A DNA stretch of 64,000 bases from Pedobacter psychrophilus. GTDB taxonomy: Bacteria; Bacteroidota; Bacteroidia; Sphingobacteriales; Sphingobacteriaceae. Of this stretch, positions 1-64,000 are shown piece after piece. The notes under the pieces are model-generated. The model did not search any database. It was not told where the DNA came from and saw only the letters and a list, made by a program, of their open reading frames with translations. The translations under genes were made by a program, and so were the position numbers. Every line of letters begins with the position of its first letter. Within the stretch, counting starts at the first letter, position 1. Location of the stretch: NCBI RefSeq assembly GCF_001652725.1, contig NZ_LWHJ01000030.1:186001-250000 (forward strand), written 5' to 3'.

Positions 1-2
1 TA

Positions 3-1610
3 ACTATCGTTGCAGATGAATTTGGTTACGAAATACAATTTGTTGGTGCAGAAGAAGAAGAAATAAATCTTGAAGAAGCAGATGCAGAAGGTTCATTAAT
101 ATCAAGATCTCCAATTGTTACCGTAATGGGTCACGTAGATCATGGTAAAACATCTTTACTTGATTTTATCCGTAAAGCAAACGTAATTTCTGGAGAAGCC
201 GGAGGTATTACACAGCATATTGGTGCTTACGAAGTAAAAGTTGATGAAGATAAAAGCATCACTTTCTTAGATACACCGGGTCACGAAGCCTTTACGGCGA
301 TGAGAGCCCGTGGTGCTAAAGTAACCGACGTTGCAATTATCGTAATTGCTGCGGATGATACCGTGATGCCACAAACTACAGAAGCAATTAACCACGCATT
401 GGCCGCTAATTTGCCAATGGTTTTTGCCTTCAACAAAATGGATAAGCCAGGAGCAAATCCTGATAAGATACGTGAGCAATTATCTGCAATGAATATTCTG
501 GTAGAAGAGTGGGGTGGTAAATACCAAACCCAGGAAATCTCTGCCAAATCTGGGATGAACATTGATAAATTGTTAGAAAAAGTATCCTTAGAAGCAGAAT
601 TATTAGAATTAAAAGCAAATCCAAATAAAAGAGCAGTAGGTACTGTAATTGAGGCTCAATTAGATAAAGGAAGAGGCTATGTGGCTACCGTATTGGTAGA
701 AGCAGGTACTTTAAGAATTGGTGATCCTATTCTTGCAGGTTCATATAGTGGTAGGGTAAAAGCACTTTACAATGAAAGAGGAGCAAGGGTAGACGAAGTT
801 GGTCCATCACAACCAGTACAAGTTTTAGGTTTTGCCGGAGCGCCACAAGCGGGTGATCGTTTTAACGGAGTAGAAAGCGAACCAGAAGCAAGGGATATTG
901 CAAACAAACGTTTACAGTTACAACGCGAACAAGGTTTACGTACTCAAAAACACATCACACTTGATGAAATTGGTCGTCGTCTAGCGATTGGTAACTTTAA
1001 AGAATTGAACATCATTATTAAAGGTGATGTGGATGGTTCTGTAGAAGCATTATCAGATTCATTACAAAAACTATCTACTGAGCAAATTCAGGTTAAGATT
1101 GTTCATAAAGCGGTTGGTCCGATCTCAGAATCTGATGTTTTATTAGCAACAGCTTCTGATGCAATTATTATTGGTTTCCAGGTGAGACCAAGTGCAGGAG
1201 CAAGGAAATTAGCAGAACAAGAAGAAATTGATGTAAGGTTATATTCTATCATTTACAAAGCTATCGATGAGATTAAAGCAGCGATGGAAGGTATGTTGGC
1301 TCCAGAATTTGAAGAGAAAATTGTTGCTAACGTTGAGATTAGAGAGACCTTCAAAATTACTAAAGTGGGTACCATTGCAGGTTGTATGGTGTTAGACGGA
1401 ACCATTCATAGAAACAGTAAAATCAGGATTATCCGTGAGGGAGTTGTGGTTTATACTGGAGAGCTGGAATCTTTAAAACGTTTCAAAGACGATGTGAAAG
1501 AAGTGGCGAGAGGTTATGAATGTGGTTTAAACATCAAAGGTTATAATGATATCCAGGTAAATGATATTGTTGAAGCTTACGAACAAGTAGAGATAAAAAG
1601 GAAGTTGTAA
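3..1610 (+). CDS. infB: Translation initiation factor IF-2, 3' part
   Basis: IF-2 is the GTPase that places initiator tRNA on the small ribosomal subunit and promotes subunit joining. The visible part has the P-loop GHVDHGKT at 126-149, DTPGHEAF (G3) and NKMD (G4), followed by the beta-barrel and C-terminal domains that bind fMet-tRNA, ending in VEIKRKL. The frame is open to the left edge: 41 in-frame codons before the P-loop encode an acidic stretch ending [10 protein letters not shown]. The N-terminal domains therefore lie outside the window, and the ATG at 126 is inside the G-domain rather than a start. A hairpin terminator follows directly. The identification is secure; only the 5' end is missing. 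Confidence 0.98.
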
Positions 1611-1630
1611 ATTTTTTTTAAAAATAAGTG

Positions 1631-1664
1631 AAGCCGTTCAATTTTAAATTGAGCGGCTTTTTTT
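1631..1664 (+). terminator. Intrinsic terminator after infB
   Basis: A 14-bp stem, AAGCCGTTCAATTT pairing with AAATTGAGCGGCTT (one G-T wobble), is followed by a T run. It lies about 20 bases after the infB stop codon. Confidence 0.85.
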
Positions 1665-1758
1665 GTTTGAGAAGTTTTTTGTAATTTATTATTATATTCA
1701 AAGATTAAAAATATCGAGAATTTTTTAAACTAACAATTAAAAATCATTTCTTATTACT

Positions 1759-3672
1759 ATGAGATTAAGTAGCGTTGAAATAAATAATTTTAAAAGTATT
1801 AGAGAAATTATAATTCCTTTCGACGCTTATGGTCAAGGAATCAATAGGAGTAACACAAATTTTTTGGTAGGTCTAAATGAAAGCGGGAAAAGCGCTATTA
1901 TTCATGCTATAAGTTTAATTGATAGCGGATTAGAAGATTTAGATTATGATGTTTATTGTTCGCTTGAAGCACAAGATGAAGATGAATATATAGACATCTA
2001 CGGACATTTTAAACTAGATGAACAACAATCATGGAAAAAATTAATTACAAAAAAATTTAGTCTAGATACTGATACTTGGGAAAAAATTGAAATTATAAGT
2101 TTTACGAAAAATGTCTATAAGAATAAAGATAGAGGTTATCAATTTAGTTACTCAATCAAAATCAATGCTCAAGAATTGTCTTTATATAATTATGTAATAA
2201 CAAAGAGTAACCCTGCAACAGCGGATGGAACAACTAAAGTCACTGAAACAATTGGAGTACTAAGTAAGGTGAATGATATTAAAGAAATTATTACTAGAGA
2301 TAACGCTTCAAGTTTTTTAAAGACAAATCAAAGATTATTATTACCATCAGAATTGGAGTCATGGATATTATTACAAGTGAAAGAAAATTTTATAAGCCAG
2401 CTTCCGAAAATTCAAAGTTGGAAAGCTAGTTCTGATTTTCTTATAAATGAACAGATTAATTTAAGTGAGTTTAAAGAAAATCCTTCAATATCGATTCCGC
2501 TTAAAAATATTTTTAACGTTTTTGGAAAAAAAACTGATTCTGATATAAAAGCAACTATAGAAAATGCTTTAAAAAATCAAGCTCGTAGAGATGAATTAGA
2601 AGAACGATTATCTGATTCAACAACAAAATTTATTAATAAAATTTGGAAAGAACATAAAATAAAAATTAGGATATCAATAAATTCAGAAACTTGCCAAGTT
2701 TTAGTAGAAGATAAAGACAAAAAATTTAACTACTACAACATGACCCAGCGTAGTGATGGCTTTAAGCAATTCATATCACTTATTCTTTCAATATCTGCTC
2801 AGAACGATTCAAATAATTTGCAAAATACTATCCTTTTAATAGATGAACCTGAAATACACTTACATCCTAGTGGAATAAAATACATGAGAGATGAAATTTT
2901 AAAAATCGGCAAAAATAACACAGTTTTAGTATCTACACACAGTCAATTTATGATTGATACTCTATCGCCTGAAAGAAATTTTATTGTAACGAAAAACAAA
3001 TCTAATACAGAAATTAATCAAGTGAGTAAAACAGCTAATATCATCGATGATAACGTTTTAACTGCAGCTTTTGGTTTAAATATTTTTAAAGAATTGATTC
3101 CTAATAACATAATTGTGGTTGAAGGAGGAGATGATAAGACTATAATCTCACATGCGTTTCATCAATTGTATACCGGATTTTTTTTCGCAATCAAAAGTGC
3201 AGGAGGGGCAAGTAAGATGCCTGGATTTGCTAGACTTCTCCAAAATGAAAATATTTCTTCATTTTTTATTTTTGATGCGGATAAAGAAGGAAGAGATAAT
3301 AAAGGCAATATTTTAGATTCACAAAAGGACTTTTATAGTTCAAAAAATGTATTCACTTTAAAAGACATCCTTAATTCTTTACCGAATGATTCTACTATTG
3401 AAGATTTATATCCATCTCAGTTTGTAAAAAGTTATTTTGAAGCTGAAATGAATCAAACTTTCATTATTGATGAAAATAATGCTGTCATTATACAATTGAA
3501 GCAGCAATGTGAAGCGTTAAAAAACAAGCAAAAGTTAGAATCTTTTAAAATAAAATTATCTAATAAGTTTTGTGAAGATTTTAACTCATCTAAGTCTATT
3601 CAAAAGTTAGAGCGTCTTAATAATTTAATGAAGTCTTTAAAAAATAAAATTGAGGAATATAAAATTTTATAA
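1759..3672 (+). CDS. OLD-like AAA ATPase with C-terminal TOPRIM domain
   Basis: This 637-residue protein starts like SMC/RecF-type ATPases (MRLSSVEINNFKSI) and has Walker A GLNESGKS at residues 38-45. The Walker B LLIDEPEIHLHP (about 357-370) is followed by STHSQFMID. A TOPRIM domain starts near residue 451 with IVVEGGDDKT and has the metal-binding FDADKEG near 505. This domain order is that of the OLD family of ATP-dependent nucleases, which includes phage-exclusion and Gabija GajA proteins. No helicase or other partner gene lies next to it: upstream is infB with its own terminator, downstream a VOC gene. Codons are very AT-rich. A role in defence or DNA repair is inferred from family only. 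Confidence 0.85.
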   Translation: MRLSSVEINNFKSIREIIIPFDAYGQGINRSNTNFLVGLNESGKSAIIHAISLIDSGLEDLDYDVYCSLEAQDEDEYIDIYGHFKLDEQQSWKKLITKKFSLDTDTWEKIEIISFTKNVYKNKDRGYQFSYSIKINAQELSLYNYVITKSNPATADGTTKVTETIGVLSKVNDIKEIITRDNASSFLKTNQRLLLPSELESWILLQVKENFISQLPKIQSWKASSDFLINEQINLSEFKENPSISIPLKNIFNVFGKKTDSDIKATIENALKNQARRDELEERLSDSTTKFINKIWKEHKIKIRISINSETCQVLVEDKDKKFNYYNMTQRSDGFKQFISLILSISAQNDSNNLQNTILLIDEPEIHLHPSGIKYMRDEILKIGKNNTVLVSTHSQFMIDTLSPERNFIVTKNKSNTEINQVSKTANIIDDNVLTAAFGLNIFKELIPNNIIVVEGGDDKTIISHAFHQLYTGFFFAIKSAGGASKMPGFARLLQNENISSFFIFDADKEGRDNKGNILDSQKDFYSSKNVFTLKDILNSLPNDSTIEDLYPSQFVKSYFEAEMNQTFIIDENNAVIIQLKQQCEALKNKQKLESFKIKLSNKFCEDFNSSKSIQKLERLNNLMKSLKNKIEEYKIL

Positions 3673-3757
3673 AAACGTATTGCCATTTCTCTACAATTTA
3701 GCAAACCGTTGATTATTAAATCAAAAAAATCCAAAACCAACAAAAAACCACATAAAT

Positions 3758-4240
3758 TTGAAGCAAATGAAAAGAGCCATATTGATAACCTTAACACTAG
3801 CAACCACTTTTTTTCTTGGTTTCGCTTTCAAATCAATTACAACAACTAAAAACAGCAATAAAATGAAAAAAGTAACAGGAATTGGGGGCGTTTTTTTTAA
3901 ATGCAAAGACCCAAAAAAAATGACTGAATGGTATCATAAACATCTTGGTTTAGAAACTAATCCTTACGGTGCAACTTTTGAATGGTATGAGGGCGCTGAC
4001 AGCACAAAAAAAGCCCAAACACAATGGACACCATTTGCTGAAGACACAAAATATTTTGAGCCATCCACTAAAGATTTTATGATAAACTATCGGGTTGAAA
4101 ACCTGGAAGAACTTGTTAAAGAATTACAAAAAGAGGGTGTAACAATTGTCGATAAAATGGAAACTTACGACTATGGTAAATTTATTCATATTTTAGATGA
4201 AGAAGGAAATAAGGTTCAATTGTGGGAAGCAATCGACTAG
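3758..4240 (+). CDS. VOC (glyoxalase/bleomycin-resistance fold) family protein with N-terminal signal or anchor
   Basis: The product is 160 residues. The core from residue 36 (MKKVTGIGGVFFKCKDP) has the paired beta-alpha-beta-beta-beta modules of the vicinal oxygen chelate fold, with WYHKHLGLETNPYGATFEW in the first half and GKFIHILDEEGNKVQLWE in the second; the final Glu-rich strand is the usual metal-binding position. Residues 4-27 form a hydrophobic stretch, so the protein is probably exported or membrane-anchored if translated from 3758. An in-frame ATG at 3863 would give a cytosolic form starting exactly at the VOC core. The substrate cannot be read from the sequence. The AraC regulator gene follows after about 50 bases. 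Confidence 0.8.
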   Translation: MKQMKRAILITLTLATTFFLGFAFKSITTTKNSNKMKKVTGIGGVFFKCKDPKKMTEWYHKHLGLETNPYGATFEWYEGADSTKKAQTQWTPFAEDTKYFEPSTKDFMINYRVENLEELVKELQKEGVTIVDKMETYDYGKFIHILDEEGNKVQLWEAID

Positions 4241-4291
4241 AAATTAACAGATTGAAATAGTTGTTTAGTTGACTAAAAGAAATCAATAGCG

Positions 4292-5116
4292 ATGATGCAA
4301 AATAACAACCTTGATTATATTAATTATCGAATAGCCATTCCCGAAGAATATAAAAAAGTATTTACCCACTTTTATTTTGCAAAAAACACCAGCAGTGAAA
4401 TCATCACTAAAAAGTTGATTCCATCTTATCAAACTATTTTAATCTTCAGCTTTGGAGAAAATCCATATTTTCAATCGAAACAAAACCCGTATTTAGAAGT
4501 AAATAAATACTTAATGTTGGGTCCAATAAAGCATATCATTGAATATTCTTTGCCGCCCAATGCAGAGATGCTATTGGTAAATTTTAAGGATGATGCCTTT
4601 TTTCGTTTCTTCGGAAATGCTACCATTGCAGAGCAAGTTCCCATGGTGCCTGATGAATTATTAAAGGAAGATTCCTTTATGATTTTATGGAATGAGCTGA
4701 ATAAAATCAATGATATACAAGAAAGGGTAAATCAGATTTTAAAGTTTAGTACACCTTATTTCGAAAACCAAAGTAAAATTGCCGAGCAAATCGTAAATTT
4801 TAGCAATCAAGCCTTAAATCCTATAAAATCTATTGCCAGTCAAAATAATCAAACCGAACGTAATACACAGCTAAACCATCAAAAGCATTTTGGTTATTCT
4901 GCTAAAGAATATAATCGTTACCTCAGGTTTATAAAAGCAATAGCGCTCATAGATAACGTTGCTTATACAAATGCTAAAATAGATTGGTTTGTAATTATTG
5001 CCGAATGCGGATATTACGACCAAAGCCAACTCATCAATGATTTTAAACACTTTATAGATCTTAGCCCAACTAAATACCATAAGTTTCAACAAGATATTTG
5101 CAATCCTAAATCCTGA
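4292..5116 (+). CDS. AraC-family transcriptional regulator
   Basis: A 274-residue protein. The C-terminal third (from about residue 205, YSAKEYNRYLRFIKA) matches an AraC-type double helix-turn-helix, with the second helix pair visible as DWFVIIAECGYYDQSQLINDFKHFIDLSPTKYH cut into its usual parts: the GYYDQSQ turn and the SPTKY signature near the end. The N-terminal half is an uncharacterised ligand-binding region rich in aromatic residues. It lies just before, and on the same strand as, an NAD-dependent epimerase that has its own promoter, so the regulator may control that gene; this is inference from position. The gene starts with two adjacent Met codons. Confidence 0.85.
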   Translation: MMQNNNLDYINYRIAIPEEYKKVFTHFYFAKNTSSEIITKKLIPSYQTILIFSFGENPYFQSKQNPYLEVNKYLMLGPIKHIIEYSLPPNAEMLLVNFKDDAFFRFFGNATIAEQVPMVPDELLKEDSFMILWNELNKINDIQERVNQILKFSTPYFENQSKIAEQIVNFSNQALNPIKSIASQNNQTERNTQLNHQKHFGYSAKEYNRYLRFIKAIALIDNVAYTNAKIDWFVIIAECGYYDQSQLINDFKHFIDLSPTKYHKFQQDICNPKS

Positions 5117-5153
5117 TTTCGTTTTCTTACAATTTCAGTTCACATTGGTACCA

Positions 5154-5161
5154 TACCTTTG
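5154..5161 (+). promoter_or_regulatory. -7 box upstream of the epimerase gene
   Basis: TACCTTTG fits the Bacteroidota -7 consensus TAnnTTTG, about 45 bases before the ATG at 5207. No clear -33 TTG is seen at the expected spacing, which is common for activated promoters; AraC control is possible. Confidence 0.5.
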
Positions 5162-5206
5162 AATCATCAATCAATCTTAATTATTTAACAATTAAAATAT
5201 AGAATC

Positions 5207-6163
5207 ATGAAACAAACAATTTTAGGTGCAGGTGGAGCAATTGGTGTTGAACTTGCAAAAGCATTAGCTGAATATACAACAGACATTAAATTGGTGAGTA
5301 GAAATCCCAAAAAGGTAAATGAAACAGATACTTTATTTCCTGCCGACCTTACCAAAAAAGAGGAAGTGTTTGAAGCCGTAAAGGGTTCCGCTATCACTTA
5401 TGTAGCCATAGGATTTCCTTACAAAACAAGTACATGGAAAGAACAATGGACACCATTTATTCAAAACGTAGTGGATGCCTGTCTAAAATATAATTCTAAG
5501 TTGGTTTTTTTCGACAATGTTTATGCAATTGGTGGTAACAACGTAAATCATATTACAGAAAGCTCTCCAATTAGTCCAACAAGTAAAAAAGGTAAAATTA
5601 GGGCTGCGGTAGACCAGATTATTTTGGAAAATATGGAGAAAAATAATTTGCAGGCAATTATTGCCAGGTCACCAGATTTTTTTGGAGGTACTGCCACACA
5701 ATCAAGTATGATTATGAACCTTGCTTATGACAATCTTGTAAAAGACAAAAAAGCACAATGGTTTTGTAATGCTAAATTATGTCACAGTATGGGTTATGTT
5801 CCTGATCTTGCAAAAGGAACAGCAATGCTAGGAAATAAAGCAGATGCCTACAATCAAATCTGGAATTTACCAACAGACCCACAGCGAATAACAGGTGAAG
5901 AATGGATTAACCTTTTTGTAAAAGAATTAGGTAAAGAAAATAAATTTACGGTATTGCCTAATTGGTTAGTAAAAGGAATTGGAATGTTTGTTCCTATCAT
6001 GAAAGAATTGGCGGAGATGAATTATCAATATGATAGAGATTATTTCTTTGATAGTGCTAAGTTTAACAAATACTTCAATTACACTCCCACAACTCATGCT
6101 GTTGCCGTAAAACAAGCTGTTAAACAAATAAATGATCATCAGGATAAAACAACCATTAGCTAG
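5207..6163 (+). CDS. NAD(P)-dependent epimerase/dehydratase family protein (extended SDR-like)
   Basis: A 318-residue Rossmann-fold protein. The N-terminus has the dinucleotide-binding loop GAGGAIG (residues 7-13) after one beta strand. Further features are VSRNPKK, an acidic residue in PADLTKKEEV, YVAIGFPY and FFDNVYAIGG, resembling atypical SDRs in which the Tyr-x3-Lys site is altered; the usual YxxxK is not obvious. The later part contains ARSPDFFGG, as in epimerase-like proteins. The substrate is unknown. It follows the AraC gene and ends about 75 bases before the DUF4157 gene. Confidence 0.82.
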   Translation: MKQTILGAGGAIGVELAKALAEYTTDIKLVSRNPKKVNETDTLFPADLTKKEEVFEAVKGSAITYVAIGFPYKTSTWKEQWTPFIQNVVDACLKYNSKLVFFDNVYAIGGNNVNHITESSPISPTSKKGKIRAAVDQIILENMEKNNLQAIIARSPDFFGGTATQSSMIMNLAYDNLVKDKKAQWFCNAKLCHSMGYVPDLAKGTAMLGNKADAYNQIWNLPTDPQRITGEEWINLFVKELGKENKFTVLPNWLVKGIGMFVPIMKELAEMNYQYDRDYFFDSAKFNKYFNYTPTTHAVAVKQAVKQINDHQDKTTIS

Positions 6164-6239
6164 CAATAGAGTCAAAAAATTGCGGGAGTTCTGAAAGTAT
6201 AACCGCAAATTTTTAAACTTTCTTAAACATTATTAATAA

Positions 6240-6629
6240 ATGAATAAAAAACAAAAAAATACAATCCCATCATCTCCAATTCAAAAACAAGAAAATACTA
6301 CAGGATTGCCGGATCAATTAAAAGAAGGAGTCGAAAATCTTTCTGGTTATTCTTTGGATGATGTAAAAGTGCATTATAATGCTAATCAACCAGCTCAATT
6401 GCAGGCTTATGTGTATGCCCAAGGAAGTGATATCAATTTGGAGGCTAACCAGGAAAAACATTTACCTCATGAAGCGTGGCATGTTGTTCAGCAAAAGCAG
6501 GGAAGGGTAAAATCTACAATGCAAATGAGAGGAGAATTAATTGTAAATGATGATGAAGGTTTAGAAAAAGAAGCGGATGTAATGGGAAATAAGGCATTAA
6601 GATTTCGGCAAAAAGGAAGAAATATTTAA
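6240..6629 (+). CDS. Small orphan DUF4157-domain protein with HExxH-like motif
   Basis: The 129 residues consist almost wholly of a DUF4157 domain: LPDQLKEGVENLSGYSLDDV, then VHYNANQPAQLQAYVYAQG and PHEAWHVVQQ, with the zinc-peptidase-like HEAWH at residues 77-81 and NDDEGLEKEADVMG at the end. DUF4157 usually forms the N-terminal part of much longer proteins, often near extracellular contractile injection system loci or fused to toxin domains. Here the frame stops soon after the domain and no eCIS gene is nearby, so this is either a stand-alone version or the remnant of a larger effector. There is no signal peptide. Confidence 0.8.
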   Translation: MNKKQKNTIPSSPIQKQENTTGLPDQLKEGVENLSGYSLDDVKVHYNANQPAQLQAYVYAQGSDINLEANQEKHLPHEAWHVVQQKQGRVKSTMQMRGELIVNDDEGLEKEADVMGNKALRFRQKGRNI

Positions 6630-6734
6630 TCAGAAATATTTAAAAATAGCTTTTGAAATAAGGTCAAATGATCATTCTTTTTAAACTACTTTAAAGCCGA
6701 AATATCCAAAAATCAATTCCATCAGATTTAATTC

Positions 6735-6742
6735 TATCTTTG
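6735..6742 (+). promoter_or_regulatory. -7 box upstream of the CDP-alcohol phosphatidyltransferase gene
   Basis: TATCTTTG followed by CGCCC matches TAnnTTTG, placed about 48 bases before the ATG at 6790. Confidence 0.55.
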
Positions 6743-6789
6743 CGCCCTTTCATTGGTATATTCCAAAATAATTATTTCTATGATATTGA

Positions 6790-7554
6790 ATGTCAAAGCT
6801 TCCAAAAGAGCATAAATTTATTGATTTTTCAGATTACGGTAGGCCCATTGCAAGGCTAATTGCCAACTCCCTAAAGAACACAAATTTTACTGCCATCCAT
6901 GTTACCATCGGTTTTATTATATCGGGTTTAATTGCCATATTTTGTATCATTACCGGTTATTATTGGTTAGCTGCATTCTTTCTAATCTTTAAATCTATTT
7001 TAGATGCTGCAGATGGCGAATTGGCTCGTTTAAAACAAAAACCTTCATATACCGGTCGTTACCTAGATTCTGTTGCCGATATTATTTTAAATGCGATGTT
7101 CTTTATTTCCATTTGGTTTATCAGTAACAATACCATTTGGATATGCCTATTGGCATTTTTAGGATTGCAATTACAAGGCACACTTTACAATTATTATTAT
7201 GTTATTCTAAGAAATAAAGTGGACGGCGACACCACAAGTAGGGTTTTTGAATATAATACTCCAATTGCTTTAAAGGGCGAAGCACAAAAGCATGTAAATG
7301 TTCTTTTTGGATTGTATAAATTACTTTATGGCGCTTTTGATAAAACCATTTATACTTTAGATAGCAATGCAGATTTAGGTAAGATATTACCCAATTGGTT
7401 AATGACAGGTATTTCTACTTTTGGTTTAGGTTTCCAATTATTGATTATCGCATTGATGCTTGTGCTGGGTTTAAAAGCATTTATTTTACCTTTCTTTTTA
7501 ACTTACACCTTAATGGTTTTTGTTTTTATTGGGATAAGAAAGCTTTTTTATTAG
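6790..7554 (+). CDS. CDP-alcohol phosphatidyltransferase family membrane protein
   Basis: This enzyme class transfers a phosphoalcohol between a CDP-activated donor and a lipid or polyol acceptor in the inner membrane. The 254-residue protein has the full family motif: DAADGELARLKQ, then GRYLDSVAD 8 residues on, giving the D-x2-D-G-x2-A-R-x8-G-x3-D-x3-D metal-binding pattern (about residues 76-100). Around it are about six hydrophobic helices. The substrate (glycerol-3-phosphate, inositol or another alcohol) cannot be assigned. Stop codons of this gene and of tamB converge across about 35 bases. Confidence 0.9.
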   Translation: MSKLPKEHKFIDFSDYGRPIARLIANSLKNTNFTAIHVTIGFIISGLIAIFCIITGYYWLAAFFLIFKSILDAADGELARLKQKPSYTGRYLDSVADIILNAMFFISIWFISNNTIWICLLAFLGLQLQGTLYNYYYVILRNKVDGDTTSRVFEYNTPIALKGEAQKHVNVLFGLYKLLYGAFDKTIYTLDSNADLGKILPNWLMTGISTFGLGFQLLIIALMLVLGLKAFILPFFLTYTLMVFVFIGIRKLFY

Positions 7555-7589
7555 CGTTTATCGGCAAATCAAATATTAACAATAAATAT

Positions 7590-10500
7590 TTACTGATCTT
7601 CCTCTTTCTTAGGATTAATGATAGGAGATTTCATGGTTTTGGTTCTCTCTTCCGTATCATCTTGTTTAGCAGATTCGTCTCTTTTTCTTCCAAACGTTTT
7701 GCTGATAAACTCTTTAAAAGTATCGTACTCTTGCACATAAACTAAACCTGTTCCTGCTATATTAATATCGCCGTTAAGGTTAAAAAAATCTCTATTAGAT
7801 GGACGTTGGAAAACTTTAGCTACAAAACTTCCATCTTTTCTAATATCATAGGTTGCCTGGGCATCTATGGTTACATCTTTTAAGGAAGTGCTAAAAAGAT
7901 TATTATTAAAATAGCTGTCGTCAGTTGTATTGCTGATGAAACTTCCAGAAAACTTTACCCTATTATTAAATATGCTGTATCCAAAACCCAGTTCACTTAA
8001 AGAGCGAAGGTTAAAATCTAGATTTTTTAGCCCTAAAGACTGAGAAACAATACTGTTTAACTTGCTAAGACCTAGCTCTAAACCAGAACCAATTAATGTT
8101 TGATTATCAATACCGATACCTGCGCTAGAATTACCATTAAAACTATTACGCACTACTAAATTTATTACTTGTTGGGCTTCATTGTCTTTATCATCTAAAT
8201 ATCCCTGTAACTCAGTTTTATAGCCAGAGTTGTTAGGGAATTCTAAACCAAAAGTAATGGTAGGGTTTAAGAGCGAACCTTTCAAGATCATTTCTGCCTC
8301 TGCTAAAACCCTTGTATTTCTACTTTCATCAGGTAATGTTCTTCCTGCTGCAGCGTAAAGTGGAGCAATTGCAGCCCTGGTAGAGTAGACAGCATTTAAA
8401 TTAATTTCCGCATCAGAAGGATTGCCTGTCCATCTTATCGTTCCTCCTTTACTAATGTCAAAGGTTTTATTGATGATATTATTTGCGGTAAAATCAAACT
8501 GACCCTGGTTAATGATGTAATCGCCCTTCATCTCAAAATCGCCAAGACTGGTAATTTTTAAATTTAATTGCGCATTACCAACTCCAGAAAGATTTCCAAC
8601 TTCTGTTAAAATATTTGCTTTAGACCCTTCATCAACGGTTAAATCAAACTCCATGGTTAAGCCTTTAAAATAGTTCTCTTGAACTTTATTGTTAAGTGAA
8701 GAATCTTTAGCTACGTAAATCACAAAATCATTAGAGCTAACTGTAGATGCACCATTTAATGGGATTGTAAACTCTGTTCCTTCTTCAGTTTTGGCTTTGA
8801 TATTAATCCTCATGGCATCAGTAGGGCCCATAAAACTAAATTTACCAGTACCATAAGCTATACCGTAATAAATAGGATTTTCTTTAGCCGAAGTATTAAG
8901 CGCCATAAAATTATTAGCTTCTATGTCAATACGGATATCCGGATTACTAGGATTTGTCATATCAACTGTGCCATTTGCAGTCGCTTTATTTCCTCTAATA
9001 TCTACCAAATCAAGGTTTTCAACTTTAATGATGCTATTATCTACAGTAACTTTATCATTAATGGTATAAGCGGTGTTTAAATAATTTACGGTTAAACCGG
9101 AGTTGATAAGGGTTAAACTTCCATTAATTTGAGGATTACTAAATTTGCCCGTAACCTTTAAATCTGAAGAAACCTGACCTTTTAATCGAGACACCAAATT
9201 TTTTACGAAAGGCTCTACTATAACTAATTCGGTTTTGTCTAAAATTAAATCGAGGTTTAAATTATTTGTTTCACTTTTAATATCAACATCTCCTTTAATA
9301 TCCATGGTTTTACTAGCATCTTTAAATATGGTAGCGTCAACATCAATTTTATTGTTTTTGTTATCGTAAACAGTAGCTAATTTTAAATCTCCAATAGCCG
9401 TATTGTTATATTTTAAAGAATCTACAGTAATATCAGATTTAATATTTGGAGTGCCTAAAATAGCAGATAGATGCGCATCGCCATTCATAATCCCACTTAA
9501 ATTAACACCAAACCCTTTTGTTAGCTGACTTAAAGAAGCCATTTTTAAATCTTTGATAACTACTTCCAGGTCATCATCTGGGTTTTTAGAAATTGCCCCG
9601 TTAACAGCAAGTAATTGTTTATCGCTGCTGAGTTCAAAATTGTCAATGATAGTCCTGTTGTCCTCAAATTTTATCCTCACTTTATCCTGTATTTTCCAAA
9701 CCTGATTATCGATAATTACATCAGAAGGGAGCAAACTTAATTTAGCCAAAGTGTCTGTTCCAAACTCTACCAATCCGTATAAATCGAGTTGGTTAACCGC
9801 ATCTTTATCAGCTAATTTTAAGTTGAAACTTAAACTGTCGTCTCTTAAAGTATTTTGGATAATTACGTTTTGCACATATATGCCACCTTTAGAAACCTCA
9901 ATTTTATCCATAGAAATAATGGCTTCTAAAGATTTGCTATTGGTGTTTTGATCTAAGATGATGTTATTAAAGGTAGTGCCATTATAAGTTAACGTTTTTA
10001 TAAAACCGTTTAAGCTAACAGAATCTTTGGCAGAATTAAAACGGCCATTAAAAGCACCTCTTTCGGGGATTTTTAACTCAGGAATAAATAAGCTAGAGAT
10101 ATAATCAAAGTTTTTCAAATCAACCTTAAACTCAAAATTCTGATTATTTGCGGCTACAATTTTTCCTCGGTAAGAAGGGATATATTTTTTTAGGATTTTT
10201 TTAAACGATGATGGTAAAGTGCTTAAATCATACTCGCCTTTTATACTTGCATCACCAACATCAGAAGTTAAGGCCAAAACCCTGTCTGTTCCAATTCCTT
10301 TTGCCATTAAATAAACAGAATCTATCACAACAGATTTTTCTGTATTGGTAAACCTAATATCATTTATAGTAAAATCACCTTGAATATTTTCCAGGCTATT
10401 TCCACTAAAATCTGTGTTTATTTTTGCCTCTACCTGTATGGTATCTTTGGTGAAGTTTAGGATATGGAGATTTGCTTTTTGGATATCAGCCTTAAAATTA

Positions 10501-12035
10501 AACTCTGGTAATTTGGGGTTTAAATTTGCTTTTCCGTCAAAATTAAGTTTAATGTTTTTATCATTAACAGATAGTTTCCCATTAAAAACTTGGTTGTTAA
10601 TATCACCATCAATTTTAATAGTATGGTATCTATAATTATTATAGTCAAAATAGGTAACATCAGCTTTAAGCTTTTCATAAAGATTGTCCACATTAAAGCC
10701 TCTGCCATTTACGTTTGCAACAAACGATGTTCTGTTTATGCTGGGCACATCAATTAAATCTCCAAGGTTAAAATCTATAGCCTGTACCTTTCCTGTGTAA
10801 GAGGGTATATTTCGGTTATTGATTTTCATGTTAACATCAGATTTTACCCTGCCTAATTTGGTTTTAAAATCGCCATAGGCTACAAAATCATTTACAAAAC
10901 CAGTAAAGGAACCCACAAAATTGATGTTACCAAACTTTTTAATTACAGTTGGAACTTGGGTAGATTTTTTGCCTGTTGCTTTTTCAATAATATAATCGAT
11001 ATCTGCTTTATTGGTATAAACCTGCTTAAAATCTAAATCTAAAAAAGTGTTTTTTATATCAGGCAAACCCTTAGCCTGAAAATTTCCTTTTACATAAGAA
11101 GTCTTACCTAATTTAATAATTAAATCTTTAGCTCTTAAATCATTTACTTTTCCTTTTATATTTCCGGTAACATCTAAAACCAGTTTAGAATTAGAAAGTT
11201 GAGGAACAAAAAAAGCAATATCTTTAGCGTAAATTTTAGAATTTTTAAAATGCCCTTCTAAAGTTACTTTATTTTCTACATCGTCAAAATCAGCGAAATC
11301 CTTAAATTTCATACTGAAATAGTTGGTTAGCAAAGTATTAGGAGTCTTTAAATACAGGTTTTCGAGCACTATTTTGTTAGAATCAATAGTGGCGGAAGCA
11401 GTTAAATCGTTTAAAATAAAACCACTTTTTTCTTTAAATTTTAAGTGATTAATTTGCGCCTTTAAGATGTAATTTTTGGTATCTAAATTATTAATTGCTG
11501 TACTTAAGCCTTTTATATAAACATCATCATAATTTATAGAGCCATTATATAGGGTGTCTGGTGTTCTATAATTTTTATATTTAAAATCAAGATTGTTGAT
11601 TTTAATATTATTAATTAAAATATCGAAAGGTTTTTTAGCAGTTGTATCTACATTCCCGGTATTAAAATAATTAATGATAAATGAAAGATTGGTGGTGCTG
11701 TCTTTATAGGCTTTAAGATAAAATTTGCTGTTATCTAAATTGATTTGATCTAAAGTAATTTTCCTTTCAGAAAAAGGAGAAAAATAAGAAATATCAATAT
11801 TTAATTTTCCAGCACTTAAAAGAGTGTCCTTATCTAAATCCTGAATATAAACGCCTTCTAAAATTACAGAACTAAAAGGTTTAAGGTAAAGTTTATCAAT
11901 ATCTACCGTAGTTTTCCATTCGTTAGATAAATATTTTGTTGCTTTTTTTGCTGCCCAAGTTTGTACGCTTTCAAATTGAAAGGAAAAGATAATCCCAGCT
12001 ATCAGTAAAATGAAAGCTAGCAATACATAAAGCAT
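7590..12035 (-). CDS. tamB: TamB-domain translocation/assembly protein
   Basis: The 1481-residue protein has one N-terminal transmembrane helix (MLYVLLAFILLIAGIIFSF) and then a very long series of beta-strand repeats, with a C-terminal DUF490/TamB region containing GLELGLSKLNSIVSQSLGL and LGFGYSIFNNRVKFSG. TamB proteins span the periplasm as a beta-taco and are linked to outer-membrane protein assembly and phospholipid transport. The length matches Bacteroidota versions. It is divergent from tsaD with 56 bases between the starts, so their promoters must overlap in that gap. The shorter antisense frames inside are by-products of its coding bias. Confidence 0.93.
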   Translation of the reverse strand: MLYVLLAFILLIAGIIFSFQFESVQTWAAKKATKYLSNEWKTTVDIDKLYLKPFSSVILEGVYIQDLDKDTLLSAGKLNIDISYFSPFSERKITLDQINLDNSKFYLKAYKDSTTNLSFIINYFNTGNVDTTAKKPFDILINNIKINNLDFKYKNYRTPDTLYNGSINYDDVYIKGLSTAINNLDTKNYILKAQINHLKFKEKSGFILNDLTASATIDSNKIVLENLYLKTPNTLLTNYFSMKFKDFADFDDVENKVTLEGHFKNSKIYAKDIAFFVPQLSNSKLVLDVTGNIKGKVNDLRAKDLIIKLGKTSYVKGNFQAKGLPDIKNTFLDLDFKQVYTNKADIDYIIEKATGKKSTQVPTVIKKFGNINFVGSFTGFVNDFVAYGDFKTKLGRVKSDVNMKINNRNIPSYTGKVQAIDFNLGDLIDVPSINRTSFVANVNGRGFNVDNLYEKLKADVTYFDYNNYRYHTIKIDGDINNQVFNGKLSVNDKNIKLNFDGKANLNPKLPEFNFKADIQKANLHILNFTKDTIQVEAKINTDFSGNSLENIQGDFTINDIRFTNTEKSVVIDSVYLMAKGIGTDRVLALTSDVGDASIKGEYDLSTLPSSFKKILKKYIPSYRGKIVAANNQNFEFKVDLKNFDYISSLFIPELKIPERGAFNGRFNSAKDSVSLNGFIKTLTYNGTTFNNIILDQNTNSKSLEAIISMDKIEVSKGGIYVQNVIIQNTLRDDSLSFNLKLADKDAVNQLDLYGLVEFGTDTLAKLSLLPSDVIIDNQVWKIQDKVRIKFEDNRTIIDNFELSSDKQLLAVNGAISKNPDDDLEVVIKDLKMASLSQLTKGFGVNLSGIMNGDAHLSAILGTPNIKSDITVDSLKYNNTAIGDLKLATVYDNKNNKIDVDATIFKDASKTMDIKGDVDIKSETNNLNLDLILDKTELVIVEPFVKNLVSRLKGQVSSDLKVTGKFSNPQINGSLTLINSGLTVNYLNTAYTINDKVTVDNSIIKVENLDLVDIRGNKATANGTVDMTNPSNPDIRIDIEANNFMALNTSAKENPIYYGIAYGTGKFSFMGPTDAMRINIKAKTEEGTEFTIPLNGASTVSSNDFVIYVAKDSSLNNKVQENYFKGLTMEFDLTVDEGSKANILTEVGNLSGVGNAQLNLKITSLGDFEMKGDYIINQGQFDFTANNIINKTFDISKGGTIRWTGNPSDAEINLNAVYSTRAAIAPLYAAAGRTLPDESRNTRVLAEAEMILKGSLLNPTITFGLEFPNNSGYKTELQGYLDDKDNEAQQVINLVVRNSFNGNSSAGIGIDNQTLIGSGLELGLSKLNSIVSQSLGLKNLDFNLRSLSELGFGYSIFNNRVKFSGSFISNTTDDSYFNNNLFSTSLKDVTIDAQATYDIRKDGSFVAKVFQRPSNRDFFNLNGDINIAGTGLVYVQEYDTFKEFISKTFGRKRDESAKQDDTEERTKTMKSPIINPKKEEDQ

Positions 12036-12091
12036 TATTTTGAATACTTTTTTAATAGTTTTGTGTTTTAAAAAATAATAAACTCATACTT

Positions 12092-13092
12092 GTGTCAATT
12101 GTTCTCGGAATAGAATCATCTTGTGATGAAACCTCAGCATCTATCTGCATAGACGGAAAAATAGTCTCAAATATTATTGCCAACCAAACAATTCACGAAC
12201 AATATGGAGGAGTTGTCCCAGAATTAGCTTCCAGGGTTCATCAACAAAACATTGTACCGGCCGTTCACGAAGCAATTCTAGCTGCGAAAATAAACAAAAA
12301 ACACATAGATGCAGTAGCTTTTACACGTGGCCCAGGATTATTAGGATCGTTGTTAGTTGGCACTTGCTTTTCTAAAGCATTTGCATTAGCAAATAGCATT
12401 CCTTTAATTGAAGTAAATCATATGCAGGCGCATATATTAGCCCATTTTATAGATGAGCCTAAACCAAAATTTCCTTTTTTATGCCTAACCGTTTCAGGAG
12501 GTCATACACAAATTGTTTTGGTAAAAGATTATTTTGATATGGAAATTGTTGGCGAAACATTAGACGATGCCGCTGGCGAAGCTTTTGATAAAACAGCAAA
12601 GATTTTGAATTTACCATATCCTGGTGGCCCTTTAATTGATAAATATGCAAAGTTGGGAGATCCAAATAGATTCAAATTCCCTGAACCTAAAATTGAAGGT
12701 TTAAACTTTAGTTTTAGTGGTTTAAAAACTGCAATTCTTTATTTTGTGAGAGATCATGTAAAAGAAAATCCAAACTTTTTACAAGAGAATTTAAATGATG
12801 TTTGCGCATCCGTTCAAAGTAGAATTGTTTCTATTTTATTAAATAAATTTAAGAGAGCAGCAGAGCAATATCAAATAAAGGATTTAGCAATTGCTGGCGG
12901 AGTTTCAGCAAATTCTGGTTTAAGGGAAGGATTAACAAATTTAGGAAAACAATTAAATTGCAATGTTTTTATCCGCAATTTCAATATTGTACGGATAATG
13001 CCGCGATGATTGCCATTGCGGGCTATTATAAATTTTTAGCGAAGGATTTTGTAGGGCAGGATGTTGCTCCATTGGCGAGGATGCCTTTTTAG
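12092..13092 (+). CDS. tsaD: tRNA N6-adenosine threonylcarbamoyltransferase, with a single-base frameshift near the 3' end
   Basis: TsaD with TsaB and TsaE makes t6A37 in ANN-decoding tRNAs. The first frame begins at a GTG (MSIVLGIESSCDETSA) and has VNHMQAHILAH with the metal-binding histidines, VSGGHTQ and GEAFDKTAK. At 12971-12974 the frame is lost: it reads ATC-CGC where homologues have Ile-Pro, and runs to a stop at 13009. Reading one base back, from the CCG at 12973, restores PQFQYCTDNAAMIAIAGYY through to LARMPF and TAG at 13092. A single missing C would explain this. The repaired length, about 333 residues, is normal. Because tsaD is usually essential, a sequencing error is the simplest reading. 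Confidence 0.9.
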
Positions 13093-13101
13093 TTTAACCA
13101 C

Positions 13102-13197
13102 TCCGTCATGTCGACGATAGGAGACATATCACGAATAGGTTTTCAGTTAGAATGGCAACCTTGCTAATGAGATGTCTCGATGCCTTGACATGACGGA
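13102..13197. repeat. Palindromic intergenic repeat between tsaD and pth
   Basis: TCCGTCATGTC (13102-13112) and GACATGACGGA (13187-13197) are exact inverted repeats, with an inner near-palindrome GAGACATATC / GAGATGTCTC. The whole element, about 96 bp, fills the gap between the two genes and looks like a REP-type repeat. Only one copy of this type is seen as a full element in the window. Confidence 0.75.
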
Positions 13198-13219
13198 CGG
13201 AAATTGAATTTAATTTAAC

Positions 13220-13777
13220 ATGAAATATCTTATCGTAGGATTAGGGAATATAGGTCAGGAATATGCGGATAATCGCCATAATATTGGTTTTATGGTTTTA
13301 GACCAATTGGCTAAAGAGGCAGGTGCAACTTTTAGCACCATGAAATTGGCGGCTTACACAGAAATTAACTATAAAGGAAGAACGTTATGCCTGATAAAGC
13401 CAACAACTTATATGAATTTAAGTGGAAAAGCAGTAAGGCATTGGATGCAGGAATTGAAAATCCCTATAGAAAATGTGTTGATTATTGTGGATGATTTAGC
13501 CATTCCTTTTGGAAAGATAAAATTGAAACCAAAAGGAAGCCCGGCAGGTCATAACGGTTTAAAAAGTATCGAGGGCATTTTGGGTTCTAATGAATATCCC
13601 AGGATAAAATTTGGCATCAGCGATAATTATCCTAAAGGCCGACAAGTAGATTATGTTTTAAGTGGTTTTGATAAAGATGAAATACTTGCTTTGCCTGCTT
13701 TGATTGATAAATCTATCAATATGATAAAATCGTTTTGTACTATAGGAACGGAGTTGACGATGACTAATTTTAATTAA
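13220..13777 (+). CDS. pth: Peptidyl-tRNA hydrolase
   Basis: Pth releases tRNA from peptidyl-tRNAs that drop off ribosomes. The 185-residue protein has GLGN with Asn10, the catalytic His20 in NRHNIGF, KPTTYMNLSG, VDDLAIPFGKIKLKPKGSPAGHNGLKS with the active-site Asp and Asn, and GISDNYPKGR, all in usual order and length. The start is the ATG after the palindromic repeat; the first residues MKYLIVGLGN agree with the family start. Confidence 0.97.
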   Translation: MKYLIVGLGNIGQEYADNRHNIGFMVLDQLAKEAGATFSTMKLAAYTEINYKGRTLCLIKPTTYMNLSGKAVRHWMQELKIPIENVLIIVDDLAIPFGKIKLKPKGSPAGHNGLKSIEGILGSNEYPRIKFGISDNYPKGRQVDYVLSGFDKDEILALPALIDKSINMIKSFCTIGTELTMTNFN

Positions 13778-13780
13778 TAA

Positions 13781-13942
13781 TTTTGTCTGAATCCCGATTT
13801 GCAGGATTAAAGATAAGGAGGATACTTTTAAACTTAATATTATACGAGATGCAGAAATCCTATTAATCCTAAAATCGAGAAAATCAAGATTCTGACAATT
13901 AGAACTATAGGAATCTTAAATAAAGAAAATCAAGATTCTGAC
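13781..13942. repeat. Imperfect inverted repeat, family shared with 23421-23579
   Basis: The left arm begins TTTTGTCTGAATC, with CGATT and AGGATT after it. The right arm has AATCCTAAAATC and ends AAATCAAGATTCTGACAATT near 13900. A second copy of the right-arm end follows at about 13925-13942. The same arms occur at 23421-23579, so this is a dispersed element. Confidence 0.75.
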
Positions 13943-13966
13943 GATAAAAAATTTAACAAATCAATA

Positions 13967-14317
13967 ATGAAAACAAAAATTTACGGTATTCCTAATTGTG
14001 GTTCGGTAAAAAAAGCCCGTACTTTTTTTGAAGATAATCATATCGATTATGATTTTCACGATTATAAGAAACTCGGCGTAAGCCAAGAAAGTTTAGAAAA
14101 ATGGTGCAATGAATTTGGATGGGAAAACGTTTTAAATAGAAAAGGATTAACATGGCGAGGACTTGATGAAACCGTTAAAATTGAAATAAAAGATGCGATT
14201 TCTGCCATAAAATTAATGAAAGATAATACTAGTGCCATCAAAAGACCCGTTTTAGAAAGCGATAAAGGCAACTCAGTTGGGTTTGATGAAAAGCAATATG
14301 AAAAACTTTATCTTTAA
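13967..14317 (+). CDS. ArsC/YffB-like thioredoxin-fold protein
   Basis: A 116-residue protein of the arsenate-reductase-like family (ArsC/Spx/YffB). It begins KIYGIPNCGSVKKARTFFE, with one Cys (residue 11) where Spx proteins often have CxxC and arsenate reductases have a single Cys. The text then follows the family: HIDYDFHDYKK, NRKGLTWRGL and a C-terminal KRPVLE. The arsenate-binding arginine set cannot be confirmed by eye, so it could be a YffB-like protein without arsenate activity. It is not next to other ars genes. Confidence 0.85.
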   Translation: MKTKIYGIPNCGSVKKARTFFEDNHIDYDFHDYKKLGVSQESLEKWCNEFGWENVLNRKGLTWRGLDETVKIEIKDAISAIKLMKDNTSAIKRPVLESDKGNSVGFDEKQYEKLYL

Positions 14318-14390
14318 TAGGATTGTATAATTAGCGTTAAAAAATGTTAAGCGTTTGTTATTTAAAAGATAATAACAGACTTTTGTAAAG

Positions 14391-15110
14391 ATGAAAAACC
14401 TCATTATCATTTTGTTAAGTTTATTACCATTTATGTTAAAAGCACAAATGAGAATAGAAGGTACGGCCTATGATGCCGATAGCCGTAACAAACTGAAATT
14501 GGTTTTTGTGAACAATCTTACACAAAGAGAAGTTGACCACACCGGGCAAAAAGGAGATTTTGTTTTAAAGGCAGATTTGGGCGATTTAATTGTTTTTTCT
14601 TGCCCAGGCTACCAAAACGATACTTTGGTTTTAGAAAATATGAGACCAAAATTAGTTTTAATGAGACCAAGTTTAATTGTTTTGGATGAAGTAATTGTGA
14701 GCGCAAAAAGTAGAGTACCAGAAAATGTACGTTCAGCTTATTCATCTGCATATTCATTAGCAAATACTACAGTTTTAACCCAGGATGGTAAATTAAGCTT
14801 AGGAAATGCTTTTGGTAAACAATCTCAACAGAAAAGAGCATTCCAAAAATTTATGGATAAAGAGTTAAATGAGAAAACTATAGATCAAAAATTTAACCCT
14901 GACCTGGTAAGCGACCTAACAAAAATAAAAGGACAATTGCTGGAAGATTTTATGTCTTATTATCGCCCAACTTACTCACAAGTGGCAGATATGAGTGAGG
15001 TAGAATTAAGAACCTATATTGTAAAATCTTATAATGAATACATAAGGCTGCCGGCCGAGAATAGGATTTATCCAAATCTTCCTAGAACCACTTTTAGTGG
15101 TAGTTTTTAA
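14391..15110 (+). CDS. Secreted protein with carboxypeptidase-regulatory-like N-terminal domain
   Basis: A 239-residue protein with a signal peptide (MKNLIIILLSLLPFMLKAQ) and then RIEGTAYDADSRNKLKLVFVNN, the start of a CarboxypepD-regulatory-like beta-sandwich of about 85 residues found in many Bacteroidota surface and outer-membrane proteins. It ends near LDEVIVSA, the segment that links such domains to TonB-dependent receptors. The rest (about residues 105-239) is alpha-helical, with no family I recognise. It is followed directly by the M1 peptidase gene, probably in one transcript. Confidence 0.75.
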   Translation: MKNLIIILLSLLPFMLKAQMRIEGTAYDADSRNKLKLVFVNNLTQREVDHTGQKGDFVLKADLGDLIVFSCPGYQNDTLVLENMRPKLVLMRPSLIVLDEVIVSAKSRVPENVRSAYSSAYSLANTTVLTQDGKLSLGNAFGKQSQQKRAFQKFMDKELNEKTIDQKFNPDLVSDLTKIKGQLLEDFMSYYRPTYSQVADMSEVELRTYIVKSYNEYIRLPAENRIYPNLPRTTFSGSF

Positions 15111-15185
15111 TTGCGTAACATTTCTATCATAATAAACCTTAATCATATCGATTATTTATATTGCTTTTTTATTCAAATCCATTCC

Positions 15186-17180
15186 ATGTTAAAATTAAGA
15201 TTAATAGGTGCTTTTAGCATCGCAATTTGTTTTTTGGGCTTTCAATCAATAGCACAAACACAAACGCCAGCAGCTTCAACAAATAATTATGATTATTTAG
15301 AGGCTTTCAAACCATTCTTTTATTCAGAAAACGGGAATACTTACCGTTCTGCAGGCGGACAACCAGGTCACCAATATTGGCAAAACAGACCTGACTATCA
15401 GTTAACAGCGTCTTTAGATAATGATGCAAATAAGATTACAGGTTCAGAAATTTTGACTTACACTAATAACAGTCCTGATGATTTAGGTTTTATCTGGATG
15501 AATATAGATCAGAATTTATTTAAGCAATCTTCTCGAGGAACAGCCATAGTTCCACCCACAGGAAGCCGTAATGGTAGCCGTGGTCAAGTTTTTGAAGGCG
15601 GTCATCAATTAGGTTTAGTGCGTTTGATGAGTTTAAACGGCAAAAACCAAGAAGTTGATTTAAAATATATGTTTGAGGATACACGTCTTCAAATCTTTTT
15701 GCCAGAAAATCTAAAAGCAAACGGCGGAGTTTTAAAACTAAAAATTAATTTTTCATACATCTCTCCAGAGTATGGATCTGACAGAATGGGTGTTTTAGAA
15801 ACCAAAAACGGAAAAATATTTACTCAAGCCCAATGGTATCCACGTATGTGCGTTTATGACGATGTAACTGGATGGAATACAATTCCATATACTGGTCCAA
15901 GTGAGTTTTATTTAGATTATGGCGATTTTGATATCAAGATTACTGCACCGGCTAATCATATTGTAGTTTGCTCTGGTGAATTGCAAAACGCAAAAGAAGT
16001 TTATACAGCAGAACAAGTAAAAAGGTGGGATGCATCAGCAAAAAGTGATGCAACCGTAATGATTCGTAGCGCTAACGAAGTTACTGATAAAGCTTCTCGC
16101 CCTTCGGATAAAAATGAACTGACTTGGCATTTTAAGTTGCAAAATGCTAGAGATGTTGCATGGGCTTCGTCTCCAGCGTTTATTATTGATGCTGCCAAAA
16201 TGAACTTACCAAGCGGTAAAAAATCATTGGCTATTTCTGCATACCCTGTAGAAAGTGCCGGAATTGATGCATGGAGCAGATCAACTGAATATGTTAAGAA
16301 ATCCATCGAATCTAACTCTAATAAATGGTATGAATATACTTATGGTGCAGCTACAAATGTTGCCGGTAATGAAGGTGGTATGGAATATCCAGGAATTGTT
16401 TTTTGTGGATGGAAATCTAAAAAAGCAAGCCTTTGGGGAGTAACAGATCATGAGTTTGGACACAACTGGTTCCCAATGATCGTTGGCTCTAATGAGCGTT
16501 TGTATGCATGGATGGACGAAGGATTCAATACTTTTATTAATACCTTAACCACTAAAAGTTTCAATAGCGGAGAGTACGCTCCAAAAGCAGCTGTAGATAT
16601 GCACAAAACAGCTACTTATTTAATGAACCCTATGTTTGAACCTATTATGGTAAGCCCAGATAATATGAAAGAATCTCATATTGGCGTACTCTGTTATTTT
16701 AAACCAGGAACAGGTTTAACAATATTAAGAGAACAAATTTTAGGTCCAGAGCGTTTTGATAGGGCTTTTAAAACTTACATTGACAGATGGGCATTTAAAC
16801 ACCCAACTCCAAATGATTTTTTTAGAACGATTGAAAACGTAGCAGGTGAAAATTTAAATTGGTTTTGGAGAGGCTGGTTCGCTAACAACTGGAAAGCAGA
16901 TATTTCTGTAAATGATGTAAAATACATTAAGGATGATGCTAAGAATGGAGTCTTTATTACAATTGGCTGTAATGAAAAAATGCCATTGCCTATAAGCTTA
17001 GAAATTAAATTGGCAAGCGGTAAAACAGAAATGATCAAATTGCCAGTAGAAATTTGGGAACGTAACAAAACTTGGACTTTCCAATATCCATCAACAGAAA
17101 AAATTGCTTCTGTTACTTTTGATCCTGAACACGCATTGCCAGATACAAATTCTGCAAATGATGTTTGGACAAGCAACTAA
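15186..17180 (+). CDS. Secreted M1-family zinc metallopeptidase
   Basis: The gene encodes about 664 residues from the ATG at 15186, which begins a clear signal peptide ([19 protein letters not shown], cut after SIAQ). An upstream TTG at 15111 would only add a poor leader. The zinc site HEFGHNWF is near residue 422, followed after 18 residues by the third ligand Glu in WMDEGFN, which is the exact HExxHx18E spacing of M1. The exopeptidase-like loop is GGMEYPG. A long N-terminal beta-domain precedes the catalytic domain. The enzyme is probably exported to the periplasm or surface to trim peptides. A terminator follows. Confidence 0.93.
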
Positions 17181-17203
17181 ATAATATTTCTATAAAGTTT
17201 TGA

Positions 17204-17234
17204 AAAGGCAAACTATTTTAGTTTGCCTTTTTTG
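17204..17234 (+). terminator. Intrinsic terminator after the M1 peptidase gene
   Basis: The stem AAAGGCAAACT / AGTTTGCCTTT with loop ATTTT is followed by a T run, 25 bases after the stop codon. Confidence 0.9.
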
Positions 17235-17264
17235 TTTAATATACTTTTTGAAATAAATTTATTT

Positions 17265-17363
17265 GGGCGTTTCCCATCCGCTAGCTAGCGGATGGGTCGG
17301 GCTATCCATTACAATCTTTTTGCGAAAAACAAAAAGGATTTTCACTACTATCCCTAACGCAAA
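17265..17363. repeat. Dispersed intergenic repeat, copy 1
   Basis: It begins GGGCGTTT, contains the palindrome CATCCGCTAGCTAGCGGATG, then ATCTTTTTG...CAAAAAGGAT as a second inverted pair, and ends ATCCCTAACGCAA. The same order of parts occurs at 21203, 27705, 41268 and 50799, with shorter variants at 26246 and 48654. Confidence 0.8.
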
Positions 17364-17433
17364 AAGACTTATTTGAATTCATCTAAAAATCTATTAAAAA
17401 AATCATTAATAGAATTTTTCTATATTTATCATC

Positions 17434-18363
17434 ATGACAATAGTTCAATTAGAATATGCAGTTGCGGTTGATACTTATCGGAGTTTTGTATTAGCTGCAG
17501 AAAAATGTTTTGTTACCCAGCCTACATTGAGTATGCAAATCCAAAAATTAGAAGAACAATTAGAAGTTAAACTTTTTGATCGCTCAAGACAGCCTGTAAT
17601 CCCTACCGAAATTGGAATTGAAGTGATAGAACAAGCAAGAATTCTTTTGCAAGAAAGTTATAAAATAAAAGAAATTATTGAAGAGAGAAAGGGCGAATTA
17701 GCAGGCGAATTGAAAATTGGTGTAATTCCTACAATCGCTCCCTATCTCTTACCTCAAGTTATAGGTGGCTTTATGGAAAAATATCCAAAAGTGAAATTGA
17801 CTATATCAGAGCTCACCACAGAAACAATTATCCAACAATTAAAAGTAAATCTTTTGGATTGTGGTATTTTGGCAACTCCACTACATGAAAACGGTTTAAC
17901 AGAACGCCCTGTATTTTATGAAAACTTTGTAAGCTATTTGTCTAAACACAGTCCAATTTTTAAGAAAAAAGCCATTACCACAAATGATTTAGATGTAGAT
18001 AATCTTTGGCTTTTAAATGAAGGACATTGCATGCGTAATCAGGTTTTAAATATTTGCAAGCATAAAAATTCTAACGGTGCAAAATTAGAGTACAACACAG
18101 GAAGTATAGAGACATTAATTAAAATGGTTGATTTGAACGACGGCATTACCATTTTACCTGAACTTTCCCTTCAAGATTTTTCTGTAAAGCAGTTGGATAA
18201 AGTCCGTTATTTTAAGAGCCCTGAACCTAGCAGAGAAGTAAGTATCGTTACCAATAATAACTTCATTAAAAAAAGGGTTATTGATGCTTTAGAAGAAGAA
18301 ATTTTGAATTCTATCCCAAAAAGGATGAAAACAAAAAAGAAGAAAGAGATTATAGAGATTTGA
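17434..18363 (+). CDS. oxyR: Hydrogen-peroxide sensor and LysR-type regulator OxyR
   Basis: A 309-residue LysR-family protein. The N-terminal helix-turn-helix is seen in YRSFVLAAEKCFVTQPTLSMQ. In the regulatory domain the redox pair is present: GHCMRNQVLNIC has cysteines at positions 199 and 208, the same numbering as in E. coli OxyR, where their disulphide turns on peroxide-defence genes. The C-terminus is a Lys-rich tail (RMKTKKKKEII). No catalase or Dps gene lies beside it, so targets are elsewhere. It converges with the helicase gene across a repeat-filled gap. Confidence 0.93.
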   Translation: MTIVQLEYAVAVDTYRSFVLAAEKCFVTQPTLSMQIQKLEEQLEVKLFDRSRQPVIPTEIGIEVIEQARILLQESYKIKEIIEERKGELAGELKIGVIPTIAPYLLPQVIGGFMEKYPKVKLTISELTTETIIQQLKVNLLDCGILATPLHENGLTERPVFYENFVSYLSKHSPIFKKKAITTNDLDVDNLWLLNEGHCMRNQVLNICKHKNSNGAKLEYNTGSIETLIKMVDLNDGITILPELSLQDFSVKQLDKVRYFKSPEPSREVSIVTNNNFIKKRVIDALEEEILNSIPKRMKTKKKKEIIEI

Positions 18364-18411
18364 TGAAATGTTTTAGAGTGTGTTTTGTGAATTTTTAGAC
18401 GGAGAATAATA

Positions 18412-18576
18412 TCGCCCCTCTGAGGCTTTTTAAATATTGAGGTTTAGTTTACCATAATTTCGCCCCACTGGGGCTAAAAATTCTTAATTTATTGAATTTT
18501 ATAAATACAAAGTCCCAGAGAGACGACATTATGGTAGAAAAAATTGAATTTTTTTTTAGAATGCCGTAGGTATGAC
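18412..18576. repeat. Palindromic intergenic element
   Basis: TACCATAATTTCG (about 18450) is the near-inverse of CGACATTATGGTA (about 18524), with GCCCCACTGGGGC as a compact inner palindrome and GCCCCTCTGAGGC-like sequence before it. It fills the gap between oxyR and the helicase gene. Confidence 0.65.
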
Positions 18577-18607
18577 ATTATTTAACACGATTAATAAATA
18601 GTTATAT

Positions 18608-21121
18608 TCAATAATCACTTTCCATTTTACCAATCATTTTTGCAACACGTTCTTCTACAGTTTCGGTACTTAATTTTTCCCTGCTCAACCTATCTACCAT
18701 TACGGGGAAAGCAAAAGGAGAAGGTCCATTTGTGTTTTTAATGATATGCTTTTGCGATTGAATCCTTTGTAAAGCCTCACGCATCCTAAATTCTTCTAAT
18801 TGAAAAGCCAAAGCTTCATTATAGGCTTGTCTTACCAATAAATTATCATTTTCATACTCGTTAAATACGTCAAATAATAAAGAAGAATTAGATTGTAAAT
18901 GCTTGTTAGACATATTTTTACCAGGAAAACCAGTGAAAATTAATCCTGCAATGTGTGCAATATCTCTAAATTTTCTTCTCGCCATTTCATTGGCATTTAA
19001 ACTATGCTGAATGTCGTCTAGTAGGTTTTTATCGCTAAATAAACCATTTAAAATGGACTGTTCTAAAGGCATTGCTTCATCTGTAAGCAGCTCAAAACCA
19101 TAATCGTTCATGGCAATAGAAAAAGAAGCACTTTTCAATTTAGTCATCCGGTAGGCAAAGAGAGAAGCTAAACCTTCATGCACCAACCTGCCTTCAAAAG
19201 GATAGAAAAAATAATGAAAACCACTTCTGCTTTCAACAATCTCTATTAAAAATTCGTCTTTAAAGGGTAAGTGAGATTGTGCAATTTGTCTATCAAATAA
19301 TGGGCGTAAAGCTTTTACTTCTTCATCTTCTTCTACTCCTAAGGCTACTTCATCTAATTTTTGCCTAAAAACGGCAGAAAGTTGCGAGGATAATGGCATT
19401 CTGCTTCCTGCCCAACTCGCAATCAAACCTTTGTTTTTCTTACTGACTTTTACATAAGCAGTCATATCTTTAAATCGGATAAATTCTAAACTTCTACCGG
19501 CAAACCAAAAGGTATCACCTGTTTTTAATTTAGAAATAAATCCTTCTTCAACAGAACCTAAACTTCCGCCAGATTGAAATTTAACCCTCACATTTACATC
19601 GCCAGTAATGGTTCCCATGCTTAAGCGATGTCTCATGGCAACTCTTTTATCGTTCACTTTAAAAACTCCTTCTTCTATTTCTACTTTTAAAAATTCATCA
19701 TAAGCACTTAAAGATTTCCCTCCACGGGTGATGAATTGTAAAATATCATGGAACTCATTTCGGGTTAAATCGGCGTAAGCAAAAGTATTGATGATTTGTT
19801 GATAGGTTTCTTCCGCTTTAAAACCATCTGAAACAGCAAGTGTAACCAAATACTGTATCAGTACATCATAAGCTAATAAAACAGGATCTCGGCTTTCAAA
19901 TATTTCATGTTCAATTCCGTATTTTAAAGCAGCACCTTCCAGTAGTTCTAAAGAATGTGTAGGGACAAAATAAGCTTTAGAAATAGCTCCAGGATGATGC
20001 CCGCTTCTGCCAGCCCTTTGCATAAAACGGGCAACGCCTTTCGGGCTGCCAATTTGTATCACGGTATCAACAGGTCGAAAATCTACACCTAAATCTAAAC
20101 TAGAAGTACAAACAACCAATTTTAAAATTGCTGCATGAAGCGCCTCCTCTACCCAAGCTCTTAATTCATTATCTAAAGAACCGTGATGCATGGCCATGAC
20201 CCCAGCATATTCTGGATAGTTATCTAAAATAGCATGATACCAAATTTCAGATTGTGCCCTTGTATTGGTAAAAATTAATGTGGTCTTACTGTTAGCCACA
20301 ATCTCCATTACTTCAGGCAAAAGTTTAAGACCAATGTGCCCGCTCCAGCTATATTTTTCTACGTTTTCTGGTATGATAGATTTGATTTCTAGCTTTTTTG
20401 CGATGTTTGCCCGTACCATTTTTTTTCTATCCAAAGAAAAATTTGGACCTAATAGCACATCACCCGCTTCTTCTAAATTACCAATAGTTGCACTGATACC
20501 CCAGATTTTTAAGTTTAAAGCAGAAGACTGAAGGCTGAGAGTTTGTTTTTCGCTTTTTTCTTTTTGCTTTAAGCTTTTTAACCTTGATAAGCCTAACTCT
20601 ACCTGAACGCCCCTTTTTGTGCCTAACAATTCATGCCATTCATCAATCACTACTGCCCGTAAATTTTTGAATGTTTTAGGATACTCCTTTTGAGCTAACA
20701 TTAAATGTAAACTTTCTGGTGTTGTCAGTAAAACTTCTGGTGGTTTTCTTTTTATGGCTTGTTTATCCGCAGAAGAAGTATCACCAGTTCTTGTTCCAAT
20801 TTTCCATGGGATACCTAAATCATCAACCACAGACTGCATGGCTTTTTGAATATCATTGGTTAATGCTCTTAATGGCGTAATCCATAAAAGCATTAACCCA
20901 CTATTTAATTTTTGCTGATAAGTTTCAGGATTTTCATTGATATATTCTATAATAAAAGGCAAAAACATAGCAAAGGTTTTTCCGCTGCCAGTTGGGGCGT
21001 TAAGCAATCCCGAAAAACCTTTCAAATAGCTATCCATCATCTCTTTTTGAAATGGAAATTGCTCCCATTTTTTTAAAAGATACCATTCTTGGATGAGCCG
21101 CTCTCCTTTAGAAATTGCCAT
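18608..21121 (-). CDS. Ligase-associated DEXH-box helicase (Lhr type), with repeat-encoded insert
   Basis: An 837-residue superfamily 2 helicase. Motif I is NAPTGSGKT (residues 41-49), motif II DEWH (160-163), motif III GISATIG (208-214), and the second RecA domain ends in FMQRAGRSGHHPG (motif VI). DEWH with the long C-terminal winged-helix region identifies the ligase-associated Lhr group that usually works with a DNA ligase, a phosphoesterase and an exonuclease; none of these is nearby. Between motifs II and III, residues about 183-203 are encoded by a palindromic repeat (20507-20581) and are very likely not part of the ancestral protein. Lhr proteins act in DNA repair. Confidence 0.9.
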   Translation of the reverse strand: MAISKGERLIQEWYLLKKWEQFPFQKEMMDSYLKGFSGLLNAPTGSGKTFAMFLPFIIEYINENPETYQQKLNSGLMLLWITPLRALTNDIQKAMQSVVDDLGIPWKIGTRTGDTSSADKQAIKRKPPEVLLTTPESLHLMLAQKEYPKTFKNLRAVVIDEWHELLGTKRGVQVELGLSRLKSLKQKEKSEKQTLSLQSSALNLKIWGISATIGNLEEAGDVLLGPNFSLDRKKMVRANIAKKLEIKSIIPENVEKYSWSGHIGLKLLPEVMEIVANSKTTLIFTNTRAQSEIWYHAILDNYPEYAGVMAMHHGSLDNELRAWVEEALHAAILKLVVCTSSLDLGVDFRPVDTVIQIGSPKGVARFMQRAGRSGHHPGAISKAYFVPTHSLELLEGAALKYGIEHEIFESRDPVLLAYDVLIQYLVTLAVSDGFKAEETYQQIINTFAYADLTRNEFHDILQFITRGGKSLSAYDEFLKVEIEEGVFKVNDKRVAMRHRLSMGTITGDVNVRVKFQSGGSLGSVEEGFISKLKTGDTFWFAGRSLEFIRFKDMTAYVKVSKKNKGLIASWAGSRMPLSSQLSAVFRQKLDEVALGVEEDEEVKALRPLFDRQIAQSHLPFKDEFLIEIVESRSGFHYFFYPFEGRLVHEGLASLFAYRMTKLKSASFSIAMNDYGFELLTDEAMPLEQSILNGLFSDKNLLDDIQHSLNANEMARRKFRDIAHIAGLIFTGFPGKNMSNKHLQSNSSLLFDVFNEYENDNLLVRQAYNEALAFQLEEFRMREALQRIQSQKHIIKNTNGPSPFAFPVMVDRLSREKLSTETVEERVAKMIGKMESDY
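20507..20581 (-). repeat. Palindromic repeat inserted in frame in the helicase gene
   Basis: On the minus strand it reads AAAAAGCTTAAAGCAAAAAG and ends with CAGCCTTCAGTCTTCTGC, then TTTAAACTTAAA. The arms are imperfect inverted repeats. The same arms occur within argC (43966-44049), where AAAAAGCTTAAAGCCAAAAG is almost identical. The length is a multiple of three in effect, since the helicase frame stays open. Confidence 0.75.
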
Positions 21122-21202
21122 GAATTAAAAATACTATTTAAGCTAATTTGTTTGCAAAGGGAAAGCCAAAGTTTTGAAAAAGGATTTTTTGTAAAGTGAT
21201 AG

Positions 21203-21299
21203 CTGCGTTAACGATAGAAACGGCATCCTTTTTTTGCACTAGCCGGTAAGCAAGTAGCAAAAAAGATATAGTGGTCCGCCAGCTGGCGGATAAACGCCC
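21203..21299. repeat. Dispersed intergenic repeat, copy 2 (reverse orientation)
   Basis: It reads GCGTTAACGATAGAAACGGC, then ATCCTTTTTTTGC, GCAAAAAAGATA, the palindrome GTCCGCCAGCTGGCGGA and TAAACGCCC. It is the reverse of copies at 17265 and 41268. It lies just downstream of higA. Confidence 0.85.
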
Positions 21300-21307
21300 T
21301 TAATAAA

Positions 21308-21664
21308 TTAATACGCTTGCACTAAAACTTCAGTAGGTATTTGTAATTGATCATGCAACTTTCTAATCATATTTAAAGAAAGCTTTCTTTTTTTATTTAA
21401 AATTTCACTAACCCTACTTTTTAGCCCAATAACTTTCACTAAATCGTTTGGAGTATAGCCCATTTGTTCCATTCTAAATTTTAAGGCTTCAATTGGGTCT
21501 GGCAAATCTATTGGGAAATTCACATCCTCATAATTTTCAATTAAGATGCTTAAAATCTCCAACTCATCACCTTCGGGAGTATTTAAATCTGCATCAAATA
21601 TGATTTCTAACCTTTCTAAAGCAGCTTTATAATCGGATTCTGATTTTATGGGTTTAATGGTCAT
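21308..21664 (-). CDS. higA: HigA-type antitoxin with helix-turn-helix
   Basis: A 118-residue protein with an acidic N-terminal part (PEGDELEILSILIENYE) typical of HigA-like antitoxins, then a helix-turn-helix of the Xre type: RMEQMGYTPNDLVKVIGLKS and RVSEILNKKRKLSLNMIRKLHDQL. It lies 5 bases after the HigB-type toxin gene on the same strand, the toxin-first order typical of higBA. It probably neutralises the toxin and represses the pair's promoter. Confidence 0.88.
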   Translation of the reverse strand: MTIKPIKSESDYKAALERLEIIFDADLNTPEGDELEILSILIENYEDVNFPIDLPDPIEALKFRMEQMGYTPNDLVKVIGLKSRVSEILNKKRKLSLNMIRKLHDQLQIPTEVLVQAY

Positions 21665-21669
21665 AATTT

Positions 21670-21963
21670 TTAAATTTTATTAGCGTCAACTTTATCATAT
21701 TCAGCATGTGTCCCTACAAATCGAATCCAAATCATAGCATACTTATAGCTTACTTTCACTATGATTCTATATTTATTTCCCTTTATGTTAAACACTACAC
21801 GATTATCTTGTAAAATGCTAGCATTAGGATAAACTATTTTAATATCAATTGGAGACTTAAATAGACTGTCGCTGATTTCTTTATACCAAGATTTTAATTG
21901 CTGCTCGCTATCAGAATGTCTTTCCCAAAATTCTCGTAAAATGCCCTTAGAAATTATCCTCAT
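21670..21963 (-). CDS. higB: HigB-type mRNA-interferase toxin
   Basis: The toxin has 97 residues from the ATG at 21963; a TTG 15 bases upstream would add only five residues. It begins MRIISKGILREFWERH, has LKSWYKEI and the conserved VFNIKGNKYRIIVKVSYK, ending WIRFVGTHAEYDKVDA, all typical of HigB toxins, which cut mRNA on the ribosome. It is the first gene of the pair with higA. Confidence 0.9.
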   Translation of the reverse strand: MRIISKGILREFWERHSDSEQQLKSWYKEISDSLFKSPIDIKIVYPNASILQDNRVVFNIKGNKYRIIVKVSYKYAMIWIRFVGTHAEYDKVDANKI

Positions 21964-22022
21964 TTTAATACTGGACAAATATAATAAAAAAGTTCCCGTA
22001 ACGGGAATTGCGTTTCTGATTT

Positions 22023-23366
22023 CTATTCTTCTAACAACCTACTATCAATTTCCTTAGTAGCTTTCGCACCTAATTTCTTTAAATTCTCTACACGGTTAAT
22101 CAAATTTCCATTGCCCAAAGTGAGTTTGCCCATCGCTTCGCCATAAACTTTTTGAGATTTATCTAAATGATCACCAACTTTTTGTAAATCAGTTACAAAG
22201 CCAACAAATTTATCATAAAGCTGACCTGCTTTGGTAGCAATATCTATGGCGTTTTTGGTTTGCTGTTCTTGTTTCCAGATGGAAGCAACGGTTTTTAAAG
22301 TTGCTAAAAGGGTAGAAGGTGTTACAATAACCACTTTTTTATTCCAGGCAAAATCAAACAAATCCTGATCATATTGTACCGCAATGGCAAAAGAAGATTC
22401 TATTGGGATAAATAAAAGCACAAATTCTGGTGAATTTATTTGATATAAATCCTGATAGTTTTTAATGCTTAAACCCATAATATGAGATTTAATAGAAGCA
22501 ATATGCTGCTTGGTAAATGTTAATCTGTCTTCCTCATTTTCTGCAGAAACCAACTTTTCATAAGCAATCAGTGATACTTTAGAATCTATAACGATATGTT
22601 TTTGCTCGGGTAAAAAAACCACCATATCTGGCAATAATCTATTCCCATCGGCAGCTACATAATTGCTTTGCTTGGTATAATTCACGCCTTCTAACAAGCC
22701 AGAACCTTCCATTAGTTTATCCAAAACCATTTCGCCCCAGTTCCCCTGTTTTTTATTGTCACCTTTTAAGGCTCTTGTTAAATTATGCGCTTCGTCGCTA
22801 ATTTGTTTGTTCAGTTCCATTAGTTTGGATAGTTCACCTTTTAAAATGTTCCGCTCATCAGATTCTGATTTGTAAACTTTCTCAACCTTATCTTCAAAAG
22901 CTTTAATGTTTTCTTTCAATGGATTTAGTAAAATATCGAGGTTGGTTCGGTTGGTTTCTGTAAACTCTGCAGTTTTTTGTTTAAGGATTTGAGCGGCAAT
23001 CAGTTCAAAATCTTTGGAGAATTTTACCTGTGTTTCGGTAATAAACTTTTCTTGTTGATGCAAACGTTGCTGTTCAGCTTTGCAAGCTTCTTCAATTTTT
23101 GAAACTTGTTGTTTTTCTTGGGTGAGCTGGGAAATTAGTTCATTTTTCTCTTCTTCTAAACGATAAATCCTATGTAAAAAGCGATTTTCATTTTCCTGTT
23201 TCTCTTCTTTTGCGCTTAAAACCTTTTGCTCTTCTACAGCTAATTCTGTTTTGAGTTGGTTATATTCCTCAATAGCAATTCCTCCTATAATTTTTGGTTT
23301 TTTTACAAATAAAATTATTGCAATAACTAAAATAATGACAGCTATAATGATTGGGAGAAATTCCAT
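22023..23366 (-). CDS. rmuC: DNA recombination protein RmuC
   Basis: The gene runs from ATG 23366 (MEFLPIIIAVIILVIAIILF, one membrane helix) and encodes 447 residues; a TTG 21 bases upstream is not needed. A long coiled coil (about residues 25-135) precedes the nuclease-like domain with KKQGNWGEMVLDKLMEGSGL, LLPDMVVFLPEQKHIVIDSKVSL and FVLLFIPIESSFA. RmuC limits DNA inversions and is related to PD-(D/E)xK nucleases. Length and order are normal. Confidence 0.93.
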   Translation of the reverse strand: MEFLPIIIAVIILVIAIILFVKKPKIIGGIAIEEYNQLKTELAVEEQKVLSAKEEKQENENRFLHRIYRLEEEKNELISQLTQEKQQVSKIEEACKAEQQRLHQQEKFITETQVKFSKDFELIAAQILKQKTAEFTETNRTNLDILLNPLKENIKAFEDKVEKVYKSESDERNILKGELSKLMELNKQISDEAHNLTRALKGDNKKQGNWGEMVLDKLMEGSGLLEGVNYTKQSNYVAADGNRLLPDMVVFLPEQKHIVIDSKVSLIAYEKLVSAENEEDRLTFTKQHIASIKSHIMGLSIKNYQDLYQINSPEFVLLFIPIESSFAIAVQYDQDLFDFAWNKKVVIVTPSTLLATLKTVASIWKQEQQTKNAIDIATKAGQLYDKFVGFVTDLQKVGDHLDKSQKVYGEAMGKLTLGNGNLINRVENLKKLGAKATKEIDSRLLEE

Positions 23367-23420
23367 TGATGTTTGGTTTAAAATCAAAAATAGGAAAATT
23401 GAGGTAAGTAATTTTGATGA

Positions 23421-23579
23421 TTTTTGTCTGAATCACGATTTTTAGGATTCAAAGATTAACAGGATGATTTGCTTACTGAAGAATTGATAAGATAAATCAA
23501 GAGTTCAATTTTCAATTAATAATCCACCAATAATCATCCAATAAATCCTAAAATCCCTTTTATCAAGATTCAGACAATT
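23421..23579. repeat. Imperfect inverted repeat, second copy of the 13781 family
   Basis: The left arm TTTTGTCTGAATCACGATTT, followed by AGGATTCAAAGATTAAC, pairs with AATCCTAAAATC...ATCAAGATTCAGACAATT. The arms match those at 13781-13942. Confidence 0.8.
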
Positions 23580-23600
23580 AAGAAGCGTGAAAACATTTAT

Positions 23601-23629
23601 AAAAAAAGCCGCTTTTCAGCAGCTTTTTT
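23601..23629 (-). terminator. Intrinsic terminator downstream of tRNA-Arg
   Basis: On the minus strand AAAAAAGCTGCT, loop GAAA and AGCGGCTTTTTT form a stem with a T run directly after the tRNA 3' end. Confidence 0.8.
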
Positions 23630-23630
23630 G

Positions 23631-23702
23631 TGGTCCCGACGAGAATCGAACTCATATCTAAAGTTTAGGAAACTTCTATTCTATCCGTTGAACTACGGGA
23701 CC
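23631..23702 (-). tRNA. tRNA-Arg (anticodon CCT)
   Basis: On the minus strand the 72-nt sequence folds as a cloverleaf: acceptor GGTCCCG/CGGGACC with discriminator A, D arm GTTC-loop-GAAT, anticodon arm GAAGT-TTCCTAA-ACTTT with anticodon CCT (reads AGG), and T arm containing GTTCGATTC. The CCA end is not fully encoded. A broken GIY-YIG gene abuts its 5' end, 2 bases away, and a partial second copy of the tRNA lies upstream of that gene. Confidence 0.93.
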
Positions 23703-23703
23703 A

Positions 23704-23952
23704 TTATTTTGGCAAAGATTTCAAAAATTCTTTGCCAATTCCACTTTTATAATATATTTCTTTTTATCTGGCTGCTTGTCTGCCAACTATAGATTCATTA
23801 TAAATTAATTTCCAGGGTCTATATCCTTTAGTGGATTTCGTTTTACCTGAATTGTGTTCTTTTAATCTTTTATCTAAGTTGGAACTAAAACCAACATAAA
23901 TTCTATTATCTTTCTCACTAATCAGGGCATAAACATAATAAACTTCTTCCAC
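23704..23952 (-). pseudogene. GIY-YIG nuclease-like gene with an internal stop codon
   Basis: Starting at a GTG at 23952, the frame encodes VYYVYALISEKDNRIYVG, a GIY-YIG core of the UvrC-intron-type class, followed by KRLKEHNSGKTKSTKGYRPW and a stop at residue 63 (TAA at 23764-23766). The frame goes on beyond with KEIYYKSGIGKEFLKSLPK, the usual end of the family, and stops at 23704. One nonsense change has thus split the gene, and the second catalytic-region helix is lost. No in-frame ATG exists upstream. The gene lies between the partial and the complete tRNA-Arg copy. Confidence 0.8.
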
Positions 23953-23955
23953 ATT

Positions 23956-24020
23956 TAAAGTTTAGGAAACTTCCCTGCCTGCCGGTAGGCAAGGTATTCT
24001 ATCCGTTGAACTACGGGACC
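23956..24020 (-). other. Partial tRNA-Arg copy interrupted by a short palindrome
   Basis: On the minus strand GGTCCCGTAGTTCAACGGAT and then AGAATA equal the first 26 bases of the tRNA-Arg gene at 23702. Next is an inserted palindrome of about 21 bases with CCTACCGGCAGG at its heart, and then GAAGTTTCCTAAACTTT, the same anticodon arm. The D arm and anticodon arm are thus present but the T arm and 3' acceptor half are missing; it cannot make a functional tRNA. Confidence 0.85.
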
Positions 24021-24095
24021 AATCTATTTGCGATTAGAGAATTTTAGATTTACGATTAATACACAAATCTAAAATAGTAAATCATTATTCTAAAA

Positions 24096-26159
24096 TCATC
24101 TAACCACACTCCCAACTCCAAATTCTTCTTTTGGAGCGACAAAAGTAAGTTTTCCATCCGAATTTTCGGCCATTAAAACCATTCCTTGTGAAATTATACC
24201 TTTAATTTCTCTTGGCGCAAGGTTTATCAAAATACTTACCTGCTGTCCAACAATCTTTTCGGGGTCAAAAAACTCTGCGATTCCTGAAACAACCGTTCTT
24301 TGGTCTAAGCCGGTATCAATCGTTAATTTCAATAGTTTTTTTGTTTTCGCAACCTTTTCTGCAGTTAAGATTTTTCCTGTTCTAATATCCAAGGCAGAAA
24401 AATCATCAAAGCTAATATCTGCTTTTGCAGGGGTTACTTCAGATTTAATTGCAGCTAAAGCTTCCGTTTTTTTATCTTCCAACTTTTTAATTTGTGCTTC
24501 CACAACTTCATCTTCTATTTTTTCAAATAATAAGGTCGCAGGGTTTAATTGATGTCCGTCTTTAAAAATAATTTCCTCATCATAACTCAAAACATCCCTC
24601 TCTATATTTAACATCCCAAAAAGCTTTTTGGAAGAATAAGGTAAAAAAGCTTGAGACAAAGTTGCTAAATGGGCAATGATGTGCAAACAGTTTTGCAAAA
24701 CTTCTCTGGCTTCTTCAGGACTTTCCTTAAAAGTTTTCCAAGGCTCATTTTCTGTTAAATACCTGTTTCCTAAACGGGCAATATCCATCACGCTAGCAAT
24801 AGCGTTTCTAAATTTAAAATCACCTAAATAAATATCAACATCATCATAAGCTTTCCCAATTTCATCAAATAAAGATTGGTTTTTTATTTTTTCTCCACCT
24901 AAAACTTTCCCTTCAAAGTATTTGTGCATCAAAATCATTACCCTATTCACAAAATTCCCTAAAATGGCCACCAACTCATTATTCACCCTCGCTTGGTAAT
25001 CTTTCCAGGTAAACTCGCTATCACTGGTTTCGGGCATAATAGAAGTTAAAACATAACGCAATTCGTCTTGCTTGTTAGGAAATTCTTCTAAATATTCATG
25101 CAACCAAACGGCGTGATTTCTTGAGGTAGAAAGTTTATCGCCTTCTAAATTCAAAAACTCATTTGCAGGTACTTGGGTTGGCAAAATATAATCGCCGTGG
25201 GCATGTAAAATAGAAGGAAAAGTAATACAATGAAAAACAATATTATCCTTACCTATAAAATGTATCAGACAAGAATTATCGGCTTCATTTGGTTGTTCTT
25301 TCCAATATAATTGCCAGTCTTTATTATGATCAATTGCCCATTGTTTGGTAGCAGAAATATAGCCGATTGGTGCATCCATCCACACATAAAGCTTCTTACC
25401 TTCCGCTTCTTGCAAAGGCACATCAATTCCCCAATCTAAATCACGCGTCATGGATCGAGGCTGTAAACCTTGCTTTAACCAGGAACTACATTGGCCATAA
25501 ACATTTGTTTTCCAAATATCTTTTTTGCCTTCTAACAGCCATTTTTCTAGCCAAGGCTGATATTTATCCAATGGCAAATACCAATGTTTGGTAGGTTTTA
25601 AAATTGGAGCGTTTCCGCTTAAAGTAGATCGTGGATTGATTAAATCTGTCGGACTAAGCGAAGTGCCACATTTTTCGCATTGATCGCCGTAAGCGTTATC
25701 ATTACCGCAATTAGGACAAGTCCCAATGATGTATCTATCCGCTAAAAACTGTTGATATTCCTCATCAAAATATTGATCAGAAAATTTTTCTATAAATTCT
25801 CCTTTTTCATAAAGATTCAAGAAAAATTCTTGCGAAAGATCATGATGAATGGCAGAAGAAGTACGGTGATAAATATCAAAAGCAATCCCAAAATCCTCAA
25901 AACTTTGTTTTATTTGATGATGGTATTGATCAATAATTGCTTGAGGAGTAGTGCCTTCCTTCTTCGCTTTTATAGTAATTGCCGCTCCATGTTCGTCAGA
26001 ACCACAAACGTAAACCACATCTTTTTTTTGTAAGCGCAAATGCCTCACAAAAATATCCGCAGGCAAATAAGCACCAGCCAAATGCCCAATATGTAAAGGT
26101 CCGTTTGCGTAAGGCAAAGCAGAAGTAATGGTATATCTCTTAAAATCTTTTTGAGTCAA
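24096..26159 (-). CDS. metG: Methionine-tRNA ligase
   Basis: MetG charges initiator and elongator methionine tRNAs. The class I signature HIGH lies in ANGPLHIGHLAG; a zinc knuckle is CPNCGNDNAYGDQCEKCG, the KMSKS-type loop is GDKLSTSRN, and a C-terminal tRNA-binding OB domain (DIRTGKILTAEKV) completes the protein at about 687 residues. The start chosen is the TTG at 26159 (reading TQKDFKRYTITSALPYANG after the initiating Met), because a -7 promoter box lies just upstream. A longer frame to a GTG at 26258 would run through that promoter and part of a repeat. Confidence 0.93.
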   Translation of the reverse strand: MTQKDFKRYTITSALPYANGPLHIGHLAGAYLPADIFVRHLRLQKKDVVYVCGSDEHGAAITIKAKKEGTTPQAIIDQYHHQIKQSFEDFGIAFDIYHRTSSAIHHDLSQEFFLNLYEKGEFIEKFSDQYFDEEYQQFLADRYIIGTCPNCGNDNAYGDQCEKCGTSLSPTDLINPRSTLSGNAPILKPTKHWYLPLDKYQPWLEKWLLEGKKDIWKTNVYGQCSSWLKQGLQPRSMTRDLDWGIDVPLQEAEGKKLYVWMDAPIGYISATKQWAIDHNKDWQLYWKEQPNEADNSCLIHFIGKDNIVFHCITFPSILHAHGDYILPTQVPANEFLNLEGDKLSTSRNHAVWLHEYLEEFPNKQDELRYVLTSIMPETSDSEFTWKDYQARVNNELVAILGNFVNRVMILMHKYFEGKVLGGEKIKNQSLFDEIGKAYDDVDIYLGDFKFRNAIASVMDIARLGNRYLTENEPWKTFKESPEEAREVLQNCLHIIAHLATLSQAFLPYSSKKLFGMLNIERDVLSYDEEIIFKDGHQLNPATLLFEKIEDEVVEAQIKKLEDKKTEALAAIKSEVTPAKADISFDDFSALDIRTGKILTAEKVAKTKKLLKLTIDTGLDQRTVVSGIAEFFDPEKIVGQQVSILINLAPREIKGIISQGMVLMAENSDGKLTFVAPKEEFGVGSVVR

Positions 26160-26189
26160 AACAGAAATTGTGTTTGTTTTATTAATTTG

Positions 26190-26197
26190 CAAAGATA
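26190..26197 (-). promoter_or_regulatory. -7 box of the metG promoter
   Basis: On the minus strand TATCTTTG matches TAnnTTTG and sits about 31 bases before the TTG start of metG, which supports that start codon. Confidence 0.55.
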
Positions 26198-26245
26198 ATT
26201 GATATTGATTAAATAAAATTATTAAAGAAAAAGATAAATAATTTG

Positions 26246-26320
26246 TGCGTTTTAACACGCTATCCGCTCATACTACACAGGCATTAGCCACAAGCCGGTA
26301 TCCGCTGCTATCGTTAACGC
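26246..26320. repeat. Dispersed intergenic repeat, variant copy 3
   Basis: It begins GTGCGTTTTAACACGCTATC and ends CTATCGTTAACGC. The middle (CATACTACACAGGC, CCACAAGCC) also occurs, reversed, in the copy at 48654. It shares the ends GCGTTTT and ATCGTTAACGC with the other copies but lacks the CCGCCAGCTGGCGG palindrome. Confidence 0.7.
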
Positions 26321-26348
26321 CTTATAAAATCTTATAAAAAATTAAATC

Positions 26349-27242
26349 ATGATACAACCTCCACAATTAAAAAAAGGAGATAAAATTGCCATTACTTGCC
26401 CTGCTAAAAGTTTAAAAGCACCTATGACAGATGCTATAAAATTGCTAGAATCTTGGGGATTAGAAGTGGTTTTGGGGGAGAGTGTAAATTCAGTTTTTCA
26501 TCAATTTGCGGGTAAAGATGAATTACGGGCTGCCGATATGCAAAAATTCATAGATGATGAAAGCATAAAAGCAATTATTGCTGCCCGAGGTGGTTACGGT
26601 TGCATCCGGATTGTTGATGAGATTGATTGGAAACCTTTATTGGTAAACCCAAAATGGATTATTGGCTTTAGTGACATTACCGTTTTTCATTTACAATTGC
26701 AAAGTTTGGGTTTACAGAGTTTACACGCACAAATGCCGGTTAATATCAGCGAAAGCAGCAAAGAAGGATTAGAAAGCTTAAGAAAGGTATTGTTTGGCGA
26801 GAATTTAGAATATGAGATTGAAGCTAATGATAGAAATAAAATCGGCGAAAGCCAAGCAGAATTAATTGGTGGAAATTTAAGTTTGTTAGTGGCTTGTCTA
26901 AATTCGAAAAGTGATATTTCTTACGATGGAAAAATTCTTTTTGTAGAGGAAGTTGGCGAATATGAATATGCTATTGATAGGATGATGCGAACTTTAGATA
27001 GAGCTGGAAAACTGAAAAATTTGGCTGGTTTAATTGTCGGTGGTTTCACCGACATTAAAATAAATGATATTCCTTTTGGTTTTTCTGCTTATGAAATTAT
27101 TGAAGAAATAGTTTCTAAATATCATTATCCGGTTTGTTATCATTTCCCAGCCGGGCATTTACCCGACAACAGAGCCTTAATTTTTGGAGAAAAAGTTAGA
27201 TTAATAGTTAGCAAAGAAAGTGTTCAAATAAATTTTAAATAA
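26349..27242 (+). CDS. S66-family LD-carboxypeptidase
   Basis: A 297-residue protein of the LdcA/microcin-C immunity family, serine peptidases that cut L,D-tetrapeptides of recycled murein or peptide antibiotics. It has ARGGYG (about 78-83), the nucleophile Ser in GFSDIT, a conserved Glu in the VEEVGEYEYAIDRM region and the catalytic His in PAGHLPDN. There is no signal peptide, in line with cytosolic murein recycling. Its stop overlaps the start of the DoxX gene by one base, so they are co-translated. Confidence 0.9.
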   Translation: MIQPPQLKKGDKIAITCPAKSLKAPMTDAIKLLESWGLEVVLGESVNSVFHQFAGKDELRAADMQKFIDDESIKAIIAARGGYGCIRIVDEIDWKPLLVNPKWIIGFSDITVFHLQLQSLGLQSLHAQMPVNISESSKEGLESLRKVLFGENLEYEIEANDRNKIGESQAELIGGNLSLLVACLNSKSDISYDGKILFVEEVGEYEYAIDRMMRTLDRAGKLKNLAGLIVGGFTDIKINDIPFGFSAYEIIEEIVSKYHYPVCYHFPAGHLPDNRALIFGEKVRLIVSKESVQINFK

Positions 27243-27649
27243 TGGCATATTTTTCAAAAGCATACAATTATAAAGATTTAGGACTGTTAATAGGTCGAAT
27301 TGGTTTGGGAGGCATGATGATTTTTCATGGGTTACCAAAATTAATGGGCGGACCAGAAAAATGGGAAGCTTTAGGAGGTTCAATGCAAAGTTTGGGAATT
27401 ACGTTTTTGCCTACCTTTTGGGGATTTATGGCTGGCTTTGCCGAGGGTATTGGTGGATTATTAATTGTTTTAGGTTTACTTTTTAGACCTGCAGCCATAT
27501 TAATCATCTTGACCTTAATTGTTGCAGCTGCTAGTCATTTTGCAGGTGGCGATGGTTGGAAAGGCGCAGCCCATGCAATAGAAACAGGTTTAGCTTTTTT
27601 TGTTTTATTTTTTGTGGGTCCTGGGAAATATAGCGTAGATAAAAGATGA
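27242..27649 (+). CDS. DoxX-family membrane protein
   Basis: A 135-residue protein with four hydrophobic helices. It starts DLGLLIGRIGLGGMMIFHGLPK, a DoxX signature, with AGFAEGIGGLLIVLGLLFRPAA and FAGGDGWKGAAHAIE. DoxX proteins are small membrane subunits of uncertain function, linked in some species to redox stress. The gene overlaps the S66 peptidase gene by one base. Confidence 0.9.
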   Translation: MAYFSKAYNYKDLGLLIGRIGLGGMMIFHGLPKLMGGPEKWEALGGSMQSLGITFLPTFWGFMAGFAEGIGGLLIVLGLLFRPAAILIILTLIVAAASHFAGGDGWKGAAHAIETGLAFFVLFFVGPGKYSVDKR

Positions 27650-27704
27650 ATTGATGTGTATTAAAATCTCACTTATAAATTAATTCATGTTATTACTTAA
27701 TTAC

Positions 27705-27788
27705 TTGCGCTAACGATTGGAACGGCGTCCTTTTTTGCTTTTCTGCAAAAAAGATAAAGTGGTCCGCCAGCTGGCGGATAAAACGCCC
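27705..27788. repeat. Dispersed intergenic repeat, copy 4 (reverse orientation)
   Basis: It starts TTGCGCTAACGATTGGAACG, then GCGTCCTTTTTTGC, TGCAAAAAAGATA, GTCCGCCAGCTGGCGGA and AAACGCCC. The last half is almost the same as copy 2 at 21203-21299. Confidence 0.85.
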
Positions 27789-27934
27789 ATATCGTTTTTA
27801 TTACCAAAATATAATCGAAATCTCTTTAATACTATCTAAAAAGATAGAATCTAATACAGTACTCACTAATAATAATTAGCAAAACAAAAGATCCATTATT
27901 TTAAATTAAAACCTCGGTAATAAAACAGATGTGC

Positions 27935-27942
27935 TACTTTTG
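27935..27942 (+). promoter_or_regulatory. -7 box of the purD promoter
   Basis: TACTTTTG is 5 bases before the ATG of purD, so the mRNA would have almost no 5' leader. Confidence 0.6.
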
Positions 27943-27946
27943 GGGC

Positions 27947-29221
27947 ATGAATATTTTAATCCTTGGTTCTGGTGGCAGAGAAAGTGCATTCGCTTGGAAA
28001 ATCTCCCAAAGCAATTTATGTAGCAACTTATTTATCGCTCCAGGCAATGCTGGTACTGGTGCTTACGGAAAAAACATTGCGCTAAAAACTACTGATTTTG
28101 AAGGAATAAAAGATTTTGTTTTAAAAAATAAAGTCGATTTAGTTTTAGTTGGACCAGAGGAGCCTCTCGTAAAAGGCATCCATGATTTCTTTTTAGCAGA
28201 TGAAGATTTAAAAAACATTGCAGTTATAGGACCTAAAAAAGATGGGGCACAATTAGAAGGAAGCAAAGATTTTTCTAAAATCTTTATGGAGAAATATAAT
28301 ATTCCAACTGCACATTCTCACACTTTTACCATTGAAACTTTAAGAGAAGGGTTAAATTATCTTAAACATCATCATATGCCAGTGGTTTTAAAAGCTGATG
28401 GTTTGGCAGCCGGTAAAGGAGTTTTGATTTGTACCAATTTACAGGAAGCGCAACATGAACTTACTTTGATGTTGGCAGAAGCAAAATTTGGGGCCGCAAG
28501 TGAAAAAGTGGTAATTGAAGAATTTTTGACAGGGATTGAGCTTTCTGTTTTTGTAGTTACTGATGGTGAAGATTATGTTATTTTACCTTCTGCAAAAGAT
28601 TATAAAAGAATTGGTGAAGCCGATACTGGTTTAAATACAGGAGGAATGGGTTCTGTTTCTCCGGTTCCATTTGCTGATGCTTCTTTTATAAAAAAGGTGG
28701 AAGAAACAATTGTAATCCCAACTATTAATGGGTTAAAATCAGAGAACATTAATTATAAAGGTTTTATTTTTATCGGTTTGATGAATGATAATGGCGAACC
28801 AAAGGTGATAGAATACAATTGTCGCATGGGCGATCCGGAAACAGAAAGTGTTTTGCCAAGGATTGAAAGTGATTTTGTAGAACTTTTAAAGGCTGTAGCA
28901 GATGTTAAGATAAAAGATTATCAATTGAAGATTTCTTATAAAACTGCCGCAAGTGTGATGTTGGTTTCGGCTGGTTACCCGGGAGAATATATAAAAGGAA
29001 AAACAATTACGGGCTTAGAGAATATTAGGGAGAGTATTGTTTTTCATGCAGGTACAGATATGGATAATGGATTGGTTAAAACCGATGGTGGCAGGGTATT
29101 AGCAGTTACAACTTTGCAGGACAATCTTTTTGAGGCATTACAACAGGCTACTGCCGATGCTGGAAGGGTTTATTATGATGGCGCAACTTTTAGAAAAGAT
29201 ATTGGTTTTGATTTATTGTAG
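27947..29221 (+). CDS. purD: Phosphoribosylamine-glycine ligase
   Basis: PurD is the second enzyme of purine synthesis and joins glycine to phosphoribosylamine with ATP. The 424-residue protein has MNILILGSGGRESAFAW at its start, VGPEEPLVKGI, LEGSKDFSK, the ATP-grasp motif VLKADGLAAGKGV, NTGGMGSVSP and YNCRMGDPE. The ATG at 27947 is used because the family begins there and the promoter box lies just upstream; an ATG at 27929 is upstream of that box. Length is normal. Confidence 0.96.
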   Translation: MNILILGSGGRESAFAWKISQSNLCSNLFIAPGNAGTGAYGKNIALKTTDFEGIKDFVLKNKVDLVLVGPEEPLVKGIHDFFLADEDLKNIAVIGPKKDGAQLEGSKDFSKIFMEKYNIPTAHSHTFTIETLREGLNYLKHHHMPVVLKADGLAAGKGVLICTNLQEAQHELTLMLAEAKFGAASEKVVIEEFLTGIELSVFVVTDGEDYVILPSAKDYKRIGEADTGLNTGGMGSVSPVPFADASFIKKVEETIVIPTINGLKSENINYKGFIFIGLMNDNGEPKVIEYNCRMGDPETESVLPRIESDFVELLKAVADVKIKDYQLKISYKTAASVMLVSAGYPGEYIKGKTITGLENIRESIVFHAGTDMDNGLVKTDGGRVLAVTTLQDNLFEALQQATADAGRVYYDGATFRKDIGFDLL

Positions 29222-29315
29222 ATTTTTGAGTAAAAAATCCCTCATACATAGAGAATCAAATATTTAGAAATAAACTTTTATCTTTATTTTTACGTATTAA
29301 GTTTAAAATTGAATA

Positions 29316-30038
29316 ATGAATATAGCGGGGAGATACATTTTAGGATTATTAGCAACTTTAATGGTGCTATCATCTTGTCGTAATAATTACGAATGGATTA
29401 ACATCAATCCAGAAAAAATTCAAAAAGCTAGAAAATACGTACCACAAAGTGAGAAGGTAAATCAGGTTGATATCACTATCGATTTAAAGGAAAAAGATAA
29501 AACCGTTTATTATAGCGAGCCAACAGGTTTTTTTGCTGATCAAGAAAAATCATCCTTAGCGAACAGCCCGACTGCTGAAAAAAAAAAAACAAAGTCTACA
29601 TTAAAAAAAAGAAGCTTTTTAGCATCTAGTAATTCGGTTGTATCAACCTCAAATAAAATAGAAAAAAAACAATCAAATAAACCTTTGATTGTGTCTAAAT
29701 CTGCTACTGCAACAAAACTGAATGGGGCTTTAAAATTACCTTCAAAACCTTTATCAAAATCTAAAGAAGCCTTAAAATCCGTTAACGGCAATTTAAAACC
29801 TATTAGCAAAACAGCTTCTGAAATACGCTCATTGGCATTTAATGATATAAAATCTAAAAATCCTGAAATAGAATCTAAATCAAATCAAAATATAAAAAGA
29901 GGTCAAAGTTTATTGTGGGTAGGTTTAGTTTTAGGGATAGCAGGTTTGGCATTAGGCTTCATTTTCGGAAGGTCAGCTTTTATCATTTCAATAGTAGGAG
30001 TAGTTTTCGCTGCTATTGGATTTTTTATTCAGCGCTAA
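29316..30038 (+). CDS. Lipoprotein with Lys/Ser-rich middle and two C-terminal helices
   Basis: A 240-residue protein. The lipobox LSSC (residues 18-21) follows a hydrophobic signal, so the Cys21 is probably acylated. Residues about 60-185 are low-complexity, rich in Lys, Ser and Thr, with charge clusters. The C-terminus forms two hydrophobic segments (LLWVGLVLGIAGLALGFIFG and AFIISIVGVVFAAIGFFI). A lipid anchor and a C-terminal helical hairpin together are unusual. No family is recognised. A bidirectional terminator follows. Confidence 0.7.
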   Translation: MNIAGRYILGLLATLMVLSSCRNNYEWININPEKIQKARKYVPQSEKVNQVDITIDLKEKDKTVYYSEPTGFFADQEKSSLANSPTAEKKKTKSTLKKRSFLASSNSVVSTSNKIEKKQSNKPLIVSKSATATKLNGALKLPSKPLSKSKEALKSVNGNLKPISKTASEIRSLAFNDIKSKNPEIESKSNQNIKRGQSLLWVGLVLGIAGLALGFIFGRSAFIISIVGVVFAAIGFFIQR

Positions 30039-30064
30039 TATTACTTTCTGATAGACTTAAAATA

Positions 30065-30099
30065 AAAAACGCCCTTAACATTTAGTTAAAAGCGTTTTA
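30065..30099. terminator. Bidirectional terminator between converging genes
   Basis: AAAACGC...TTAAC and GTTAA...GCGTTTT form a stem with A and T runs on both sides, between the lipoprotein gene and the converging oxoamine synthase gene. Confidence 0.75.
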
Positions 30100-30117
30100 T
30101 AAAAACTATACTTATAG

Positions 30118-31359
30118 TTAAACAGCTTCAGGCTTCTTGTCTTTATAATAACCTTTTTCAAGCTTTTCCCTTACTTCACTAAATGCATTGAGTGTTCTTT
30201 CTACATCTTCTAGTGTGTGCATTGCAGTTGGGATTAACCTTAACATGATTAACCCTTTTGGGATAACTGGGTAAATTACTATAGAACAGAAAATACCAAA
30301 ATTTTCTCTTAAATCCATTGTTATTGCTGTGGCCTCACTCAATTCTCCTTTAAAAAAGACTGGTGTAACTACAGAATTGGTATTGCCAATATTAAAACCT
30401 TTTTCTTTTAAACCGCTTTGTAAGGCTGTTGCAACTTCCCAAAGTTTTGCTTTAAGCTCTGGTTTAGTTTGTAAAAGTTCTAAACGCTTTTTTAATCCTA
30501 TAACCATCGGCATCGGTAAAGATTTCGCAAAAGTCTGCGAACGCATATTATACCTTAAATAGTTGGTAATCTCTTCTGTTGATGCGATGAAAGCGCCAAT
30601 ACCAGCCATAGATTTTGCAAAAGTACCAAAGTAAACATCTACTCCTGCTAAACAATCTTGTTCTTCATGCGTACCTGCTCCTGTTTTACCCATGGTGCCA
30701 AAACCATGTGCATCATCAATTAACAAGCGAAATTTAAAATCTTTTTTAAAATCAATAATCTCTTTTAGTTTACCTTGAGCACCAGACATTCCGAAAACAC
30801 CTTCAGTAATTACTAAAATTCCGCCGCCAGATAGTTCAGTTAATTTAGTAGCCCGTTCTAATTGCTTTTTAAGGCTATCCATATCGTTATGAAGATAAAC
30901 AAAGCGTTTACCCATATGCAGACGTACACCATCAATAATACAAGCGTGAGATTCTGCATCATAAACAATAACATCATTTCTATCAACTAAAGCATCAATG
31001 GCAGATAAAATTCCCTGATACCCATAGTTTAAAAGAAAAGCATCTTCAAAACCTGTAAATTCTGCCAATGATTTTTCTAAGGCTTCATGGTGATTAGAAT
31101 TTCCCGACATCATCCTAGCGCCCATAGGATACGCCATTCCGTAATCTCTAGCTGCTTGCGCATCCGTCTCTCTTACTTCGGGATGGTTTGCCAAACCTAA
31201 GTAATTATTTAGACTCCAAACTAAATGTTCTTTGCCCCTAAAAGTCATGTGAGGTGCAATTTCTCCTTCCAATTTAGGAAAAGAAAAATATCCATGAGAC
31301 CATTTTTGGTGCTGACCTAGAGGGCCCATGTTTTTCGCTATCTTCTCAAAAATATCCAA
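30118..31359 (-). CDS. spt: Alpha-oxoamine synthase, probable serine palmitoyltransferase
   Basis: A 413-residue PLP enzyme of the alpha-oxoamine synthase family. It has NNYLGLANHPEV, MGARMMSGNSNHHEALE, YDAESHACIIDG, a cofactor-binding LLIDDAHGFGTMG and the PLP lysine in TFAKSMAG. Family members condense an acyl-CoA with an amino acid; in Bacteroidota this subtype is the serine palmitoyltransferase that starts sphingolipid synthesis. 2-amino-3-ketobutyrate CoA ligase (Kbl) is a close alternative that cannot be excluded by eye. The start is a TTG at 31359 (Met-DIFEKIAKN); the next ATG is ten codons further in. Confidence 0.85.
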   Translation of the reverse strand: MDIFEKIAKNMGPLGQHQKWSHGYFSFPKLEGEIAPHMTFRGKEHLVWSLNNYLGLANHPEVRETDAQAARDYGMAYPMGARMMSGNSNHHEALEKSLAEFTGFEDAFLLNYGYQGILSAIDALVDRNDVIVYDAESHACIIDGVRLHMGKRFVYLHNDMDSLKKQLERATKLTELSGGGILVITEGVFGMSGAQGKLKEIIDFKKDFKFRLLIDDAHGFGTMGKTGAGTHEEQDCLAGVDVYFGTFAKSMAGIGAFIASTEEITNYLRYNMRSQTFAKSLPMPMVIGLKKRLELLQTKPELKAKLWEVATALQSGLKEKGFNIGNTNSVVTPVFFKGELSEATAITMDLRENFGIFCSIVIYPVIPKGLIMLRLIPTAMHTLEDVERTLNAFSEVREKLEKGYYKDKKPEAV

Positions 31360-31401
31360 AATATTATTTTTTTATGTGTGTGAATCTTAATAGAAACGCT
31401 G

Positions 31402-31431
31402 CAAATTTACAGTTTTACAAATGATTATCAA
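31402..31431 (-). promoter_or_regulatory. Promoter of the oxoamine synthase gene
   Basis: On the minus strand a TTG is followed, after exactly 19 bases, by TAAATTTG, the canonical Bacteroidota arrangement (TTG-N19-TAnnTTTG). The start codon is about 43 bases downstream. Confidence 0.8.
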
Positions 31432-31473
31432 AAATCTTGCTAGTGTTAATAGGGTTAATTTTAGTGATCTTTA

Positions 31474-32496
31474 TCAGTTTCTGGTTAGCTCGCCTCTAAT
31501 TGAAGTGCCTAATCTCCTTAACAATCTTTCCTTTGGGTAATTTCTTCCTAATAAATACATCAGTTTGGTTACCGCAGCTTCAAAGGTCATGTCATAACCA
31601 TTGATAACGCCCATTTTTTTAAGCTCACTACTTGTGGCATATCTGCCCATTTCTACAGATCCAACTTTACATTGGGAAATGTCTAAGATTATTTTCCCGT
31701 TTTGGATGGCTTTTTTGAGTTTATCTAAAAACCATTTTGCAGTAGTTGTATTTCCCGTACCAAAGCTTTCCATAATAATCGCTTCGGCATCAGAGTCTAA
31801 AACAGCATCAACAATTTGCGGACTGATACCCGGATATAGTTTTAAAACGCCAATGTTATTACTCACATTAGTGTGAACTTTAAAAATTGATTTTTCTAAT
31901 TTTCCGATAACAGCATCATTATATTTGATATGAACCCCTGCTTCTACTAAAACCGGATAGTTTGGAGATCTGAAAGCTTCAAATTTTGCGGAATTATATT
32001 TAAAAGTTCGGTTTGCCCTAAAAAGTTTATTCTCAAAATATATACAAACTTCTGGCACTCTTGCCTTGCCATCTTCCAATTTAGCCGAAGCTATCTCTAA
32101 TGCGGTAATAAAATTTTCTTTCGCATCTGTACGTACCTCAGAAATGGGCAATTGCGAACCTGTAAAAATTACTGGTTTTGCCAAACCTTCTAGCATAAAG
32201 CTTAAAGCAGAAGCCGTAAAGGCCATTGTATCCGAACCATGAAGGATCAAAAAACCATCATGATCTTCATAATTATCAGATATTAATTTTGCCAAAAACG
32301 CCCATATCTCGGGCGTCATGTCTGATGAATCAATAATTGGATTGAAAGAATGAACCGTTAATTCATAATTCATACGCCTTAATTCTGGCACATTTTCTAT
32401 AATCTGCTCAAATGTAAACGGCACTAATGCATGAGTTTCTGGATTTGTGATCATGCCTATTGTACCACCGGTATAAATCACAAATATTTTTGTCAT
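31474..32496 (-). CDS. ansA: Type I L-asparaginase
   Basis: AnsA hydrolyses asparagine to aspartate and ammonia in the cytoplasm. The 340-residue protein has the first catalytic Thr in YTGGTIG (residues 8-14) and the second motif LHGSDTMAFTASALSFML (from about 87), followed by FTGSQLPISEVRTD. There is no signal peptide, consistent with type I. It lies upstream of tatD in the opposite order of transcription, with about 45 bases between. Confidence 0.93.
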   Translation of the reverse strand: MTKIFVIYTGGTIGMITNPETHALVPFTFEQIIENVPELRRMNYELTVHSFNPIIDSSDMTPEIWAFLAKLISDNYEDHDGFLILHGSDTMAFTASALSFMLEGLAKPVIFTGSQLPISEVRTDAKENFITALEIASAKLEDGKARVPEVCIYFENKLFRANRTFKYNSAKFEAFRSPNYPVLVEAGVHIKYNDAVIGKLEKSIFKVHTNVSNNIGVLKLYPGISPQIVDAVLDSDAEAIIMESFGTGNTTTAKWFLDKLKKAIQNGKIILDISQCKVGSVEMGRYATSSELKKMGVINGYDMTFEAAVTKLMYLLGRNYPKERLLRRLGTSIRGELTRN

Positions 32497-32540
32497 ACTG
32501 ATTAAGATTAATGATTAGTACAAATAAACAATTTTAAAAT

Positions 32541-33308
32541 CTAAACCCCGAAAATTTTGAATGAATTAGCTGTAGTAATTTCAGCAACTTCCTCTAAAGA
32601 AATATTTTTTATATCAGCAATTTTTTGTGCTATATATATTAAATAAGAACTTTCATTAGGTTTACCTCTGTAAGGTGTGGGTGCTAAATAAGGTGCATCC
32701 GTCTCTAAAACTATATGTTTTAAATCTATTTCTTCTACCACCTTATCTAATCCAGCTTTTTTATAGGTTACTACTCCACCTATTCCTAAATTAAAACCTA
32801 AATTAATTGCTGTGTTTGCCTGGTTTAAATCACCAGTAAAACAATGAAATATCCCTCTTAATTTATCATCTTTTTGAAAGTTTAAAATCTCAAATACTTC
32901 ATCAAATGCTTCTCTGCAATGTATTACAATTGGTAAATCTAAATTCTTAGCCCAGTTTATTTGCGTAATAAATGCTTGTTGCTGCTGTTTTAAAAATGTT
33001 TTATCCCAATATAAATCAATACCAATCTCGCCTATGGCATAAATTTTACTTTTTTCTATATGTTGATTTATTATAGATAACTCTTCCTCAAAATTTTCTG
33101 AGACATCGCATGGGTGCAAACCCAGCATAGGAAAACAATTTTTAGGATAAGCATTTGCCAAATCCATAACCAACGATATCGATTGGCTGCTTACATTTGG
33201 TAGAAATAACCGTGTAATCTTATTGCTAAGACACCTTTCCATTTGCTCAGCCCTTTCTTTTTCGTCAGTTATATAATATAAATGTGTGTGAGTATCAGTA
33301 AGTATCAT
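32541..33308 (-). CDS. tatD: TatD-family metal-dependent hydrolase (DNase)
   Basis: A 255-residue protein of the TatD family, a metal-dependent TIM-barrel. It begins LTDTHTHLYY, with AIGEIGIDLYW, VIHCREAFDE, FHCFTGDL and ETDAPYLAPTPYRGKPNE, which supply the His, Glu and Asp metal ligands. TatD proteins have 3'-5' exonuclease activity. The start codon at 33308 lies just after a -7 box, so the transcript is nearly leaderless. Confidence 0.92.
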   Translation of the reverse strand: MILTDTHTHLYYITDEKERAEQMERCLSNKITRLFLPNVSSQSISLVMDLANAYPKNCFPMLGLHPCDVSENFEEELSIINQHIEKSKIYAIGEIGIDLYWDKTFLKQQQQAFITQINWAKNLDLPIVIHCREAFDEVFEILNFQKDDKLRGIFHCFTGDLNQANTAINLGFNLGIGGVVTYKKAGLDKVVEEIDLKHIVLETDAPYLAPTPYRGKPNESSYLIYIAQKIADIKNISLEEVAEITTANSFKIFGV

Positions 33309-33312
33309 GATG

Positions 33313-33320
33313 CAAATTTA
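33313..33320 (-). promoter_or_regulatory. -7 box of the tatD promoter
   Basis: On the minus strand TAAATTTG is only 4 bases before the tatD ATG, as in other leaderless-type promoters of this window. Confidence 0.55.
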
Positions 33321-33409
33321 AAATTATAGCCCTATTAGTAGTGTTGAAATTGGTTTTACAATTTTAAACAATTGCTCATATATTTCGCTATATAGGAAAC
33401 AGGCTAAAT

Positions 33410-33439
33410 AAAAAACCCCTTCTTTTTGGGAAGGGGTTC
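33410..33439 (-). terminator. Intrinsic terminator after the FKBP gene
   Basis: On the minus strand AACCCCTTCC, loop CAAAAAG and GAAGGGGTT form a strong stem followed by a T run. Confidence 0.9.
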
Positions 33440-33459
33440 AAATATCATTATAAATAGTA

Positions 33460-34419
33460 TTAATTAGCTGGCGCAGGCATTACTGGGGCAGTAACAGCAT
33501 TTGGATTATGGAAAACATTTACCAATTCTAATTCGAAAATTAAAGGAGTAAAGGGACCTATTAAACCACCTGGCATTCCTTGCTCACCATAAGCCATATT
33601 AGAAGGAATTAAAACCGTTGCTTTTCCTCCTTTTTTCATTTGTAAAACACCTTGCTCAAATCCTGGGATAATACCACCTCTACCTAATACTACACTTAAT
33701 GGAGCATAAGGAGCCCTTTGTGGGTTATACATATTATTTTTCTTAGCAACATCTTCTAAACTGGTGTCAAAAACTTTACCCGATAATATTTTACCAGTGT
33801 AATTAACCAAAACGCTATCTCCTGTTACTGGTTGCTCGCCTTTACCTTCAATTGTATTTACTATTTGTACTCCAGAAGGTAACTTTGCAGTTTTCAATTT
33901 ATTATCATCAATATATTTTTGCAGTTTCACAACTTCACCTTTTTTAGCTTTTTCTCCTTCAGCTTTAAAATAGGTCTCAACCTTGGTTTGAAAGGCTTGC
34001 ATATTAGCAGTATCTTTATGTATAACCTCCTCAACCTTAACAGTATAAATTAAGTATTTACCTTTTATGCCTGCTGGTCTTGGTTGTCCTTTTGCTTCTG
34101 CAGAATCTAAATTGATTTTAATTGTTGCACTATCTCCTTTAGTTAACATTTTAAGTGCATAAAAAATATCGCCATCATAAACTGGTTTTGGGAAATAAGC
34201 TTCAGAAGGGCGTCCCATTTCATAAGAATTGAAAAGAGAAGAATCTCCCTCAGTTTTAGCAACAATATTTAAACTTATAAAATCGCCTTCTTTAATTGAA
34301 TCGCTTTTAACATCATTATGGATGCTATACTCTAAACCGGCTGGCCCTTTTTTTAAACCACCATTACATGCAGCAAAGCCTAAAGCTGCTACGGTTAATA
34401 TTAATAATCCTTTTTTCAT
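33460..34419 (-). CDS. FKBP-type peptidyl-prolyl isomerase lipoprotein
   Basis: A 319-residue protein with a lipobox (GFAACNGG, Cys18). The N-terminal half (about 30-150) is a degenerate FKBP-like domain with SKIL-like beta strands (FISLNIVAKTEG, KPVYDGDIFYALK). A helical linker precedes the C-terminal active FKBP domain, seen as VLVNYTGKILSGKVFDTS, APLSVVLGRGGIIPGFEQGV, ATVLIPSNMAYGEQGMPG and LIFELELVNV. It probably assists folding of envelope proteins. The usual active-site aromatic set is largely there. Confidence 0.9.
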   Translation of the reverse strand: MKKGLLILTVAALGFAACNGGLKKGPAGLEYSIHNDVKSDSIKEGDFISLNIVAKTEGDSSLFNSYEMGRPSEAYFPKPVYDGDIFYALKMLTKGDSATIKINLDSAEAKGQPRPAGIKGKYLIYTVKVEEVIHKDTANMQAFQTKVETYFKAEGEKAKKGEVVKLQKYIDDNKLKTAKLPSGVQIVNTIEGKGEQPVTGDSVLVNYTGKILSGKVFDTSLEDVAKKNNMYNPQRAPYAPLSVVLGRGGIIPGFEQGVLQMKKGGKATVLIPSNMAYGEQGMPGGLIGPFTPLIFELELVNVFHNPNAVTAPVMPAPAN

Positions 34420-34485
34420 TCTTTTATATTGTGTTTTTTAATTGCATTCAATAATCCCCAAAGGGATTTTTTCATTTCTAAATTA

Positions 34486-35499
34486 TCATTGCAAAAGTAA
34501 CTCTTTATATTCTGGTAAAATAGATTTGAATTTTTGTACCACCTTATCAAAATTTTCACTTGATTGTCCACCAGCAGCATTTCTATGCCCACCGCCTTCA
34601 AAATACTTTTTACATATTTCATTTGCAGGGAAAGTACCAACAGATCTTAAAGAAAGTTTAACCCTATCGCTACGCTCAACTATGAAAGCAGCTAATTTAA
34701 TGCCGTTTATAGATAGCGCATAATTCACAACACCTTCAGTTTCTCCAGTTTGTATATCAAACTTTTTAATATCTGCCTTGCTTACGCTGATAATAGCAGT
34801 ATTATATTCCCTTAAAACCTCTAGTTTATTACTTAAGCAATAACCTAAAAACTTTAATCTTCCTTCAGTAGCATTATCATAAACTTGTTGATGTATTTTC
34901 CAATTTTCTGCACCTGCATCTATTAAACCTGCAACTATACGATGCAAATCTGAAGTTACATTAGGAAAGCGGAACGATCCAGAATCTGTCATGATACCAG
35001 TATACAAACAAGTAGCTACGTCTTTATTTATTAATTCGCCATCGTTTAAATAATTAACGATAAAATCATAAATCAACTGAGCAGTAGCACAAGCATTAAT
35101 GTTCCAGTGTCTAAAATCATCAAAGCCTTCTGGTTCTAGATGATGATCTATCATTATTTTTAATGCCGAAGATTTTTTAACTTCTTCTCCTAATTCGTTT
35201 ATTCTGGACAGGGCATTAAAATCTAAGCAAAAAATGAGCTCGGCTTCTGCCACTAACTTTTTACTTTCCTCTACTTTATCAGTAAAAATTATAACTTCTG
35301 GATTGTTAGGTAGCCATTGCAAAAAATAAGGATAATCGGTTGGAGTAATTACTTTTACATAATGTCCTTTTTGTATTAGATAATTAAATAAGCCTAAAGA
35401 TGAGCCCATTGCATCGCCATCTGGCTTATGATGCGTGGTAATAACAATCTTACATGGCTGTGCTAATTTTTGTTTTAGCGTATCTAAATCAATCATCAA
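34486..35499 (-). CDS. nrnA: DHH-family bifunctional oligoribonuclease/PAP phosphatase (NrnA-like)
   Basis: A 337-residue phosphoesterase of the DHH-DHHA1 group. The metal-binding motifs are [33 protein letters not shown] (the DHH motif) and [12 protein letters not shown], and the DHHA1 domain ends in [16 protein letters not shown]. NrnA-type enzymes degrade short RNAs and hydrolyse pAp. The gene is divergent from ndk. Two start Met codons are adjacent. Confidence 0.9.
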
Positions 35500-35553
35500 A
35501 TTTTATGAAAGGGCGAAGTTAAACAATCTATCTGAAATTAAATGCAATACTTT

Positions 35554-35581
35554 TTGTTACGATTTTAAAAGCCTACTTTTG
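35554..35581 (+). promoter_or_regulatory. Promoter of ndk
   Basis: TTG at 35554, then 17 bases, then TACTTTTG at 35574-35581. It lies about 25 bases before the ATG at 35606. Confidence 0.65.
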
Positions 35582-35605
35582 CAGCAATTTTTAAAAAACA
35601 TAGAG

Positions 35606-36025
35606 ATGGCAAATAACAGAACTTTTACGATGATTAAACCAGATGCTGTAGCAAACGGGCACATCGGAGCAATTTTAAACGATATAACAGCAGGCGGTTT
35701 TAAAATAGTGGCAATGAAATACTTAAAATTAACTCCAGAAAAGGCAGGCGAATTTTATGCAGTACATAAAGAACGTGGTTTTTACGGAGAGTTGGTTAGT
35801 TTCATGTCATCAGGACCAATTGTAGCTGCTATTTTAGAGAAGGATAATGCTGTAGAGGATTTCAGAAAATTAATTGGAGCTACTAATCCTGCAGATGCAG
35901 CAGAAGGAACCATCCGTCAGAAATATGCTAAATCAATTGATGCTAATGCAGTCCATGGATCAGATTCTGATGAAAATGCCGAAATAGAAGGAAATTTCTA
36001 TTTTACAGATGCAGAGAAATTTTAA
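35606..36025 (+). CDS. ndk: Nucleoside-diphosphate kinase
   Basis: Ndk transfers phosphate between nucleoside tri- and diphosphates via a phospho-histidine. The 139-residue protein starts [21 protein letters not shown] and has the phosphorylated His in NAVHGSDS, preceded by [19 protein letters not shown]. The start is the ATG at 35606, where family members begin and after the promoter; an upstream extension to 35435 would overlap the divergent nrnA gene. Confidence 0.96.
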
Positions 36026-36048
36026 TTTTCAAATCTACAAATAACATG

Positions 36049-36078
36049 TAGCTTCGGTTTTTAAGCCGGAGCTTTTTT
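36049..36078 (+). terminator. Intrinsic terminator after ndk
   Basis: AGCTTCGG / CCGGAGCT form a stem with a T run, just after the ndk stop. Confidence 0.75.
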
Positions 36079-36101
36079 GTTTACCTTAGAAATAAAAATC
36101 A

Positions 36102-36287
36102 ATGAAAATCATTTCTAAACCATATATCATATTTTTCTTTGTGGTGCTTTTTATATCCCCAATTATAGGGATGGGATTAATGAAAGAGGAATTCACAGCT
36201 ACTTTTGCAGCTAGAGCTTTGTTTACTGCAACATTGGCCACAGTTTTATTCTTTATGTTTAGCAGAAGGATGAATACAAAAAAGTAG
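36102..36287 (+). CDS. Small two-helix membrane protein
   Basis: A 61-residue protein with two hydrophobic segments: SKPYIIFFFVVLFISPIIGM and AARALFTATLATVLFFMF, ending in a basic tail (SRRMNTKK). No family is recognised; similar small inner-membrane proteins of unknown function are common in Bacteroidota. Its stop at 36287 touches the stop of the converging DUF721 gene at 36288. Confidence 0.7.
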   Translation: MKIISKPYIIFFFVVLFISPIIGMGLMKEEFTATFAARALFTATLATVLFFMFSRRMNTKK

Positions 36288-36578
36288 TTATAGGAAAATA
36301 ATTTCTTTTACCACTTCTGCTCCAGCCTTTTCGTTAAGATTACCAATAATTTGTTGCCGCATTATAGTAAGTTCGTTTTTTACAACCGAAGATTCTATCC
36401 TAACAAATAATTTTTTATCCCTAATAAATATTTCTTTTGTACGGTTTGCAACTGCCTTACCAACAACTTCTTCCCAAGATTTTACTGCAAATGTTTCATC
36501 AAACTTACCTTTTAAGTGGTAAACTTTTAGCATTTGTTGCATGGCCTCTTTCAAAGTTTTGTCGTTAGTTCTGCTCAT
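36288..36578 (-). CDS. DUF721 (DciA-like) protein
   Basis: A 96-residue protein, MSRTNDKTLKEAMQQMLKVYHL..., with SWEEVVGKAVANRTKEIFIRDKKL and VRIESSVVKNELTIMR, the compact KH-like domain of DUF721. In many bacteria this family includes DciA, which helps load the replicative helicase. The start overlaps the end of recF by 14 bases, so the two are translationally coupled. Confidence 0.88.
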   Translation of the reverse strand: MSRTNDKTLKEAMQQMLKVYHLKGKFDETFAVKSWEEVVGKAVANRTKEIFIRDKKLFVRIESSVVKNELTIMRQQIIGNLNEKAGAEVVKEIIFL

Positions 36579-37677
36579 GTTTTATAATGCCTTTGTTTAT
36601 ATGGTATAAATTTAGGCTAACGCCGATGTTCACAAAAATACGCTTAATTCTTTCGGCATTTGTATCAGTGATAAACAATTGGCCGAAATCATCATGAGAA
36701 ACCATCTCCATTAATTTAGTGATGCGTAAATCATCAAGCTTATCAAAAATATCATCTAACAAAAGCATCGGCTTAAAGCCAACCTTTTGATAAATAAATG
36801 AATATTTAGCCAATTTAAGTGCTATTAAAAATGATTTTTGTTGCCCTTGAGAACCAAATTTTTTTAGTGGCATCCCTTCATGAACTTGAAAAATTAACTC
36901 ATCACGATGAATTCCTTGAGATGTTCTTTGTAATACCCTGTCTTTTTCCAGATTTTTTTTGAGGATACTTTTAAGATCATCATCAAATAATGGCGACTGG
37001 TAAATAAGCTCAACAACTTCGGCTTCGCCAGATAAATATTGATAATGCTGATTAAAAACAGGAGTAAAGATTTCCATAAAGGATTTACGTTGCTCAAAAA
37101 TCTTAGTACCTGATATAATTAATTGATCATCAAATATCTCTAATAAAGTTGGGTCGTAACGGCCGCTATCTGCAATTTGTTTTAAAAGTGCGTTGCGATT
37201 TAATAATGTTTTATTGTAAAAAATCAGATCATCTAAATATTGATGATTAGTTAAAGATATTACGGTATCGATAAATTTGCGCCTTTCTTCACTTCCTTCC
37301 AATATCAAACTGATATCGTTTGGAGAAATCATGACTAAAGGAAAAAGTCCAATATGTTCTGATAACCGATTGTATTCTTTTTTATTCTTTTTAAATTGTT
37401 TTTTATGATTTTTCTTAACGCCGCAAGCAATTAATTCTTCCTTATTGTTTTTTTCAAAAACTCCCTGCAACATAAACAAATCTCTGTCTTGTTTAATTTG
37501 TTGACTATCTATGGGGTTAAAATAACTTTTACACATAGATAGATAATGCACTGCATCTAAAAGATTGGTTTTTCCAGCTCCATTATTACCTGTAAAAGCA
37601 TTAGCACCATCAATAAAACTTAGCTCTGCTTCATCGTAATTTTTAAAATTTACTAAAGAAAGTTTTTTGATATACAT
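36565..37677 (-). CDS. recF: DNA replication/repair protein RecF
   Basis: RecF is an SMC-like ATPase that loads RecA at gaps. The 370-residue protein has Walker A GNNGAGKT (residues 30-37) in FTGNNGAGKTNLL, ISPNDISLI with RRKFID, the signature region with FGSQGQQKS, and Walker B LLLDDIFDKLDDLR. Length is normal for the phylum. It is followed by the DUF721 gene as in other Bacteroidota. Confidence 0.95.
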   Translation of the reverse strand: MYIKKLSLVNFKNYDEAELSFIDGANAFTGNNGAGKTNLLDAVHYLSMCKSYFNPIDSQQIKQDRDLFMLQGVFEKNNKEELIACGVKKNHKKQFKKNKKEYNRLSEHIGLFPLVMISPNDISLILEGSEERRKFIDTVISLTNHQYLDDLIFYNKTLLNRNALLKQIADSGRYDPTLLEIFDDQLIISGTKIFEQRKSFMEIFTPVFNQHYQYLSGEAEVVELIYQSPLFDDDLKSILKKNLEKDRVLQRTSQGIHRDELIFQVHEGMPLKKFGSQGQQKSFLIALKLAKYSFIYQKVGFKPMLLLDDIFDKLDDLRITKLMEMVSHDDFGQLFITDTNAERIKRIFVNIGVSLNLYHINKGIIKHEQN

Positions 37678-37822
37678 GCAGCTAAATTATAAAAATAGGA
37701 AGTCTTAACCTTAAAAATATAAAAAAGATGTCTTTTTGAAGTTGATAAACACTAATTAATACGTTTTAAACTACCTTTAAAAGCGGTTATTCTACTATAT
37801 TACAATAATTTATATAAATGGG

Positions 37823-37852
37823 TTGTTGTTTTTGCTGAAAACACTATTTTTG
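37823..37852 (+). promoter_or_regulatory. Promoter of the TPR gene
   Basis: TTG at 37823-37825, exactly 19 bases, then TATTTTTG at 37845-37852. The start codon is about 23 bases downstream. Confidence 0.75.
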
Positions 37853-37874
37853 CAATCTTTAATAGAACCCTAAA

Positions 37875-38549
37875 ATGTCAAAAACAGAAATCGAACAACC
37901 GTTACAACTTTCAAACTCAATGAGTAGAACTAGCTTTTTTATTCAGGAGAATAGAAAAAGTCTTTTGGTTATTGGCGGAACAGTGATTGGATTAATATTA
38001 TTATTTTTTGCTTATCAAACATTTTATTTAGCACCAAGGGAAACCGAAGCTATAAACCAAATGTTTAAGGCACAACAATATTGGGAGCAAAAAGATTGGG
38101 ATAAAGCCATAAAAGGCGATGGAAATTTCCCTGGTTTTGAAAAAATCATATCAGAATATGATAATACAAAATCTGCTAATCTTGCCTATTACTATTTAGG
38201 TATTGCCTATTTAAATAAAGGCGAATACCAAAAAGCGGCAGAAAACTTAACAAATTATAGTGGTTCTGACCCTATCTTAGCTCCTGAAGCTTTAGGCGCT
38301 GCTGGTGATGCTTATGTAGAATTAAAAAATTATGATGACGCTATAACTTTCTATAAAAAAGCTGCATCTAAAGGAGATAATCTATTTGCCGCTCCAATCT
38401 ATCTTAAAAAATTAGGTTTGGTTTATGAAGAACAAAAAGACTTTAAATCTGCAGTAGATACATATACAAAAATTAAAAACGATTATCCGGAAAGCTCAAC
38501 AGCAACTAATATTGATATGTATATTGCAAGGGCAGAAGGTAAATTATAA
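37875..38549 (+). CDS. Membrane-anchored TPR protein
   Basis: A 224-residue protein with one transmembrane helix (about residues 33-52, LLVIGGTVIGLILLFFAYQT) and then at least three tetratricopeptide repeats: SANLAYYYLGIAYLNKGEYQKAAENL, ALGAAGDAYVELKNYDDAITFY and LGLVYEEQKDFKSAVDTYTKI (each within 34-residue spacing). Such proteins (YfgM-like) take part in envelope protein complexes. It is upstream of ribH with a terminator between them. Confidence 0.85.
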   Translation: MSKTEIEQPLQLSNSMSRTSFFIQENRKSLLVIGGTVIGLILLFFAYQTFYLAPRETEAINQMFKAQQYWEQKDWDKAIKGDGNFPGFEKIISEYDNTKSANLAYYYLGIAYLNKGEYQKAAENLTNYSGSDPILAPEALGAAGDAYVELKNYDDAITFYKKAASKGDNLFAAPIYLKKLGLVYEEQKDFKSAVDTYTKIKNDYPESSTATNIDMYIARAEGKL

Positions 38550-38570
38550 TAATGTTTAAATGAATGATCT

Positions 38571-38602
38571 TAAAGGTTAGCTTAAAAAGGCTAGCCTTTT
38601 TT
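38571..38602 (+). terminator. Intrinsic terminator between the TPR gene and ribH
   Basis: AAGGTTAGC / GGCTAGCCTT pair around a short A-rich loop with a T run. Confidence 0.8.
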
Positions 38603-38613
38603 ATTTTTGAGCT

Positions 38614-39105
38614 ATGGCATCACACCTAAAAAATTTATCAGATTTTTCTCATACTACTGTTCCATCCGGGAAAAATTATCGTTTTGGTATTGTTGTAGCA
38701 TCATGGAATGCAGAAGTAACAGGTGCATTATATAAAGGTGCTTACGAATCTTTATTAAAATATAACGTAGCTGAAAGAGATATTATATCTATAGAAGTTG
38801 CTGGAAGTTTTGAATTAATAGCAGCTGCAGATCAGCTGCTTGATAATAGAGATTTAGATGCTGTTATCTGTTTAGGTTGTGTAATACAAGGAGAAACAAG
38901 ACATTTTGATTTTATTTGTAATGCAGTTGCAAACGGTTTAGCAAATGTAGGCCTAAAGCATACAAAACCCGTGATATTTGGTGTGTTAACTACTGATAAT
39001 CAACAGCAAGCAATGGATAGGGCTGGTGGTAAACATGGAAATAAAGGAACGGAAGCAGGTATCACAGCCATTAAAATGGCAGCTCTAAAATTAGAGTTTA
39101 AATAA
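38614..39105 (+). CDS. ribH: 6,7-dimethyl-8-ribityllumazine synthase
   Basis: RibH makes the direct precursor of riboflavin. The 163-residue protein has FGIVVASWNAEVTGALYKGA, VAGSFELIAAADQL, GCVIQGETRHFDFICNAVA with the catalytic His in RHFD, and PVIFGVLTTDNQQQAMDRAGG. All are in the usual order. No FMN riboswitch could be seen in the short gap before the start. Confidence 0.96.
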   Translation: MASHLKNLSDFSHTTVPSGKNYRFGIVVASWNAEVTGALYKGAYESLLKYNVAERDIISIEVAGSFELIAAADQLLDNRDLDAVICLGCVIQGETRHFDFICNAVANGLANVGLKHTKPVIFGVLTTDNQQQAMDRAGGKHGNKGTEAGITAIKMAALKLEFK

Positions 39106-39213
39106 TTTAACAGCTATATTAAAATTCTTTATCTTTATAAGATATTGTAAATGAAACTTTAACGTTACATTAGCGTATTAACTCTAGCACATATAAAACT
39201 TAATGCCAACAAA

Positions 39214-39333
39214 ATGAAAAAAGTAGTTTACATTGTACTCGCCTTAATGATAACAGGAGCTGTTTTGCAGTCATGTTCATCCAAACTTTGCCCAGCTTAC
39301 AATTCATACCCAGAAGCTAGAGGAAGAAGATAA
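39214..39333 (+). CDS. Tiny lipoprotein (39 residues)
   Basis: ATG AAA AAA gives MKKVVYIVLALMITGAV, then the lipobox LQSC at residues 18-21 and a short tail with CPAYNSYPEARGRR before TAA. The frame has normal codon use, a good signal peptide, and a second Cys at residue 26 (KLCPAY). It lies between ribH and the outer-membrane-like gene with no terminator before the next start. Function is unknown. Confidence 0.7.
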   Translation: MKKVVYIVLALMITGAVLQSCSSKLCPAYNSYPEARGRR

Positions 39334-39375
39334 AACAATTTATTGTCTTTGCTGTTTTAATAAAAACAAATTTTT

Positions 39376-40122
39376 ATGAGAAAAACAACGTTACTATTTG
39401 CATTTTTCTTTGCAATAGTATTTTCGTTAAGTGCGCAAAACCTCCCCAATAAAGATGTAGTGTTAGAAAAGGTATGGAAGGCTGTTGGAGGTAAATCTGC
39501 TTTTGAAAAAAGCAGGTATCTAGAATTTACATTTGCTCCAATTAGGCAAGGTAATCAATCAGCTGGCCGTCATCACATTTGGGATAGATATACTGGAGAT
39601 TACCGTTTTGAATCTACTGCAGATAATGGAACAAAAACTGTAGTTCTTTTTAACGTAAACAATAAAAAGGGAAAAGCTTATGAAAATGGGAATTTACTTC
39701 CCGATAGCACTTCAAATAAAATAATAAACAGGGCTTATGCCGCTTACATTAATGACAGTTATTGGTTAATGTCGCCATTAAAACTGCAAGACGAAGGCGT
39801 AAATACTCAATTAGAAGATAACCAAGAAATTAACAACCAAACTTGTAATGTCATTCATTTAAACTTTGATAAAGTTGGTTTAACACCAGGCGATCAGTAT
39901 TGGATGTACGTTAATGAGAAAACCGGTGAAATTATTCAGTGGAAATTTCTTTTACAAAACCAAAAAAACTCCTCTATATTTGAGTGGGAACCTTATCAGG
40001 ATTTGGGCAATGGCTTAAAACTTTCCGTAAAAAAAACAAATAAAGAAAGTAGTACATCTATTTACTTTCCTGTTGCTAAAGTATTGCAAAAGGTAGATAA
40101 TAACATATTTACAAAACCATGA
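39376..40122 (+). CDS. Secreted protein, LolA-like or DUF6503-like
   Basis: A 248-residue protein with a signal peptide (MRKTTLLFAFFFAIVFSLSAQ). The mature part has a start like LPNKDVVLEKVWKAVGGKSA, then repeated beta strands (RYLEFTFAPIRQG, WDRYTGDYRFES, GDQYWMYVNEKTGEIIQWK) as in proteins of the LolA fold that bind lipid-like ligands. This assignment is from pattern only. It overlaps the YtxJ gene by 4 bases (ATGA), so they are coupled. Confidence 0.65.
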   Translation: MRKTTLLFAFFFAIVFSLSAQNLPNKDVVLEKVWKAVGGKSAFEKSRYLEFTFAPIRQGNQSAGRHHIWDRYTGDYRFESTADNGTKTVVLFNVNNKKGKAYENGNLLPDSTSNKIINRAYAAYINDSYWLMSPLKLQDEGVNTQLEDNQEINNQTCNVIHLNFDKVGLTPGDQYWMYVNEKTGEIIQWKFLLQNQKNSSIFEWEPYQDLGNGLKLSVKKTNKESSTSIYFPVAKVLQKVDNNIFTKP

Positions 40123-40448
40123 GTTGGATTAAATTAGAGGATAATAAACAGTTGCAAGAAATAAAATCGAACAGTGGATATAGCGTGATATTTAAACACA
40201 GCACTCGTTGTTCCATTAGCATGATGGCAAAAAAAAGAGTAGATATGGATTTGGATGATTTACCTGAAACCGTAAAGCCTTATTTTTTGGATTTAATCAG
40301 CCATCGTGATATATCAAAAGAAATAGCTGACTTGTTTCAAGTTCATCATGAGTCGCCGCAACTACTTTTAATTAAAGACGGCGAATGTATATTGGATCAA
40401 TCTCATGGAAATATATCAATTGACGAAACTCTAGAATTTATTAAATAA
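40119..40448 (+). CDS. ytxJ: Bacillithiol-system redox-active protein YtxJ
   Basis: A 109-residue thioredoxin-fold protein of the YtxJ family, seen in bacteria that use bacillithiol. It starts MSWIKLEDNKQLQEI, with the redox Cys in FKHSTRCSISMMAKKR (the family site TRCSIS), DLISHRDIS, HHESPQLLLIKDG and a final ISIDETLEFIK. It probably reduces mixed disulphides with bacillithiol. The start overlaps the stop of the upstream gene by four bases. Confidence 0.88.
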   Translation: MSWIKLEDNKQLQEIKSNSGYSVIFKHSTRCSISMMAKKRVDMDLDDLPETVKPYFLDLISHRDISKEIADLFQVHHESPQLLLIKDGECILDQSHGNISIDETLEFIK

Positions 40449-40535
40449 TAACTCCAGAATTTCAATTTAAAACCTATACTTAACTAATCTCGTTATTATT
40501 TTCAAATAATAAACCTACCTATTTAAAGCATTTGC

Positions 40536-41264
40536 ATGTATATTATCCTATTTTTTATTGCCCATTGGTTTCTTTCTTTATTTGTACAAACTTTCTTTTT
40601 ACATCGTTATGCATCGCATAAAATGTTTAATTTAAATCCATTTTGGTATAGATTCTTTTACATTCTTACCTATGTTGGGCAAGGTGCATCTTATTTAAAA
40701 CCAAAGGCTTATGCCATTATGCACCGTATGCACCATGCTTTTTCTGATACGGAAAAAGATCCTCACTCACCTCATTTTTTTGAGGATGTTTTTCAGATGA
40801 TGTGGAATACCAGGGGCCAGTACCAAATTTTCGAGAAAGACTTAGAACAGCCAGAACCACAATTTAGAGGAGAGTATCCAGAATGGAAGTTTATAGATAA
40901 TATAGGCACTTCTACTTATTCTAGAATTGGTTTTGCAATTTTATATGTGGTTTTTTATGCTTTTTTTGCGACACAATGGTGGATGTGGTTATTGCTTCCT
41001 TTTCATTTTGCGATGGGGCCTTTACATGGAGCTGTTGTAAACTGGTGTGGCCATAAGTACGGTTATTCAAATTTCGATAATCAAGATAAATCAAAAAACA
41101 CAACTCCATTTGATTTTTTGATGTTGGGAGAATTGTTTCAAAACAATCATCACAAATTCCCAAATAGCCCAAATTTTGGCAAAAAATGGTTCGAAATTGA
41201 TCCTGTTTATCCTATCATGAAAGTGATGCATTGGTGTAGGATAATTAGGTTTAGAAAAGTTTAA
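40536..41264 (+). CDS. Acyl-CoA or acyl-lipid desaturase (stearoyl-CoA-desaturase type)
   Basis: A 242-residue di-iron membrane desaturase. It has the three histidine boxes: HRYASH (about residues 23-28), HRMHH (about 65-69) and NNHHKFP (about 206-212), with two pairs of membrane helices between. Such enzymes add a double bond to fatty acyl chains for membrane fluidity. It is near-minimal in length. A dispersed repeat begins 4 bases after its stop. Confidence 0.9.
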   Translation: MYIILFFIAHWFLSLFVQTFFLHRYASHKMFNLNPFWYRFFYILTYVGQGASYLKPKAYAIMHRMHHAFSDTEKDPHSPHFFEDVFQMMWNTRGQYQIFEKDLEQPEPQFRGEYPEWKFIDNIGTSTYSRIGFAILYVVFYAFFATQWWMWLLLPFHFAMGPLHGAVVNWCGHKYGYSNFDNQDKSKNTTPFDFLMLGELFQNNHHKFPNSPNFGKKWFEIDPVYPIMKVMHWCRIIRFRKV

Positions 41265-41267
41265 TCT

Positions 41268-41362
41268 GGGCGCTTTACAGGCTTTTCTCTATATCTTTTT
41301 TATCCCAGATTCACTGGGCCATTTCAAATAAAAAAGGATGCCGTTCCAATCCTTAGCGCAAA
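41268..41362. repeat. Dispersed intergenic repeat, copy 5
   Basis: It begins GGGCGCTTTA, then TATATCTTTTTTATCC, the palindrome CCCAGATTCACTGGG, AAAAAAGGATGCCGTTCC and ATCCTTAGCGCAA. The order of parts matches copies 1 and 7; the central palindrome differs. It follows the desaturase. Confidence 0.8.
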
Positions 41363-41527
41363 AAAAAAATTACTATGAAAATGATGACCAATTTGGTTTC
41401 TAGTTCAAAAACATTGATAAGATAAAATTATCAAATTGTTATTAATTCATTTTAATATTGTAATTGATAAAAAATTTATGCTCTTTTGCTTTACAATACA
41501 GGTCTAAAGCCCTGATAGTTAAATAAA

Positions 41528-41662
41528 ATGACACAAACTCATCTACATACTGCCAAATGCCCTGTTTCCCAAAAGGAAATTGCATTTACTATGTTTATTT
41601 GTTTACCTGCTTCTAGTGCAATCTCATTACGACGAAGACCGCAATATATTCCCAGATTTTAA
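41528..41662 (+). CDS. Possible leader peptide with an Arg-Arg-Arg run upstream of the arginine operon
   Basis: A 44-codon frame (ATG at 41528; a second ATG at 41591 leaves 23 codons) ends SLRRRPQYIPRF. It has four Arg codons in its last eleven: CGA, CGA, AGA and AGA. It lies about 100 bases before the first gene of the arginine cluster. A short hairpin (GTGGA / TCCAC, 41735-41752) lies near the start of that gene. Transcription attenuation by a leader peptide is thus possible, but no strong terminator stem follows the frame. The 397 bases from 41363 to 41761 hold nothing else I can recognise. Confidence 0.35.
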   Translation: MTQTHLHTAKCPVSQKEIAFTMFICLPASSAISLRRRPQYIPRF

Positions 41663-41761
41663 GCCAAACTGCGAATATTAAATTTCCTTAAACCATTAAA
41701 TAAGTGGTTACCAATCAATTTTTTATTTTAAAAATGTGGATGTCATTTCCACTCAAAATAA

Positions 41762-42421
41762 ATGCACATTAACGATTTTAATATTATAGTTGCAGGTTCG
41801 CAACATATCGGTTTTGCCGAAACCATTTGCGAAGAAATGGCAAATTCTGCAAAAGCTCGTGGTACTGGTATTGCCAAACGCTCGCCAGAATATATTTCTA
41901 ACAAAATGTTAGAAGGGAAAGCTGTAATCGCAATTCATAGAGATGGTACTTGGGCAGGATTTTGTTATATCGAAACCTGGAGCCATGGCGATTTTGTTGC
42001 AAATTCAGGTTTAATAGTAAATCCAATTTATAGAAAAGCGGGTTTAGCAAAGGCTATAAAAACTAAAGTATTTGCGCTTTCCCGTCAGAAATATCCAAAG
42101 TCTAAAATCTTTGGTTTAACAACTGGTTTGGCAGTAATGAAGATCAACTCTGATTTAGGTTATGAACCAGTAACTTATTCTGAGTTGACTCAAGATGAAA
42201 ACTTTTGGCAAGGCTGCAAAAGCTGTGTGAATTATGATATTTTGATGAGTAAAGGTCGACAAAATTGTATGTGTACTGCTATGCTTTATGATCCAGAAGA
42301 AAAGAAATCTTTAGAGGAAGAAAGATTAAAAAATATCACACATAAAGCCTCTTTATTAGAGCGAATAGAACAGAAATTAAAAAGCTTCACCAAAATTGTT
42401 GCTATAAGTTTAACAAGTTAA
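41762..42421 (+). CDS. GNAT-family acetyltransferase of arginine synthesis
   Basis: A 219-residue GNAT-fold protein, first gene of the arginine cluster, in the place where the glutamate N-acyltransferase (first step) is expected. It has AVIAIHRDGTWAGFCYIETW, then VANSGLIVNPIYRKAGLAKAIK, an acyl-CoA-binding P-loop-like turn (YRKAGLAKAI), and a C-terminal cysteine-rich part (GCKSCVNYD, NCMCTAM). Which acyl group it uses is not visible; the succinyl-type ArgF' downstream suggests N-succinylglutamate, as in Bacteroides. The start has no close competitor. Confidence 0.8.
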   Translation: MHINDFNIIVAGSQHIGFAETICEEMANSAKARGTGIAKRSPEYISNKMLEGKAVIAIHRDGTWAGFCYIETWSHGDFVANSGLIVNPIYRKAGLAKAIKTKVFALSRQKYPKSKIFGLTTGLAVMKINSDLGYEPVTYSELTQDENFWQGCKSCVNYDILMSKGRQNCMCTAMLYDPEEKKSLEEERLKNITHKASLLERIEQKLKSFTKIVAISLTS

Positions 42422-42470
42422 TTAGTATTAAGTCTCAATACGCTGTACTCAAATCTCGATACTCAAAAAA

Positions 42471-43673
42471 ATGAAAAAGAAAGTTGTTTTAGCATTTAGT
42501 GGAGGTTTAGATACCTCATTTTGTTGCATATACTTAACTAAAGATTTGGATTTAGAAGTCCATTCTGTAATTGTAAATACAGGTGGTTTTTCTAAAGAAG
42601 AGTTAAAGCAGATTGAAGAAAAGGCATATAGTTTAGGAGTGACTTCTCATCATGCTGTAGATGCAGTAAAAGGCTATTATGATTCTTGCCTTAAATATTT
42701 GGTTTTTGGCAATGTCTTAAAAAATAATACTTATCCACTTTCCGTCAGTGCTGAACGCGTTACCCAAGCGACTGCAATCGCCAATTATGCTAAGGAAATA
42801 GATGCAGATTTTGTTGCTCACGGTAGCACCGGAGCAGGAAACGACCAAGTTCGTTTTGATATGATTTTTAATATCCTGATTCCTAAAGTAGGAATTATTA
42901 CACCTATAAGGGATTTAAAATTAAGCAGAGAAGCAGAGATTGAATATTTGCACAAACATGGTATAGAAATAAATGCAGAAAAAGCTAAATATTCTATTAA
43001 TAAAGGCATTTGGGGAACATCTGTTGGTGGTAAGGAGACCTTATCTTCTAAAGGAATGTTACCCGAAGAAGCTTGGCCAACACAAATGACCAAATCAGAA
43101 CCTGAAAATTTAGAACTTGAATTTATAAAGGGAGAATTGGTTGGGGTGAATGCAAAAAAATTCAATCATCCATCAGAAGCAATTCAGGCTTTACAAGAAA
43201 TTGCTGCTCCTTTTGGAGTTGGGAGAGATATTCACGTTGGCGATACAATTATTGGAATTAAAGGTAGAGTAGGATTTGAAGCAGCAGCACCGATGGTAAT
43301 TATTAAAGCACATCATGCTTTAGAAAAACATACGCTTACCAAATGGCAGTTGAGTTGGAAAGACCAATTATCTATGTTCTACGGAAACTGGATGCATGAA
43401 GGTCAGTTTCACGACCCAATTATGAGAGACATTGAAGCTTTTTTACAAAACACTCAAAAAACGGTAAATGGAAAAGTGTTTGTTCAATTGTTACCTTATC
43501 GTTTTTTAATTATCGGAATAGAATCTGAAAACGATTTGATGAGCAGCAAATTTGGTAGCTATGGAGAAATGAACGAAGGTTATACCGGTGATGATGTTAA
43601 AGGTTTTTCTAAAATTTTTGGCAATCAGGTAAGTATTTGGCATAAAGTGAATGAAGGGATAAATGATGATTAA
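42471..43673 (+). CDS. argG: Argininosuccinate synthase
   Basis: ArgG joins citrulline and aspartate with ATP. The 400-residue protein has the P-loop-type AFSGGLDTSFC (residues 8-18), the HGSTGAGNDQVRFD motif and the region around GKETLSSKG. It overlaps argC by 8-11 bases. The length is normal. ArgH, the next enzyme, is not in this cluster. Confidence 0.93.
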   Translation: MKKKVVLAFSGGLDTSFCCIYLTKDLDLEVHSVIVNTGGFSKEELKQIEEKAYSLGVTSHHAVDAVKGYYDSCLKYLVFGNVLKNNTYPLSVSAERVTQATAIANYAKEIDADFVAHGSTGAGNDQVRFDMIFNILIPKVGIITPIRDLKLSREAEIEYLHKHGIEINAEKAKYSINKGIWGTSVGGKETLSSKGMLPEEAWPTQMTKSEPENLELEFIKGELVGVNAKKFNHPSEAIQALQEIAAPFGVGRDIHVGDTIIGIKGRVGFEAAAPMVIIKAHHALEKHTLTKWQLSWKDQLSMFYGNWMHEGQFHDPIMRDIEAFLQNTQKTVNGKVFVQLLPYRFLIIGIESENDLMSSKFGSYGEMNEGYTGDDVKGFSKIFGNQVSIWHKVNEGINDD

Positions 43674-44691
43674 GGTTGGAATTATAGGCGGTGCTGGTTA
43701 TACAGGTGGCGAGTTATTAAGGATATTAATTAATCATCCAAACGTAGAAATTGCTTTTACACATAGTAACAGTAATGCCGGAAATTTAATTTCTGATGTT
43801 CATACGGATTTATTAGGCGATACCGATTTAAAATTCACCAATCAACTTTCGCAAGAAATTGATGTGCTTTTTCTTTGCGTTGGTCATGGCGATGCTAGAA
43901 AGTTTTTAGAAGCCAATCCAATTAGTGCTAATATCAAAATCATTGACCTTTCTCAGGATTTCCGTTTGAAAGCAAAAAGCTTAAAGCCAAAAGCAGAAAG
44001 CCAAATTGACAAGCAGCCTTCTGCCTTAAGCCTTAATCCTTCGGCCTTTATTTACGGTTTGCCCGAACTTAATAAAGAGGCTATAAAAAATGCTCATAAT
44101 ATTGCAAATCCAGGTTGTTTTGCGACTTGCTTGCAATTGGGTTTATTGCCTTTGGCAAAAGCAGGTTTATTAAAATCAGAAGTACATATTTCTGCAACAA
44201 CAGGTTCTACCGGTGCCGGTCAAAAACCCGGAGCAACATCGCATTTCAGTTGGAGAAACAATAACTTATCAGTTTATAAGGCTTTTGAACATCAGCATTT
44301 GAATGAAATCGGCGAAAGCCTTTTGCAGTTGCAAGCTAATTTTGATAAAGACATCAATTTCATTCCTTATCGTGGTGCTTTCCCCCGTGGAATCATGGCT
44401 TCAGCATATATAGAGTGTGATTTAAGCTTAGAAGAAGCAGAAAAAATCTATACAGATTTTTATACAGATGCTCCGTTTACTCATATCAGCAAAGCAAACA
44501 TTGATTTAAAGCAAGTGGTAAACACCAATAAATGCTTAATTCATTTAGAGAAACACGGCAATAAGCTGATGATTATATCCATCATCGATAATTTATTAAA
44601 AGGCGCATCAGGGCAAGCTGTTCAAAATATGAATTTGATGTTTGGATTAGAAGAGACGGCGGGTTTGAGGTTGAAAGCGATTGGGTTTTAG
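43663..44691 (+). CDS. argC: N-acyl-gamma-glutamyl-phosphate reductase with repeat-encoded insert
   Basis: ArgC reduces the acylglutamyl phosphate to the semialdehyde. The 342-residue protein has the NADP loop GGAGYTGGEL (residues 9-18), the active-site Cys in NPGCFATC and GSTGAGQKPG. Between IDLSQDFRL and FIYGLPELNKE, about residues 103-128, is an extra stretch (KAKSLKPKAES...) encoded by a palindromic repeat at 43966-44049; homologues join these motifs almost directly. Two Met codons (43663 and 43666) are possible starts. Confidence 0.92.
   Translation: MMIKVGIIGGAGYTGGELLRILINHPNVEIAFTHSNSNAGNLISDVHTDLLGDTDLKFTNQLSQEIDVLFLCVGHGDARKFLEANPISANIKIIDLSQDFRLKAKSLKPKAESQIDKQPSALSLNPSAFIYGLPELNKEAIKNAHNIANPGCFATCLQLGLLPLAKAGLLKSEVHISATTGSTGAGQKPGATSHFSWRNNNLSVYKAFEHQHLNEIGESLLQLQANFDKDINFIPYRGAFPRGIMASAYIECDLSLEEAEKIYTDFYTDAPFTHISKANIDLKQVVNTNKCLIHLEKHGNKLMIISIIDNLLKGASGQAVQNMNLMFGLEETAGLRLKAIGF
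43966..44049 (+). repeat. Palindromic repeat inserted in frame in argC
   Basis: It reads TTGAAAGCAAAAAGCTTAAA, then GCCAAAAGCAGAAAGCC, and ends GCCTTCTGCCTTAAGCC, TTAATCCTTCGGCCTTT. The two halves are imperfect inverted repeats of each other. The left arm matches the insert in the helicase gene (20507-20581). Confidence 0.8.
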
Positions 44692-45103
44692 GTTGTAAGT
44701 AATAAGTTTTAGGTTATGCAAAATTATAAAGATTTAAGAGTTTGGAGTAAATCACATGAACTAACACTTAAAATTTATAAGGTAACAAAAGACTTTCCAA
44801 AAGATGAACTTTATTCTTTAACAAATCAAATCAGAAGGGCTTCATCATCTATTCCAGCAAATATAGCCGAAGGTTGTGGTAAAAACACATCTAATGATTT
44901 TGCCAAATATTTAAACATATCATTAGGCTCAGCAAATGAAACTGAATACTTTATTCTACTTTCAAAAGATTTAGGTTATTTATCAATCGAGGATTATGAA
45001 ATTTCAAATAAACTTGTGAACGAGGTTAAGGCGATGTTAATTCTATTAATTCAAAAAGTTAGGACAAGTCAAACTTAAAACTTACTACCTAAAACTTACA
45101 ACT
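44685..45103. repeat. Inverted repeats bordering the four-helix-bundle gene
   Basis: The left arm (about 44685-44714) has GTAAGTAATAAGTTTTAGGT. The right arm (about 45072-45103) read on the other strand has GTAGTAAGTTTTAAGT. The short unit TAAGTTTTAGGT repeats in both. The S23 gene lies wholly between the arms, and the last codons of argC touch the left arm. Confidence 0.65.
44716..45078 (+). CDS. Four-helix-bundle (S23/IVS) protein
   Basis: A 120-residue protein of the S23 family, first known from intervening sequences in 23S rRNA genes. It begins MQNYKDLRVWSKSHELTLKIYKVTKDFP, has the family pattern LTNQIRRASSSIPANIAEG and then GSANETEYFILLSKDLGYL. Four amphipathic helices are clear. The gene sits between argC and argD, within the operon, bordered by imperfect inverted repeats. 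Function is unknown; related AvdA proteins act in diversity-generating retroelements, but no retroelement is here. Confidence 0.9.
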   Translation: MQNYKDLRVWSKSHELTLKIYKVTKDFPKDELYSLTNQIRRASSSIPANIAEGCGKNTSNDFAKYLNISLGSANETEYFILLSKDLGYLSIEDYEISNKLVNEVKAMLILLIQKVRTSQT

Positions 45104-45112
45104 CAAAAAAAC

Positions 45113-46240
45113 ATGAAGTTATTCGACGTATATCCAATCAACAATATCAACATCGTAAAAGGCAAAGGTAGCTTGGTCTGGGATGATAAAGGGCAGGAAT
45201 ATCTGGATTTATACGGCGGTCATGCTGTAATTTCAATCGGTCACACGCATCCACATTATGTAAAGCGATTAGAAGATCAATTGCATAAAATTGGTTTTTA
45301 TTCCAATTCAATTGAGATTCCTTTACAAACAGAACTAGCTGAAAAATTAGGAAAGGTTTCTGGAAAAGAAGATTATCAACTTTTCTTATGCAATTCAGGT
45401 GCTGAAGCAAATGAAAACGCTTTGAAATTGGCTTCTTTTGCAAATGGCAGAAAGAAAATAATCGCTTTTAGCAAGTCCTTTCATGGAAGAACTTCTCTGG
45501 CGGTTTCAGTGACTGACAATCCAAATATTGTTGCACCAGTCAATCAAAATTCTAATGTAATATTTCTTCCTTTTAATGATGTTAGCGCCTTAAAAAGTGT
45601 TTTTGAAGATGAAGGAGAAGAGATTTGTGCAGTAATTATTGAGGGTATCCAGGGGGTTGGAGGAATAAGAGTGGCAAGTGATGAGTTTTTGCAAGCCATC
45701 CGTTCCCTTTGTGATGATAATGGAGCTTATTTCATTGCAGATTCTATCCAGTGTGGTTACGGCAGAAGTGGAAAATTCTATTCACATGATTTTGCTGGTG
45801 TGAACGCTGATATTTATCCAATGGCAAAAGGTATTGGAAACGGGTTTCCTATGGGAGCAATCAGCATCAGCCCAAAGCTAAAACCTTGGCATGGTATGTT
45901 AGGAACCACTTTCGGCGGCAATCATTTAGCTTGCGCTGCAGGCTTAGCGGTTTTAGAAGTGATGGAAGAAGAAAATTTTATGGAGAATGCAGCTAAAGTG
46001 GGTGACTATCTGATTTCCGAATTGAAAAAATTTGATAAAGTGAGAGAAGTAAGAGGGAGAGGCTTAATGATAGGCATTGAACTGCCAGAAGAATTAAGCC
46101 ACATAAAAAAGGATTTACTTTTTAAAGAACACATATTTACTGGCGAAGCTAAACCAAATGTCATTCGTTTATTGCCTGCTTTAAATTTATCTATGACGCA
46201 TGCTGATAGGTTTTTAGAGAGTTTTGCTAAACTATTATAA
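45113..46240 (+). CDS. argD: Acetyl/succinyl-ornithine aminotransferase
   Basis: A 375-residue class III PLP aminotransferase. It has GHTHPHYVKRLEDQL, FLCNSGAEANENALKLA, FHGRTSLAVSVT, DSIQCGYGRSGKFY and the PLP lysine in AKGIGNGFPMGA. It fits the fourth step of arginine synthesis, the transamination of the acylated semialdehyde. The gene follows the S23 cassette and ends just before the toxin-antitoxin promoter. Confidence 0.93.
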   Translation: MKLFDVYPINNINIVKGKGSLVWDDKGQEYLDLYGGHAVISIGHTHPHYVKRLEDQLHKIGFYSNSIEIPLQTELAEKLGKVSGKEDYQLFLCNSGAEANENALKLASFANGRKKIIAFSKSFHGRTSLAVSVTDNPNIVAPVNQNSNVIFLPFNDVSALKSVFEDEGEEICAVIIEGIQGVGGIRVASDEFLQAIRSLCDDNGAYFIADSIQCGYGRSGKFYSHDFAGVNADIYPMAKGIGNGFPMGAISISPKLKPWHGMLGTTFGGNHLACAAGLAVLEVMEEENFMENAAKVGDYLISELKKFDKVREVRGRGLMIGIELPEELSHIKKDLLFKEHIFTGEAKPNVIRLLPALNLSMTHADRFLESFAKLL

Positions 46241-46252
46241 AGGGCATTTAAT

Positions 46253-46260
46253 TATATTTG
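46253..46260 (+). promoter_or_regulatory. -7 box of the toxin-antitoxin pair
   Basis: TATATTTG ends 3 bases before the ATG at 46264, so the antitoxin transcript would start at or next to its start codon. Confidence 0.5.
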
Positions 46261-46263
46261 TGT

Positions 46264-46461
46264 ATGACAGTTAAATATTTAATCGACGAGAAAGGTAACA
46301 AAACTGCGGTTCAGTTGAGCTTAGAAGATTATAATGCGCTTTTAGAAAGCGCAAATATTTTACCGCAACACGTAATAGATGGGATTAAAAAAGGTCAAGA
46401 GGAAGGTAAATTAGGCTTAACTAAATCTACTGATGAAGTGATGAAGAAATACGAATCATGA
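46264..46461 (+). CDS. Antitoxin (Phd/YefM/RelB-like)
   Basis: A 65-residue protein starting at ATG 46264 (MTVKYLIDEKGNKTAVQLSLEDY), with a central NILPQHVIDGIKKGQEEGKLG and a C-terminal STDEVMKKYES tail, typical of small antitoxins that pair with RelE/ParE toxins. A TTG at 46258 would add only two residues but falls in the promoter box. It overlaps the toxin gene by 4 bases (ATGA). Confidence 0.8.
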   Translation: MTVKYLIDEKGNKTAVQLSLEDYNALLESANILPQHVIDGIKKGQEEGKLGLTKSTDEVMKKYES

Positions 46462-46742
46462 AATTAGAAGTTCGGTGGACACCAAATGCAGAACAAACTT
46501 TTGATGTTATATATCAATTTGTTCTAGAACAATGGGGATTTGAAATTGCAGAGAACTTAAAGTTGAAAATCCTAAAAACACTAGACCAAATTTCAGAACA
46601 ACCTTTTTTATTTCAGGAATCTTCTTTAAAGGATGTGAGAAAAGCTGTAATATCAAAATATACCTCGTTATTTTACGAAGTTTTAGAAAATCATATCCTT
46701 CTAGTTTTCTTTTGGGATAATAGACAACAACCTATCTTTTAA
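46458..46742 (+). CDS. RelE/ParE-family toxin
   Basis: A 94-residue RelE/ParE-fold protein: LEVRWTPNAEQTFDVIYQFVLEQWG, a long helix (AENLKLKILKTLDQISEQP), then DVRKAVISKYTSLFYEVLENHILLVFFWDNRQ. The last strands carry the conserved Arg and aromatic residues of the family. Whether it cuts mRNA (RelE) or acts on gyrase (ParE) is not visible. It ends 10 bases before argF'. Confidence 0.85.
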   Translation: MKLEVRWTPNAEQTFDVIYQFVLEQWGFEIAENLKLKILKTLDQISEQPFLFQESSLKDVRKAVISKYTSLFYEVLENHILLVFFWDNRQQPIF

Positions 46743-46752
46743 ATCAATCATC

Positions 46753-47703
46753 ATGAAACTTTTTTCCTCAGTCAACGATGTCTCTAATATTCATCAAATC
46801 GTTTCAGAAGCCATTTCACAAAAGCAAAATCCTTTTGCTGATGAGCAATTAGGCAAACATAAAACCTTAGGATTGATATTTTTAAATCCAAGTTTGCGTA
46901 CCCGCTTAAGCACACAAAAAGCTGCTTTAAATTTAGGGATGCAGGTAATGGTGATGAATCTGGATAAAGAAGGCTGGGCATTAGAAACTCAGGATGGAGT
47001 GATCATGAACGGAACAACAGTAGAGCATATCAGAGAAGCTGCTGGTGTGATGGGTGAATATTGTGATGTGATTGGTTTTAGATCTTTTCCTGGCTTAGTA
47101 AACCGTGAAGAAGATTATTCAGAAGAGATTTTTAATAAGTTTGTGAAATTTTGTGGCGTTCCTGTACTTAGTTTAGAATCCGCAATCCGCCATCCTTTAC
47201 AAAGTTTGGCAGATTTAGTTACGATTGAGGAGTTAAAGAAAACAGAGAAGCCTAAAGTGGTTTTAACTTGGGCGCCTCATGTAAAGCCTTTGCCTCAAGC
47301 AGTGGCAAATTCTTTTGCCGAGTGGATGAATAAAGCAGATTACGATTTCGTAATTACTCACCCAGAAGGTTATGATTTGGCTCCTGAATTTGTGGGTAAT
47401 GCTTTTGTAACCAATAATCAGGATGAAGCTTTGGCCGGTGCCGATTTTGTTTATGTAAAAAATTGGTCGAGCTATAACGATTACGGTAAAATTTTAACTG
47501 ATGGTGAAGGCTGGATGATGACAAATGAGAAGTTGAAATTGACGAATAATGCCGGGGTAATGCATTGCTTACCTGTAAGAAGAGGATTAGAATTGTCTCA
47601 TGAAATTTTAGACGGACCAAATTCACTCGTTTTAAATCAGGCAAATAATAGAGTTTGGGCAGCACAAGCTGTTTTGAAAAGTATATTGGAGAGCCTCACC
47701 TAA
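46753..47703 (+). CDS. argF': N-acylornithine carbamoyltransferase (probably N-succinylornithine)
   Basis: A 316-residue transcarbamylase. It has FLNPSLRTRLSTQKAA (the carbamoyl-phosphate site), IRHPLQSLADL, WAPHVKPLPQAVANSFAEWM and MHCLPVRRGLE. The order is that of acylornithine carbamoyltransferases of Bacteroidota and Xanthomonads. The key specificity residue before EH at residues 91-92 is Val90; N-acetyl enzymes have Glu here and the Bacteroides succinyl enzyme has Pro. A non-acidic residue at this site fits the succinyl substrate. The final codons (ESLT, then TAA) lie in a repeat. Confidence 0.88.
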   Translation: MKLFSSVNDVSNIHQIVSEAISQKQNPFADEQLGKHKTLGLIFLNPSLRTRLSTQKAALNLGMQVMVMNLDKEGWALETQDGVIMNGTTVEHIREAAGVMGEYCDVIGFRSFPGLVNREEDYSEEIFNKFVKFCGVPVLSLESAIRHPLQSLADLVTIEELKKTEKPKVVLTWAPHVKPLPQAVANSFAEWMNKADYDFVITHPEGYDLAPEFVGNAFVTNNQDEALAGADFVYVKNWSSYNDYGKILTDGEGWMMTNEKLKLTNNAGVMHCLPVRRGLELSHEILDGPNSLVLNQANNRVWAAQAVLKSILESLT

Positions 47704-47832
47704 ATCCTCTCCAAAGGAGAGGACTTGCCTATATTGTAGGAATGTAAAATGTGATAATGAAAGATTTAAAATCTCAATTAAAAATAGCCACATCTAACTC
47801 CCTCTCCTTCGGAGAGGGCCGGGGTGAGGGCT
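47694..47832. repeat. Inverted repeat spanning the end of argF' and the start of argB
   Basis: CCTCACC...CCTCTCCAAAGGAGAGG on the left (47696-47722) and CCCTCTCCTTCGGAGAGGG...GGGTGAGG on the right (47801-47830) are inverted repeats of each other. Each half also forms its own hairpin. The right half is translated as the N-terminal part of argB. Confidence 0.75.
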
Positions 47833-48647
47833 TATACGTCATAAAAATTGGAGGAAATGTCATTGACGATTCCGAAAAACTACATCATTTTTTAAAGGCT
47901 TTCGCTGATTTAAAAGGAAATAAAATTTTGGTTCACGGCGGTGGAAAAATGGCTACGAAGTTAGCAGCAGAAATGCACATTGAAGCCAAAATGGTGGAGG
48001 GACGCAGAATTACGGATATTGAAACTTTAAGAATTGTAACCATGGTTTATGCGGGTTTAATCAGCAAAAACCTAATAGCTCAATTGCAAATGCATGGCTG
48101 TAATGCTTTAGGTTTAAGTGGTGCTGATGGCAATTTGATTAAAGCTACCAAACGCCCAATCCAAAAAATCAAATCTAAAACAGATGATACTTTCCTGGAG
48201 GTGGATTTTGGTTTTGTAGGTGATTTGGATGATAACTCAATAGAGATAAAAAACTTATCCAAGTTACTAGAGAGCGGTTTTATTCCTGTTTTTTCTGCCA
48301 TTACGCATGATGGCAAAAGCCAGTTGTTAAATACTAATGCCGATACCATAGCCTCAGCTTTAGCAGTTTCAATGTCTAAAAATTATGAAACTTCATTGGT
48401 TTACTGTTTCGAGAAAAAAGGGGTTTTGGTAGATATAGATGATGAAAGTTCTGTGATTAGAGAAATTAATCCAATAAATTATAAAGATTTAAAAGCCAAA
48501 GGAATTGTTGCCGACGGAATGTTGCCTAAATTGCATAATGCATTTGAGGCTTTAAATAAAGGAGTAAAAGAAGTTTTTATTGGCAAAGCCGATGACTTGA
48601 ATGAATTAGTAAGTAGGGGCTTTTTGGGTACTAAATTGACGAAATAG
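47757..48647 (+). CDS. argB: Acetylglutamate (acylglutamate) kinase with repeat-derived N-terminus
   Basis: ArgB phosphorylates the acylated glutamate. The protein proper begins LYVIKIGGNVIDDSEKL, with VHGGGKMATKLA, GRRITDIETLRIV, GLSGADGN and LNTNADTIASALAV, all typical. Before it are about 25 residues (MKDLKSQLKIATSNSLSF...) encoded by a palindromic repeat; no start codon exists between that stretch and LYVIKIGG, so the repeat must supply the start. A GTG at 47751 is a weaker alternative. The kinase domain is complete. Confidence 0.92.
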   Translation: MKDLKSQLKIATSNSLSFGEGRGEGLYVIKIGGNVIDDSEKLHHFLKAFADLKGNKILVHGGGKMATKLAAEMHIEAKMVEGRRITDIETLRIVTMVYAGLISKNLIAQLQMHGCNALGLSGADGNLIKATKRPIQKIKSKTDDTFLEVDFGFVGDLDDNSIEIKNLSKLLESGFIPVFSAITHDGKSQLLNTNADTIASALAVSMSKNYETSLVYCFEKKGVLVDIDDESSVIREINPINYKDLKAKGIVADGMLPKLHNAFEALNKGVKEVFIGKADDLNELVSRGFLGTKLTK

Positions 48648-48653
48648 CAAGTT

Positions 48654-48737
48654 GCGTTAACGATGGCAGCGGATACCGTCCGCCAGCTGGCGGATTAAGG
48701 CTTGTGTAGTATGAGCGAACAGCGTGTTAAAACGCCC
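48654..48737. repeat. Dispersed intergenic repeat, copy 6 (reverse orientation)
   Basis: TGCGTTAACGATGGCAGCGG, then GTCCGCCAGCTGGCGGATTA and TGTGTAGTATGAGCG, ending GTGTTAAAACGCCC. It combines the palindrome of copies 2 and 4 with the middle of the variant at 26246. Confidence 0.8.
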
Positions 48738-48760
48738 GAATAAAAATAATTTTACACCTC

Positions 48761-48827
48761 GGTCTGTGTCCTCACAGACCGAAAACTAAATGGATATAAC
48801 ATAGATGGTCAGTGAGGACAAAGACCA
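48761..48827. repeat. Hairpin repeat pair
   Basis: GGTCTGTGTCCTCACAGACC is a perfect 8-bp stem with a TCCT loop; 27 bases later GGTCAGTGAGGACAAAGACC is its near-inverse. It lies between argB and proC. Confidence 0.7.
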
Positions 48828-48894
48828 TGGAATAAATTTTAAAAAGTTTGAAAGGCCTAATCACCTAACAAACCCACCACCTAACAAAAAAACA

Positions 48895-49701
48895 ATGAAA
48901 AAAATAACCATCATAGGCAGCGGAAATATTGGTTTATCACTAGCAAAAGGTTTGGTAAAAAGCGGCTTATATCCTGCACAATCAATTACTCTAACCAGAA
49001 GATCATTAACTGGATTAGCTGAATATGCAACTCAAGGTTTTCAAATTTCAAGTGATAATGCGGTTGCTGTAAAAGATGCCGAAATTATAGTTCTTGCGGT
49101 TTTGCCTCAACAGGTAAACAAGGTTTTGGATGAAATTAAAGCTTCCATTAATCCGCAAGAACAACTGTTTACTTCGGTGGTTTCTGGGGTAACGTGTAAA
49201 AACATCAGAGAGAAATTGTTTGATGATTTACAAGTGGTTAGGGTAATGCCCAATACTTCCATTGCCATTCAGCAATCTATGACTTGTATTGCAACTGATA
49301 ATGCGTCGGTAGAAAGCCTAAAAATAGTAAAGGATATTTTTGACACAGTTGGGATGACTATTCAAATTCAAGAAGATTTAATGACTTCGGCAACTGCTTT
49401 ATGCGCTTGTGGAATTGCTTTCTTTTTACGCTCTATCAGGGCGGCTTCTCAAGGCGGTGTAGAAGTTGGTTTCCATGCGAAAGATGCTTTAATGATGGCT
49501 GCACAAACCGCTAAAGGTGCTGCAGATTTATTATTACAATTGGCTTCTCACCCAGAGCATGAGATTGACAAAGTGACCTCGCCAAAAGGCTGTACAATTG
49601 CTGGATTAAATGAAATGGAGCATAATGGTTTTAGTTCGGCAATGATTAAAGGGATTAAAACTTCGGCGAAAATTGCTGGAGAGTTATATACAAAAGAATA
49701 A
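48895..49701 (+). CDS. proC: Pyrroline-5-carboxylate reductase
   Basis: ProC makes proline from pyrroline-5-carboxylate with NAD(P)H. The 268-residue protein begins MKKITIIGSGNIGLSLAKGL (dinucleotide loop GSGNIG), with VVRVMPNTSIAIQQSMTC and PKGCTIAGLNEMEHNG. The ATG at 48895 is the family start; an ATG 90 bases upstream lies in intergenic repeat sequence. A proC gene in the arginine cluster is common in Bacteroidota. Confidence 0.93.
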   Translation: MKKITIIGSGNIGLSLAKGLVKSGLYPAQSITLTRRSLTGLAEYATQGFQISSDNAVAVKDAEIIVLAVLPQQVNKVLDEIKASINPQEQLFTSVVSGVTCKNIREKLFDDLQVVRVMPNTSIAIQQSMTCIATDNASVESLKIVKDIFDTVGMTIQIQEDLMTSATALCACGIAFFLRSIRAASQGGVEVGFHAKDALMMAAQTAKGAADLLLQLASHPEHEIDKVTSPKGCTIAGLNEMEHNGFSSAMIKGIKTSAKIAGELYTKE

Positions 49702-49728
49702 AGATAAAAGAGCAAAGAAAAAGGAAAG

Positions 49729-50793
49729 ATGATTGATAAAATTCTTTATGAAAACTCAGTTTCACTTTTAAAAAAGCTGATTTCTACTCCTTCTCTGAGT
49801 AAAGAAGAAGGTGGAACTTTTGCTATTCTTTCTGATTTCTTCACTAAAAACAGCGTCGCTTTTCACACCAAGGGTTTCAATATTTGGGCTTACAACAAAC
49901 ATTTTGATAAAAATAAAAAAACCATTTTATTAAACTCTCACCACGATACGGTGAAGCCCAATAAAAGCTATACCCGCGACCCTTTTTCTCCGGATGAAGT
50001 TGATGGAAAACTTTTTGGCTTGGGAAGTAATGATGCTGGTGGCTGTCTGGTTTCTTTAATAGCTACTTTTTTACATTTTTACAATCAAGAAAACCTAAAA
50101 TATAACATCGCAATCGCTACTACTGCCGAGGAAGAAAATTCGGGTAAAGGCGGTTTAGAATCCATCATCCCAGAATTAGGAAAATTAGATTTTGCCATAA
50201 TTGGCGAACCCACTTTAATGGATTTAGCAATTGCCGAAAAAGGTTTAATGGTATTAGATTGTCATGTAAAAGGAAAATCTGGTCATGCCGCTAGAAACGA
50301 AGGAGAAAATGCGATTTATAAAGCCTTAAAAGATATCGAGTGGTTCCAAAATTACCAGTTCACTAAAGTTTCAGATACTTTAGGACCCATAAAAATGACG
50401 GTAACTATCATCAATGCGGGCACTTTACACAATGTAGTTCCCGACAATTGCACTTTTACGGTAGATGTTCGGGTAACAGATGTTTACAGTAACGAAGACG
50501 TTTTAAAAATTATTCGTCAGTTTGTGAATTGCGAAGTAGTTCCACGTTCTGTCAGATTGAAACCTTCTTCCATTCCAAAAGAACATCCAATTGTACAAGC
50601 CGGAATTTCTTTAGGAAAAAACACTTATGGCTCCCCAACCACTTCTGATCAGTCTTTATTGGATATCCCTTCCCTGAAATGTGGTCCTGGCGATTCGGCA
50701 AGGTCTCATACCGCAGATGAGTTTATTTATTTAAAAGAAATAGAAGAAGGGATTGAGGGATATATAAAAATGCTGGAGAAAGTGATTAAATAA
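49729..50793 (+). CDS. argE: M20-family acylornithine/acylcitrulline deacylase
   Basis: A 354-residue M20 metallopeptidase. It has the zinc ligands in LLNSHHDTVKP and LGSNDAGGC, the acid-base pair in ATTAEEENSGKGG, IGEPTLMDLAIAEKG and a dimerisation domain, with HTADEFIYL at the C-terminus. In this cluster it would remove the acyl group from acylcitrulline, since the transcarbamylase is of the ArgF' type. The operon stops here: argH does not follow. Confidence 0.9.
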   Translation: MIDKILYENSVSLLKKLISTPSLSKEEGGTFAILSDFFTKNSVAFHTKGFNIWAYNKHFDKNKKTILLNSHHDTVKPNKSYTRDPFSPDEVDGKLFGLGSNDAGGCLVSLIATFLHFYNQENLKYNIAIATTAEEENSGKGGLESIIPELGKLDFAIIGEPTLMDLAIAEKGLMVLDCHVKGKSGHAARNEGENAIYKALKDIEWFQNYQFTKVSDTLGPIKMTVTIINAGTLHNVVPDNCTFTVDVRVTDVYSNEDVLKIIRQFVNCEVVPRSVRLKPSSIPKEHPIVQAGISLGKNTYGSPTTSDQSLLDIPSLKCGPGDSARSHTADEFIYLKEIEEGIEGYIKMLEKVIK

Positions 50794-50798
50794 AATTT

Positions 50799-50895
50799 GG
50801 GCAATCCCCCAATAAAAATTGGGGTCGGGCTTTCTCTCCAATCTTTTTCTGATGAAAATTCAGAAAAAGGATTTCCGTACCAATCCCTATTGCAA
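50799..50895. repeat. Dispersed intergenic repeat, copy 7
   Basis: TTGGGCAATCCCCCAA with TTGGGG form one inverted pair; AATCTTTTTCTGA and TCAGAAAAAGGATT form the second; the end is CAATCCCTATTGCAA. It starts 5 bases after the argE stop. The rest of the 300-base gap to 51093 is AT-rich and holds the promoter below and a small palindrome TGTCGATTGAATTGACA at about 50968. Confidence 0.75.
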
Positions 50896-51069
50896 TACTT
50901 AAGGTCTCTTAAATATTTTTAGTCATATCGATTTTTATCATTTTTTTCGATAGGTTAATTTTTCATGTCGATTGAATTGACACATAAAATAATTTTTTCG
51001 CTTTCAAAAAGGAATAACTAATCTGTTATCTTTTTGACAATCAAATATTAAAATATCAGATTACTGAAT

Positions 51070-51077
51070 TATCTTTG
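51070..51077 (+). promoter_or_regulatory. -7 box of the DUF4403 gene
   Basis: TATCTTTG lies 16 bases before the ATG at 51094. Confidence 0.6.
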
Positions 51078-51093
51078 CGATTTAAAGTTTAAA

Positions 51094-52497
51094 ATGAAAA
51101 AAATCATCCTAAATATAATTTTGGTTGCAAGTATTGCAATCTTGTTTTCCTCTTGTGGTAGCACCAAACAAGTAATGGCATTAAAACCTTTGCCAGATTA
51201 TTCCTCTACAGAAGTGGTGTATGAAAAACAACTATCATTTATTAATATGCCGGTAGAGATAGCTGTTAAAGATTTACAAACACAAACCAATAAATACCTA
51301 AATGGGTTAATTTATGAGGATAATTCTTTAGATGGTGATAATTTGATGATGAAAGTCTATAAGCAATCCAACATTGCAATTGTAGAAAAGGACGGTAAAA
51401 TCATCATGGATTTACCTTTAAAAGTAGCTGGAAAAGTTAAATACGGACTTCAATCTTTCGGGATAGATTTATCAGATACTAAAGATTTTAATTTGAACGG
51501 AACCGTTAGATTGAGCTCTGCAGTAGGATTAAAAGATTGGAAAATCATAACCAATACCACTATCCAAAACATTACTTGGAAAGAAGCACCCACAGTTAGT
51601 GTGGCAGGTAAAACAATTCCTATTACCTATTTAATAAATCCAGCAATATCAATATTTAAAGGAACGCTTTCTAAACTGGTTGATGATGCAATTGCACAAT
51701 CTTTAGATATTAAACCTTATGTTTTAGATGCTTTGCAAAGCTTTAGTGAACCTAGTAAAGTGAATGAAGAATACAATACCTGGTTTACCATGCAGCCGGT
51801 AGAAGTTTATGCAGCAAAAGCTGTAGTTGCAAATCAAAAAATAACGGCAAATTTGGGTTTAAAGACTTATTTAGAAACTGCAATCGGGCGTAAACCATCA
51901 ATAACTTTTGATAGAAATACCATTGTATTAAAAGCTGTTGACAAATTACCTGATGATTTCAAAGCAAATGTTGCCGCTTTTGCCCCATATAGTTATGCGT
52001 CTTCTGTAGTTTCTAAAAACTTTGCGGGTCAAAAGTTTGAATCTGGAAGCAGATCCGTAACCGTAAATAAAGTAGATTTATGGGGAAAGGATGGCAGAAT
52101 GATTGTCGCATTAAATTTAAGCGGCTCGGTAAATGGAGATTTCTACCTCACAGGAATTCCGGCTTACAACGCTGAAACCAAAGAAATTTATTTAGATCAG
52201 GTAGATTTTGTATTAGACTCAAAAAACAAGCTGTTAAAAGTAGGAAATTGGTTAGCTCATGGACTAATCCTTAAAAAAATGAGCAACGCATGTCGTTTTT
52301 CAATAGCATCTCAATTAGCTGACGGAGAAAAAACGATGGCCAGTTATTTAAACAATTACCAACCTATAAAAGGGGTGAAAGTAAACGGCAGCTTAACTGG
52401 TATTACACCTAACAAAGTAATCTTAACACCAAATGCAATTGTGGCAATGGTAGTTGCAACAGGAAAAGTAGCGGTAAGTATTGATGGGTTGGAGTAA
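51094..52497 (+). CDS. DUF4403-family lipoprotein
   Basis: A 467-residue protein with a lipobox (LFSSC, Cys21). The mature part carries the DUF4403 pattern: SFINMPVEIAVKDLQTQTNKYLNG early, KYGLQSFGIDLSDT, GLKDWKIITNTT, WLAHGLI and a C-terminal TPNAIVAMVVATGKVAVSIDGL. The fold is predicted to be lipid-binding beta-rich (similar to BPI/TULIP-like proteins), but the function is unknown. It is probably attached to the outer membrane. A terminator follows. Confidence 0.85.
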   Translation: MKKIILNIILVASIAILFSSCGSTKQVMALKPLPDYSSTEVVYEKQLSFINMPVEIAVKDLQTQTNKYLNGLIYEDNSLDGDNLMMKVYKQSNIAIVEKDGKIIMDLPLKVAGKVKYGLQSFGIDLSDTKDFNLNGTVRLSSAVGLKDWKIITNTTIQNITWKEAPTVSVAGKTIPITYLINPAISIFKGTLSKLVDDAIAQSLDIKPYVLDALQSFSEPSKVNEEYNTWFTMQPVEVYAAKAVVANQKITANLGLKTYLETAIGRKPSITFDRNTIVLKAVDKLPDDFKANVAAFAPYSYASSVVSKNFAGQKFESGSRSVTVNKVDLWGKDGRMIVALNLSGSVNGDFYLTGIPAYNAETKEIYLDQVDFVLDSKNKLLKVGNWLAHGLILKKMSNACRFSIASQLADGEKTMASYLNNYQPIKGVKVNGSLTGITPNKVILTPNAIVAMVVATGKVAVSIDGLE

Positions 52498-52500
52498 AAA

Positions 52501-52528
52501 AGAGGGATTGTTTATTAATCCCTCTTGT
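52501..52528 (+). terminator. Intrinsic terminator after DUF4403
   Basis: GAGGGATT / AATCCCTC form an 8-bp stem with T residues after. It can also serve the converging acetyltransferase gene. Confidence 0.8.
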
Positions 52529-52553
52529 TTGTTAATATGACGAAAGAAAATTA

Positions 52554-53108
52554 CTAACTCAATTCTCTTTCCCTAATCTTTACAGCGGGATTCCCTTGGT
52601 AAATGCTAAAAGCCTCCAAATCTTTAGTCGCAATAGATCCTACTGATAAAACCGAATGTGATTTTGCGATGATCCCAGGGCAAACAATGGCACTAGCGCC
52701 AATCCAAACGCCATCTTCTAAAATAATTGGTTTAGTAATTAAATTAAAATAAGGTGATTTGTAATTGTGGTTACCGGTCATCAAGGTTGCGTTTTGAGAA
52801 ACACAGCAGTTTTTCCCAATAATAACAGCAGCTAAGTTTTCTATGTAACATTCCGCCAACCAGGAATGATCACCCAATTCTAGTTTCCACGGAAACTTAA
52901 TGTGTACATAAGGTTTTACTCGTACATCCTTTCCTATTTTAGCTCCAAAAAGTTTTAGAAACCACACAAGTACTATAGAGAAAGGAACCAATCCCGAACG
53001 AAAAAACAAGCAACTTGTAAAATACCATAGCAATTGTTTCAACGTAGATGCCCCATGTTGGAAATCTTTTGTGTCGAATTTTTTTTGGAGTTGCACCGTG
53101 TTATTCAT
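52554..53108 (-). CDS. WcaF-like acyltransferase (left-handed beta-helix)
   Basis: A 184-residue hexapeptide-repeat transferase similar to colanic-acid acetyltransferase WcaF. It has two membrane-associated N-terminal helices (LLWYFTSCLFFRSGLVPFS) and then hexapeptide repeats (IGKDVRVKPYVHI, GDHSWLAECYI, IIGKNCCVSQNATLMTGNHN, LEDGVWIGASAIVCPGIIAKS), with GNPAVKIRE at the end. The catalytic His is in TGNHN. It probably O-acetylates the exopolysaccharide. Last gene of the locus. Confidence 0.87.
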   Translation of the reverse strand: MNNTVQLQKKFDTKDFQHGASTLKQLLWYFTSCLFFRSGLVPFSIVLVWFLKLFGAKIGKDVRVKPYVHIKFPWKLELGDHSWLAECYIENLAAVIIGKNCCVSQNATLMTGNHNYKSPYFNLITKPIILEDGVWIGASAIVCPGIIAKSHSVLSVGSIATKDLEAFSIYQGNPAVKIRERELS

Positions 53109-53145
53109 TTAATCTAATCCTAATATATTTATATCTAATCGGTTT

Positions 53146-53190
53146 TTAGCTTTAAGCCTTAAGCTTTGAACTTTCAGCCTTTCTTATCCA
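53146..53190 (-). repeat. Palindromic repeat at the 3' end of the exosortase-like gene
   Basis: On the minus strand AAAGGCTGAAAGTTCAAAGC then TTAAGGCTTAAAGC has the same building blocks as the inserts in argC and the helicase. It supplies the stop codon (TAA) of the gene. Confidence 0.6.
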
Positions 53191-53700
53191 CCAATACATC
53201 CCGATCAAAATTAATAGGTAACAAAAAGCATTAAAAATCAGATGATGATCAATACTTAATCTTTTAGCTAGGTGGGCATAATAAGAAACTACAAATAATC
53301 TTATCATATTCAAAAGGGAAAAGGCAACTGTTCCTATTATCAAAAATAGAATTCTGAGTTTTATCTTCTGATTCGGAACCGCTAAAGCCAAGGATATAAT
53401 GATACTTATAATGCCATAGCCCAAGCAGCTATAAACTATTTTGATACCCCCATATCCAATTATGCGTATTGCTGTATCATTTGTAAGATAAGTTAATCCG
53501 AAAGTATCACAAATCAATCCTGCTCCCCCAATTAAAAAATGCCTATAAACTTTAATAAAATTGAGATGTTCATCTGCAAACGCCCAATAAATACCGCCTT
53601 TTGCACATAAGCCTATCCAGAATATGATGAAATAGCTAAAAATAAAGTAGCCTAAAACTAATATCAAAAAGAATTTAATCTGGATTTTATTGATTTTCAT
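53152..53700 (-). CDS. Exosortase-family protein (XrtY-like)
   Basis: A 182-residue membrane protein with about five to six helices. The candidate catalytic triad of the exosortase/archaeosortase family is present: Cys92 in VYSCLGYGI, Arg134 in NMIRLFVV, and His152 or His153 in SIDHHLIFN. Exosortases process proteins with C-terminal sorting signals and often sit in exopolysaccharide loci. No PEP-CTERM-type partner is in the window. The last nine residues (KAESSKLKA) are encoded by a palindromic repeat. Its start overlaps the end of the upstream glycosyltransferase gene by 14 bases. Confidence 0.8.
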   Translation of the reverse strand: MKINKIQIKFFLILVLGYFIFSYFIIFWIGLCAKGGIYWAFADEHLNFIKVYRHFLIGGAGLICDTFGLTYLTNDTAIRIIGYGGIKIVYSCLGYGIISIIISLALAVPNQKIKLRILFLIIGTVAFSLLNMIRLFVVSYYAHLAKRLSIDHHLIFNAFCYLLILIGMYWWIRKAESSKLKA

Positions 53701-54544
53701 CCCTGGTCTTTCTTAATTCATAAATTTTAGCATCAATTAAAAATCGGAACCAAAAGCATTGTAAAAAATGAAATATCAATCCTCTTTTACCATCTAAAAA
53801 TCCTAAACGTAAAAAATATCGAATAAAAAAATATACCGCTGGGCGTACAAATAATGGAAAGCGTTCATAAATATTTTTATAATACCTACGCTTGGCAATT
53901 GGATTGCCATCAATTAAGGAACCATTAATAGTTCCTTGGGTCTTATCTATTTTATTAAACTGCTGTAAAGCTTCTAAAGTCGACCATTTATCATGTCTTA
54001 AAGTAAATGTACTTAGCGATTCTGTAATTAAATCAATAATATCTCCTTTGAGTTTGATTACCTCTCCTTCCACTTTAAAATGCTGATCGTATAATTTATC
54101 TTCACAAGAACCTTTTCCTTTTCTAAAAATCACAGCATGATAAGTTGGATAATGTCCTCCGTATTTTATCCATTTGCCCATAAATAGTGTCTTTCTGCTA
54201 GAAAGCATACCATTTATAGAAGGTGGAATATCCTGCTGGAATTTTTGTTGAAGTTCAATAACAATTTCACGTGTTAAACGATGGTCGGCGTCCATGTTTA
54301 AAATCCACTGATTTCTTAAAGGTAGATTTTCAAAAGCCCAATTTCTTTGAGTACTATAATTTTCAAAAGGATGCTCTATAATATTAACCGAATAATTATT
54401 TGCTATTTCTATGGTTTTATCCGTAGATCCTGAATCAACAAGAAAAATTTCATCAAAATGATTGCTTAAACTCTCTAAACAAGATGTAATATTTCGCTCT
54501 TCATTAAAAGTCAAAATTATAACACTTATAGGGATTTTAAACAT
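53687..54544 (-). CDS. Glycosyltransferase family 2 protein
   Basis: A 285-residue GT2 transferase. It starts SVIILTFNEERNITSCLESL and has FLVDSGSTDKTIEIANNY, MDADHRLTREI with the DxD-type site in LNMDADHR, and a hydrophobic C-terminal region (FPLFVRPAVYFFIRYFLRLGF). The end looks like waaE-type transferases (YxRYGFLDG region is FLRLGFLDGKRG). It adds a sugar to a lipid-linked chain. Confidence 0.9.
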   Translation of the reverse strand: MFKIPISVIILTFNEERNITSCLESLSNHFDEIFLVDSGSTDKTIEIANNYSVNIIEHPFENYSTQRNWAFENLPLRNQWILNMDADHRLTREIVIELQQKFQQDIPPSINGMLSSRKTLFMGKWIKYGGHYPTYHAVIFRKGKGSCEDKLYDQHFKVEGEVIKLKGDIIDLITESLSTFTLRHDKWSTLEALQQFNKIDKTQGTINGSLIDGNPIAKRRYYKNIYERFPLFVRPAVYFFIRYFLRLGFLDGKRGLIFHFLQCFWFRFLIDAKIYELRKTRDENQ

Positions 54545-54635
54545 GTAACGAATTTACAATTTTAGATGGATTAAAAGAGTTAGGAATAATGTCATCCTAA
54601 TCGTAATTGAAAAAAGTGCTGATGAAATTTTATAT

Positions 54636-55892
54636 TTAACTTAGTTTAAGAACAGTATCGTACATATCAAGATATAGGTCTTTTAAGTTTTTTTCAGAAA
54701 AATCATTTCTAATTACTTGGTTTAATCTTTCTTGATTGAAGAAGTCGGTATTTTTAGCTTTATTAGCACTTATTATCATCTCCATAATGTTGCTTTCAGA
54801 ACGCTCACAAACAAATCCTAAATTATTCTGACTCACATATTCGCTTAAACCAACATTTTTTGTAATCAAGACCGGTGTTCCTACAAAAAGACTTTCTATT
54901 ACCACATTTGCAAAATTCTCATCATAAGACGGAAGGATTAAATAATCATGTTGCGCCATCAACTCAAACTTTTCATTTCCATAAACTGCACCTAAAAATG
55001 CTATTCTATCGTCAATCTTTAAGCCTTTTGCCTTAACTCTTAAACTTTCTGCATAAGAAAGTTCTCCATTTCCTACAATAGATAATTTCCATTCAAACTC
55101 AAGTTTTGCCAAAGCATCAAAAAGTATTTCTAAACCTTTTTTCTTTTCAATGCGAGAAAGAAAAATCAAGTGAAGAATCTGACTGTGATCTTCTTTAGAA
55201 AAGACATTTCTCCAGGGTAATTCCACAAAATTAGGAATGTTAAATATAGCTTTTGGGTTTAATAAAGATTGGTTATCAGCCACTTCTTTTTGACTGGTAC
55301 AGTGAAAATAGGTTTTGTTTAAAAGAGAACTACCAATAAATTGATGGAAAAAAGCTTTAATTTTATTATTGTTATTTTGAAACGAGTAATTACTTAATGT
55401 CCCTCTGGGAGTGAAAATAACTTTGCTCCCTCTAAAAATAGCAATCAAGCAGGCCGGCATGGTTACTAAATTCCACCAGGCATGAATATGCACAATATCA
55501 AATTGCTTCACAGTTTTCCATAAATGCCATAAAAGGGCAGGGGAAAGATGACTATGATCTTTGGTAATACGTTTAAAATAATGTACTTCAACTCCTTCTA
55601 TAAGTTTAACTTCTCCATTCTTATACGGAAGTTCTTCTTTACCGCTTGCTAAAGTGGTGTAAACGATAACTCCCCGCTCATTAGACTGAGCCGAGTCGAA
55701 TCCCAACTTATCTGCAAACAGCGGACTCCCCACTTCTGGCTGATGTCCATTTTTCAAGCTATTAAAGCCTTTCACCTTCCGCTTTTTGCCTTCCGCCTTA
55801 AAAGTCTCTTCACACAACTTCGCTACAGACATTACCGGACCTCCATAAACGTAAGCTGGTTTGTAAGATGCCGTAATGTGGAGGATTTTCAA
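54636..55892 (-). CDS. Glycosyltransferase family 4 protein with repeat-encoded insert
   Basis: A 418-residue GT4-type protein. It starts at a TTG (reading KILHITASYKPAYVYGGP after Met), and has the GT4 donor-site region SYDENFANVVIESLFVGTPVL. Between residues about 32 and 73 there is a long insert (KAEGKKRKVKG...SNERG) encoded by two joined repeats (55681-55805). Homologues have only a few residues there. It resembles the glycosyltransferase type that accompanies XrtY-type exosortases; that link is from memory and not verified. Confidence 0.88.
   Translation of the reverse strand: MKILHITASYKPAYVYGGPVMSVAKLCEETFKAEGKKRKVKGFNSLKNGHQPEVGSPLFADKLGFDSAQSNERGVIVYTTLASGKEELPYKNGEVKLIEGVEVHYFKRITKDHSHLSPALLWHLWKTVKQFDIVHIHAWWNLVTMPACLIAIFRGSKVIFTPRGTLSNYSFQNNNNKIKAFFHQFIGSSLLNKTYFHCTSQKEVADNQSLLNPKAIFNIPNFVELPWRNVFSKEDHSQILHLIFLSRIEKKKGLEILFDALAKLEFEWKLSIVGNGELSYAESLRVKAKGLKIDDRIAFLGAVYGNEKFELMAQHDYLILPSYDENFANVVIESLFVGTPVLITKNVGLSEYVSQNNLGFVCERSESNIMEMIISANKAKNTDFFNQERLNQVIRNDFSEKNLKDLYLDMYDTVLKLS
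55681..55805 (-). repeat. Compound repeat inserted in frame in the glycosyltransferase gene
   Basis: On the minus strand it begins TTTAAGGCGGAAGGCAAAAA, then GCGGAAGGTGAAAGGCTTTA, the same kind of A/G-rich arm as in argC. The second part ends GGGATTCGACTCGGCTCAG and TCTAATGAGCGG, a different, common Bacteroidota repeat motif. Together they add about 42 residues. Confidence 0.65.
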
Positions 55893-55919
55893 AGGAGGAT
55901 TAATATGGGTATTTTGAAA

Positions 55920-56681
55920 TTAGCTTTTAATTTTTTCAAAAACAAATGTTGTAGCCTTTTGATCTATAATATTCATTGAAAATTTATTTATAAATAGATT
56001 CTTTAATTCGTTAATTGTATAAGCTCGATTTTTAAAACTGGTTTCATGAAGTTCAATAATGATAGTTTTACAACCTAAGATAGCTTCTGAAGAGTCTTCA
56101 AATAACAACAATTCTATTTCAGCACCTTCAATATCACATACTAATGAATATTCAGTAAATAGATGTTTTTTTACAATATCTTTTAGGGTAATAGCCGAAA
56201 CAAAGGTGTTGATATCGTCTGGATTTTTTGAACTAGATAAGGTAGATTCATTTACTGAAAAACCGATTTTATCATTTCCAGAATAATCCACTGCCGCAGA
56301 TATGATTTCTAAATTGAACAGATTATTTTTTTTCTTTGTTTCTAAAAGATTGGCGTATAAATTCGGATTGGCTTCTACAGAGACAACTTTTGTATTTGTG
56401 CCTACCTTTTTACAAATTTGTGTGGTGGTAACGCCTAAGCTTGCACCAAATTCAATTGCTGGTACACTAGGCTGCAAATATTTTTTAATAAAGTAAATGT
56501 CTTCACGTTCATACAATCCCCAAAAAAGCAAGGATATCGGTTTAGATGCTAAGTTTCCAACTTTTATAAGACCTGCGGAAGTTTTAATAAAGCCATCTTT
56601 AATAAAATTTTTCACTATTAACCCCCCTATTCTATCTGAAGTTAAGAATATCCATAATTTAATTTTAAGGCTTTGTAACAT
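55920..56681 (-). CDS. FkbM-family methyltransferase
   Basis: A 253-residue SAM methyltransferase of the FkbM type, which methylates sugar hydroxyls. The SAM loop region is IEFGASLGVTTTQICKKVG with VVSVEANPNLYANL (the acidic ribose ligand), and VCDIEGAEIELLLFEDS. The C-terminus is TTFVFEKIKS. It overlaps the GT8 gene end by 17 bases. Confidence 0.88.
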   Translation of the reverse strand: MLQSLKIKLWIFLTSDRIGGLIVKNFIKDGFIKTSAGLIKVGNLASKPISLLFWGLYEREDIYFIKKYLQPSVPAIEFGASLGVTTTQICKKVGTNTKVVSVEANPNLYANLLETKKKNNLFNLEIISAAVDYSGNDKIGFSVNESTLSSSKNPDDINTFVSAITLKDIVKKHLFTEYSLVCDIEGAEIELLLFEDSSEAILGCKTIIIELHETSFKNRAYTINELKNLFINKFSMNIIDQKATTFVFEKIKS

Positions 56682-57561
56682 GTTTTTTTATTTGAATCTT
56701 AAGGTATCCTGGCAATAGTTTTAATACCCTTTTAACTGTTGTAAATTTTAAATAATTTATAGTGCCAATTGCACTCATGTCATAATATTTTTTCCATAGG
56801 TTAAAATTATAATGAATTTTGTCCCCTAAAAAATCCCAAGGTTTTGGAGAACCTACAAAATGAAATATCTTATCATCATTTGGTAAAACTTGATAATAAT
56901 TATCCCAACAAATAGAAGAATTTATTTGAGCACCTAAAGCGCAAAATTGATTTCCGAATGCTACATTTAGTACCGCCTGATCTGCTGAGATAAAAGAATT
57001 AGGATATTTTTTTATCGTTTCTAAACAAATACCTAAACCATCTTTTTCTCTCCATTTTTTTAGGTTCATACCCAATACTCCAGCATTAAAACATTTACCA
57101 TTCATATCTAGACCTGCTTTCCTAAAAAGTTCCCTGTCTATAGCATATTCTCTAATATTACAGCCATCCGCAAAAAGTATATTATTATCGTTAATCTCTT
57201 TAAATATATTTATAACATCATACTGAATAATTAAATCAGTATCTAAGTATAATAGTTTATGAATATCAGGCAATAAATCGGCTAAATAAAGTCTCCCATA
57301 GGTAGTAGTATTACCTTTTAATGCATTAGCGCCCTTAATAAAAGTATTCGGTGCATCTCTAATTTCAAAGGTTTGATGATCCTTTTTAAATTTTCGAAAA
57401 GTCTCCCTAAGTTCTGTTTTGTTGTGTTCTTGGATTTTGTCGGCAAATAGAATAATGTTCAGTTTCTCTGGAATCTTATTATGTATTAATAATGAAGTTA
57501 ATGTAGCATGGGTGCCTGGAAGTATATTACTATCAGAAAAGAGAGCGACTGTATTTGCCAT
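56665..57561 (-). CDS. Glycosyltransferase family 8 protein
   Basis: A 298-residue GT8-type retaining transferase. It has NTVALFSDSNILPGTHATLTSLLIH, the metal-binding YLDTDLIIQYDV (DxD), and FNAGVLGMNLKKWRE, with HFVGSPKPWDF near the C-terminal end. Members transfer glucose or galactose from UDP-sugars. It overlaps its neighbours at both ends (one base with the GT4 gene upstream). Confidence 0.9.
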   Translation of the reverse strand: MANTVALFSDSNILPGTHATLTSLLIHNKIPEKLNIILFADKIQEHNKTELRETFRKFKKDHQTFEIRDAPNTFIKGANALKGNTTTYGRLYLADLLPDIHKLLYLDTDLIIQYDVINIFKEINDNNILFADGCNIREYAIDRELFRKAGLDMNGKCFNAGVLGMNLKKWREKDGLGICLETIKKYPNSFISADQAVLNVAFGNQFCALGAQINSSICWDNYYQVLPNDDKIFHFVGSPKPWDFLGDKIHYNFNLWKKYYDMSAIGTINYLKFTTVKRVLKLLPGYLKIQIKKHVTKP

Positions 57562-58670
57562 TATGTGATTGATCTAAGGATTTCGTTCCACATAAAATGA
57601 TAGTTCCACTTAGCAATAACATCATGATTTGTTTTATAAAGAAGATTTCGATCTATTTTTAAACCTTTCTCAATAAATTGTGCCAATTGATTACTATCAC
57701 CAAATTGATAGGTAAACCCATTCTTGCCTTGTACCAATAAATCTTGGGCGGCACCTACTTTATCAGAACAGATTACTAAGCAATCTCCAGCAATAGCTTC
57801 TTGTACTGATACGCCCCAAGGCTCGTCTTTAGCAGCATGAATAAAAATAGTACTCAATCTATAAAATTCTGGTAAATGTTGATAAGGGATATATCCCGGA
57901 AAATATATCTTAAGATGTTGATGTTGATTTGCTACATTTTCTAACGCCTCTCTTTCCGCTCCATCCCCAATCAATACTAAACTTAAATCTCTTCTATCTA
58001 ATTTTATAAAAGCATTTAATACATCCCAAGGGCTTTCTCTAGCCACAAATTTCGCTACAGATAAAATCACCGATTCTTTATTTAAGCTATATTTACTTTC
58101 AATGCACTGGTAATAATCAGATTTTGGTTTATTTGATAAATTAAAAAAGTCATTATCCACACAATAAGAGAATAAATTTATTTTTTTTTCGGGAATGCCC
58201 ATGGCAGAACAGTAATTTTTAGTGACCTTGCCAGTAACCAAAAAATGATCAAATTTGTAATACTCTTTTTTTAAGATTAATTTTCTTAACCAAATTTTCC
58301 AGAAGGCTTGGTTAAACAATACGCTATCTAAACGTAGGGCAACTTTAACATCATTAGCTCTGCAAATATCCGCAAATTTGGCATATTGATTTTTATACCC
58401 ATTAATGATAATCAAATTATATTTTTCTTCTTGAATAATCTTTTCAAAAATTGACAATCTATTTTCTAAAGGCAAAAATTGATGTGGATAGCCTTCAAAC
58501 AAATTAAAACCCCATTTAACTTCTTGCTTTAATTCCGGATCAAAATGCTGGTTTTCTTGAGTTTTTAAATAAAAAATCTCAAAAGAATCTTCTTTGAAGT
58601 GATGAGCAACATATTGATAAAAAGGGACTTCAAACTGAGTAGGATGATTAACTACAAAACCAACTTTCAT
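57561..58670 (-). CDS. Glycosyltransferase family 4 protein
   Basis: A 369-residue GT4-type protein. It opens MKVGFVVNHPTQFEVPFYQ and carries the donor-binding motif HAAKDEPWGVSVQEAIAGDCLVICS and KVGAAQDLLVQGKNGFTY. It has a 4-base overlap (ATGA) with the previous gene and one base with the next. Confidence 0.92.
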   Translation of the reverse strand: MKVGFVVNHPTQFEVPFYQYVAHHFKEDSFEIFYLKTQENQHFDPELKQEVKWGFNLFEGYPHQFLPLENRLSIFEKIIQEEKYNLIIINGYKNQYAKFADICRANDVKVALRLDSVLFNQAFWKIWLRKLILKKEYYKFDHFLVTGKVTKNYCSAMGIPEKKINLFSYCVDNDFFNLSNKPKSDYYQCIESKYSLNKESVILSVAKFVARESPWDVLNAFIKLDRRDLSLVLIGDGAEREALENVANQHQHLKIYFPGYIPYQHLPEFYRLSTIFIHAAKDEPWGVSVQEAIAGDCLVICSDKVGAAQDLLVQGKNGFTYQFGDSNQLAQFIEKGLKIDRNLLYKTNHDVIAKWNYHFMWNEILRSIT

Positions 58671-59881
58671 AAATTAATGTCCATTAAGATTTCATCAAAA
58701 GTAATTGCTATTCTTTTATCATAGTTTTCCCAAGTCATTTCGCTTGCTTGTTGTATTACGTTTTCTCTCAAAATATTCTTTTCTGCATAACTTAATCCTA
58801 AATAGTTTTCAATGGCATTTACTAGGGAAAGTGAATCTAAATTTTTCATTATATAACCATTCTTTCCATTTTTCAACATTTCTCCAGCTCCAACTTTAGG
58901 GGATAAAATATTTGGTATTCCCAGCATCATAGTCTCTGGCACAACCATTCCAAAAGAATCAAACCTACTTGGGAGAATGTGTAAGTTGATATTATTTTTT
59001 AAAAGGTATCCGCTTAAATCTTGTTGTGCCAAAGGGCCTGTTAAAATAATATTTGAATTATTAATATCGTTTTTATCACAAAAATCTTGAACCCAATTCT
59101 TATCTATTTTACCTATCAAGAATAATTTTTTTTTAGGAAAATCAATTTGCTGAAAAGCTGTTAAAAGAATGTCGATACCTTTTCTTTTTTCTGTATTGGC
59201 TAAGCAGCAAATATTTAATTCTTCTACTAAATCAATAACTTTAATTTCTTTTAATATTTTTTTATCGGCCGCAAGCCAAATTGGGAAATGTTTTTTTGCG
59301 GACGTTAATCCTTTATAGGTCTCAGCTGCGAACCTAGAGCAATTTGTGCCAAAATCTATATATTGTCTTTCCTTAGATTTTATTTTTATCCCAAAACTAG
59401 TTTCTTTAATCTCTCCTTTTAAAGCAGCTTCATGGCTAATGGAAGGAAAATCCATTACAACTGGAATATTCCATTTTTTAGCATAATAAGCAATAGGCCA
59501 ACCTGCGGTTTCTGATAATACGAGAATACTATTTCTTCTTTTGAAATAAACCATAGGCAATAAAAACCAGCCAAATAAAACTTGCATTTTATACCTTGGG
59601 GTATTTCCTTTATCAATATTGAGTACTGATAATGTTTTTAAATAAACAGTTAAGAATAACTCAAAAATCAGAAAATTATGGATAGTTACTTTTTTATCCA
59701 CTTCTTTAACCCTTTTTTTGAACACATCAAATTTAGATAAAAAACTATCATAAGATAAGGTAAACCATGTATAAAGGCTCACACTACTAATTAAGTTAAT
59801 TTTAGCCAAGGCTGATGACATTCTATAAGTATATTGAATACCAGGATGGATAAGGATAATTTTAGGCTGAATCTTCTTCAA
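58667..59881 (-). CDS. Glycosyltransferase family 4 protein
   Basis: A 404-residue GT4-type protein beginning at a TTG (MKKIQPKIILIHPGIQYTYRMSS). Acceptor-side text is LFGWFLLPMVYFKRRNS; the donor site is ILPSRFDSFGMVVPETMMLGIPNI and KNGKNGYIMKN. It overlaps the Wzy-like gene by 20 bases, so it is translationally coupled. Confidence 0.9.
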   Translation of the reverse strand: MKKIQPKIILIHPGIQYTYRMSSALAKINLISSVSLYTWFTLSYDSFLSKFDVFKKRVKEVDKKVTIHNFLIFELFLTVYLKTLSVLNIDKGNTPRYKMQVLFGWFLLPMVYFKRRNSILVLSETAGWPIAYYAKKWNIPVVMDFPSISHEAALKGEIKETSFGIKIKSKERQYIDFGTNCSRFAAETYKGLTSAKKHFPIWLAADKKILKEIKVIDLVEELNICCLANTEKRKGIDILLTAFQQIDFPKKKLFLIGKIDKNWVQDFCDKNDINNSNIILTGPLAQQDLSGYLLKNNINLHILPSRFDSFGMVVPETMMLGIPNILSPKVGAGEMLKNGKNGYIMKNLDSLSLVNAIENYLGLSYAEKNILRENVIQQASEMTWENYDKRIAITFDEILMDINL

Positions 59882-61124
59882 TTTCTTTATTAGATAATTC
59901 TGGTAAATAAGCTTGATTGAGAAGGATTAGACCTAATGCTAAATAAATACTGGTATAAATATTAAAAACAATAGGCATTACTAATATGATAATAATAAAT
60001 AGATAAATTTTAAATATTTTTGAGAATTCTAGTTTTGAGATAAAGTATCCTAATAATATCAACCTAAAAATAAATAATAAATACCCTCCTTCTAAGATTA
60101 ATCTAAATTGTTCGCCCTCATAAGTAATGCCTTGTAAAAGGGGAGTTGTTCCAAATAGTGCATTTGCGCCTTGATAGGTAGAACCTAATCCTACTCCTGT
60201 AACTTTATATTCAAACTCCCTAAATAATACATCGTCAATATCTGCAAAAATTCTTTTTTGCCCTTCTTCTTGGCTTCCTGATGCTCTTAGTATAAAATTA
60301 TCATAACTCTTACTAAACTTAGAAACTATATTTAAAGGATCGCCAGTTGCAAAATTAACAAACATGAAAATTATTGAAATGGATATAATATTAAATAATG
60401 TTTTGGTATTGGACAATATTTTTAACTCGAAAATGAAAAAGACTATGCTAGTCAGTATAACAAAGCCTACAGTTCCTCTAGACCCGCTGATTAACGCTCC
60501 ATACACTACCAATGCAAGAAAGAGGTAGCTATACTGTTTAAATATATATTTTTTGATGAGATAAAAAGAAGCAAATAGGCCTATAAACTGAAATGCACTG
60601 TAACCAGCAATATAACTAAATGTTCCTGTAACTCTAATTGCATCACCCACTAATGCGGCGCTAGTTTCGATATCTTCGCTAACTGCGTAACGGTTTATAA
60701 AACTATCGGCCGAAGAAACCGATTGAATACTACCTAAAATTACTTCTATAATTATACATACTAAAATGAAGAAGCTAAAATATTTCGCATTAAAATTATT
60801 TTTGTTCTTAAGATAACTTAATAGTATGCTAAAAAAAATGAGGTGAATAAAGAATCCAAATATTGCATGATATATACTTTGATTTAGTGGGTTTAAACCA
60901 AAAATTAATAAAGAGATTAAATAAAATGTAAATAAGTTGTATTTCTCAACATCTCCTTCATCATCTTTGGATACTAAGATTAAATTCAATAATGGTAAAA
61001 TCAATACAATTCCTAATAGGATGTTGCCTACAGCACCAGATGGAATTATCCATTTACGAATAGCACCTGAGAAAGTAACTAAGGCTAAAAGTATATACAA
61101 AGAATAATTGTAGGTATATTTCAA
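59862..61124 (-). CDS. O-antigen ligase/polymerase-like membrane protein (Wzy type)
   Basis: A 420-residue protein with about ten to eleven predicted membrane helices (for example YILLALVTFSGAIRKWI and LFLALVVYGALISGSRGTVG). The motif SGSRGTVGF is typical of Wzy/WaaL proteins, with a large loop (about 270-340) between late helices. It would join repeat units of the polysaccharide. The start is a TTG that overlaps the stop of the preceding gene. Confidence 0.82.
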   Translation of the reverse strand: MKYTYNYSLYILLALVTFSGAIRKWIIPSGAVGNILLGIVLILPLLNLILVSKDDEGDVEKYNLFTFYLISLLIFGLNPLNQSIYHAIFGFFIHLIFFSILLSYLKNKNNFNAKYFSFFILVCIIIEVILGSIQSVSSADSFINRYAVSEDIETSAALVGDAIRVTGTFSYIAGYSAFQFIGLFASFYLIKKYIFKQYSYLFLALVVYGALISGSRGTVGFVILTSIVFFIFELKILSNTKTLFNIISISIIFMFVNFATGDPLNIVSKFSKSYDNFILRASGSQEEGQKRIFADIDDVLFREFEYKVTGVGLGSTYQGANALFGTTPLLQGITYEGEQFRLILEGGYLLFIFRLILLGYFISKLEFSKIFKIYLFIIIILVMPIVFNIYTSIYLALGLILLNQAYLPELSNKEIEEDSA

Positions 61125-62146
61125 ATTAATGACTGTAAAGTTTTTCGAAACTCATCTAATATTTGCGCCTGATTAAATTTTTTTAGGTGCTCTGTTTTTA
61201 ACAAATTGAGTTTATGAAGAAATTTTTCATATTCTTGAATTACTTCTATTAAAGTAATTGTTAGGGAATTTTGATTCCCTGAAATAAATCCTTTTCCTAT
61301 TAAACCAGCAGCTTCAACTAATCCTCCTCCGCGAGAATATACTGGAATACAAGAGCTAGCTATAGCTTCAAGGCAAACTATTCCGAATGGTTCTTCCCAA
61401 ATAGATGGTATAGCCATAATTTGATTTAAATTGAGCTCATCATTTAATGATTTACCAGTTAATTTACCTTTAAAAGTCACTTGTTGATATAGATTATTTT
61501 CTGAGACCTTCTCTTTTAAAAAATCCAAATCCGGCCCTTCTCCAATTATATTTAATGTTAGATATTTTTCAGGGAATTGTTTACATATTTCTCCAAAAGA
61601 ATTAATCAATAAATCGCAACCTTTATCACTAACTAGCCTGCCAAGAAACGCTATACTATATGGTACCCTTACACCCCATTTATTGAAAAAAACATTTTCA
61701 TCGAATGCATTAAAAATTACTTTTCCAGATTTAGGGAGGGTACTATTTACAAAACTGGAGCAGGATATGTTAAAAGCAAATCTGCTAAGTTGCCTCTTTA
61801 CCTGTTCTATAAAAGTGATTTTTTGATGATTGTAATAGGTCAAATGATGTAAAACTACCCATTTTTTTAAAGGCCAAAATAAGTATGGCCATATACCATT
61901 TAAACTAACATTATGATGAAAAAAAATATCACACCATAAATAGTTCTTAAATAAAACACTTTTTTTATTACTTCTAATAATGCTATAATTAACATCTAAT
62001 TCTGGAATGTTATTTATCAATGGTGTAGTAGTAATTAATCTTATTTCTAGACCTAAATGAGCCAATCCCTTTGCCAGGTATGAGGCAACATTTTCTAGAC
62101 CACCAGTTTTAGGATAAAAGGAAGGACAATAAAATAGGATTTTCAT
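61121..62146 (-). CDS. Glycosyltransferase family 4 protein
   Basis: A 341-residue GT4-type protein. It begins MKILFYCPSFYPKTGGLENVASYLAKGLA, has IAFLGRLVSDKGCDLLI, and the donor motif IPSIWEEPFGIVCLEAIASSCIPVYS followed by GGGLVEAAGL. It overlaps the Wzy-like gene by 4 bases. Confidence 0.93.
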   Translation of the reverse strand: MKILFYCPSFYPKTGGLENVASYLAKGLAHLGLEIRLITTTPLINNIPELDVNYSIIRSNKKSVLFKNYLWCDIFFHHNVSLNGIWPYLFWPLKKWVVLHHLTYYNHQKITFIEQVKRQLSRFAFNISCSSFVNSTLPKSGKVIFNAFDENVFFNKWGVRVPYSIAFLGRLVSDKGCDLLINSFGEICKQFPEKYLTLNIIGEGPDLDFLKEKVSENNLYQQVTFKGKLTGKSLNDELNLNQIMAIPSIWEEPFGIVCLEAIASSCIPVYSRGGGLVEAAGLIGKGFISGNQNSLTITLIEVIQEYEKFLHKLNLLKTEHLKKFNQAQILDEFRKTLQSLI

Positions 62147-62161
62147 TTGAACTTTAAGTTT

Positions 62162-63037
62162 TTAATTGAAATGTTTAACCATTTCAATCAATTCTTTTCT
62201 ACCTTTTAACTTCAATTTATAATATGGACGTATATCAGTATACAAAATTATCTTTAATTTAATTATTAATGTTTCTAATAAAAGCCTACTAAGAATTAAA
62301 GATTTGGTTATTATAGGAAACGGAATCAAATGAAATTTTTTTAATAATTGCCATCTACTTTTGTAAAATAGTAGAACTCTTTTACTGTCCTTTGGAATAG
62401 AATTTCCTCCAACATGATAAATTTCAATTTCTGGATGGTAAATTAATTTCCATTTTGATTCATATATTCTATAACATAAATCAATGTCTGCATCTAATAC
62501 AGGGAAGTAATCATCAAAATAATTTAAATCTTTTAAGCAGTTTTTTCTAAAACTTACGGCACAAGAAAAAGGTATTATTTTTCTGTTTCTTCTACGGTCA
62601 TACTTTTTTAGGAATTTATGAATCTGCTGACCAGCAATTAAGCCATAAGCTGATGGGAAATACATGAAATTGCCACTATCATCTCCTAAATCATTAATGG
62701 TTTTAAATCCTATGCAACCAATATTTAAATCTTCAAATTGTAAAATCAAGTCTTTAATAAACGGTTTAGTAGGATAAGCATCAGAATCTAATAAAACTAA
62801 GATATCACTAATTGCGTTTTTAAGGCCTATGTTTACAGTTTTGGTATAGTGTAGGTTTGTCTCATTTCTTATAATCTTAACCTTACTTGGAAAATGAATG
62901 TAATTTAATGTTGGTGAGCAATCGTCTACTACTATAATTTCTTCAATTAAATCATCATCATATTTTAAACAGGCAGTGATGTTTCTCTTTACTAAGTCCC
63001 AAGTATTATAATTAGGAATAATGATACTAACCTTCAT
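62162..63037 (-). CDS. Glycosyltransferase family 2 protein
   Basis: A 291-residue GT2 protein (rhamnosyl-transferase-like arrangement). It begins MKVSIIIPNYNTWDLVKRNITACL, with IIVVDDCSP, VLLDSDAYPTKPFI as the metal-binding region, SCAVSFRKNCLKDL and DIDLCYRIYESKW. It transfers a sugar in the exopolysaccharide pathway; which sugar is not visible. Confidence 0.92.
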   Translation of the reverse strand: MKVSIIIPNYNTWDLVKRNITACLKYDDDLIEEIIVVDDCSPTLNYIHFPSKVKIIRNETNLHYTKTVNIGLKNAISDILVLLDSDAYPTKPFIKDLILQFEDLNIGCIGFKTINDLGDDSGNFMYFPSAYGLIAGQQIHKFLKKYDRRRNRKIIPFSCAVSFRKNCLKDLNYFDDYFPVLDADIDLCYRIYESKWKLIYHPEIEIYHVGGNSIPKDSKRVLLFYKSRWQLLKKFHLIPFPIITKSLILSRLLLETLIIKLKIILYTDIRPYYKLKLKGRKELIEMVKHFN

Positions 63038-63044
63038 TCAAAAA

Positions 63045-63698
63045 CTATGTATTTTTTGCCAATGTAAGTTGAGATTTAAAAATGCGCCTCCACTTGCCCA
63101 ATTTTCTAATTAGATCTAAATCATTTAATTTTTTTAAGCCAGTTGGTCCATAAACCAATTCTTGATGAATAATCTCAAAAGAATATTCAATCAATAAATT
63201 AGAAATGTTTTGAAAATTCCATGAGTAAAAATGTTTGTGGACATCCTGATGTTTTATTGTTTTATCTTGAATTTTATCTATTGGTAACACCAAACACAAA
63301 ATACCGTCTTTCTTTAAATACTTTTTAAAATTTTCTAAAGCCGACGTTGGGTATAAATAATGTTCAAAAGAATGATTACATAAAATAATATCATAGTAAT
63401 TCTCTGATATTTGTTCTTCGCCTTTAAATACCTTCCTTCCTTCTTTTATTAATTTTTCTTGACAATACGAAGAAATATCGAAACAATCTGCATTGATGCT
63501 TTTTGTAATGTGACCCAAACCGCATCCAAAATCAAGGATTTTTTTTTCTTTAAGATCAATTCCATTTACTAAAAAATAATTATACATGTAAAAAGAAGAT
63601 AACTTTATTAGATATGAATCTTGATGGTTTTCACCTACATAAGTTTGATAGACACTCTTGAAATAATCTAAATCATAACTATTTTTTGTTTTAATCAT
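63045..63698 (-). CDS. Class I SAM-dependent methyltransferase
   Basis: A 217-residue protein with the SAM loop LDFGCGLGHITKSI (about residues 56-69), followed by YYDIILCNHSFEHYLYP and LKKDGILCLVLPIDK. It is one of two methyltransferases in the locus and may modify a sugar or a lipid-linked intermediate. It starts just upstream of the GT2 gene. Confidence 0.9.
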   Translation of the reverse strand: MIKTKNSYDLDYFKSVYQTYVGENHQDSYLIKLSSFYMYNYFLVNGIDLKEKKILDFGCGLGHITKSINADCFDISSYCQEKLIKEGRKVFKGEEQISENYYDIILCNHSFEHYLYPTSALENFKKYLKKDGILCLVLPIDKIQDKTIKHQDVHKHFYSWNFQNISNLLIEYSFEIIHQELVYGPTGLKKLNDLDLIRKLGKWRRIFKSQLTLAKNT

Positions 63699-64000
63699 TT
63701 ATAATCTTCTTTTTATTGTTTTTATAATTTGATGTGCATGGATATTTAAGTTTCTATTTACATACCAATTGAAACTATTTATCGATAAATCTTTGCCGTT
63801 CACTTGTCTTGGTATAGTAGACATTGAAATTAAATTTTTGCCCAATATTAAATCATCAGTTGTATTGCTTGTATCATCAACAAAATTTAAAATAGCCAAA
63901 CCATAAGCACAATAGGCAGCAAATATTCCCGATTTTCCTAGTAACTTATTAGGATAGTCTATAAATCCCCATTGGGATTGCGCTAATATTTGTGAAATAT
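63699..64000 (-). CDS. 3' part of a glycosyltransferase-like gene running off the right edge
   Basis: The frame is open from 64000 to the TAA at 63699 and has no start in this window. It reads ILAQSQWGFIDYPNKLLG, then KSGIFAAYCAYGLAILNFVD and ends IKTIKRRL. The GKSGIFAAYCAYG stretch resembles the C-terminal part of some sugar transferases. The likely role is in the exopolysaccharide locus. The identification is tentative, since only 100 residues are seen. Confidence 0.5.
   Translation of the reverse strand, partial: ISQILAQSQWGFIDYPNKLLGKSGIFAAYCAYGLAILNFVDDTSNTTDDLILGKNLISMSTIPRQVNGKDLSINSFNWYVNRNLNIHAHQIIKTIKRRL

Follow-up and report, generated by a model that had tools for sequence, protein, structure and literature searches.

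The locus in the Pedobacter psychrophilus genome

The stretch of DNA analysed here (64,000 nucleotides of Pedobacter psychrophilus, contig NZ_LWHJ01000030.1, positions 186,001 to 250,000; hereafter 'the window', to which all coordinates refer) carries, in minus-strand order, metG, a pseudo-tRNA-Arg with a palindrome, a GIY-YIG open reading frame, a single base, an intact tRNA-Arg(CCT) and rmuC:

24096..26258, minus strand: metG, upstream neighbour and landmark for the same site in relatives
23995..24020, minus strand: pseudo-tRNA-Arg, 5' part, identical to tRNA positions 1-26
23974..23994, minus strand: 21-nt near-palindrome of the CCTGCC class, between tRNA positions 26 and 27; class shared with sister elements
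23956..23973, minus strand: pseudo-tRNA-Arg, anticodon-arm part, identical to tRNA positions 27-44
23704..23952, minus strand: GIY-YIG nuclease gene, single domain, GTG start, one in-frame TAA after 62 codons
23630..23702, minus strand: intact tRNA-Arg(CCT) (ARAGORN; Rfam tRNA, 64.7 bits)
23601..23630, minus strand: terminator-like hairpin and T-run behind the tRNA, judged by eye
22023..23387, minus strand: rmuC, downstream neighbour beyond the intact tRNA-Arg(CCT)

The gene at 24096..26258 is one that we take, from its sequence alone, to be metG. Pfam PF01541 matches the first 62 residues of the nuclease (E 4.1e-14), and the protein is 73% identical to that of an open gene in another genome of the genus (G014). 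The near-palindrome, CCTTGCCTACCGGCAGGCAGG, is imperfect, and it interrupts the tRNA sequence between positions 26 and 27 without loss of any base. The 26-mer of the tRNA is present as two exact copies in the window, against a mean of 0.00 in shuffled sequence, and the palindrome core (16 nt, up to two mismatches) occurs at only one place in the 4.0 Mb genome when both strands are scanned; the arrangement is thus not attributable to chance. The intact gene in the window is the only CCT copy of tRNA-Arg matched in this genome, another tRNA-Arg elsewhere having 77% identity. The window copy of the element is decayed and is probably dead. A HigBA-type toxin-antitoxin pair lies close by (21308-21978, minus strand; HigB_toxin PF09907 and an HTH protein).

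The original prediction had placed a partial tRNA-Arg, a GIY-YIG gene and an intact tRNA-Arg in succession on the minus strand, with the nuclease broken by one stop codon: coordinates, ARAGORN and Pfam bear out the succession, and the in-frame TAA bears out the break. Its distance of 2 bases between the nuclease stop and the intact tRNA was wrong in detail, being 1 base. Its suggestion that a palindrome stands in place of normal joining held only in part: the palindrome is present, yet as a pure insertion and not as a joining scar specific to this locus, and palindromes recur in the pseudo-tRNAs of most elements where inspection was possible. Elsewhere the order intact tRNA - GIY - pseudo-tRNA is common, and the window shows its mirror image.

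Other copies in the same genome

The GIY-YIG protein of the window has eight matches in its own genome, four of which form two tandem pairs, at tRNA-Met and at tRNA-Asn. Each gene of these pairs is followed, by eye, by a partial copy of that tRNA bearing a palindrome and then by a copy of the terminator. Both Asn units have a perfect 7-bp stem, TCCCGACCCGTCGGGA replacing 10 nt of the tRNA, as has the second Met unit, in which TCCGCCAGTTGGCGGA replaces 10 nt; the first Met unit has a degenerate palindrome, with a second palindrome further 3'. In the second Asn unit the nuclease has an in-frame stop, and in the tRNA-Met units the stop codon of the nuclease falls inside the D-loop of the pseudo-tRNA. 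Two further matches (L006 and L007) lie away from tRNAs, and L008 is a weak match within a long frame.

TCCCGA-class palindromes occur at nine places in this genome, two of them in pseudo-tRNA-Asn, and the Arg palindrome at one, ruling out an abundant genomic repeat; free transposition of the palindrome is not evident, since the TCCCGA class is so infrequent elsewhere. Three TCCCGA-class palindromes (L141, L143, L147) lie in sequence that by eye resembles other repeats and not tRNA copies.

Recurrence at tRNA genes across Bacteroidota

In a first survey, 43 of 60 relatives had a match to the Met-type protein at E 1e-4; outside its own genome there were 119 matches in 105 clusters, the first 100 of which were taken as loci. 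By ARAGORN, 47 of the 100 have a tRNA or, in one case, a tmRNA within 500 bp, and the nearest tRNA within that distance lay on the same strand at 45 of 46 loci and at 68 of 68 in a further set. With a library of 80 tRNAs drawn from the surveyed loci, same-strand tRNA sequence was found within 350 bp of 68 of 114 GIY-YIG genes (56 of 100 loci); control windows at a distance of about 1.4 kb gave 7 of 114, and the opposite strand 5 of 114. The distant windows reached at least 200 bases for 102 of 114 genes upstream and 105 downstream, and genes within tandem arrays are not independent in these counts. No tRNA sequence lay near the other 44 loci, and Rfam returned only two unrelated matches for 40 of the loci without an ARAGORN tRNA. 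The isotype labels were Met, Arg, Val, Leu, Ala, Asn, Asp, Ser, Pro, Thr and Phe.

An out-of-sample scan of GTDB species genomes with an alignment of nine valine-type proteins confirmed 485 relatives, and the best 80 were kept, selected by protein alone. Near windows held tRNA sequence at 78 of these 80 loci (best match tRNA-Val(TAC) in 72, Asn in 4, Pro in 1, Ala in 1); controls gave 2 of 80 upstream, none of 80 downstream and none of 80 on the opposite strand, with at least 200 bases available in 65 upstream and 72 downstream windows. An intact tRNA-Val(TAC) was the nearest ARAGORN tRNA within 500 bp in 49 of the 80. At least three of the loci come from genomes that were also in the first survey (G004, G008, G022). 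The 80 span Pedobacter, Mucilaginibacter, Sphingobacterium, Chitinophagaceae, Bacteroidales, Flavobacteriales, Echinicola and others; two, labelled Bifidobacterium and Kuenenia, are from metagenome bins whose contigs are possibly misplaced.

A search for the window's own lineage found matches at E 1e-12 in 92 of the 395 genomes of the class. The best 30 loci, four of which were already in the first set, had a tRNA within 500 bp in 25 cases and within 740 bp in 27, always on the same strand, and matched the library in 23 cases against none of 30 controls. Chance adjacency of GIY-YIG and tRNA genes is ruled out by the control windows of all three surveys.

Several individual loci merit description. 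At ssrA in G043 (L083, 1507-2426) a GIY-YIG gene stands directly behind the tmRNA, and the tmRNA 3' end with its flank is copied on the far side; blastn found no tmRNA piece in two relatives of this locus (L066, L073). A three-unit array of tRNA-Val-type GIY genes in G008 (L046) has, by eye, no intact tRNA nearby; an island may have split it from its tRNA, since the upstream sequence resembles, again by eye, the end of an integrase gene. Upstream of a tRNA-Ala in G035 (L101, about 1502-1872) lie four short units at 112-bp spacing, made of tRNA pieces and palindromes without a nuclease gene, and hence passive. ARAGORN also makes odd calls (Stop, Ile-TAT, Lys, Gln, Tyr) on pseudo-tRNAs with a palindromic anticodon arm (L051, L190, L198, L206, L215, L217, L250).

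Pseudo-tRNAs and their palindromes

An alignable pseudo-tRNA stands behind the gene in 65 of the 80 valine-type loci (nine others scored too low and six were too short), and 60 of these 65 contain a perfect inverted repeat with a stem of at least 6. Such a repeat is also present in 41 of the 80 intact library tRNAs of all isotypes, although in none of the nine tRNA-Val, because the arms of a tRNA themselves pair; the telling count is therefore the position of the repeat. Its first base falls on tRNA position 28 in 47 of the 65 copies, and on 28-29 in 51 of them, so that it takes the place of the anticodon arm; it mostly reads T(C/T)CCG...CGG(G/A)A. The stem varies on both sides, stem position 7 being T-A in 21 and C-G in 20 of the 47 loci with both anchors; these counts lean towards pairing, as stem ends were shifted by up to 2 bases to the best pairing. 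Around the palindrome the acceptor stem has decayed (212 of 396 pairs, 54%, versus 276 of 298, 93%, in intact copies), the D stem less so (170 of 222 versus 163 of 175) and the T stem little (243 of 274 versus 220 of 230).

The palindromes in 11 aligned loci of the Arg/Leu/Ser/Ala group mostly add about 19-40 nt without replacing any tRNA sequence, in the D-arm or between positions 26 and 27, sometimes with two or more per copy; one locus (L277) aligned poorly.

When palindrome class is mapped on the nuclease tree, the four classes need six changes, compared with a mean of 11.2 when classes are shuffled within isotype, only 1 of 1000 shuffles being as low. The test classed 78 of 108 rows, left 30 of 108 unclassified, and used every sixth of the 80 Val loci. 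A single isotype can host more than one class: tRNA-Arg(CCT) has six CCTGCC and five CCCGCCCG loci, tRNA-Ala six TCCCG and two CCCGCCCG, tRNA-Leu(TAA) three TCCCG and one CCTGCC, and tRNA-Val 27 TCCCG and one TCCGCC. Palindrome class thus tracks nuclease lineage even within one isotype, a result obtained from sequence alone, which marks the palindrome as a part of the element rather than of the tRNA or the host. The correlation requires no more than that gene and palindrome are inherited together.

Isotype fidelity of nuclease lineages

The 17 tRNA labels together with 'none' can be placed on a tree of 119 GIY rows with 25 changes; the minimum is 17 and the shuffled mean 67.6, and none of 200 shuffles was as low. 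Among tRNA-type rows alone, isotype needs 20 changes and genome labels need 52. Five labels were assigned manually, being taken from the nearest tRNA or a tandem neighbour or entered as none, and many forks remain open because the alignment has only 94 columns. Starred clades are those of Val, with 20 rows of which one is labelled Arg; of Met and Leu-TAA, with 7 and 5 rows respectively and a single unlabelled row in each; an Arg-CCT clade of 5 rows; and Arg-ACG, with 2 rows. At tRNA-Arg(CCT) there are at least two separate GIY clades, one including the window gene, and the exceptions to the isotype lock are Asp and Pro labels, scattered over the tree. On this sequence evidence, GIY-YIG lineages track tRNA isotypes.

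Empty sites, occupied sites and arrays

Within the genus, 15 of 18 genomes have tRNA-Arg(CCT), with metG adjacent in 14 (in G012 the contig ends first). Seven of these sites are occupied by a tRNA-type GIY-YIG gene (G000, G001, G002, G004, G012, G014, G015) and eight are not (G003, G005, G007, G008, G009, G011, G013, G016). In G005 a 3' remnant with a palindrome persists at the site; in G009 and G011 the opposite strand carries, 339 and 619 bp from the tRNA respectively, a GIY-YIG gene that belongs to a non-tRNA clade. The empty site of G013 and the occupied site of G014 have common flanks, and by eye their intact tRNAs are identical; in G014 the intact tRNA and about 41 bp of flank are followed by the gene, the pseudo-tRNA and then the same flank again, with a 5' module of four palindromes upstream. 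Two GIY clades with two palindrome classes are found at this same metG-linked tRNA-Arg within the one genus.

The tRNA-Val site is empty in G009, holds one short unit without a gene in G013, and in G014 carries eight genes, seven at 358-bp spacing and one past a longer gap. The longest array noted behind tRNA-Met(CAT), in G142, has ten same-strand genes at 457-bp spacing, with pseudo-tRNA pieces at the two junctions inspected. At 33 Val loci the flanks behind the intact tRNA and behind the pseudo-tRNA are nearly identical (at least 0.96) in 8 and clearly different (below 0.5) in 7; median similarity is 0.72 within a locus and 0.49 between loci, and the best match is the locus' own flank in 17 of 33. 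No excised form or transfer vehicle of the cassette was seen.

The nuclease

Across the small GIY-YIG proteins the Tyr, Gly, Arg, His and Glu columns are invariant or nearly so, and we take these to correspond to the catalytic residues of I-TevI. Pfam assigns PF01541, with a borderline T5orf172 match for the window protein; NCBIfam gives only matches below cut-off, including a group I intron endonuclease model, and one of three PHROGs matches is a homing-endonuclease family (4e-5). The nearest solved structures by sequence are UPF0213 (1ywl, E 1.5e-13; 1zg2, E 4.9e-13), followed by five SLX1 sequences (E 1.9e-5 to 9.6e-4). SLX1 is a structure-specific nuclease, and SLX1-SLX4 cuts branched DNA (PMC7017083). 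The AlphaFold model of one valine-type protein (pLDDT 92) is a single compact 80-residue domain whose nearest folds by Foldseek are UPF0213 and the I-TevI catalytic domain (best 1zg2 at E 4.9e-3, none reaching 0.001). There is also weak similarity to the GIY-YIG part of PADLOC candidates.

Valine-type genes are open over 66 codons in 79 of 80 cases, with a median dN/dS of 0.26 and a maximum of 0.50 (43 pairs with dS below 1.5), so that the nuclease of this type is, as far as sequence can tell, under purifying selection. The valine-type protein had no match in 72,556 plasmid and 50,697 phage records and none confirmed in IMG/VR; the Arg-type protein had none in the same 50,697 phage records, the only set scanned for it; and the Met-type protein had two IMG/VR matches of 27 residues. 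Phage or plasmid cargo is accordingly rejected for the valine type on all three scans, and for the Arg type on phages only.

Small GIY-YIG genes between repeats

The flanks upstream and downstream of the gene match each other in 51 of 64 tRNA-type genes (50 as direct repeats), where distant control windows give 2 of 56; for the remaining small GIY genes the figures are 32 of 46 (28 direct) and, in the controls, 1 of 39. The four non-tRNA GIY genes inspected have GC-rich repeated motifs in their flanks, and one motif-family pattern is present on both sides in 4 of 46. Since non-tRNA GIY genes also sit between repeats, tRNA - GIY - pseudo-tRNA looks like one case of a more general X - GIY - X'. 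Non-tRNA GIY-YIG genes lying between GC-rich motifs, for example TCATTGCGA...AAGCAATCT or GTCACCCTGAGCGGAGTCGAAGG, include L006 of the window's own genome, L075, L123, L125 and L129.

How the cassette may move

The original prediction named one finding that would refute it, namely that related GIY-YIG genes never lie near tRNAs, and this is not the case: same-strand tRNA sequence lies within 350 bp at 56/100, 78/80 and 23/30 loci. It called for a search for occupied and empty tRNA sites, both of which exist within the genus. Its proposal of a homing-like insertion at a tRNA that leaves a complete copy is supported, without cutting of the tRNA gene, and thus true homing, having been shown; the small, possibly undescribed tRNA-targeting element that it suggested is likewise supported, and the phenomenon is larger than was supposed.

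Recurrence, same-strand placement, the pseudo-tRNA with its palindrome, empty and occupied sites, and tandem arrays are established by sequence. The reading that in our view best accommodates them, with a probability of roughly 0.5, is a chromosomal selfish cassette moved by nuclease breaks that are repaired through tRNA homology, in which cutting, target, expression and recombination-driven movement are all inferred. The cassette would consist of a single-domain GIY-YIG gene and a palindrome-bearing pseudo-tRNA, beside an intact tRNA on the same strand. The nuclease would break hairpin- or cruciform-forming DNA at palindromes of its own class; the tRNA-derived arms flanking the break would serve as an address, directing the ends to recombine with the cognate tRNA gene, either within the same array, which would grow, or with DNA reaching a new cell. 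Repair would keep one intact tRNA, leaving the nuclease and the palindrome-bearing pseudo-tRNA beside it, and the host would survive because an intact tRNA is retained. A break in the palindrome is preferred here because the palindrome stays palindromic, follows the nuclease and can multiply within the pseudo-tRNA, and because the protein consists of a nuclease domain alone and resembles structure-specific enzymes. Against this reading, there is no biochemical evidence of cutting, and the palindrome is imperfect in the window, degenerate in the first tRNA-Met unit and unclassified in 30 of 108 rows.

A possible alternative is homing of the usual kind, and both main readings invoke a nuclease break repaired via tRNA homology with an intact tRNA retained; they differ in the site of the break, and neither has been shown. 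Here the nuclease would cut the intact tRNA of empty alleles near the spot where the pseudo-tRNA has its palindrome; the left end would copy the donor's intact tRNA and the right end would anneal to the pseudo-tRNA, yielding tRNA - donor flank - GIY - pseudo-tRNA - host flank, and the palindrome would be a mere scar that protects the pseudo-tRNA. In its favour are the isotype lock, the replacement of the isotype-specific anticodon arm by the Val palindrome, the Val flanks (7/33 clearly different and 8/33 nearly identical, as expected for transfer plus local array growth) and the precedent of SegB, a GIY-YIG enzyme that cuts inside tRNA genes and drives tRNA arrays. However, the intact tRNA is, by eye, identical in occupied G014 and empty G013, so that under homing the occupied site would remain open to cutting. 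Changes in the stem come in pairs and palindromes repeat within one pseudo-tRNA, neither of which a scar needs; the protein has no domain beyond the nuclease fold for sequence recognition (in one model); and the palindrome of the Arg/Leu group lies mostly in the D-arm and not in the anticodon arm.

Less likely is a host-serving system, in which pseudo-tRNAs act as RNA (a decoy, a regulator or a processing signal of tRNA operons) and the nuclease is kept for that purpose, for example against tRNA-cutting toxins. Same-strand placement (68/68 and 45/46 loci), the largely kept D and T arms of pseudo-tRNA-Val, purifying selection on the nuclease and its weak similarity to PADLOC candidates would fit; patchiness within the genus (7 occupied versus 8 empty), tandem arrays, insertions in the D-arm and T-arm, the dead copy in the window and related nucleases between non-tRNA repeats do not. 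Absence of mobility, with small GIY-YIG genes persisting by vertical descent at duplication-prone tRNA loci, is favoured by the fact that tRNA genes are common sites of duplication and integration and by the isotype lock that vertical inheritance also predicts, but is very improbable given the patchy presence in one genus, the two GIY clades and two palindrome classes at the same metG-linked tRNA-Arg, and the few matches in control windows.

Beyond the preferred reading of a selfish cassette at tRNA genes lies a bolder one, which we hold with less conviction and would narrowly bet against: small GIY-YIG genes with class-specific palindromes may form an unrecognised mobile system of Bacteroidota of the form X - GIY - X', playing the part of RAYT/REP with a different nuclease fold. 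In one branch X would be a non-tRNA repeat, with dispersal presumed; in the other X would be a tRNA or tmRNA gene whose pseudo-copies provide the homology address, with one isotype per lineage across the phylum.

If these inferences are correct, the bacterial genes under the tightest constraint harbour a phylum-wide family of selfish nucleases that converts tRNA loci into pseudo-tRNA arrays. Lineages locked to isotypes, sites with and without the element in one genus, and live and dead copies would then offer material for asking how a minimal nuclease settles at one tRNA gene, why palindromes persist and whether GIY-YIG enzymes mobilise repeats as RAYTs do. One must also consider the hazard to annotation, ARAGORN naming some pseudo-tRNAs 'tRNA-Stop', 'tRNA-Ile(tat)', 'tRNA-Lys' and others.

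Comparison with known systems

Searches of the open-licence PMC literature (subscription papers and preprints lay outside it) returned no description of a tRNA-nested GIY-YIG gene with palindrome-bearing pseudo-tRNAs in bacterial chromosomes. The small, putatively selfish element at many tRNA genes across Bacteroidota, inferred from sequence alone, appears to be undescribed. The nuclease itself has a known fold, its UPF0213/SLX1-like GIY-YIG character being confirmed by both sequence and fold similarity. A group I intron is excluded, as no intron family matched 23500-24200 at E up to 5 and the tRNA is intact; so is a tRNA island of a tyrosine recombinase, for in the window the GIY open reading frame stands alone between tRNA and fragment on that strand, without an integrase.

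Several systems share parts of the arrangement. RAYT genes are flanked by linked palindromes, and RAYTs are HUH tyrosine enzymes. The cassettes resemble REP/RAYT (PMC3116915, PMC2817692) in their short passive units and in the combination of nuclease gene and linked palindromes, but differ in having a GIY-YIG nuclease and palindromes inside tRNA copies; REP/RAYT proper is ruled out, as the protein is not an HUH (Y1) transposase and the palindromes are not high-copy in their own genome. Mitochondrial mobile ORFs (Allomyces atp6, Rhizophagus) duplicate the 3' end of the gene they enter, and are alike in that insertion leaves a complete host gene and a displaced fragment; they enter protein genes, and to our knowledge neither tRNA nor palindromes are involved there. 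Rickettsia palindromic elements are, as in the cassettes, short palindromes inside genes, but unlike the cassettes are not known to have a linked nuclease gene or a tie to tRNA duplicates. The tyrT repeats of E. coli (rtT), which follow a tRNA in tandem and each contain part of the tRNA-Tyr 3' end, are similar in this respect, but they are not known to have a nuclease gene or a palindrome insertion.

Set against homing endonucleases, the cassette has the GIY-YIG catalytic domain and a gene present in some alleles and absent from others. Free-standing GIY-YIG homing endonucleases typically have a separate DNA-recognition region; no such region stands beside the nuclease domain in the 80-residue single-domain model of one valine-type protein. 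In the occupied allele it is the pseudo-tRNA that is interrupted, yet the intact tRNA is the same in G013 and G014. The closest precedent is SegB of phages T4 and T6, a free-standing GIY-YIG homing endonuclease that cuts within tRNA genes and amplifies tRNA together with segB (PMC13096335; PMC2988022). Breaks in tRNA genes are a feature of SegB and for the cassettes are only proposed; SegB is borne by phages, whereas the cassettes are chromosomal and encode about 80 residues without an extra domain. No palindrome-bearing pseudo-tRNA is described for SegB in the relevant passages of PMC13096335 and PMC2988022, whereas the cassettes have one, and no favoured isotypes are reported for SegB (PMC13096335; PMC2988022), whereas cassette lineages are locked to theirs. 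What the two have in common is a GIY-YIG gene beside tRNA genes, tandem amplification of tRNA and nuclease, and a reach that extends over many isotypes.
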